Source of the DNA: a virus
Reading direction: 5' to 3' (one strand)
IMG/VR virus record: IMGVR_UViG_3300044846_001138
Span: 1 to 26,508 of that record
DNA length: 26,508 nt
The position numbers and the translations under genes were made by a program. Below are positions 1 to 26,508 of this stretch, piece after piece. The first letter of the stretch is position 1. The number at the start of each line of letters is the position of its first letter. Under the pieces are notes generated by a model, which ran no database searches, was not told the origin of the DNA, and was given only the letters and a program-made list of their open reading frames with translations.

Positions 1-137
1 GCGTATTATCCGCTATTGTTAGTATTTCAACAATTCAACCGATAGTTACTTTATTTGCCGGTTTGATTGCAATTGTTTCAGGTATAATGGCTATTCGCTA
101 TTATTACAACGCAACCAAAAAAGTAAAGAATGATTAA
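1..137 (+). CDS. holin-like small membrane protein (5' end outside window)
   Basis: Reading frame 3 is open from the window edge to the TAA at 135-137 and gives 44 residues ending in YYYNATKKVKND. The visible part is one or two hydrophobic stretches (IVTLFAGLIAIVSGIMAI) followed by a basic tail, the usual shape of small phage holins. Its stop overlaps the next start by 8 bases (ATGATTAA), and it leads a run of small exported or membrane proteins ending in an endolysin, which supports a lysis role. Sequence shows membrane character only; holin is an inference from shape and place. The N-terminus is missing. Confidence 0.6.
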   Translation, partial: VLSAIVSISTIQPIVTLFAGLIAIVSGIMAIRYYYNATKKVKND

Positions 138-681
138 GAATTTAGTAATTACAATTTTATTGGTTGTCGTTGCTTTATTCTTATTATCAGATCCTTCATA
201 CAAGGGCGGTTCTGTTACAATTGTACGCGACACGGTTTACCAACAGAAAACTTTTACTAAATATAAGAAAGGAGATTCTATTCCTTTTGTAGTTTTAGAT
301 ACTATATACTTAATAGATCAGATCCACGATACAATTAAGATCATATCCGATTATAGCCGTGTATATGCGTATTCAGATACGATTGCAATTGATACGAACA
401 ATATCGTATATATTCAAGATACAATAAGTCAAAACAGAATTTTAGGACGTGGCTTTAGTGCCAAATTAAGCGAAAAGAATATAATTGAAACGCGCACAAT
501 TACACAAAAGGTTAAGAATGCCCTTTATTTAGGCATTACAACCGATTTCAGACAGGATAAAACAATTGACAACTTAGGCATTGGCGCAATATATAGAGTT
601 AAAAATAAGGCTTTAATCGGCTTTAATTTAAAAGCAGGTCAATCTGTAAAATATGGGCTTGGTTTCTATTTAAAATTATAA
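130..681 (+). CDS. membrane-anchored periplasmic protein, DT-rich beta repeats, unknown function
   Basis: 183 aa. An N-terminal hydrophobic helix (about residues 4-19) without a clear cleavage site suggests a signal anchor. Residues 33-100 carry repeated D-T-(I/V) strands (DTVYQ, DTIYLID, DTIKI, DTIAID, DTISQ), typical of beta-rich periplasmic phage proteins in Bacteroidota. The C-terminal 50 residues alternate polar and hydrophobic residues and end in YGLGFYLKL, resembling short amphipathic beta-strands. I recognise the general type but know no biochemical function. The start overlaps the preceding stop by 8 bases and the gene sits in the lysis block, so an envelope-spanning role is possible but not shown. 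Confidence 0.75.
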   Translation: MIKNLVITILLVVVALFLLSDPSYKGGSVTIVRDTVYQQKTFTKYKKGDSIPFVVLDTIYLIDQIHDTIKIISDYSRVYAYSDTIAIDTNNIVYIQDTISQNRILGRGFSAKLSEKNIIETRTITQKVKNALYLGITTDFRQDKTIDNLGIGAIYRVKNKALIGFNLKAGQSVKYGLGFYLKL

Positions 682-690
682 TCATATATA

Positions 691-993
691 ATGGCAGCGA
701 GCAAAAAATTAGACGTTTCAGCAAATCCCCTTCCAATAAGTTTTAAAGACTTTAGTAAAAACCCTGTGGTTGGAACTATGTTTTTAGTAATTATTGGAAT
801 TTCTGTTTTATATATTGACATACGCGGAACTTTTAATAATCAGATTGAAGGGCAAGGTCGTAAAATTGAAAAATTAGAATCCCGTGTAGATTTGGTAAGC
901 GACGCCCTGCGCCGTTGTGATTCTTCATTGGCTTCAGCTACGACTAAACTTTCAACTTTAGAGCAATTAGGTAAGATCCAAAAAATTAAATAA
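691..993 (+). CDS. i-spanin-like inner-membrane coiled-coil protein
   Basis: 100 aa. A short N-terminal segment (residues 1-28) precedes one transmembrane helix (about 29-46, GTMFLVIIGISVLYIDI), followed by an extended heptad-rich helix to the C-terminus (IEKLESRVDLVSDALRRC...). One TM helix plus a periplasmic coiled coil is the topology of an inner-membrane spanin. The next gene, starting at the shared base of TAATG, encodes an exported protein with a lipobox-like signal and a coiled coil, as expected for the outer-membrane partner. There is no sequence-level match to a named spanin; the call rests on topology, size and position. Confidence 0.55.
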   Translation: MAASKKLDVSANPLPISFKDFSKNPVVGTMFLVIIGISVLYIDIRGTFNNQIEGQGRKIEKLESRVDLVSDALRRCDSSLASATTKLSTLEQLGKIQKIK

Positions 994-1310
994 TGAAATA
1001 TTTATTTATTCTATTCTTATTTGGGTGTAGTGTATCGGCACAAAAAACAAGTGAAGAACAAGAACAAGAACGTGAGTTTCAACAACTTATGTCAAAAGTT
1101 ACTGAAACGAATGATCGATCAGTTAAGGTACAGGAAGCCGCAACAAAAAAAGAAGCTGAATTAGTTACAAAAGCAGTTGCAACAATTATTAAAATGAAGG
1201 GTGAAATTAAAGATTTAAAAACTGAATTAAATGAAGTCAAAAGCAAGTTGGATTCTGTTACTATTGATACCGGTGGCAAATTTATGTTATTGCCAATATC
1301 CAATAACTAA
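993..1310 (+). CDS. o-spanin-like exported coiled-coil protein (possible lipoprotein)
   Basis: 105 aa. The N-terminus is a short signal sequence with LFGC at residues 9-12, which fits a lipobox; cleavage by signal peptidase I after VSA (residues 14-16, before Q17) is the alternative. The mature part is highly charged and helical (EEQEQEREFQQL; IKMKGEIKDLKTELNEVKSKL). Translation is probably coupled to the upstream TM-coiled-coil gene through TAATG. The last 80 bases are read in another frame by the next gene, which starts at 1231. An outer-membrane spanin partner is inferred from topology and neighbour, not homology. Confidence 0.55.
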   Translation: MKYLFILFLFGCSVSAQKTSEEQEQEREFQQLMSKVTETNDRSVKVQEAATKKEAELVTKAVATIIKMKGEIKDLKTELNEVKSKLDSVTIDTGGKFMLLPISNN

Positions 1311-1623
1311 AAAGATAGGCGAAGACACGGTTGTTATAATGACTTTGAAACAAGGCGAACAAATTAATAAAACATTTAATAAGTTCGGTCAGGATTTAAA
1401 TTTAACAAAGGATAGTTTAAAAATAAAACGCGCGCAATATGATAGCTTATTCAATACAATATCTTTGGTTAAGGATTCGTTCTATGATTGGAAGTGGAAA
1501 TATAAAGAAAATAAAAGAATCTATGAAGCGTATAATGAAAATCAAAGAAAAATTGAAAAGTTACACGCAGCAAGTAAATTAATATTAATAGGAATAATTA
1601 TTTTACAATTTAGTCAATTATAA
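1231..1623 (+). CDS. exported protein with N-terminal signal and C-terminal TM (u-spanin-like topology)
   Basis: 130 aa, starting inside the 3' end of the preceding gene in the +1 frame. The overlap encodes a well-formed signal sequence: basic start MKSKAS, hydrophobic core WILLLLIPVANL, then CYCQ. An internal Met (MTLKQ, codon at 1339) would discard this signal, so the long form is preferred. The middle (GEDTVVIMTLKQGEQINKT onward) is charged and helical and resembles exported Bacteroidota phage proteins. The C-terminus is a hydrophobic helix (LILIGIIILQF) running almost to the stop. Signal at one end and TM at the other is the layout of a unimolecular spanin, though the lipobox is poor. Confidence 0.65.
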   Translation: MKSKASWILLLLIPVANLCYCQYPITKKIGEDTVVIMTLKQGEQINKTFNKFGQDLNLTKDSLKIKRAQYDSLFNTISLVKDSFYDWKWKYKENKRIYEAYNENQRKIEKLHAASKLILIGIIILQFSQL

Positions 1624-1624
1624 T

Positions 1625-1840
1625 ATGAAACAATTTTTTACGGAAGACAATGGTCGATTTAGTATGAAAAGGCTTTGCGGTCTTATGTGCGTAGTTGCAT
1701 TATGCGTTACTATGTATCATAATAGCTTTAGCGAGTTATCAAAAGCACCAAGCGAGGCATTAGTTTACGCAGTTGCAAGTTTAGCATTTGGTTGTTTAGG
1801 ATTAACAACGGCAGAAAAAATATTCAAGAAGAATGACTAA
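1625..1840 (+). CDS. putative holin, two transmembrane segments
   Basis: 71 aa. It begins MKQFFTEDNGRFSMKR, a start I recognise from short Bacteroidota phage membrane proteins annotated as holins. Two hydrophobic segments follow: about residues 18-32 (LCGLMCVVALCVTMY) and about 45-62 (LVYAVASLAFGCLGLTTA), with a lysine-rich tail (KIFKKND). It starts 1 base after the previous stop and lies two genes before the peptidase, which suits a pore-former releasing the endolysin. Size, topology and context support holin; there are no catalytic or signature residues to confirm it. Confidence 0.6.
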   Translation: MKQFFTEDNGRFSMKRLCGLMCVVALCVTMYHNSFSELSKAPSEALVYAVASLAFGCLGLTTAEKIFKKND

Positions 1841-1919
1841 TTATGAAAAAAGAGTGCTAACTTTTGTTGGCATTTTATATATAGGATTATTATTTTATTT
1901 ATTTAATTATATTTTATGA
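1833..1919 (+). CDS. 28-aa single-pass membrane microprotein
   Basis: A short gene beginning with the ATG at 1833 and ending with TGA at 1917-1919. The product is a charged head (MTNYEKRV) plus one hydrophobic helix to the end (LTFVGILYIGLLFYLFNYIL). It overlaps the holin-like gene by 8 bases and the endolysin start by 4 (ATGA), so it fills the gap between them exactly, which is the main argument that it is translated. It could be a holin regulator or antiholin-like peptide, or merely couple translation to the endolysin. No homology is claimed. Confidence 0.5.
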   Translation: MTNYEKRVLTFVGILYIGLLFYLFNYIL

Positions 1920-2380
1920 AATTAAGCGAACATTTAGATCTATCAGAAGTTATAAGAAGTGAAAGCGCAAAGCGAAACGGCATTAGTAATATGCCAACAG
2001 AGCAACACATTGCTAATTTTAAACTATTAGCAGAAAAGGTATTCGAGCCAATACGAAATAATTTTCGTTGCCCTATTCACATTTCAAGTGGGTATAGATC
2101 CATTGAACTTAATCGTGCGGTTAAGGGAAGTTTAACAAGCCAACATTGTCAGGGTGAAGCCATTGATATTGATATGGACGGGACGCCGCACGGAGTCACA
2201 AATAAAATGGTTTTTAATTATATTAAAGACAATTTAGAATTTGATCAATTGATTTGGGAATTTGGGACAAATGATAATCCTGATTGGGTTCACGTTTCAT
2301 ACGAAAGCACCGGCAAACAAAGAAAGCAAGTATTAAAAGCAATAAGAGTAAACGGGAGTACACAATATAAAAACTACTAA
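1916..2380 (+). CDS. endolysin, peptidase M15 family (L,D-/D,D-peptidase)
   Basis: 154 aa. The zinc peptidase signature of family M15 is clear: SQHCQGEAIDID at residues 75-86 gives ligands H77 and D84, and DWVHVSY at 123-129 gives the third ligand H126. A conserved SSGYRS stands at 57-62. The protein has no signal peptide, so it would need the holin-like products upstream to reach peptidoglycan, where M15 enzymes cut the stem peptide. The length fits a single catalytic domain without a separate wall-binding domain. Its ATGA overlap with the microprotein gene places it in the lysis operon. Confidence 0.88.
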   Translation: MKLSEHLDLSEVIRSESAKRNGISNMPTEQHIANFKLLAEKVFEPIRNNFRCPIHISSGYRSIELNRAVKGSLTSQHCQGEAIDIDMDGTPHGVTNKMVFNYIKDNLEFDQLIWEFGTNDNPDWVHVSYESTGKQRKQVLKAIRVNGSTQYKNY

Positions 2381-3127
2381 ATGACTAACCCAAACCTAAA
2401 AACAAAACGTAGAAGACTATTTTTTGATATAGAAACTTCGCCAAATATCGGTTTGTTTTGGGAAGCAGGATATAAAAAAAATATTGATTACTCAAATATA
2501 ATTCAAGAACGTGCAATTATCTGTATATGCTATAAGTGGGAAGACGAAAAGGAAGTTTATTCTTTACATTGGGACGCTAAGCAGAATGATAAACGTATGC
2601 TTGAACAATTTATCGAGGTTGCAAATGTGGCTAATGAAATGGTCGGTCATAACGGGGATAAATTCGACTTGGCTTGGATCAGGACAAGGTGCTTGTTTCA
2701 CAATATCCAAATGTTCCCAAAATATACAACTATTGATACTTTAAAAGTTGCGCGTCAAAAGTTTAGATTTAATTCAAATAGGCTTAATTATATAGCTGAT
2801 TTTTTAGGTTTAGGACAAAAGATTAAAACAGAATATAGTCTTTGGAAAAATATTCTTTTGCATAAAGATAAAGTGGCTATGGAAGCTATGATAAAGTATT
2901 GTAAAAAGGATGTAGTTTTACTTGAAAAGGTTTTCAAATTATTAAGCGCGCATATTGAACCAAAAACACATTATGGTGTTATTTTTGGACAAGATAGAGG
3001 AACTTGCCCTGAATGTGGATCGGACGATTTAATAAAAAATAATAAAGTTGTAACTGCAACAGGATTAACGCGCATACAATATAAGTGCAAAACCTGCAAT
3101 AAATTTCATTCTAAAACCGATAAATAA
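2381..3127 (+). CDS. DEDD-type 3'-5' exonuclease (RNase H-like) with C-terminal zinc ribbon
   Basis: 248 aa. Residues 15-20 (FDIETS) form the Exo I motif, HNGDKFD at 90-96 the Exo II motif, and YCKKD at 173-177 the Exo III motif with Y and D four apart, so the four acidic residues of a DEDDy exonuclease are present (D16, E18, D96, D177). A CxxC...CxxC zinc ribbon (C209, C212, C236, C239) closes the protein. It looks like the YprB/RNase_H_2 type rather than a polymerase, as no polymerase domain follows. Likely trims DNA ends or processes replication intermediates. It starts directly after the endolysin stop. Confidence 0.82.
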   Translation: MTNPNLKTKRRRLFFDIETSPNIGLFWEAGYKKNIDYSNIIQERAIICICYKWEDEKEVYSLHWDAKQNDKRMLEQFIEVANVANEMVGHNGDKFDLAWIRTRCLFHNIQMFPKYTTIDTLKVARQKFRFNSNRLNYIADFLGLGQKIKTEYSLWKNILLHKDKVAMEAMIKYCKKDVVLLEKVFKLLSAHIEPKTHYGVIFGQDRGTCPECGSDDLIKNNKVVTATGLTRIQYKCKTCNKFHSKTDK

Positions 3128-3330
3128 TGTCCAAAATTTTATACAATATAATAGACGATCTTTTAGCCCGTGAAGATAAAGGGATAAAAGAATACGGAAC
3201 GACAATGGATCGAACTGATCTTTCAGAAATAGAATGGTTGCAGCACGCATATGAAGAAGCCTTAGACTTATCTATATATTTAAAAAAACTTATAAAAATT
3301 AAAAACAATGCGCTATCCAAAAGGATTTAA
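3127..3330 (+). CDS. small MazG-like / DUF protein, function uncertain
   Basis: 67 aa, start shared with the preceding stop (TAATG). The stretch EYGTTMDRTDLSEIEWLQHA, followed by an acidic helix (YEEALDLSIYLKKL), matches a recurring phage motif in which a D-R-(T)-D-L-S turn precedes E-W-L-x-H and E-E-x-x-D helices, seen in small nucleotide pyrophosphohydrolase-like proteins of the MazG superfamily. Acidic EExxD residues that would bind metal are present. The protein is shorter than a full MazG domain, so enzymatic activity is unproved. Overlaps the next gene by 23 bases. Confidence 0.6.
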   Translation: MSKILYNIIDDLLAREDKGIKEYGTTMDRTDLSEIEWLQHAYEEALDLSIYLKKLIKIKNNALSKRI

Positions 3331-3496
3331 TAAATGGACACTTCAACAACAAGAAGAATTTTTTATTAAAAAACTGCAAGAGTTATATAATATAGAGCAG
3401 GAAATCCGTCATACATTGGCAAAGATTCGTGGCGGAAACAGAATGGAATATAAAGAAATTGAAAGACCTGATGAAATACTTTTAAAAGATTTATAA
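3308..3496 (+). CDS. conserved small phage protein, helical, unknown function
   Basis: 62 aa, strongly helical and charged. The opening MRYPKGFNKWTLQQQEEF and the later LAKIRGG resemble a family of short unknown proteins frequent in Bacteroidota phages. No catalytic motif or membrane segment is visible. The start lies 23 bases inside the previous gene and the stop shares a base with the next start (TAATG), so it is embedded in a tightly coupled group of four small genes after the exonuclease. Confidence 0.6.
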   Translation: MRYPKGFNKWTLQQQEEFFIKKLQELYNIEQEIRHTLAKIRGGNRMEYKEIERPDEILLKDL

Positions 3497-3744
3497 TGTC
3501 TGAAGAAAAAGAGCCTGAAATTACGGAAGAAATTGAGTGGGAAGATGCAGAAGCGACCACGAGAAGTGATCTAATTAGCTGCGCCTATTATGCAATGTCT
3601 GCTGTTGAGGATATTGATTTAACTTTAATATCTAAAATAGAAGCTAATAAAATACGCCGTATAAAAAGGCAATCCTTAGATATAATTGCAGAGGTGATCG
3701 GGGAAATGCACGCTGAAATCTTTGATGTAGAAGAAGATATATAA
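3496..3744 (+). CDS. acidic small protein, unknown function
   Basis: 82 aa, very acidic at both ends (MSEEKEPEITEEIEWEDAEA; IFDVEEDI) with a central helical part (AYYAMSAVEDIDLTLI; IRRIKRQSLDIIAEVI). No family recognised. It is the last gene before the terminator at 3769-3795 and therefore closes the first transcription unit. DNA-mimic behaviour is conceivable for such an acidic protein, but nothing specific in the sequence supports it. Confidence 0.6.
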   Translation: MSEEKEPEITEEIEWEDAEATTRSDLISCAYYAMSAVEDIDLTLISKIEANKIRRIKRQSLDIIAEVIGEMHAEIFDVEEDI

Positions 3745-3768
3745 ATAAATAATTATATATAATGTATT

Positions 3769-3795
3769 GCCGCTTATAATAAGTGGCTTTTTTTT
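3769..3795 (+). terminator. intrinsic terminator closing the lysis/exonuclease unit
   Basis: A 7-bp stem (GCCGCTT at 3769-3775 with AAGTGGC at 3781-3787, one G-T pair) and a 5-base loop are followed directly by eight T residues (3788-3795). It lies 24 bases after the last gene of the unit and just before the promoter at 3811-3848. Confidence 0.85.
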
Positions 3796-3810
3796 GTAAA
3801 ATAAATTAAT

Positions 3811-3848
3811 AAAGTGTATATTTTATGGATAAAAGATGTATATTTGTA
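3811..3848 (+). promoter_or_regulatory. Bacteroidota-type promoter, copy 1 of a duplicated 38-bp element
   Basis: The -7 box TATATTTG (3839-3846) fits the Bacteroidota consensus TAnnTTTG. The 38 bases match 14648-14685 at 31 positions without a gap, including an identical 18-base block AAAAGATGTATATTTGTA. Both copies follow a boundary between units and lie 32-42 bases (from the -7 box) before a gene start. No clear TTTG -33 box is present; the shared TGTnTA at 24 bases upstream of the -7 box may replace it. Confidence 0.75.
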
Positions 3849-3873
3849 ATGCCGTAATAAAACCATACGGCAT
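3849..3873 (+). promoter_or_regulatory. perfect inverted repeat at the expected transcription start (operator or 5' hairpin)
   Basis: ATGCCGTA (3849-3856) and TACGGCAT (3866-3873) are exact reverse complements around a 9-base loop. The repeat begins 2 bases after the -7 box and ends 7 bases before the ATG at 3881. As DNA it could be an operator overlapping +1; as RNA it would be a hairpin at the 5' end that could stabilise the message or shield the start. The second promoter copy (14648) has no such repeat. Confidence 0.6.
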
Positions 3874-3880
3874 AAATACT

Positions 3881-4090
3881 ATGAAAAGTTTTAAATTTAT
3901 TGGTGAAGCCAAATTCGGCAAACCTGAAGACATTTTTTATTACACTACCGAAGATGACCATTATATACCGGATTCGGGTAGTCATATAAAAGAAACTGCT
4001 TATGAAAAGTTTTTAATCTTAGCGCAGGGCGGTTCTTTAAAACCTACAAAAGAAATATTTGAAGAAATATTATTTGAACCTAAAAATTAA
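3881..4090 (+). CDS. small protein, first gene of the replication/recombination unit
   Basis: 69 aa from the ATG at 3881. An upstream in-frame ATG at 3836 overlaps the promoter's -7 box and would be untranscribed, so 3881 is preferred. The product (MKSFKFIGEAKFGKPEDIFY...) is a mixed alpha/beta acidic protein without recognised domain. As the promoter-proximal gene of the ERF/SSB-like/DnaA-like unit it is likely expressed early. Function unknown. Confidence 0.65.
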   Translation: MKSFKFIGEAKFGKPEDIFYYTTEDDHYIPDSGSHIKETAYEKFLILAQGGSLKPTKEIFEEILFEPKN

Positions 4091-4093
4091 AAA

Positions 4094-4348
4094 ATGAATA
4101 CATTACACGAATTAGAAAATCTAAGGGATAAGGTAAGTTATTATGAATGGCTTTTTGAAATTAGTAATAAAGCTAATGCAAGAAATCGTTACGATTTATT
4201 AAAGAATGCGCGTAGAAATTTAAAAGAATTTAAAGCTAAATATTATCCGCATTTATTAGTTCAACCTAAAAACCCTTTCCCGCCAATACCATTTACACCA
4301 ATGTCAGAATGGACAGAAAGATTTGAAGAATACGGGGATATGTATTAA
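4094..4348 (+). CDS. hypothetical helical protein with proline-rich C-terminus
   Basis: 84 aa. The first 55 residues are helical and rich in Asn, Arg and Glu (NTLHELENLRDKVSYYEWLF); the last third contains a proline-rich stretch (NPFPPIPFTPMSEW). No family recognised. It starts 3 bases after the previous stop and lies 24 bases before the ERF gene, so it belongs to the same unit. Confidence 0.6.
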   Translation: MNTLHELENLRDKVSYYEWLFEISNKANARNRYDLLKNARRNLKEFKAKYYPHLLVQPKNPFPPIPFTPMSEWTERFEEYGDMY

Positions 4349-4372
4349 ATTTATAAACCTAAAAAAACCTAT

Positions 4373-4924
4373 ATGAAATTAATAAACATTCAAGCAGAAT
4401 TAAAAGCGCCTAAAAATCAAACCAATTCATTTGGTAAATATAAATACAGAAGCGCAGAGGATATAATTGAAGCAGTAAAGCCAATTTTATTTAAATATCA
4501 AACCGCGCTATTAATTAGTGATGAAATAGTACAAGTAGCCGATCGAGTTTATGTAAAGGCAACGGCAATGCTAATAGATGAAAATAATGAGGAATTACCC
4601 GTCAAAGTTTATGGTTGGGCGCGCGAAGAAGAAATAAAAAAAGGAATGGACGCAGCGCAGATCACCGGATCGGCAAGTTCATATGCGCGTAAATATGCAC
4701 TTAATGGATTATTTGCAATTGATGACACTAAGGATTCAGATGCAACAAATGAACATAAGGACGAAGTTGGCGAAGAAAAGCGTATGAAATTAATAACTTT
4801 ATTAGAGAATACTATTTGGGATGAAACCCTAAAAAGTAAGCAGGCTATAAAGATTAGCGCATACACTACGAACGATCAATATGATAAAGCACTTAAAATT
4901 ATTTTAGCAAACCAAAATAAATAA
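4373..4924 (+). CDS. erf: ERF-family single-strand annealing protein
   Basis: 183 aa. The N-terminal ERF pattern is visible: LKAPKNQTNSFGKYKYRSAE (residues 11-30), then an alpha/beta core ending in the family's hallmark block around residues 96-118 (QITGSASSYARKYALNGLFA followed by IDDTKDSD). ERF proteins anneal complementary single strands and drive RecA-independent recombination, often helping to circularise or repair phage genomes. The C-terminal 50 residues are a variable charged tail. The SSB-like gene two places downstream is a natural partner. Confidence 0.88.
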   Translation: MKLINIQAELKAPKNQTNSFGKYKYRSAEDIIEAVKPILFKYQTALLISDEIVQVADRVYVKATAMLIDENNEELPVKVYGWAREEEIKKGMDAAQITGSASSYARKYALNGLFAIDDTKDSDATNEHKDEVGEEKRMKLITLLENTIWDETLKSKQAIKISAYTTNDQYDKALKIILANQNK

Positions 4925-4926
4925 TT

Positions 4927-5139
4927 ATGCAAGAAACTTATCAGGACTTAGAAAACGGAATGCAAAATTTATTACCAATGGAACGTCAGATGCTACTTGC
5001 AAAAGTATATCACTACGCTTGGTATAATGAGAAAGCATATAAAGATTTAATTCTTTTTATAAATCATTGGGAAATGCATTCAGAATTTAAAGCAGTATTT
5101 TTTAATCAGGGTTCAGAAGAATCCACAAACCAAATATAA
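4927..5139 (+). CDS. hypothetical small helical protein
   Basis: 70 aa, starting 2 bases after the ERF stop. Predicted helical with many aromatic residues (VYHYAWYNEKAYKDLILFIN). No family recognised. Placed between an annealing protein and an SSB-like protein, so a role in DNA transactions is a guess from context only. Confidence 0.6.
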   Translation: MQETYQDLENGMQNLLPMERQMLLAKVYHYAWYNEKAYKDLILFINHWEMHSEFKAVFFNQGSEESTNQI

Positions 5140-5140
5140 A

Positions 5141-5365
5141 ATGTCAGAAGTAAAAAAAGAGTCAATCGGTGCTTGGAAAAACCAAACGAAAGACGGAAAA
5201 GAAGTAATTAAATTTACAATTAATGGTCAAAGGTATAATATGTGGGTTAATTCCTATAAGGATAAAAATTCGCAGCCTGACTATAAGATTTATGAGGACA
5301 ATTATGTAGCACCAACAGGTCAAGTACAGGAAACTAAAACATTAACAGATGACGATTTATTTTAA
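5141..5365 (+). CDS. small SSB-like / DUF736-like protein with acidic C-terminal tip
   Basis: 74 aa. It begins MSEVKKESIGAWKNQTKDGK and continues with short beta-strands and a QPDYKIYED turn; this layout is known to me from short Bacteroidota phage proteins related to DUF736/OB-like folds. The last residues, TDDDLF, mimic the acidic-plus-Phe tip by which bacterial SSB recruits partner proteins. Too short for a classic SSB (about 110 aa OB domain plus tail), so single-strand binding is inferred from the strand pattern, the tail and the ERF context. Confidence 0.6.
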   Translation: MSEVKKESIGAWKNQTKDGKEVIKFTINGQRYNMWVNSYKDKNSQPDYKIYEDNYVAPTGQVQETKTLTDDDLF

Positions 5366-5368
5366 CCT

Positions 5369-5794
5369 ATGGAATTTAATAACAATTTAATACAATGTTA
5401 CAAAGATCAATTGCAGAGTTTACGAATGTTTCATAAAGAATTAGTAAAAGCTAAATTAATAACAGATGATCTTGCAATAGGTTCAGTTTCTACAAGTATT
5501 CTTCCACATAGATTAGTTGAATTAGTTGAGGATGTTTTTGATACAAGTATTCAAATTAAGAACAGAAGCCAAAGCGTAATTTTTGGACGAAAGGCGGCGG
5601 CTTATATTCTTAAAAAATATACTCAATTATCACTTAATGAAATAGCTAAGCATATAGGAGTGGGAGATCATACAACCGTGATTTATAACATAAAAACTGC
5701 GGAAAATCTAATGGATACCGAAGAATGGTATAAAGAAAAAGTTGATGAAATTGAGAAAGAAATTGAAAATTTTAGTAACTTTGTAAAAGAATAA
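5369..5794 (+). CDS. stand-alone DnaA domain IV-like DNA-binding protein
   Basis: 141 aa. Residues about 48-125 match the C-terminal DNA-binding domain of DnaA: a helix LVELVEDVFD, then GRKAAAYILKK, the helix-turn-helix LSLNEIAKHIGVGDHTTVIY (residues 88-106), and NIKTAENLM. The DHTTVIY segment corresponds to the DnaA-box recognition signature. There is no AAA+ ATPase domain, so it cannot act as a complete initiator. The N-terminal 45 residues are unrelated. It could mark the phage origin, recruit the O-like replication protein encoded next, or compete with host DnaA. Confidence 0.82.
   Translation: MEFNNNLIQCYKDQLQSLRMFHKELVKAKLITDDLAIGSVSTSILPHRLVELVEDVFDTSIQIKNRSQSVIFGRKAAAYILKKYTQLSLNEIAKHIGVGDHTTVIYNIKTAENLMDTEEWYKEKVDEIEKEIENFSNFVKE
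5776..5783 (+). promoter_or_regulatory. possible -7 box (TAACTTTG) before the leader of the replication gene
   Basis: TAACTTTG fits TAnnTTTG and lies within the last codons of the DnaA-like gene, about 20 bases before the 94-base gap that contains an inverted repeat and a terminator. No well-spaced -33 box is seen, and the 38-bp duplicated element is not conserved here, so this is a weak candidate. Confidence 0.25.
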
Positions 5795-5799
5795 AGAAA

Positions 5800-5816
5800 A
5801 CGTTATGGTACAACGT
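5800..5816 (+). repeat. short inverted repeat in the leader
   Basis: ACGTT (5800-5804) and AACGT (5812-5816) flank ATGGTAC. Could be a small operator or part of a leader structure; with 5-bp arms chance cannot be excluded. Confidence 0.3.
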
Positions 5817-5830
5817 AGTTTAAATATATT

Positions 5831-5883
5831 GGATCAAGGGCGAGCAGGTAGTACCATTATCTGTGAGCCTGCGATCCTTTTTT
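5831..5883 (+). terminator. bipartite hairpin terminator or attenuator before the replication gene
   Basis: Outer arms GGATC (5831-5835) and GATCC (5873-5877) enclose inner arms GCAGG (5844-5848) and CCTGC (5868-5872) around a 19-base loop; an 8-base bulge lies on the left side. Six T residues follow (5878-5883), ending only 5 bases before the ATG at 5889. The closeness to the start suggests it also controls entry into the next gene. Confidence 0.65.
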
Positions 5884-5888
5884 AATTT

Positions 5889-6512
5889 ATGTCAAAAGAT
5901 CCTGCCGTGCTATTTTATACAAGCGATTTTTTAAGCGGAACGTTTACAATGACTGACGAGCAAGTCGGTAAATATATCAGGCTTTTATGCCTTCAGCATC
6001 AAAAAGGAAAGCTAACTGAAAAGGATATGTTAAGCATATGCAAAGCATATGATAATGAAATTTGGGAAAAATTTGATCAGGTGGACGGGTTTTTTCTTAA
6101 CGATCGAATGTATAATGAATCAATTAGAAGGTCAAAATTTACAGAAAGTAGGCGCAATAATGCAAAATCAGTAAAAAATGATAGCACAAGCGAAGCACTT
6201 GCTAAGCATATGCCTATGCATATGGAAACTGAAACTGAAACTATAAGTGTAAATAAAGATATATTTATAAATAATATAGAACCTTTTAAAAATTTATTAA
6301 GTGAATCATATCAAGAATTTATTGATTATTGGACAGAACCATCAAAAAGCGGTAAATTACGCTATGAAGCACAAAAGTTTTTTGATATTAAACGCCGAGT
6401 AAATACTTGGTTACAAAATAAAAATAAATATGGAAATTCAAAAAATACTGACCCAACTGCCACAAGTCGCAAACGAATGGAAGACCTTGCCAATTGGGTT
6501 AATAGAGCGTGA
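5889..6512 (+). CDS. replication initiation protein, DUF1376/lambda O-like
   Basis: 207 aa. The N-terminus (SKDPAVLFYTSDFLSGTFTM followed by TDEQVGKYIRLLCLQHQKG) is the DUF1376-type winged-helix start found in many phage replication proteins. A variable linker (KHMPMHMETETE) leads to a C-terminal domain (about 138-190) with YQEFIDYWTEPSKSGKLRYE and FFDIKRRVNTWLQNK, a pattern known from helicase-loader partners in Bacteroidota phages. Likely binds the origin and recruits the helicase. The last 83 bases overlap the next gene in another frame. Expression may depend on the terminator just upstream. Confidence 0.75.
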   Translation: MSKDPAVLFYTSDFLSGTFTMTDEQVGKYIRLLCLQHQKGKLTEKDMLSICKAYDNEIWEKFDQVDGFFLNDRMYNESIRRSKFTESRRNNAKSVKNDSTSEALAKHMPMHMETETETISVNKDIFINNIEPFKNLLSESYQEFIDYWTEPSKSGKLRYEAQKFFDIKRRVNTWLQNKNKYGNSKNTDPTATSRKRMEDLANWVNRA

Positions 6513-7173
6513 TGATCTGCCAATAATAGAAGCCTTTAAAGGGGATAAATTAAACCTTATTAGCCCTGTAACGCTTAGGGAAAATTTAGCCTATATCTTT
6601 ACACTTATAGGATTAACCCGCCTTCCGGATGTAGTTGAATTGGAAGTTATTGAGGATTATATAAGAACTACATATCCTTTTTTTACTATACAGGAAATGC
6701 GAATAGCTTTTAAAATGGCGGTTCAGGGGAAGTTTGATTGTAATATTGAGCATTATGAAAAATTTAGCCCTAAGTATATTTCAGGAATTATGAACGCCTA
6801 TAAAGCAAAAGCAAATCAAGTAAGAAAAAATTTACCACCGCCACCCGAAGAACCGGTTAAGCAATTAACAGACGAGGAAATTGTGGACTTTACAAAAAAT
6901 GAATGGCTAAATGGAAAGCGTGAAGACTTTAATCGAGTATTTAATGCGGATAAAGTTTTTATGATCCTATTAAAACAAGGGAAGCTGAAATTTACGCAGG
7001 ATCAGATATTAGAAACTATCAAGGTAGTAAGGGAAGACAACCTATATAGGCTAAATAGAATGCATCCATTAGAAGCTAAGGAGTTTAGCAAGCAAATAAA
7101 AAAAGAGGATTTTATTGAATCACAATGTAAAAAATTAGCATTAGTTAAATATTTTGAAAATTTATCAAGTTAA
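6430..7173 (+). CDS. putative replication-associated protein (helicase-loader-like), unknown family
   Basis: 247 aa from the ATG at 6430, which lies 83 bases inside the previous gene in another frame; a TTG at 6487 is the nearest alternative start. The core (LAYIFTLIGLTRLPDVVELE, then FFTIQEMRIAFKMAVQGKFD and SPKYISGIMNAYK) is a conserved alpha-helical block I know from proteins next to O-like genes in Bacteroidota phages. A proline stretch (LPPPPEEP, about residues 136-143) separates it from a second helical domain. No Walker motif, so it is not an ATPase. A loader or initiator role is inferred from the position. Confidence 0.6.
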   Translation: MEIQKILTQLPQVANEWKTLPIGLIERDDLPIIEAFKGDKLNLISPVTLRENLAYIFTLIGLTRLPDVVELEVIEDYIRTTYPFFTIQEMRIAFKMAVQGKFDCNIEHYEKFSPKYISGIMNAYKAKANQVRKNLPPPPEEPVKQLTDEEIVDFTKNEWLNGKREDFNRVFNADKVFMILLKQGKLKFTQDQILETIKVVREDNLYRLNRMHPLEAKEFSKQIKKEDFIESQCKKLALVKYFENLSS

Positions 7174-7333
7174 ATACACGCATTACGGAACTACAAAATA
7201 TTGCTATACAGACAATTTCATTGACTTTTATGCAAATTATCCGGAAGTGGAAACAAAAAAAAATAGGCTATTATTTAAAAAAGAATTTTATGAAAAAGTG
7301 CAACAAGTGCAAAGAGAACTTAAATTGGGATAA
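7154..7333 (+). CDS. small hypothetical protein with TTG start
   Basis: An open frame without ATG: TTG at 7154, stop at 7331-7333, 59 aa (LKIYQVKYTHYGTTKYCYT... QQVQRELKLG). It reads as a normal protein: aromatic beta-strand-like first half, then NRLLFKKEFYEKVQQVQREL as an amphipathic helix. It overlaps the previous gene by 20 bases and the next by 44, filling a gap of about 115 bases that would otherwise be empty. No family recognised; the start codon is the least certain part. Confidence 0.5.
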   Translation: MKIYQVKYTHYGTTKYCYTDNFIDFYANYPEVETKKNRLLFKKEFYEKVQQVQRELKLG

Positions 7334-7451
7334 ATTTAGGAAGGACAGACGAAACTCTGACGGATATTATGGTTATTGTAAAGTATGCGCAAAAGAAGTA
7401 AACGATCAATATAAAAACAAAATTAAAGAAGGAATTATAAAAGCCTTTTAA
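7290..7451 (+). CDS. small zinc-finger protein
   Basis: 53 aa from the ATG at 7290 (MKKCNKCKENLNWDKFRKDR). Two CxxC pairs, C4-C7 and C30-C33, about 22 residues apart, form a zinc-ribbon-like site with many basic residues between them, similar to the small CxxC...CxxC proteins often annotated as HNH-related or zinc-finger phage proteins, but without the HNH histidines. An upstream start at 7221 would add 23 residues that are a shadow of the overlapping TTG gene, so 7290 is chosen. Likely nucleic-acid binding. Confidence 0.6.
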   Translation: MKKCNKCKENLNWDKFRKDRRNSDGYYGYCKVCAKEVNDQYKNKIKEGIIKAF

Positions 7452-7453
7452 TT

Positions 7454-7768
7454 ATGGATATATCAGCAAACGATCTAACAAAGTGGGCAAAAAAGAACCT
7501 TGAATTAATTGGTTGGCGGTTAAATAGGGTGAACAATATTCCATTTGGAAAGCGAAAAGGAACAATACAAAAAGGGTGGGCGGATCTGCAAGGCTACACT
7601 GAAAAAGGTATTTATGTAGCGGTCGAAGTTAAAAAGATAGGTGATAAACTAAGCCTTGAACAAAAGGATAGGTTAAAAGATATTTACGAATGTGGCGGAA
7701 TTGTGTATATTTGTACTGAAGTCGATTCTAAACCCACATTAGTAGAATGGTCAAAAATGAAATTTTAG
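7454..7768 (+). CDS. VRR-NUC-type PD-(D/E)XK nuclease
   Basis: 104 aa. The compact nuclease core is complete: GWAD at 41-44 (acidic D44), VAVEVKK at 55-61 (E58, K60 of the ExK motif) and a downstream Q in SLEQKDRL (Q70), followed by ECGGIVYICTE. This is the order and spacing of VRR-NUC/Holliday-junction-resolvase-like enzymes in phages. Likely cleaves branched DNA produced by ERF-mediated recombination or replication. Its last 22 bases overlap the start of the sigma-like gene. Confidence 0.78.
   Translation: MDISANDLTKWAKKNLELIGWRLNRVNNIPFGKRKGTIQKGWADLQGYTEKGIYVAVEVKKIGDKLSLEQKDRLKDIYECGGIVYICTEVDSKPTLVEWSKMKF
7706..7713 (+). promoter_or_regulatory. possible internal -7 box upstream of the sigma-like gene
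   Basis: TGTATATTTGTA around 7704-7715 repeats the core of the two 38-bp promoter copies, and its distance to the next ATG (7747) is 41 bases, like copy 1 (42). It lies inside the nuclease coding sequence (VYICT), where the codons may exist for protein reasons, and the upstream half of the 38-bp element is not conserved. Confidence 0.3.
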
Positions 7769-8241
7769 CAGAATATTGGGACTTAAAAGAAGTCAATGAT
7801 GCGTTTGCTAAGATGCAGCCTGAAGAATTACAATATGATTTAAAGGCAGAAGTTTTTTTAGTTCTTTGTGAAATGAATGAAGATAAATTAAAGGGAATGT
7901 ACGAAAGGAATGAATTGAAATTCTATATAGTACGAATTATGCTTAATATGATTAAAAGTGATCGAAGTACATTTTATAAAAATTATAGAAATCATATTGA
8001 GTTTGTTGATGTGGATAAGGATTTCGAAATTATCAATTATGATAAAATGGATTTGATTGATAAACTTGAAAAGAATTTAGAAGGACTGCATTGGTATAAT
8101 AAAGAGATTTTAAAACTTTACGCTATTGACTTTAAAAAGAACGCAAAAGAGTTAAGTCGTAAAACAGGAATCCCTTATATGTCATTAGTTAGAACTATAA
8201 ATAAAACCAAAAAACAAATGAAAACAAATATTAGAAAATGA
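7747..8241 (+). CDS. sigma-70-like transcription factor (putative)
   Basis: 164 aa. Residues about 28-80 (YDLKAEVFLVLCEMNEDKL, then FYIVRIMLNMIKSDRSTFYK) resemble sigma region 2 of short sigma-like proteins in Bacteroidota phages, where an aromatic-basic helix contacts the -10 element and core polymerase. The C-terminal part (NKEILKLYAIDFKKNAKELS and KTGIPYMSLVRTINKTKKQM) has the layout of region 4 helix-turn-helix. Similarity is by pattern, not by a strict motif. If active, it is the obvious candidate to recognise the duplicated 38-bp element. Overlaps the nuclease gene by 22 bases. Confidence 0.55.
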   Translation: MVKNEILAEYWDLKEVNDAFAKMQPEELQYDLKAEVFLVLCEMNEDKLKGMYERNELKFYIVRIMLNMIKSDRSTFYKNYRNHIEFVDVDKDFEIINYDKMDLIDKLEKNLEGLHWYNKEILKLYAIDFKKNAKELSRKTGIPYMSLVRTINKTKKQMKTNIRK

Positions 8242-8480
8242 TTTTATCAATTTTAACTGCTATCTGTGCATCATTATTTTTTACTGAAATTCATAACCTG
8301 CACCATAAATGGGGAATCAATTTCAAGCCCTTTAATTGCGGAAGTTGTTTGGCTGCGTGGATTGCACCAATACACTATCTCCTACCTGAATTAATCCAAA
8401 ATATAACTTCAACAATGTTTATAGCAGGATTTTTAGCGCCAATAATAACTAAATTAATGTGGAACTATTTATGGAAATAA
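8238..8480 (+). CDS. small membrane protein with CxxC motif
   Basis: 80 aa, ATGA overlap with the sigma-like gene. Hydrophobic segments at about 1-15 and 58-75 flank the motif FKPFNCGSCLAAW (residues 29-41), a K-P-F-x-C-x-x-C-x-x-x-W arrangement I know from short DUF1360-like membrane proteins in Bacteroidota phages. The paired cysteines may bind metal or form a disulfide. Function unknown; superinfection exclusion is one possibility but unsupported here. Confidence 0.65.
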   Translation: MILSILTAICASLFFTEIHNLHHKWGINFKPFNCGSCLAAWIAPIHYLLPELIQNITSTMFIAGFLAPIITKLMWNYLWK

Positions 8481-8701
8481 AAAAAGAACATAAGGAATGG
8501 CTAATTGCTAATAATAGTAATTATGAAAGTGCTAAGAATGGTTATATTAGAAACCTTGATCTGAATGAATTAAAAATGTATGAGCATATATATCGGACTT
8601 ATTTAGACGCAAACTTTATTTTATCAGTTTGGTGTGGCGCTTGCAAGTTTGATATGATTATGAGATTATATAATTGGTTTGAAAATAATAACAATGGCTA
8701 A
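8471..8701 (+). CDS. hypothetical protein
   Basis: 76 aa from the ATG at 8471 (MEIKKEHKEWLIANNSN). A GTG at 8459 would add four residues; the ATG is preferred because it keeps the overlap with the upstream gene to 10 bases. Mostly helical with YEHIYRTYLDANFILSVWCG and paired cysteines WCGAC (about residues 58-62). Its 3' end overlaps the acyltransferase start by 8 bases. No family recognised. Confidence 0.55.
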   Translation: MEIKKEHKEWLIANNSNYESAKNGYIRNLDLNELKMYEHIYRTYLDANFILSVWCGACKFDMIMRLYNWFENNNNG

Positions 8702-9197
8702 TTTTATACACCCAACTGCCATAATTGGCGACAATGTTATCTTAGGCGACAATAATTATATTGGCGCTTATTGTATTATAGGCGACCCCGCAGAACATAA
8801 AAAGTTTTGGGATAAAGAAAAAGGAATAGTAGTTATTGGAAATAATAATATTGTTACCGGATTGGTTACAATAGATGCGGGAACAAGTGATATAACTACA
8901 ATAGGGAATAATTGTTTTATTATGAAGCACGCGCATATCGGACACGATTGCCTTATTTATTCAAATGTAACAATAAGCTGCGGTGCTAAAATAGGCGGTC
9001 ATTCGATTATAAAAGAATATTCAAACATTGGATTAAATGCGGTGCTGCATCAATTTACAAAAATTGAACGCGGTTGTATGATCGGTGCAAGTGCTTTTAT
9101 AAAAGGCGAAACAGAAGAATTTATAAAATATGCGGGAGTGCCTGCTAAAAAAATTGGAATAAATGAATATAGCCGTAATCTTATTAACCCTAAATAG
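8694..9197 (+). CDS. LpxA-like left-handed beta-helix acyltransferase
   Basis: 167 aa from the ATG at 8694 (MANFIHPTAIIGDNVILGDN). A TTG start at 8679 is possible but adds only KIIT-like residues. The protein is a run of hexapeptide repeats ([LIV]-G-x-x-x-x), the signature of the LpxA/acetyltransferase beta-helix, with MKHAHIGHDCLIYSN containing the histidines that correspond to the catalytic region of LpxA. It is shorter than LpxA (about 260 aa) because the C-terminal helical domain is missing, so substrate may differ (sugar-nucleotide or acetyl). Followed by two glycosyltransferases, which suggests work on a surface glycan. Confidence 0.82.
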   Translation: MANFIHPTAIIGDNVILGDNNYIGAYCIIGDPAEHKKFWDKEKGIVVIGNNNIVTGLVTIDAGTSDITTIGNNCFIMKHAHIGHDCLIYSNVTISCGAKIGGHSIIKEYSNIGLNAVLHQFTKIERGCMIGASAFIKGETEEFIKYAGVPAKKIGINEYSRNLINPK

Positions 9198-9837
9198 AAA
9201 CGATTTAACAAAGCGCGTAATTGATCAGAATTTTCATAATTCAGGATATGACGCAGATTGCTTTTTAGTTGATAATGGAAGTGATCAAGTTCCTTATGAA
9301 TTATACAATTGGACAAACTGCAATGTAGGATCTAAAAGAGGGATAGGCGCGGGCGTTAATGCAGGTCTAAGAATGACAAGAGGATATGACGGCGTTTGTT
9401 TATTAGCAAATGATATATTATTACCCACCAATTGGCTGCAAAATTGGGTTATGTTTTCGCAACGTGTGTCAAAAACAGGCATTATTGGCATACATTGCGT
9501 AGAAAATTTACCACCATTAGTTGACGGAATACATAAAACTCATACGCCATTTGGAAATAATTTTTTAACAAGGGAGTTGATTGATACGATCGGTGGTTAT
9601 AATATAGAATACGACCCGTATGGAATGCAAGATAGGGATTATGCAGAAAGGGCTACCATTGCGGGCTTTACTAATTACTATTTACCGGATCTAAAAAGTG
9701 AGCATATTGGTCACGACGTTGGGAATGGAACAGAATATAGAGCAATGAAAGACGCGAGCCTACAAAGGGCGCAGTCGGTTTGGGAAAAATATCAACCTAT
9801 CTACCATACAGAAAAAAACCTTAGATGCGAATTTTAG
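9163..9837 (+). CDS. glycosyltransferase family 2-like (GT-A fold)
   Basis: 224 aa. It opens with a Rossmann-like strand and loop (MNIAVILLTLNRNDLTKRVI) and has LVDNGSD at 35-41, the classic nucleotide-sugar start of GT2 enzymes. At 80-84 LLAND takes the place of the usual DxD metal motif (N and D retained). The late segment EYDPYGMQDRDYAERA supplies the acidic ED/RD-type acceptor region. Cytosolic, no membrane segment. Start lies 35 bases inside the acyltransferase gene; the stop overlaps the next by 13. Confidence 0.8.
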   Translation: MNIAVILLTLNRNDLTKRVIDQNFHNSGYDADCFLVDNGSDQVPYELYNWTNCNVGSKRGIGAGVNAGLRMTRGYDGVCLLANDILLPTNWLQNWVMFSQRVSKTGIIGIHCVENLPPLVDGIHKTHTPFGNNFLTRELIDTIGGYNIEYDPYGMQDRDYAERATIAGFTNYYLPDLKSEHIGHDVGNGTEYRAMKDASLQRAQSVWEKYQPIYHTEKNLRCEF

Positions 9838-10832
9838 CAATTACGAGCAAGACAAGTGGAGTAGCTTATCACAGGATCATTATGCCAATAGTCAATATGA
9901 AAAAAGATTATTGCTTAATGACGGATACAATAAGTGAAGAAACATTTGAAGGTAACTATGATATTGTGATCCTGAACAGGATGCTTGCAAATATTACACC
10001 TGATCAAATGGTTGAATGGCGCAAAAAGTACGGGTTTAAATTAATAGTTGATAATGACGACTATTGGCATTTAGACGCTTCGCATATACTTTATGAAAGA
10101 TATATTCTAAATAACGTTCCGCAACAGATTATAAATTGGATACAGATAGCAGACCTTTGCACGTGTACGCACGAAAGATTAGCAGAGGAAATATATCAAT
10201 ACAATCAGAAAGTGGAAATAGTTCCGAATGCAATTCCATACGGCGAGGAACAATTCCTTTTAGATAAAAAGCCTTCGGATCTAATTAGGCTATTTTGGTC
10301 AGGATCAGGAACGCACGGAAAGGATTTGGAAATATTACGCAATCCAATGAAGCGAATTAATTTCCCCGTTCGTACAATCATAGCAGGATATAATGAACAA
10401 GAGAAACCTATTTGGGACGGAATGATTGCAGCCTTCACAAATGGATTAAAGTTAAAACCTACAATTTACAACTATAATCAAGTAACGGAATATATGGCGG
10501 CTTATTGTGATTCAGATATAAGTCTAATTCCTTTAATTGATTCTAAGTTTAATTCAATGAAGTCTAATTTGAAGGTATTAGAAACGGCATCAAAAAAGAA
10601 TCCTGCAATAGTTAGTAACGTGCATCCATACAAGGGATTTTATCCCGCCTGCCACGTCAATAGTCAAAAAGATTGGTATTATTGGATCAAGATGTTAGTC
10701 AATGATAGGCAAGCGCGCGAGCATTACGGGAACGCTTTGTACGATTATTGCAATAAGAACTTTAATTTGCACGAAGTAAATAAGTACAGGTTTGCTATTT
10801 ATAGTAAATTGATAGACAATGCCGGTAATTAA
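9825..10832 (+). CDS. glycosyltransferase family 4/1-like (GT-B fold)
   Basis: 335 aa. Two Rossmann-like halves: an N-terminal acceptor half (MRILAITSKTSGVAYHRIIM and later LIVDNDDYW) and a C-terminal donor half beginning near residue 143 (IRLFWSGSGTHGKDLEIL) with YCDSDISLIPL (about 226-236) and SNLKVLETASKKNPAIVSNV (about 246-265), the region where GT4 enzymes hold the E-x7-E motif. One glutamate (E252) is present there. Likely transfers a second sugar after the GT2. Overlaps neighbours by 13 and 14 bases. Confidence 0.78.
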   Translation: MRILAITSKTSGVAYHRIIMPIVNMKKDYCLMTDTISEETFEGNYDIVILNRMLANITPDQMVEWRKKYGFKLIVDNDDYWHLDASHILYERYILNNVPQQIINWIQIADLCTCTHERLAEEIYQYNQKVEIVPNAIPYGEEQFLLDKKPSDLIRLFWSGSGTHGKDLEILRNPMKRINFPVRTIIAGYNEQEKPIWDGMIAAFTNGLKLKPTIYNYNQVTEYMAAYCDSDISLIPLIDSKFNSMKSNLKVLETASKKNPAIVSNVHPYKGFYPACHVNSQKDWYYWIKMLVNDRQAREHYGNALYDYCNKNFNLHEVNKYRFAIYSKLIDNAGN

Positions 10833-11241
10833 ATGTTCAAACGGGAAATATAGAATAGGGTCAGGTGCTTGCATCTATGAAACCGAAGAAAAGGCGCAAA
10901 GCGTATGGGCTGCAATAAGGGTTTCAATGGTGGATAGTTATAATGATTACCCACAGGCAGCAAGAGTAAACGCACAAAGAGCAATCAATATAAGAGAACA
11001 ATACGATCGTAAATGCGGAACGCCTGTTGGATGGGCGCGTGCAAATCAATTAGCGAAGGGTGAAAATATTACAAGGGACACGATTGCGAGAATGTCATCT
11101 TTTGAAAGGCATAGAGAAAATTCAAAAGGTGATCCTAAAAAGGATTGCGGCGCTTTGATGTGGTTGGCTTGGGGTGGTGATGAAGGCGTGGCTTGGGCGC
11201 AAAAGAAACTTGAACAAATTGATAATGAAAAAGCACGTTAA
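10819..11241 (+). CDS. conserved phage protein made of two head-associated domains
   Basis: 140 aa. Residues 1-33 (MPVIKCSNGKYRIGSGACIY...) form a short motif often fused to phage head-processing or portal proteins. Residues about 40-135 form a second known phage domain: SYNDYPQAARVNAQRAI, CGTPVGWARANQLAKGE, RDTIARMSSFERHRENS and LMWLAWGGDEGVAWAQKKL. In relatives I recall these domains as tails of larger head proteins; here they stand alone. Role unknown; the packaging neighbourhood supports a head or maturation link. Confidence 0.7.
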   Translation: MPVIKCSNGKYRIGSGACIYETEEKAQSVWAAIRVSMVDSYNDYPQAARVNAQRAINIREQYDRKCGTPVGWARANQLAKGENITRDTIARMSSFERHRENSKGDPKKDCGALMWLAWGGDEGVAWAQKKLEQIDNEKAR

Positions 11242-11482
11242 AATATATCTTGATTATTTTGGTTATGGAATAGAGGAATTTATACCTTGTGAGGTTTGCG
11301 GACAGAAAGCGGTGGATATTCACCACATAGACGCAAGGGGAATGGGCGGATCTAAAAAGTCAGATACGATTGAAAACTTGCAGGCATTATGTAGACAATG
11401 CCACGTTGTAATGGGTGATACAAAGACGCACTATGATTATTTAAAAGAAATCCATAATAAAAAAATAAATGGCAAAGGTTAA
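11225..11482 (+). CDS. HNH endonuclease
   Basis: 85 aa from the ATG at 11225 (MKKHVKIYLDYFGYGIEEFI). The HNH site is complete: C22/C25 zinc pair, DIHHID with H33-H34, N51 in ENLQALC, and C56/C59-H60 (CRQCH). An upstream start at 11174 lies deep inside the previous gene and adds a shadow sequence. HNH enzymes beside terminase genes take part in cos-type genome cleavage with TerL, the likeliest role here. Overlaps the previous gene by 17 bases and the next by 14. Confidence 0.85.
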   Translation: MKKHVKIYLDYFGYGIEEFIPCEVCGQKAVDIHHIDARGMGGSKKSDTIENLQALCRQCHVVMGDTKTHYDYLKEIHNKKINGKG

Positions 11483-11591
11483 AAGTGATTCAAAAAAGGT
11501 TAACTTTGGTAAAAGGAAATGCGGACACGCTAAGAAATCCTTTAATAAACATAGCCCAAAACCGAAAGCATACAGAGGTCAGGGCAGGTAA
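11469..11591 (+). CDS. 40-aa basic conserved phage protein (KPKAYRGQGR end)
   Basis: Too short for usual gene finders: ATG at 11469, stop at 11589-11591. The product is strongly basic (MAKVKSDSKKVNFGKRKCG... HSPKPKAYRGQGR). I recognise the KKSFNKHSPKPKAYRGQGR ending from other Bacteroidota phages, which argues for a real, conserved gene. Basic and glycine-tailed, so DNA or RNA binding is plausible; function unknown. Confidence 0.65.
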   Translation: MAKVKSDSKKVNFGKRKCGHAKKSFNKHSPKPKAYRGQGR

Positions 11592-11601
11592 ATAAAAACC
11601 T

Positions 11602-12192
11602 ATGATAAAAAAAGTAAAGATTGCGGAAGTTAAACCTAACCCGAATAATCCACGTTTAATTAAAGACGATAAGTTTAGAAAACTTGTAAAGTCAATACAG
11701 GAATTTCCTGATATGTTAAACGTCCGCCCTATTGTAGTTAATAAAGATATGGTTGTACTTGGTGGCAATATGCGCCTAAAAGCAATTAAAGAAGCAGGGC
11801 ATACAGAGGTCGCAATTGAAATAGTTGATTGGACAGAGGATCAGCAAAAACAATTTATAGTAAAAGACAATGCAAGTTTCGGAGAATGGGATTGGTCAGA
11901 TTTGGCTAATAATTGGGATTCTGAAGAACTTACAGATTGGGGAGTTGATATAATCGGGTTTAGTAATGTTGAAGACTTAGGCGAAGATTTTAGTTTACCA
12001 AACGGGGATAAGTCGCCATTTCAACAAATGACTTTCACTTTGGCAGATGAACAGGCAGAGCAAATAAAAAATGCAATTGAGGAAATAAAAAGAACAGAGG
12101 AATATAAATACGCTGAAACAATGGGCAATGAAAATTCAAATGGTAACGCTTTATATTTAATCGTAATGCAATGGGCAGAGCAAAGGAAATAA
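11602..12192 (+). CDS. ParB/sulfiredoxin-fold nuclease-like protein
   Basis: 196 aa. The ParB N-terminal fold is seen in NPNNPRLI (13-20) and VVLGGNMRLKAIKEAGHTEV (51-70), with GGNMR the GxxR nucleotide/phosphate box. The segment DNASFGEWDWSDLANNWD is typical of phage ParB-like proteins that accompany DNA-modification genes. There is no centromere-binding helix-turn-helix, so plasmid partition is unlikely. Residues about 145-196 form a separate helical tail. It overlaps the Mom-like gene by 22 bases, suggesting joint action in DNA modification. Confidence 0.8.
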   Translation: MIKKVKIAEVKPNPNNPRLIKDDKFRKLVKSIQEFPDMLNVRPIVVNKDMVVLGGNMRLKAIKEAGHTEVAIEIVDWTEDQQKQFIVKDNASFGEWDWSDLANNWDSEELTDWGVDIIGFSNVEDLGEDFSLPNGDKSPFQQMTFTLADEQAEQIKNAIEEIKRTEEYKYAETMGNENSNGNALYLIVMQWAEQRK

Positions 12193-12875
12193 TTGTTAAG
12201 GTTATACCGAGCAAGATTGCTAATGAATTTATTAAAATTAATCATTATTCAGGCAAGGTAGTTCCTAATAGTAAGTTACATTTCGGGTGCTTTTTAGATG
12301 AAAAATTACACGGGGTTTTAAGCTATGGGTCAAGTTTAGATAAAAGCAAGACTATTGGCTTAGTTGAAAATACAAATTGGCACGATTATTTAGAATTGAA
12401 TAGAATGGCATTTGATGAATATTTGCCAAAGTATAGCGAAAGCAGATGTATTGCAATTAGTATAAAGCTAATTAAAAAAAATGCACCTAATATAAAGTGG
12501 ATTTTATCTTATTCAGATGGTTGTGATTGCGGTGATGGAACTATATACAGGGCAAGCGGGTTTAATTTGACTTTGATAAAAGAAAATAGTGATCTATTCC
12601 TTTTGCCTAATGGAAAAAAGATTCATTCTATGACTATAAAGTCAAGTAAAACTATAATGAATAAGTACGGCAATTGGAAAAAATATTTGGATACAGAGCA
12701 TAACGGGTGGCAAAAAATTAAAGGCTTTCAGCTTAGATATATATACTTGATTGACAAAACCTGTAAAATAGCAGTTCCTATAATTCCATTTTCTAAGATA
12801 GATGAACTTGGTGCGGGAATGTATAAAGGAAATAAAGTAACTTTGGCAGAAAGGCAACAAGCGGCAGAAGCATAA
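12171..12875 (+). CDS. mom-like: Mom-like DNA modification protein (GNAT-type fold)
   Basis: 234 aa. Signature blocks of phage Mom-like proteins are present: KLHFGCFLDEKLHGVLSYG (35-53), LELNRMAFDEYLPKYSESR (74-92) and SYSDGCDCGDGTIYRASGF (113-131), followed by a C-terminal basic part. Mom of phage Mu converts adenine to a methylcarbamoyl derivative that blocks restriction enzymes; relatives are assumed to do similar adenine acylation. Coupled to the ParB-like gene by a 22-base overlap. The last 15 bases overlap the tRNA-like element at 12861-12930. Confidence 0.82.
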   Translation: MGRAKEIIVKVIPSKIANEFIKINHYSGKVVPNSKLHFGCFLDEKLHGVLSYGSSLDKSKTIGLVENTNWHDYLELNRMAFDEYLPKYSESRCIAISIKLIKKNAPNIKWILSYSDGCDCGDGTIYRASGFNLTLIKENSDLFLLPNGKKIHSMTIKSSKTIMNKYGNWKKYLDTEHNGWQKIKGFQLRYIYLIDKTCKIAVPIIPFSKIDELGAGMYKGNKVTLAERQQAAEA

Positions 12876-12930
12876 AAGTAATGCGTTAGTCTTCCAGACT
12901 AAAGAAGGGGTGCAATACCACCCTGCCGCT
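12861..12930 (+). tRNA. degenerate tRNA-Gly(UCC)-like cloverleaf
   Basis: All four arms can be drawn: acceptor GCGGCAG/CTGCCGC (12861-12867, 12923-12929), D stem GCAT/ATGC (12870-12873, 12881-12884), anticodon stem TTAGT/ACTAA with loop CTTCCAG (12891-12897, anticodon TCC) and a T-arm GGTG/CACC (12909-12912, 12919-12922). T at 12930 fits the U73 of bacterial tRNA-Gly. Departures: D-loop AAAAGTA lacks GG, the T-loop lacks the TTC motif and is 6 bases long, no CCA is encoded. May be a decayed tRNA or a tRNA mimic. It overlaps the end of the Mom-like gene by 15 bases. Confidence 0.5.
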
Positions 12931-12959
12931 CAAAATAACAAAGAAGGAAATAAGAGAAT

Positions 12960-13322
12960 ATGGCAAACGAGCAGAATTTAATACCGGTTCAAAAGGGGGA
13001 AATAAGAAACCCAAACGGACGTCCGCGTAAATATGTAACCCTTCTAAAAGAGCAAGGGTATAAGCTAAGCGAAATAAATGACACGATCCAAGTAATGATG
13101 TCAATGAATACAACGGAGTTAAAAGAAGTTTACGATAACCCAAAAGCCACAATACTTGAAAAGACAATTGCAGGCGCTATGAATAAAAGTTTAATTAAGG
13201 GCAGCCTTTATAGCTTAGATACTTTATTAAGCCGCGTTTATGGCAAGCCAAAAGAACAAGTTGATATTCAACAGGATACAAAGATCGAGGTTGTATTCGT
13301 TGAAGGCAAAACTATTTTATAG
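12960..13322 (+). CDS. terS: terminase small subunit (putative)
   Basis: 120 aa directly before the large subunit, with which it shares a base (TAGTG). The opening MANEQNLIPVQKGEIRNPNG with GRPRKY (residues 21-26) matches the K-G-x-x-x-N-P-N-G-R-P start of a phage family that binds packaging sites; the rest is helical (VMMSMNTTELKEVYDNPKAT, IAGAMNKSLIKGSL). TerS binds the pac/cos site and regulates TerL. Preceded by AAGAAGGAAATAAGAGAAT, a purine-rich ribosome site. No HTH can be proved by eye. Confidence 0.75.
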   Translation: MANEQNLIPVQKGEIRNPNGRPRKYVTLLKEQGYKLSEINDTIQVMMSMNTTELKEVYDNPKATILEKTIAGAMNKSLIKGSLYSLDTLLSRVYGKPKEQVDIQQDTKIEVVFVEGKTIL

Positions 13323-14473
13323 TGCGCATAGAATTACCAAACCCACATATCAATCAAAAAAAGATATTAGAATGCGAAAAGCGTTTTATTGTCGTAATGT
13401 GTGGTCGTCGATTTGGTAAGTCAGAAATATCACAGATCATAGGAATCAAAGAAGCAATTACAGGCGGGCAAGTTGCCTATATTACACCAACGTATAAGTT
13501 AGCAAAAACCTTTTTTGAAAAGCTAACTTCAGCAATACCTTTTAAGAATAACATATCGAACCTAAAGATCTATTGTCCTAATAATGGATCTATTGAATTT
13601 TTTACAGGCGAAAGGCTTGACAATTTAAGAGGTCGCAAATTTAATTTAGTAATAATTGACGAGGCTGCTTTTATACCTGATCTTGAAAGCGGGTGGCAAA
13701 ATAGCATTCGACCAACGCTTACAGATTATGAAGGGAAGGCGGTTTTCTTATCCACGCCAAGAGGAAAGAATTTCTTTTATTCAATGTTTATGAAAGAGGG
13801 TGAGAATGATTGGAAAAGTTTTAAATTCACTACCTATGACAATCCATATATAAACAGAAAGGAAATAGACGAGGCAAAGATGCAATTACCGGAAGTTGTA
13901 TTCGAGCAGGAATATATGGCTAACCCCGCAGAAAATAGCGCTAACCCATTTGGCAACGCATTTATTAGGCGCTGCATTAAACCGGTATCTTCGCAACAGA
14001 TTGTATCCTATGGAATTGATTTGGCTAAGTCTGTTGACTTCACCGTTATCATAGGGCTTGATAAAGATGGCTGCGTGGCTTATTTTGACCGCTTTCAAAT
14101 GGATTGGCATAATACTAAGGCAACAATTAAAAGGCTTCCTATTGCGCCTATATTAGCAGATAGCACGGGAGTTGGTGATCCTATCCTCGAAGATCTAATA
14201 AGAGACGGCGTAAATATAGAAGGTTTAAAATTTACAAGTCAATCTAAGCAGCAACTTATGGAAGGCTTAGCGCAGGCAATTCAACAGGGCAAAATAAGTT
14301 ATCCGGATGGAGTTATAGTTGATGAACTTGACGTCTTTGAATATCAATTCACCGCGAATGGCGTTCGCTATTCAGCGCCTTCAGGATTCCACGACGATTG
14401 CGTGATGGCTTTAGCTTTAGCGTGGCAAAATCATAATCTTAAAAGAGGATCAGGGCGTTACGCCTTTGCTTAA
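13322..14473 (+). CDS. terL: terminase large subunit (ATPase-nuclease)
   Basis: 383 aa, GTG start overlapping the previous stop. ATPase: Walker A GRRFGKS at 28-34, Walker B LVIIDEAAF at 109-117 (D113, E114), motif III LSTPRGKNFF (143-152). RNase H-like nuclease: GIDLAKSVDFT (231-241, D233), LADSTGVGD (279-287, D280) and HDDCVMALALA (357-367, D358 or D359). The length is near the lower end for TerL. It translocates DNA into the prohead and cuts it. The HNH gene 2 kb upstream suggests a cos-type mechanism. Confidence 0.93.
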   Translation: MRIELPNPHINQKKILECEKRFIVVMCGRRFGKSEISQIIGIKEAITGGQVAYITPTYKLAKTFFEKLTSAIPFKNNISNLKIYCPNNGSIEFFTGERLDNLRGRKFNLVIIDEAAFIPDLESGWQNSIRPTLTDYEGKAVFLSTPRGKNFFYSMFMKEGENDWKSFKFTTYDNPYINRKEIDEAKMQLPEVVFEQEYMANPAENSANPFGNAFIRRCIKPVSSQQIVSYGIDLAKSVDFTVIIGLDKDGCVAYFDRFQMDWHNTKATIKRLPIAPILADSTGVGDPILEDLIRDGVNIEGLKFTSQSKQQLMEGLAQAIQQGKISYPDGVIVDELDVFEYQFTANGVRYSAPSGFHDDCVMALALAWQNHNLKRGSGRYAFA

Positions 14474-14624
14474 TCGATCATAAAAGGATCACTAAAGGGC
14501 AATATTTGAGCCGAATATGACCGATAAACGGATCATTTTTGATTGATAAACGGCTTTTTAGCCTAAAAACTACATTTTTTAATATTTTTTAGCTTTATAA
14601 TCTATTGTAAATGAATGTTTTATG

Positions 14625-14642
14625 ATTATTTTTAAAAATAAT
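14625..14642 (+). repeat. 18-base perfect AT palindrome upstream of promoter copy 2
   Basis: ATTATTTTT (14625-14633) is followed at once by its exact reverse complement AAAAATAAT (14634-14642), ending 5 bases before the 38-bp promoter element. In very AT-rich DNA such a palindrome is less surprising than its length suggests, but its place fits an upstream operator or UP-type element. Confidence 0.4.
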
Positions 14643-14647
14643 TGTAT

Positions 14648-14685
14648 AAAATGTGTAGAATATGAACAAAAGATGTATATTTGTA
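14648..14685 (+). promoter_or_regulatory. Bacteroidota-type promoter, copy 2 of the 38-bp element
   Basis: -7 box TATATTTG at 14676-14683. Identical to copy 1 (3811-3848) at 31 of 38 positions, gap-free, with the same TGTnTA placed 24 bases upstream of the -7 box. The next ATG is at 14708. It begins the block of small genes between terminase and tail module. Confidence 0.75.
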
Positions 14686-14707
14686 TAACAAAACAAAAAA
14701 ACACTTT

Positions 14708-15043
14708 ATGAAAACTACAACCGAAAGAGTAAGAACAATCAGAAACGAATTGAAAAACGCTTTACCTGCGTACAAATTTTCAGTAACTAAAAGACATTAC
14801 AACGGAGTAAGCATTCAAATCCTATCCGGACCGGCAAAGCTAACTGAACAAGGTTACGAGAATGTAAATATTTATTACATTAGCGAGCAACCTGAAGGAG
14901 TTAAAAAAAATGTATTAAATGTTATTAATACAATAGCAAGCGAAGGGGTTACATATAGAGAAACAGGCGACTACGGAACGCAACCTGACTTTTATGTAAA
15001 TATCAAGATCGGAGAATTTAATAAACCATATATTCATAATTAA
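14708..15043 (+). CDS. LPD29-like small protein (putative)
   Basis: 111 aa from the ATG at 14708 (MKTTTERVRTIRNELKNALP). A TTG at 14681 is inside the -7 box and cannot be the start. The stretch AYKFSVTKRHYNGVSIQILS with QGYENVNIYYI later resembles the large-polyvalent-protein-associated domain LPD29, small alpha/beta domains common in phages and plasmids of Bacteroidota. Similarity is loose. As the first gene after a promoter and followed by a terminator at 15056-15078 it may form its own transcript, the usual design of an accessory (moron) gene. Confidence 0.6.
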   Translation: MKTTTERVRTIRNELKNALPAYKFSVTKRHYNGVSIQILSGPAKLTEQGYENVNIYYISEQPEGVKKNVLNVINTIASEGVTYRETGDYGTQPDFYVNIKIGEFNKPYIHN

Positions 15044-15044
15044 T

Positions 15045-15078
15045 CCCCCGCAGGGGTGCGACTGCCCAACGCACTTTT
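15045..15078 (+). terminator. tandem hairpins, second one a terminator
   Basis: Two hairpins share base 15056, so they may compete: CCCC/GGGG (15045-15048, 15053-15056) with a CGCA-type loop, then GTGCG/CGCAC (15056-15060, 15070-15074) with a 9-base loop followed by TTTT (15075-15078). It separates the LPD29-like gene from the next; a short T run makes it moderate in strength. Confidence 0.65.
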
Positions 15079-15090
15079 AAAATTAACTTT

Positions 15091-15219
15091 ATGAACAGAT
15101 TGAAAACATTACAGGAAAAAAGAAACGAGCAATACAAAGCGGAAAGCCTAAGCGGAAAATGGTTTTGGTATATAATGGGCGGCGCTTTATTATTAACGGC
15201 TTTAATAGAAAATATTTAA
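15091..15219 (+). CDS. 42-aa single-pass membrane protein
   Basis: ATG at 15091, stop 15217-15219. Charged N-terminus (MNRLKTLQEKRNEQYKAESL) and one transmembrane helix (about 24-40, WFWYIMGGALLLTALIE). No family recognised. It starts 12 bases after the terminator T run and ends 3 bases before the next ATG, so the two genes are probably co-transcribed. Short phage membrane proteins of this form often act on the host envelope, but nothing specific is seen. Confidence 0.55.
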   Translation: MNRLKTLQEKRNEQYKAESLSGKWFWYIMGGALLLTALIENI

Positions 15220-15222
15220 TTT

Positions 15223-15378
15223 ATGCCATATTCAACTTGTTGCGGTGCGCACACTAACTTTGACGAAATAGATATTTGCCCTGATTGCTTAGAACATTGT
15301 GATTGGGAAGAAGAAGACGAAGATGATGACGAGGATACAGACACTAAGATCGAACAGGATAAACTAAACAAATTATAA
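15223..15378 (+). CDS. 51-aa zinc-ribbon protein with acidic tail
   Basis: ATG at 15223, stop 15376-15378. Cysteines at 6, 7, 19, 22 and 26 (STCCGAH; ICPDCLEHCDW) form a small zinc site; the following 15 residues are almost all Asp/Glu (EEEDEDDDEDTD). I have seen this CCGA...ICPxCxEHCxW layout in other Bacteroidota phages. Metal binding is likely; the acidic tail may contact a basic partner or mimic DNA. Confidence 0.62.
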   Translation: MPYSTCCGAHTNFDEIDICPDCLEHCDWEEEDEDDDEDTDTKIEQDKLNKL

Positions 15379-15384
15379 ACGCAC

Positions 15385-15455
15385 GCCGCCTGAAGCATTT
15401 TTTAATATTAAAAAAAACAAAGGTAGTAATTTGGGTAACTTTGGGCGGCATTTTT
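15385..15455 (+). promoter_or_regulatory. long-loop GC-armed structure with internal palindrome
   Basis: GCCGCC (15385-15390) pairs with GGCGGC (15444-15449), followed by ATTTTT. The 53-base loop contains a perfect 18-base AT palindrome (15398-15415) and a TAACTTTG box (15436-15443). The arms plus T run could be a terminator with a large loop; the box could be a -7 element for the next gene. The structure ends 11 bases before the ATG at 15467. Confidence 0.45.
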
Positions 15456-15466
15456 AAATCTATTTT

Positions 15467-15628
15467 ATGACAAAGAACAACTATCTAATGGGACAGGAAT
15501 ATTTATTAAGAATTGAAAATGAATGTCTTATAGAGAAAATATTGAAATTAGAAAAGGAAATCGGATTAAAGGAAAAAGAAATAAGGGATCTAAAAAGGGA
15601 AATTCAGAAAAAAGAAGTAAATTCATAA
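15467..15628 (+). CDS. 53-aa coiled-coil protein
   Basis: ATG at 15467, stop 15626-15628. After MTKNNYLMGQEYLLRIENEC the chain is a continuous heptad-like helix (IEKILKLEKEIGLKEKEIRD...), rich in Lys, Glu, Leu and Ile. Likely a small oligomer or a partner protein. No family recognised. It stands between two GC-armed long-loop structures, so it is probably transcribed on its own. Confidence 0.55.
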   Translation: MTKNNYLMGQEYLLRIENECLIEKILKLEKEIGLKEKEIRDLKREIQKKEVNS

Positions 15629-15636
15629 AAGATTAT

Positions 15637-15704
15637 CCCCGTCCAAATTCAACAATCATTTTAAACAGGGGTGTTTAGGTATGTCAAGGGCGGGGGTATT
15701 TTTA
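15637..15704 (+). terminator. long-loop hairpin terminator
   Basis: CCCCGTCC (15637-15644) pairs with GGGCGGGG within 15688-15695 (seven Watson-Crick pairs and one G-T) across a 43-base loop; TATTTTT follows, ending near 15703. The loop is larger than usual, yet the arms are strong for AT-rich DNA. It ends about 11 bases before the ATG at 15715. Confidence 0.5.
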
Positions 15705-15714
15705 AATTAATACT

Positions 15715-16071
15715 ATGATTAAAAACTTTGAAGAAATTACAAAGGAAATGACAGAGGACGAAAAGAAACTTGTTCCTTTGATTATTCGCGGATTAAGTAC
15801 AAGGACAAAAGAAAACCCGATTAAAGGCGCGGAAATAGTCAGCGCAATCAATATCCAAAAGGATAAATACGGGATTAAATTATTTTCTGAACCACGTTTA
15901 AGAAAAATAATTAACTTTATTAGGGCTGAAAGTATCCTTCCTGTTATGGGTACGTCAAACGGCTATTATGTTACAAAGGATCGGTCAGAATTAGAAAGTC
16001 AAATTGAAAGCCTAACGCAAAGATCAGAGGCAATAATGTCAAGCGCTAACGGATTAAAAAAATTTTTATGA
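15715..16071 (+). CDS. winged-helix-like conserved phage protein
   Basis: 118 aa. KKLVPLIIRGLSTRTKENPI, KGAEIVSAIN, then PRLRKIINFIRAESILPVMG and NGYYVTKDRSELESQI follow the helix-helix-strand-wing order of a small winged-helix domain that I know from Bacteroidota phages, where it is unnamed. The C-terminal 35 residues are a helix. DNA binding (regulator or replication accessory) is inferred from the fold pattern. Overlaps the next small gene by 4 bases (ATGA). Confidence 0.68.
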   Translation: MIKNFEEITKEMTEDEKKLVPLIIRGLSTRTKENPIKGAEIVSAINIQKDKYGIKLFSEPRLRKIINFIRAESILPVMGTSNGYYVTKDRSELESQIESLTQRSEAIMSSANGLKKFL

Positions 16072-16226
16072 AAGAATTAATTGAACTTCGGGATTGGGTT
16101 GATCAACAATGCAAAACAGGGCAGCCTTTTACCTGCGCGGACGTACTAAATAAGATTGATGAAATCTTAGAAACTGACACAGATATTGAAGAAATATATT
16201 TAACTTCGTGCTATGAAATGGAATGA
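16068..16226 (+). CDS. 52-aa acidic hypothetical protein
   Basis: ATG at 16068 overlapping the winged-helix gene (ATGA), stop 16224-16226. Product MKELIELRDWVDQQCKTGQP...YLTSCYEME is acidic and helical. It fills exactly the gap to the tail-chaperone-like gene and overlaps its start by 14 bases, which supports translation. No family recognised. Confidence 0.55.
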   Translation: MKELIELRDWVDQQCKTGQPFTCADVLNKIDEILETDTDIEEIYLTSCYEME

Positions 16227-16887
16227 ACTAACGCTTTGGCAATATCAGCAATTGATGCCTACAATCACTAATCCTAACAAGGATTGGACTGAATTAGATG
16301 CAGAAGTTAAACAACTTTGCATTGTAACAGGGCTTACAGAATACCAAATAGATAGCCTTTCATTAACTGCATTAAAGGAACTGCGCAAAGAATTAGCTTT
16401 TTTAAACGAACCTATTGAAGGTAAGCCTGTTAATTATATAGTAACAAACGGCAAGCGCTATCGAATTAACTATGATATTAAGAATATGCCTTCAGCAAGG
16501 TATATAGAAAGCAAAGTATTTAGCAAAGATACATTGGCTAACCTTCATAAAATAGCGGCTTCTATGGTGATCCCGCAAAAGCGCAATTGGTTCGGAAAAT
16601 GGGTAGATCAGGATTATGATGCGAGCAAGCACGAAGAATATGCAGCCGATATGCAAGAAGCTAACTTTGTTCATATTTATCATTCGCTTGTTTTTTTTTA
16701 TCAAGTCTACAAAAATTGGATCGAAGTTTCAAGGGATTATATGACGGCGGAAATGACGAAGTCGGGGATGACGAAGAATCAAGCGGATATGGTGGTGGAT
16801 CTTTTATTAGAATCTATGGATGGCACTACACCTGTTACCTTGTTGCCGCCCAAGAAAATATTGGAATTAAAGAAGTATTTGAAATGA
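16213..16887 (+). CDS. candidate tail assembly chaperone (G-like)
   Basis: 224 aa. Opening MKWNELTLWQYQQLMPTITN resembles small tail-assembly proteins of Bacteroidota phages (N-W-x-x-L-T-x-x-Q-Y-Q-x-L); the C-terminus (MTKNQADMVVDLLLESMDGT, LLPPKKI) matches the same group. It is followed with an ATGA overlap by a 28-aa ORF. At 16691-16699 a run of nine T gives the slip site T-TTT-TTT in frame; the -1 frame is then open to 16970 and contains the downstream ORF. This is the G/GT layout of tail chaperones, though those usually lie next to the tape measure gene; here two structural genes and more intervene. Call by pattern and context. Confidence 0.55.
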   Translation: MKWNELTLWQYQQLMPTITNPNKDWTELDAEVKQLCIVTGLTEYQIDSLSLTALKELRKELAFLNEPIEGKPVNYIVTNGKRYRINYDIKNMPSARYIESKVFSKDTLANLHKIAASMVIPQKRNWFGKWVDQDYDASKHEEYAADMQEANFVHIYHSLVFFYQVYKNWIEVSRDYMTAEMTKSGMTKNQADMVVDLLLESMDGTTPVTLLPPKKILELKKYLK

Positions 16888-16970
16888 AGACAATAGAGTT
16901 TTTAAATGCTATGGCTTATATGAAAGCAAAAAATTCATACGAACGTGAAGAAGCAAAACGTATAAAGTAG
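16884..16970 (+). CDS. 28-aa T-like ORF, coupled to or fused with the tail chaperone
   Basis: ATG at 16884 inside the ATGA that ends the previous gene; stop TAG 16968-16970. Product MKTIEFLNAMAYMKAKNSYE plus REEAKRIK is a basic, charged helix. The same frame is open upstream to about 16699, so the product may be made as a -1 extension of the chaperone instead of, or besides, a free peptide. Small T-like extensions with an E-R-E/K-R helix are familiar to me from Bacteroidota phages. Confidence 0.55.
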   Translation: MKTIEFLNAMAYMKAKNSYEREEAKRIK

Positions 16971-16991
16971 ATTTGGTTGACATAAAGTGAT

Positions 16992-17021
16992 CCCCTGCTA
17001 TTTCTATGGCGGGGGTTTTTT
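16992..17021 (+). terminator. intrinsic terminator after the chaperone genes
   Basis: CCCCTGC (16992-16998) pairs with GCGGGGG (17009-17015; one G-T pair), loop 10 bases, followed by six T (17016-17021). It lies 21 bases after the T-like stop and 36 before the ATG at 17058. Confidence 0.85.
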
Positions 17022-17057
17022 GTGCGGTATTTAAAAGACTTTTACCTATTTAAAGGT

Positions 17058-17783
17058 ATGAGTGAAACAAAAGCACAGGCGCAAGCGTTAGCTAATGGGT
17101 TTTTACAATCTATTGGAGAATCATACGATCAGTTTGATCCAAGTGATTTTCCTGTTGCTGAACAAATGTTTCTATATTACGGAAAGATATTTAATGATGC
17201 TGTTGCTAAGAACTTAAAGCAAAGCGGATCTATTGCTTCCGGTAAAATTGGTGAGTTAGCCGTTCCTAAAGTTAATAAGTTTGGGAATGACTACGAAATG
17301 TATTTAGGTTATAAAAAAGACAATCCTGCTTCCGTTTATTATAGGTTTGTAAATAAAGGGGTGAAAGGCGTTGGCGGTTTAAATGCTAAGCCTAAAAGTG
17401 TAAAATCAGATTCACCTTATAAATATAAAACGCCGTTCCCAAATAAAAAAATGGCAACGTCTATAATGGAATGGTATAAGTTAGGAAAGGCAAAGGCAAG
17501 AACAGATACACAGAAAAAAAACCTAACCGCAGAACAGACTAAAAATAAAAGATTAAAGAATATAGCACCTAAGCCTAAAACCTTGATGCAAATATCTTAT
17601 ATGACTGCGGCTGCTATAAAAAGGGATGGTTTAAAGACCACTTCATTTTTTGATAATGCAATAAAGGCGGTTTTTAATAAAGCCTTTTTTGCTGCAATGG
17701 CTACGGCATTTGGCGGGGATATGAAAATACAAATTAGACAAATAGGAAATAAAATGGAAAATAATGGCTATAACAATAAATAG
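17058..17783 (+). CDS. neck / tail-completion (HK97 gp10-like) protein, putative
   Basis: 241 aa from the ATG at 17058 (MSETKAQAQALANGFLQSIG). A GTG at 17022 touches the terminator T run and would add 12 residues; the ATG is preferred. The central region (AKNLKQSGSIASGKIGELA, then YEMYLGYKKDNPASVYYRFV and NKGVKG) has the L-x-x-S-G-x-L-x-S-x-I plus two-strand pattern of HK97 gp10-type neck proteins; the C-terminal half is basic and helical. It would join head and tail. Overlaps the next gene by 20 bases. Confidence 0.55.
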   Translation: MSETKAQAQALANGFLQSIGESYDQFDPSDFPVAEQMFLYYGKIFNDAVAKNLKQSGSIASGKIGELAVPKVNKFGNDYEMYLGYKKDNPASVYYRFVNKGVKGVGGLNAKPKSVKSDSPYKYKTPFPNKKMATSIMEWYKLGKAKARTDTQKKNLTAEQTKNKRLKNIAPKPKTLMQISYMTAAAIKRDGLKTTSFFDNAIKAVFNKAFFAAMATAFGGDMKIQIRQIGNKMENNGYNNK

Positions 17784-18978
17784 TACACCGGCAACTTATC
17801 CGAGTATGCACGAAGACCTTTGGTTTGTGGCTTCATCTACAAACGTAGGGGTTACAAACTTTAAATTCGTTTATGACGTTTATATAGACGGCGCACAGGT
17901 TAGTAGAAATAAAATATATCCTTCGCCAAGTGCAGAAGGTAGCTATGGAGTTTTTAACGCTTCGCCAATGGTGCGCGCATACGTTACGAATTACTTTGAA
18001 CCTTCAGGTGGCAGCGTATTAGTAGCTTCTAATAATAAAATAAAAGTAGACTATCAAGTAAGGATCGGTGAAGAAGTTAGCGGTGCGGTTGTAACTAACT
18101 TAGCTTCAGGGAGTTATTCGGCTTATAATTATTATTCACCTTTATTCGGTGATATATTTACAGAGAATGGAAACGTTCCTTTGGTGCTATCAAATTATTA
18201 TGATAATTTATTGATTGAGAATTACACGGACGATTGGTTAAGCGACCGCGACAATTCAAATATAACAATCGAATACGGGGATCAATTCTTTATTACATTC
18301 TTAAAGATTACAGGCGGCTCATATAAACTTTGGGTGCAACCTACGAATGAAGACGGAACTTTTGGAACTGCGGTTAGTGGCGGTTTAACTATGGCAGGGG
18401 AATTTAATTTATTTAATTTTCAAGCTGCGGCAATTAATACTTGGGCGGGATCTGATATTATTACACAATCAACTTATGGATACAATGTTTATATTACGCT
18501 TGGTGCAGCCGTTACAAGGGTATTACGATTCAGGCAAGTATGTAACCCTAAGTACAGACAATATAACCTTCACTTTCTTAACCGACTTGGGGGATATGAT
18601 ACAATGGCGTTCAGGCTTGTCAATAGGAGAAGATCTGAATTTCAAAGAACTTCATACAGACGAAATCCTTATCAATTATCAAATGGTCAAATGACCAATA
18701 TAGATACTTACAATAAGTATAATGAAACAACGTATAACTTTGCTATTCAGCATTCGGATTATTATAATCTAACGGCTGATTGGCTTGATGATCAGGATTA
18801 TGCGTGGCTTGCTCAATTAGTAGCTTCACCAATAGTTTATATGGAAGTACAAGGTGCGTTTTTCCCTATCACAATAAGGAATACAAACTACCAATATAAA
18901 TACCAAATAGCAGACGGGTTATTTAATTTTGATTTAGAAATAGAAGTGGGTAAATATTTAAATAGTCAATATAGATAA
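17764..18978 (+). CDS. tail structural protein, Bacteroidota-phage type
   Basis: 404 aa. Beta-rich throughout, opening MAITINSTPATYPSMHEDLW and ending in a domain with NLHFLNRLGGYDTMAFRLVN (about 270-289) and YQIADGLFNFDLEIEVGKYL near the C-terminus. I recognise this protein type beside tape measure genes of Bacteroidota phages, where it is annotated only as a tail protein. Its stop shares a base with the next start (TAATG). A distal-tail or baseplate role is inferred from place; no receptor-binding signature is seen. Confidence 0.7.
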   Translation: MAITINSTPATYPSMHEDLWFVASSTNVGVTNFKFVYDVYIDGAQVSRNKIYPSPSAEGSYGVFNASPMVRAYVTNYFEPSGGSVLVASNNKIKVDYQVRIGEEVSGAVVTNLASGSYSAYNYYSPLFGDIFTENGNVPLVLSNYYDNLLIENYTDDWLSDRDNSNITIEYGDQFFITFLKITGGSYKLWVQPTNEDGTFGTAVSGGLTMAGEFNLFNFQAAAINTWAGSDIITQSTYGYNVYITLGAAVTRVLRFRQVCNPKYRQYNLHFLNRLGGYDTMAFRLVNRRRSEFQRTSYRRNPYQLSNGQMTNIDTYNKYNETTYNFAIQHSDYYNLTADWLDDQDYAWLAQLVASPIVYMEVQGAFFPITIRNTNYQYKYQIADGLFNFDLEIEVGKYLNSQYR

Positions 18979-21056
18979 TGATAAGAACTGAAATATATGT
19001 CGAAGATCAATTAATTGATTTATTGCAGGATATTAGTGCAGACTTTACTTATACTATTGATGACGTCCGAGATTTTGGAAGTCGCAATACATCATTTAGT
19101 AAAACAATATCAATACCCGCAACCGCTAAGAACAATAAAATATTAGGGTTTGCTTTTGACTTAGGAATGGCAAGCGAACATAATATGGATTTGCCTAATG
19201 TAAATACAAACTTTACACCTTCACAGGCAGCAAAGTGCGAGGTTTATATTGATAAAATACAGATCTTTAAAGGCGTTATTCGTATCCTTGAAATTGTAAT
19301 TAATAATAATGTTATTCAATATCAGTGCGCCGTATTTGGAGAATTAGGTGGTTTTATTACAGAGTTAGGAAATAAGCGTTTAGAGGATTTAGACTTCAGC
19401 GAATATAACCATACTTGGAATGTAACTTCAATTCAAAATAGTTGGGATAGCATTACAGGATCGGGTTATTATTATCCATTAATTGATTACGGCGACGTAT
19501 CAACAAATAAAGATGACTTTCACGTTTCTACATTTAGACCGGCGTTATATGTAAAGGAATATATTGAAAAGATATTTGAAGGGACTTCTTATACTTTAAA
19601 TTGTGATTTTTTTAATACTGATTTTTTCAAGACTTTAATAATACCTAATAATAGTCAGGGAATACGAGGAACGAATGACAGGTTTTTATTAGGTACAAAA
19701 ACAATATCACAAATATTACTTAATAGCAATACACCAACTGCAAGAAATGCAAACGTGCCTTTTGATACTACGACTTTACTTAATTTTACAGAAAATGCGG
19801 GAAAGAGCATATTTACTTATACTGATGGCACTAAGACAATTAGAACGATTGCTTCAATAACGGGAACATACCAAACAGATGCTGCTTCGTCTATTACTGC
19901 AACTTTATATATTGCAGGTGTAGCGGTTCAATCATTTACGCAAAATACTTTTTCTGCTAATAATCCTTTTAGTTTTAATATTGACTATACAGGTGATATA
20001 GCAAATACAAATCAAGTACGTTTAGAAATTAGCGTTCCTGTAACTGCCAATACTTATATAGTAACAATAACAAGTGCAAATATAAACCTTGCACAGATCA
20101 CATCACAGATTGTAGACGTAGCTTATAATGGAGTTATATCTATAAATGAAAACTTGCCAAAAGGTATATTTCAAAAGGATTTCTTTTTGTCAGTTTGTAA
20201 AATGTTTAATTTATACGTTTATCAAGATAATATAAATGAAAGGCAAATAAATATTTCACCATATATTGACTTCTATTCTTCAGCAGTTACTAATAGTTTA
20301 GATTGGTCGCAAAAAGTAGATATGGCAGCGCCAATGTCAATTAAACCAATGTCGCAATTAAATGCAAGATATTACGCTTATAAATATACGCCTGATTCTG
20401 ACTATTATAATGATAACTATCAAAAGAAATACGGGCAAACATATGGAGATTTTATTTATGATTCTGAATTCGATTTTGTAAAAGAAACGGCTTCGACACA
20501 GATTATATTTGCGCCTTCTGTATTAAGATTGCATACAGGTCAAGATAAATATCATAGTGAAATTTATAAACTATCAAATAATAATACACAAGAAGATCCA
20601 ATGGATAGCGTTATTCGTATTTTGATAGCTAAAAAAATAACAGGTATTTCAAGTTGGCATATAAGAAGTGATTCAGGCGGCGGCGGTGGTGGTGGTTCTA
20701 TTTTAGCAACTTTAACTTCATACGGGTATGCGGGACACTTAAACGATCCTTCAAATCCTACAATTGACTTAAATTTTGGAGTTCCAAAAGAGTTACAATT
20801 CCCTGCAACTACATATCCAACTAATAATCTATTTAATACATATCATAAGCCGTATCTTTTAGAAATTACAGATATGGAAAGTAAGTTATTAAGTTGCAAA
20901 GTTTATTTAAATGAGTTAGATATTTACAATTTAGATTTTAGTAAATATATATGGATCAATGGAATTTTATTTAGGCTTAATAAGGTAGACGGATATAATC
21001 CTATGGAGTATAAAACTACACAGATTAATTTATTAAAAGTAATAAACACGAATTAA
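18978..21056 (+). CDS. large tail/baseplate protein with Gly7 linker
   Basis: 692 aa. The start MIRTEIYVEDQLIDLLQDIS and the following FSKTISIPATAKNNKILGFA and KGVIRILEIVINNNVIQYQC fit a hub-like tail protein type common in Bacteroidota phages. The middle (about 270-380) is beta-rich and Thr/Ala-rich. A run of seven glycines follows SDS near residue 567 and precedes a C-terminal beta domain (LLEITDMESKLLSCKVYLNE). Probably part of the tail tip, possibly host-contacting. Shares one base with both neighbours. Confidence 0.7.
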   Translation: MIRTEIYVEDQLIDLLQDISADFTYTIDDVRDFGSRNTSFSKTISIPATAKNNKILGFAFDLGMASEHNMDLPNVNTNFTPSQAAKCEVYIDKIQIFKGVIRILEIVINNNVIQYQCAVFGELGGFITELGNKRLEDLDFSEYNHTWNVTSIQNSWDSITGSGYYYPLIDYGDVSTNKDDFHVSTFRPALYVKEYIEKIFEGTSYTLNCDFFNTDFFKTLIIPNNSQGIRGTNDRFLLGTKTISQILLNSNTPTARNANVPFDTTTLLNFTENAGKSIFTYTDGTKTIRTIASITGTYQTDAASSITATLYIAGVAVQSFTQNTFSANNPFSFNIDYTGDIANTNQVRLEISVPVTANTYIVTITSANINLAQITSQIVDVAYNGVISINENLPKGIFQKDFFLSVCKMFNLYVYQDNINERQINISPYIDFYSSAVTNSLDWSQKVDMAAPMSIKPMSQLNARYYAYKYTPDSDYYNDNYQKKYGQTYGDFIYDSEFDFVKETASTQIIFAPSVLRLHTGQDKYHSEIYKLSNNNTQEDPMDSVIRILIAKKITGISSWHIRSDSGGGGGGGSILATLTSYGYAGHLNDPSNPTIDLNFGVPKELQFPATTYPTNNLFNTYHKPYLLEITDMESKLLSCKVYLNELDIYNLDFSKYIWINGILFRLNKVDGYNPMEYKTTQINLLKVINTN

Positions 21057-23413
21057 TGGCAACAGAAGAAATAATTGGTATAAAGGTAACTTCAGATACC
21101 GCACAGGCAACGCAGGAAGTTCAGAAATTAGATAAAGCATTTGAGGCAACTGATCAAACTGTTAAAGGTTTAAGGACGCAATTAAGAGAAGCGGTTGCAA
21201 ATGTAACTTTAATGTCTGATAAGTTTGGTGCTACGTCTAAAGAAGCTATTAATGCAGCAAAGCGTGCGGCTGATTTAAAAGATCGTATTGGGGATGCAAA
21301 GGCTTTAACAGATGCCTTTAATCCGGATGCAAAATTTAAGGCGGTTGCTTCATCATTAGCAGGTGTTGCAGGTGGATTCAGTGCACTTCAGGGTGCAATG
21401 GCTTTATTTGGTAAACAGAATAAAGATGTAGAAGCTGCTTTATTAAAGGTAAACGCTGCAATGGCATTGTCGCAAGGATTACAATCAGTCGGCGAAAGTA
21501 TAGATTCATTCAGGCAATTAGGAGCGGTTATTAAAAGTACAACAGCATTTCAAACTTTAAATAATGCAGCGACACAAACCGCCGTTACAATACAAAAAGC
21601 ATTTGGTATTTCAGTAGATACTACTTCAAAATCATTTAATTTTTTAAAGGGCGCTATTGTTGCAACGGGTATCGGCGCGCTTGTAGTTGCATTAGGATTA
21701 GTAATAAATAACTTTGATAAAATTAGCAATTGGATTAAGAATAGTCCATTAGGTAGTTTAGCAAAAGGAGTAGGCGCATTAGTAGAACAATTTACAGACT
21801 TTATTGGGGTTACAAGTGAGGCTGAAAGAAACTTAAATAAAATATCTGCTGCTAATAAAAGAGCAAATGAGGATATTGAAAATAGAATTAAAGTATTAAA
21901 GGCACAAGGTGGATCAGAAAAAGAAATTTACGAATTAGGCAAACAAAGGATTGAAAATGAACTTACTAATTTAAGACAAACATTAAAAACTAAAGGTCAA
22001 TTAACAGAAGAAGAAGCTAAGCAATTTAGAAATTTAAAAACAGAGCAATTAGTTTTAACTGCTGACTATAATAAAAAGAGTTCAGAAGCAAATGCAAAGG
22101 CGGCTGAAAAATCAAAAAAAGATCGTGATGATGCTAATAAGCAAACAGAAGCAGATACAAAGGCTGCTAATAAAATTCTTATTGATTTACAGAATGCAAA
22201 GAGTTTAGCAATAATAGAAGATGAAAATGCTAAGGCTGCAAAGCAATTAGAAATAGATAAGAAAGCTAAAGATGCAGAAATAGAACAATTAAAAGTTAGT
22301 CAATCAGTTAAAGATGAATTAATTAAACTTAATAATGAAAAGTTTGAAGCTGATAAAGCAGCGCTTGATAAGAAAGCAAAAGAGGATTTAGAAAAAAAGC
22401 AAGAAGAAGAACAAGAAAATCTTGATACATTTAATGAGAAAATTAAAGACATTAGGATTGCTGCAATTAAAGATGATAATGAAAGAGCAGAAGCAGAAAG
22501 ATTAGCTAAACTTGAAAGGGATCTAAAAGAATTAGATGAAGATAAAGAGTTTATAAAATTATCTCAAAAAGAACAAGCCCAAATTAAAAAGGATTTAATT
22601 GATGCATCCGAACTTGCAGGTCAAAAAAGCAAAAATGAAATTGTAAAAAAAGGATTACAAGAAGAATTAGAATTATTACAAATTCAACAAAAATCTTTAA
22701 GTACAGATTCAAAAGCATATTGGGTTAATGCTAAGGCTATTGAAGAAGCGTCTTATAAATTAAAATTAGATGCGGCAAAAGGAAATGCAAAAGAAATTGA
22801 AAAAATAAATAAAGAACACTCTGAAAATAACATTGCTATTGAAAAAGCTGAAGCGGCTGCAAAAAGAGCATTGTTACTTGAAAGGCTTAAATTGATTGAA
22901 GATTTTGGTAAAAATATACAAGTATTAGCGGGTAAAAATAAAAAGGTTGCAATTGCAGGATTATTAATTGAAAAGGCAGCAGCATTAGGACAAGTTGTTG
23001 TAAATACGGCAGCAGCTACAACAAAAGCAGTCGCAGCTTCGCCTTTAACATTAGGTTTGCCGTGGTCGGCTTTAATTATTGCAAATGGTGCTTTACAAGC
23101 AGCAGCAGTTGTAAAGTCTGCTATTGATGGAGTTAAGGCAATTAATTCAGCAGGATCTTCAGCAGGATTAAGCGAAGAAGGAACAATAGGGGATAGTGGG
23201 GCAGGCACATCTGTTCCATCAACAGGCGGTGGTGGGGGTTCTCTGCCATCAACAGGCGGTGGTGGCGCACCAAATACCGGTGGCGGTGGTGCAGGTGGAT
23301 CAACAGGCGGCGGTGGTGGCGGCGGATCTGTTCGCGCTTATGTAATTCAAAGTGATATTGAGAACGCGCAGCAAAGAGAAAGTGAAATACAGAATAGAGC
23401 AAGATTTGAATAA
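21056..23413 (+). CDS. tail tape measure protein
   Basis: 785 aa, the largest gene here. The N-terminus is helical and Ala-rich, with a hydrophobic segment near residues 200-220 (GAIVATGIGALVVALGLVIN). A long charged coiled coil follows (about 255-640; KAKDAEIEQLKVSQSVKDEL and similar), then a second hydrophobic Ala-rich region (VAIAGLLIEKAAALGQVVVN). The tail carries PSTGGGG repeats and ends SVRAYVIQSDIENAQQRESE, an ending I know from Bacteroidota phage tape measures. It sets tail length and is injected with DNA. The length suggests a medium-long siphovirus tail. Confidence 0.87.
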   Translation: MATEEIIGIKVTSDTAQATQEVQKLDKAFEATDQTVKGLRTQLREAVANVTLMSDKFGATSKEAINAAKRAADLKDRIGDAKALTDAFNPDAKFKAVASSLAGVAGGFSALQGAMALFGKQNKDVEAALLKVNAAMALSQGLQSVGESIDSFRQLGAVIKSTTAFQTLNNAATQTAVTIQKAFGISVDTTSKSFNFLKGAIVATGIGALVVALGLVINNFDKISNWIKNSPLGSLAKGVGALVEQFTDFIGVTSEAERNLNKISAANKRANEDIENRIKVLKAQGGSEKEIYELGKQRIENELTNLRQTLKTKGQLTEEEAKQFRNLKTEQLVLTADYNKKSSEANAKAAEKSKKDRDDANKQTEADTKAANKILIDLQNAKSLAIIEDENAKAAKQLEIDKKAKDAEIEQLKVSQSVKDELIKLNNEKFEADKAALDKKAKEDLEKKQEEEQENLDTFNEKIKDIRIAAIKDDNERAEAERLAKLERDLKELDEDKEFIKLSQKEQAQIKKDLIDASELAGQKSKNEIVKKGLQEELELLQIQQKSLSTDSKAYWVNAKAIEEASYKLKLDAAKGNAKEIEKINKEHSENNIAIEKAEAAAKRALLLERLKLIEDFGKNIQVLAGKNKKVAIAGLLIEKAAALGQVVVNTAAATTKAVAASPLTLGLPWSALIIANGALQAAAVVKSAIDGVKAINSAGSSAGLSEEGTIGDSGAGTSVPSTGGGGGSLPSTGGGGAPNTGGGGAGGSTGGGGGGGSVRAYVIQSDIENAQQRESEIQNRARFE
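23216..23331 (+). repeat. Gly-rich tandem repeat in the tape measure gene
   Basis: CCATCAACAGGCGGTGGTGG occurs at 23216-23235 and again at 23246-23265 (30-base period), followed by two diverged ACCGGTGGCGG / ACAGGCGGCGG units up to about 23331. It encodes PSTGGGGGSL-type repeats and forms a GC-rich island in AT-rich DNA. Copy number is likely to vary between relatives. Confidence 0.75.
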
Positions 23414-23447
23414 ATGATAAATATATAAATAAAAACTATTTAAGGAT

Positions 23448-24041
23448 ATGAATACAGAATTACCAATATATATGTTAGATATTACCGAGAATATTGAAGA
23501 CGATTCACAAGTCGACTTTATTGCATTGGTAGATCGACCTGCAATTCAAAAGAATTGGAACGCATTTAATAAAAGTCAAAAATTTGAAGTTACAAATGAA
23601 GATCGTCGTATTATTTCGGGCGCTATTATGTTGGCTGATACGCCTATTTTTAGGTCTGACGCTACTTATGGCGACTATTATGTGGCTTTTAGTGCTGATA
23701 CTATTCTTAAAATTGTACAAAAGTTTTTCAAAAAAGGATTCCAAAGCAATGTCAATTTAATGCATAATTCAAACGCACAATTTGAAGGCGTTACATTATT
23801 CGAGAGTTTTATTTCTGATCCTTCGCGTGGTATTATGCCAATGAAAGGATTTGAAGATGCACCTGTTGGAAGTTGGTTTGGTTCAATGATCGTAGATAAT
23901 GAAGACGCGTGGGCTAAGGTAAAGAATGGTGATATTATGGGCTTCAGCGTTGAAGGGTTATTTAACTACAAACCTAAAGAGGTTAATAAAGTTGCATCAA
24001 TGGTGGATGCTATTAAAAAAATATTGTCACAAGTTAAGTGA
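23448..24041 (+). CDS. prohead protease, XkdF-like serine protease
   Basis: 197 aa. IYMLDITENIEDDSQVDFIA and LVDRPAIQKN (28-37) are the start of the XkdF-like protease group (PF14550 type). Catalytic candidates: H106 in NLMHN, S120 in VTLFESFISD, and the conserved GFSVEG block at 165-170. The protease cleaves scaffold and capsid during head maturation. The gene is directly followed by scaffold and capsid, as expected. A clear purine-rich site AAGGAT precedes the ATG. Confidence 0.82.
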   Translation: MNTELPIYMLDITENIEDDSQVDFIALVDRPAIQKNWNAFNKSQKFEVTNEDRRIISGAIMLADTPIFRSDATYGDYYVAFSADTILKIVQKFFKKGFQSNVNLMHNSNAQFEGVTLFESFISDPSRGIMPMKGFEDAPVGSWFGSMIVDNEDAWAKVKNGDIMGFSVEGLFNYKPKEVNKVASMVDAIKKILSQVK

Positions 24042-24078
24042 TAAACATTTCATTTTTTAACTATATAATAAAAAAAGT

Positions 24079-24690
24079 ATGAACGCACAGGAAGCAATTT
24101 TAAAAATTAAGGCTTTGTTTGAAGACAACGCCGCGCCTGTTGAGGAAGTGCAAGCTGAAGAAACTAAGGTTGATGAAACTAAAGTTGAAATGGCTGAATA
24201 TTCTTTAATGGACGGAACTAAGGTTGAAATTTCAGCTTTGGAAATTGGCGGTTCTGTTACTATCGAAGGTTTACCTGCACCTGCGGGGGATCACGAATTA
24301 ATGGACGGCACAGAAATTACATTAGATGAAAACGGGATAATCGTTGAAATCGAAAGTAAGCAAGTAGAAGCAACACCGGAAGTGGATACAGAGGTGGAAG
24401 CTAAAAAAGAAGAAGACAAAAAGATGGCAGAAATGGCAGAACAATTTGAAGCAAAAATTGCTGAATTAGTTGAAGCTAAAAACGCATCTGAAGCAAAGGT
24501 TTTGGATTTAGAAAATAAAGTAAAGCAAGGGTTTGCACAAGTAGCTGAATTAATCGAAGCACTTTCAAATACACCAAGCGAAGACCCAATTCAAAAGCCA
24601 AATAGTTTTAATTCATTTGTAAATACAAGTGATATTAAAGGGCAAAGATTAGAAAAATATAGAAACGCAATTTTAAACACTAAAAATTAA
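24079..24690 (+). CDS. capsid scaffolding protein
   Basis: 203 aa, highly acidic and helical. Contains two MDGT repeats (SLMDGTKVEISALEIGG and HELMDGTEITLDENGIIVEI) and then a Glu/Lys/Ala coiled coil (about 120-165), ending with a conserved-looking LEKYRNAILNTKN. Scaffold proteins line the prohead and are removed by the protease encoded just before. The position between protease and major capsid gene, the charge and the coiled coil support the call. Confidence 0.78.
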   Translation: MNAQEAILKIKALFEDNAAPVEEVQAEETKVDETKVEMAEYSLMDGTKVEISALEIGGSVTIEGLPAPAGDHELMDGTEITLDENGIIVEIESKQVEATPEVDTEVEAKKEEDKKMAEMAEQFEAKIAELVEAKNASEAKVLDLENKVKQGFAQVAELIEALSNTPSEDPIQKPNSFNSFVNTSDIKGQRLEKYRNAILNTKN

Positions 24691-24695
24691 ATAAA

Positions 24696-25649
24696 ATGGG
24701 ATTTAACGTAGACGCATTAGCTGCATATACAGAGCAAAATGAAGCCTTATTGGTTACTGATTCTGTATTAGGCGCAAAGACTGCATCTTTAATTAAGAGC
24801 GCAGGTAACGTGATGGTTGGCGTAAAGAGCGCTGAAACTATCAACATTATGGACACAGACGCAATATTTCAAGCAGGCGGAAGCTGCGGATTTACTGCAT
24901 CAGGTTCAACAACTTTTACTCAAAGAACGGTAACAGTTGGAAAAATTAAAGTAAACGAAGCACTTTGTCCAAAAGACTTAGAAGCTAAGTATTTACAAAA
25001 AGCATTACCAACAGGATCAATGTATGATTCTATTCCTTTTGAGCAAGAATTTGCTGATAAGAAAGCGAAGACAATTGCTTCTCAATTAGAAACTTCTTTA
25101 TGGCAGGGTGATACTTCAAGTGTAAATGTAAACTTGAACAAGTTTGATGGTTTAGTTAAATTGATCGGTGCTGCTTCAGGTGTTGTTGCTGCAAACGCTT
25201 CTACTTACATTAGTGGTGCGCCTTTGAGTACAATTACTGCTGCAAACGTAATCAGCATTTTTGATGGTGTATATTCTGCAATCCCTGCACAAGTTGTAGC
25301 TGCTGACGATATGACTATCTTCTGTGGTCAAGATGTTTTCAGAACTTACACAATTGCATTAAAGAACGCTAATCAATTCCATTATTCAATTGATGTGAAA
25401 GCTGATAGCGAATTTATCTTGCCGGGTACTTCTATTAAAGTTGTAGCTTTACAAGGTTTAAACGGAACAAATAAAGTTTATGCAATGCGTTTAAGCAATA
25501 TGTTCTTAGGAACAGATTTATTGAACGAAGAAGAAAAGTTTGAAATTTTCTATGCAAAAGAAGCTGATCAAGTTCGTTTTGTATCTGAGTTCAAAATGGG
25601 TGTAAACGTAGCGTTCCCTGATGAGATCGTTAAGTTTATCTTAGCATAA
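24696..25649 (+). CDS. major capsid protein
   Basis: 317 aa. Begins MGFNVDALAAYTEQNEALLV; SVLGAKTASLIKSAGNVMVG and VNEALCPKDLEAKYLQKALP are typical blocks of Bacteroidota phage capsid proteins, with FEQEFADKKAKTIASQLETS for the spine-like region and the C-terminal ADQVRFVSEFKMGVNVAFPD. Presumably HK97-fold. It follows protease and scaffold and ends in a strong terminator. Codons look more regular here (many GCA, AAC, GTA, TTA), as in highly expressed genes. Confidence 0.87.
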   Translation: MGFNVDALAAYTEQNEALLVTDSVLGAKTASLIKSAGNVMVGVKSAETINIMDTDAIFQAGGSCGFTASGSTTFTQRTVTVGKIKVNEALCPKDLEAKYLQKALPTGSMYDSIPFEQEFADKKAKTIASQLETSLWQGDTSSVNVNLNKFDGLVKLIGAASGVVAANASTYISGAPLSTITAANVISIFDGVYSAIPAQVVAADDMTIFCGQDVFRTYTIALKNANQFHYSIDVKADSEFILPGTSIKVVALQGLNGTNKVYAMRLSNMFLGTDLLNEEEKFEIFYAKEADQVRFVSEFKMGVNVAFPDEIVKFILA

Positions 25650-25655
25650 TTATAC

Positions 25656-25683
25656 GGGGTGTTGAAATATACACCCCTTTTTT
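25656..25683 (+). terminator. strong intrinsic terminator after the capsid gene
   Basis: GGGGTGT (25656-25662) pairs perfectly with ACACCCC (25671-25677), loop 8 bases, followed by six T (25678-25683). It begins 6 bases after the capsid stop and ends the head operon. Confidence 0.92.
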
Positions 25684-25707
25684 AAAAAAATATTAAATTA
25701 ATTAACA

Positions 25708-26229
25708 ATGGCGTGCGCATTAACACAAGGATACACTTTAGACTGCCGTGATAGTTTAGGTGGAATCGTTGAGGTTTATTTTACTGAAGCTGCAAACGTA
25801 ACTACTTCAACTGAAGCAAGCGGTGTAATTACTGCATTGACTAAGGCTGCGGGAAAGCGTTTTTGGAAATATGCTTTAGTGAAAGATACTTCAATGTTTA
25901 ACCAAACAATGACTGCATCCGTAGCAAACGGAACGGTGTTCTATGGTCAGGAATTACAAATAGTTTTAAACAAACTACAAACTAACACAAGAAATGAATT
26001 ACTTTTGTTAGCACAAAATAGCTTAGTTGCGGTTGTAAAAGATAGCAACGGAATCTATTGGTATTTAGGAAAAACACGTGGTATTGATTTGACTGCAAAC
26101 GCAGCTTCAACCGGTACTGCACAAGGCGATAGAAGTGGTTTCACTTTAACCTTTACAGGTTCTGAACCTGCATTAGCACCAAGCGTGAACCAATCAGTTT
26201 ATTCTGCTTTGGAAACACCGGGTTCATAA
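25708..26229 (+). CDS. probable major tail tube protein
   Basis: 173 aa. MACALTQGYTLDCRDSLGGI, KRFWKYALVKDTSMFNQTMT, VLNKLQTNTRNELLLLAQNS and YWYLGKTRGIDLTANAAST form a beta-rich protein type that I know from Bacteroidota phages, placed after the capsid gene. Size and strand-rich pattern fit a tail tube subunit, but a head-decoration role cannot be excluded. It lies between two terminators, so its own transcript or read-through from the capsid gene must supply it. Confidence 0.65.
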   Translation: MACALTQGYTLDCRDSLGGIVEVYFTEAANVTTSTEASGVITALTKAAGKRFWKYALVKDTSMFNQTMTASVANGTVFYGQELQIVLNKLQTNTRNELLLLAQNSLVAVVKDSNGIYWYLGKTRGIDLTANAASTGTAQGDRSGFTLTFTGSEPALAPSVNQSVYSALETPGS

Positions 26230-26257
26230 GTTTGTTTTTCATAGGTTTATAGGTTTG

Positions 26258-26290
26258 CCGCCGTTCGTTAATTCGTTCGGCGGTTTTTTT
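26258..26290 (+). terminator. intrinsic terminator after the tail tube gene
   Basis: CCGCCG (26258-26263) pairs with CGGCGG (26278-26283), with a further CG/CG pair inside and a short loop, then seven T (26284-26290). Confidence 0.9.
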
Positions 26291-26508
26291 ATAGATCATA
26301 TATGAGCCGATTGTCAATTAAATATGGCTCAAAGTTTCCTTATTGGGTAACTTTTGTGATTGATAAAGTTTACTATTAGAGAACTTATGTAACCAAATTG
26401 GGAACATTGTACAATGTTTTAGGTACAATATGTAAAATGTTGTAATGGAATTAGGGCGAATATGCTACTGATTTATAGGTATTTGTAACAAAATATGTTA
26501 AATGTTAG
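26291..26508 (+). other. non-coding region rich in palindromes and shared motifs
   Basis: 218 bases with no ORF of note. It contains GAGCC/GGCTC arms (26304-26308, 26326-26330), ATATATGAGCCGATT (26298-26312) and TGATTGATAAA (26357-26367), both found after TerL, the perfect palindrome AACATTGTACAATGTT (26403-26418) and several AATGTT words to the window end. Likely a regulatory region or origin ahead of the next gene; no -7 box matching the 38-bp element is complete. Confidence 0.55.
26403..26418 (+). promoter_or_regulatory. 16-base perfect palindrome, candidate operator
   Basis: AACATTGT joined to its exact reverse complement ACAATGTT. Half-sites recur nearby (AAAATGTTG around 26435-26443 and AAATGTTAG at the window end), which suggests several binding sites for a dimeric protein. 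Confidence 0.5.

Follow-up and report, generated by a model that had tools for sequence, protein, structure and literature searches.

The 38-bp element that is duplicated in this phage most likely represents two ordinary-class promoters for the primary sigma factor of the host (Bacteroidota sigma-A/sigma-ABfr type), a reading to which we assign a probability of about 80%. Its direct basis is sequence, position, orientation, conservation, and covariation, from which we infer the use of the host polymerase, the start sites, and the function of a hairpin in one of the transcripts. The window analyzed here is the whole 26,508-base record. As a fragment, it covers 26.5 kb of a tailed phage of ∼33 kb, and all of its likely genes lie on one strand.

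The host is probably a member of the Chitinophagaceae, a likely assignment made at the family level only, because a close relative of the phage, a contig of 32.9 kb, was binned in a Chitinophagaceae metagenome-assembled genome (MAG; UBA8137) and more distant terminases, with 59 to 60% identity, are encoded by long contigs from another member of the Chitinophagaceae, Pollutibacter soli. This MAG bins two contigs of the phage family (G002:C36 and G002:C198). The annotated phage collection that we searched held no close record, and many of the relatives used in our comparisons are fragments.

Conservation and orientation of the two copies

The two copies, at 3811-3848 and 14648-14685 on the plus strand, are identical at 31 of 38 positions without gaps, and 18 of these form an unbroken run (AAAAGATGTATATTTGTA; 3831-3848 and 14668-14685). 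These figures of the original prediction proved exact on re-check, as did the TGTnTA that it placed 24 bases upstream of the -7 box TATATTTG in both copies (3815-3820 and 14652-14657). Across the whole window, this is the best direct 38-bp self-match and the sole direct pair with at least 30 matches; dinucleotide shuffles of the window yielded a maximum of 30, with none of the 60 reaching 31. Both copies lie in genuine intergenic gaps (3745-3880 and 14474-14707), and no other TAHHTTTG box outside genes in the window is preceded by TG.

Related phages share both locations of the element. Its form 5' of the ERF block is AAAGTGTATA..ATATGgATAAAAG.TGTATATTTG, and its form 3' of the terminase is ATGTATA.AATATGTATAAAAG.TGTATATTTGTATAACAAAA, followed by differing first genes. 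The consensus for the window's clade, based on 22 nonredundant sites, is ATGTATA.AATATGtaTAAAaG.TGTATATTTG, with less conserved flanks. A near-complete relative (C198) has only two full-type sites in 33 kb, both at the corresponding positions, and orientation and distance to the start codons are fixed across relatives. The 10-mer TGTATATTTG occurs in relatives 130 times on the plus strand and 6 times on the minus strand, where the plus-strand matches include one conserved coding instance: an exact TGTATATTTGTA inside the VRR-NUC gene at 7454-7768, which is kept there as protein sequence and acts as a decoy in pattern counts. The 15-mer AAAGnTGTATATTTG, found 45 times on the plus strand and never on the minus strand, is for this reason the cleaner test of orientation. 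The original prediction would have been undermined had the element been equally frequent inside genes in either orientation; we ran this check and found a strong sense bias. The claim of a duplicated, promoter-like element is thus borne out by sequence, position, orientation, and conservation.

Beyond the family, the 18-mer had 46 matches in viral contigs versus 3 for a reversed control, and its sites in unrelated phages mostly lie just 5' of an open reading frame start. Three exact 16-mers were located upstream of chromosomal genes in 395 Bacteroidota genomes, and a fourth belonged to a phage of the window's family. We found no paper describing the element in a search of a collection of open-access papers.

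Host promoter features and the upstream box

Primary-sigma promoters of F. johnsoniae have TAHHTTTG at -12 to -5 and, at -18 and -28, AT-rich motifs that outweigh any signal at -33 (PMC6847099). The sigma-A box of F. psychrophilum is TAnnTTTG, also at -12 to -5 (sigma-A motifs SM1-3; PMC9723704), and the Bacteroides -33/-7 promoter, read by sigma-ABfr, combines TTTG with TAnnTTTG (PMC7366714). The TATATTTG boxes of the two copies, at 3839-3846 and 14676-14683, conform to TAHHTTTG. Both copies have AAAAG at -19 to -15 and the clade consensus is AT-rich at -30 to -26, consistent with the -18/-28 motifs of F. johnsoniae. The phage copies thus share with the promoters of F. johnsoniae and F. psychrophilum the -7 box, the inferred distance to the start, the register of the AT tracts, and a short A-rich leader. 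They differ from the F. johnsoniae form by two additions, TG at -14/-13 and, near -25, a TATGT/TGGATA-like element, and their start is a predicted one. They also share the -7 box with the Bacteroides promoter, but the TTTG expected ∼19 to 21 nt 5' of that box is replaced in the window by TGTATA or TGTGTA; a sister phage clade does have it. Scans for sigma-70 sequences (TTGACA/TATAAT) around both sites gave no more matches than chance.

According to the original prediction, the identical AAAAGATG just before the -7 box goes beyond the known Bacteroidota consensus and could mark a site for a specific factor. This argument is not supported, since AT-rich -18/-28 motifs are already part of the published consensus (PMC6847099), the 18-mer occurs at promoter positions in unrelated phages, and the 16-mers stand upstream of chromosomal genes of other Bacteroidota. 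What is family specific beyond that consensus is the TG at -14/-13, the TATGT near -25, and, in the window's clade, the TGTATA/TGTGTA that replaces the -33 TTTG. The conserved TATGT is not known in host promoters, so an additional factor could be involved. Between tandem genes of the putative-host MAG, TAHHTTTG shows a sense bias (36 versus 12), and the promoter set is small, with 22 aligned sites; the signal in Pollutibacter soli intergenic DNA was too weak to define promoters. We also considered TG at -14/-13 as a general host-promoter feature and rejected it, given no enrichment among the few sites of the putative-host MAG (1 versus 1) and a mild one in other phages (15/103).

Under the preferred reading, recognition and melting of the -7 box by the host holoenzyme would be assisted by the TG just 5' of it and by the AT-rich tracts at -18 and -28, one and two turns of the helix upstream. 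RNA would start 4 to 5 nt past the box, at about 3851 and 14688, as predicted with the spacing known from F. johnsoniae (PMC6847099). Promoter 1 would launch the replication unit directly behind a terminator, with an RNA that opens with a conserved hairpin, and promoter 2 would launch an exchangeable accessory cassette between the terminase and the structural gene that follows. Both promoters of the window's clade would have had their -33 TTTG turned into TGTATA/TGTGTA.

The upstream box provides the most serious competitor to this reading. The sister clade has a canonical TTTG ∼20 nt 5' of the -7 box at both promoters, and the window's clade has TGTATA/TGTGTA at both, in the register of the -33 TTTG. 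Among the 21 genomes with both sites, all 6 from the TGT clade have TGT at both promoters, and the other 15 have TTTG at copy 1 (15/15) and at copy 2 (14/15). TGTATA-like hexamers recur in the window's clade at -36, -25, and -14, spaced by 11 bp. In promoter 1 these are TGTATA (3815-3820), TGGATA (3826-3831), and TGTATA (3837-3842), and in promoter 2 they are TGTGTA (14652-14657), TGAACA (14663-14668), and TGTATA (14674-14679). It is possible, though unlikely, that these hexamers form an operator on one helix face of promoters used by the host primary sigma factor, where an activator or repressor of phage or host origin would coregulate both units. The consensus of the 22 clade sites with its less conserved flanks agrees with this idea, as do the shared state of the upstream box at both promoters in the TGT clade, with TTTG in the others, and the rarity of the -25 element in Chitinophagaceae chromosomes (4 matches versus 1 for a control in 296 genomes). 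However, a single switch between TTTG and TGTATA suffices on the terminase tree, so the agreement between the two promoters counts as one shared event rather than many. The middle hexamers of the window's own copies are degenerate, AT-rich phase alone matches the promoters of F. johnsoniae, and no candidate for the protein that would bind them emerged.

Activator sites made of 11-bp direct repeats, such as the pho box, replace the -35 box. Similarly, the window's copies have TGT-containing repeats 11 bp apart in the place of the upstream box, but their third repeat overlaps the -7 box. A bolder version of the operator proposal, which we regard as improbable, is that the clade rebuilt its two main promoters on the phased hexamers (-36, -25, and -14) in place of the host -33 box, to be read by a putative activator or an altered holoenzyme, and so coupled the replication unit to the exchangeable accessory cassette. 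Of an added regulator and a strong-promoter variant read by the host polymerase alone, both of them possible, we favor the variant.

The sigma-like protein and a third intergenic region

The original prediction named the 164-aa product of the plus-strand gene at 7747-8241 as a factor that might read the element. TIGR02937 was matched in every one of 17 relatives, with scores under the curated cut-off, and on this basis the protein appears to be a divergent ECF-type sigma factor whose membership in the sigma70-ECF superfamily is weak but consistent. Solved structures yielded no match in a profile search, and the AlphaFold model (mean pLDDT, 57.8) was too poor for use. Most relatives with the element also encode the protein, as would be expected if the element were the promoter that it reads, but the two dissociate both ways. 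One clade (L082-L087 and L091) keeps the sigma-like protein at 63 to 65% identity, with terminases 85 to 86% identical. An ERF-block promoter was not detected in this clade, and its terminase abuts the next structural gene, so that copy 2 and the cassette are both absent. In the other direction, the exact 18-mer is present in 16 unrelated phage records, which include some near-duplicates (about a dozen distinct kinds) and may be fragments; 15 of them had no match to the family profile of the sigma-like protein and 1 had a partial match.

Other evidence points the same way. The C-terminal half of the protein is near-invariant across the TGTATA and TTTG clades, even though the upstream box of the promoters changed between them. 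The published Flavobacterium ECF promoter motif (SM6) has a CGT box rather than TAnnTTTG (PMC9723704), and this ECF-type -10 box is absent from the element, whose box is TATATTTG. In addition, the sigma-like gene apparently belongs to unit 1, whose own promoter should therefore be usable before any of the protein has been made. From the dissociation and the near-invariant C-terminal half, we reject this protein as the reader of the element and consider it highly unlikely that the element is its cognate promoter. Least credible of all is a repeat with no promoter function (serving recombination, packaging, or replication) or a fortuitous AT-rich resemblance: intergenic DNA is AT-rich, and genes have been exchanged at copy 2, between the terminase and gp16213, but the fixed orientation and start-codon distance, the exact -7 box, the shuffles, and the kinship to the canonical promoters of the sister clade all speak against it.

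A third long intergenic region occurs at 26230-26508 of the window, at about 28029-28535 in C198 (L367), and in L538-L617. In the window it follows a terminator, and it continues in relatives, where it has variable inverted repeats such as AAAGTAAAGGCAAAACTTTAC and ends in a conserved block, TGCAACAAATT ... GCTATWTAGTnAT-ATG, directly 5' of a start codon and upstream of the portal gene. TAHHTTTG is absent from this region in 70 of 78 relatives, and the clade without either copy of the element keeps a form of the block. This region is a candidate promoter of another class, and the sigma-like protein may more plausibly act there than at the two copies.

Predicted transcription units and the accessory cassette

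The gene layout fits the original prediction that both copies start transcription units, with the start positions being those predicted from the sequence. Upstream of promoter 1, a plus-strand intrinsic terminator at 3769-3795 (hairpin 3769-3787, GCCGCTTATAATAAGTGGC, followed by T8) would close the preceding unit; the chance expectation for such a terminator is 0.6 per kb stretch, and C198 has a hairpin and T run at the same place. The first gene of unit 1, at 3881-4090 (plus strand), encodes a 69-aa protein with no assigned function; an ATG at 3836, within promoter 1, is not its start. It is followed on the same strand by genes for an ERF single-strand annealing protein (4373-4924) and a protein with a DnaA C-terminal DNA-binding domain (5369-5794), and apparently by the sigma-like gene.

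The promoter 1 transcript is predicted to begin with a 5'-terminal RNA hairpin at 3849-3873 (plus strand; arms ATGCCGTA/TACGGCAT), which starts at the predicted +1. In 12 relatives, 96.7% of pair cells are paired and two pairs are changed on both sides, with wobble pairs also present. This covariation was equaled by 14 of 500 shuffles, providing good but not overwhelming support for the hairpin. The loop, ATAAAACCA, is near-invariant.

Behind promoter 2, the first accessory (moron-like) gene, at 14708-15043 on the plus strand, has an LPD29 domain match, and unrelated genes take its place in relatives. The leader of this gene is rich in A, which is what translation in Bacteroidota would lead one to expect. 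The region from the terminase to gp16213 (14474-16212) is a hypervariable cassette in which the promoter and leader are kept and the first genes vary (L049-L127). A consensus scan of 14300-16300 detected no sense-strand terminator, and the stretch at 15629-15714 contains GC-rich inverted repeats accompanied by T runs. At several structural-gene starts (window 23430-23450; L082, L084, L086, L087, and L091), we observed a CTATTTA box 4 to 9 nt 5' of the start codon, which could be either a promoter or a translation signal.

A moron is an inserted accessory phage gene with its own promoter. At copy 2, accessory genes lie between conserved neighbors behind what appears to be their own promoter. 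As with a moron, relatives have either both copy 2 and the accessory genes between the terminase and the following structural gene or neither of them, and one clade lacks both promoter 2 and the cassette. Unlike a moron, the block behind copy 2 holds several genes.

The promoters of Bacteroidota phages have been little studied. Across this family, the same two promoters form a series that runs naturally from TTTG at -33 to phased TGTATA while the -7 box stays constant, and this series can be used to test the role of the upstream half of the Bacteroidota promoter. It also shows a way to keep an accessory cassette expressed, in which the putative promoter stays in place and the first gene behind it changes.
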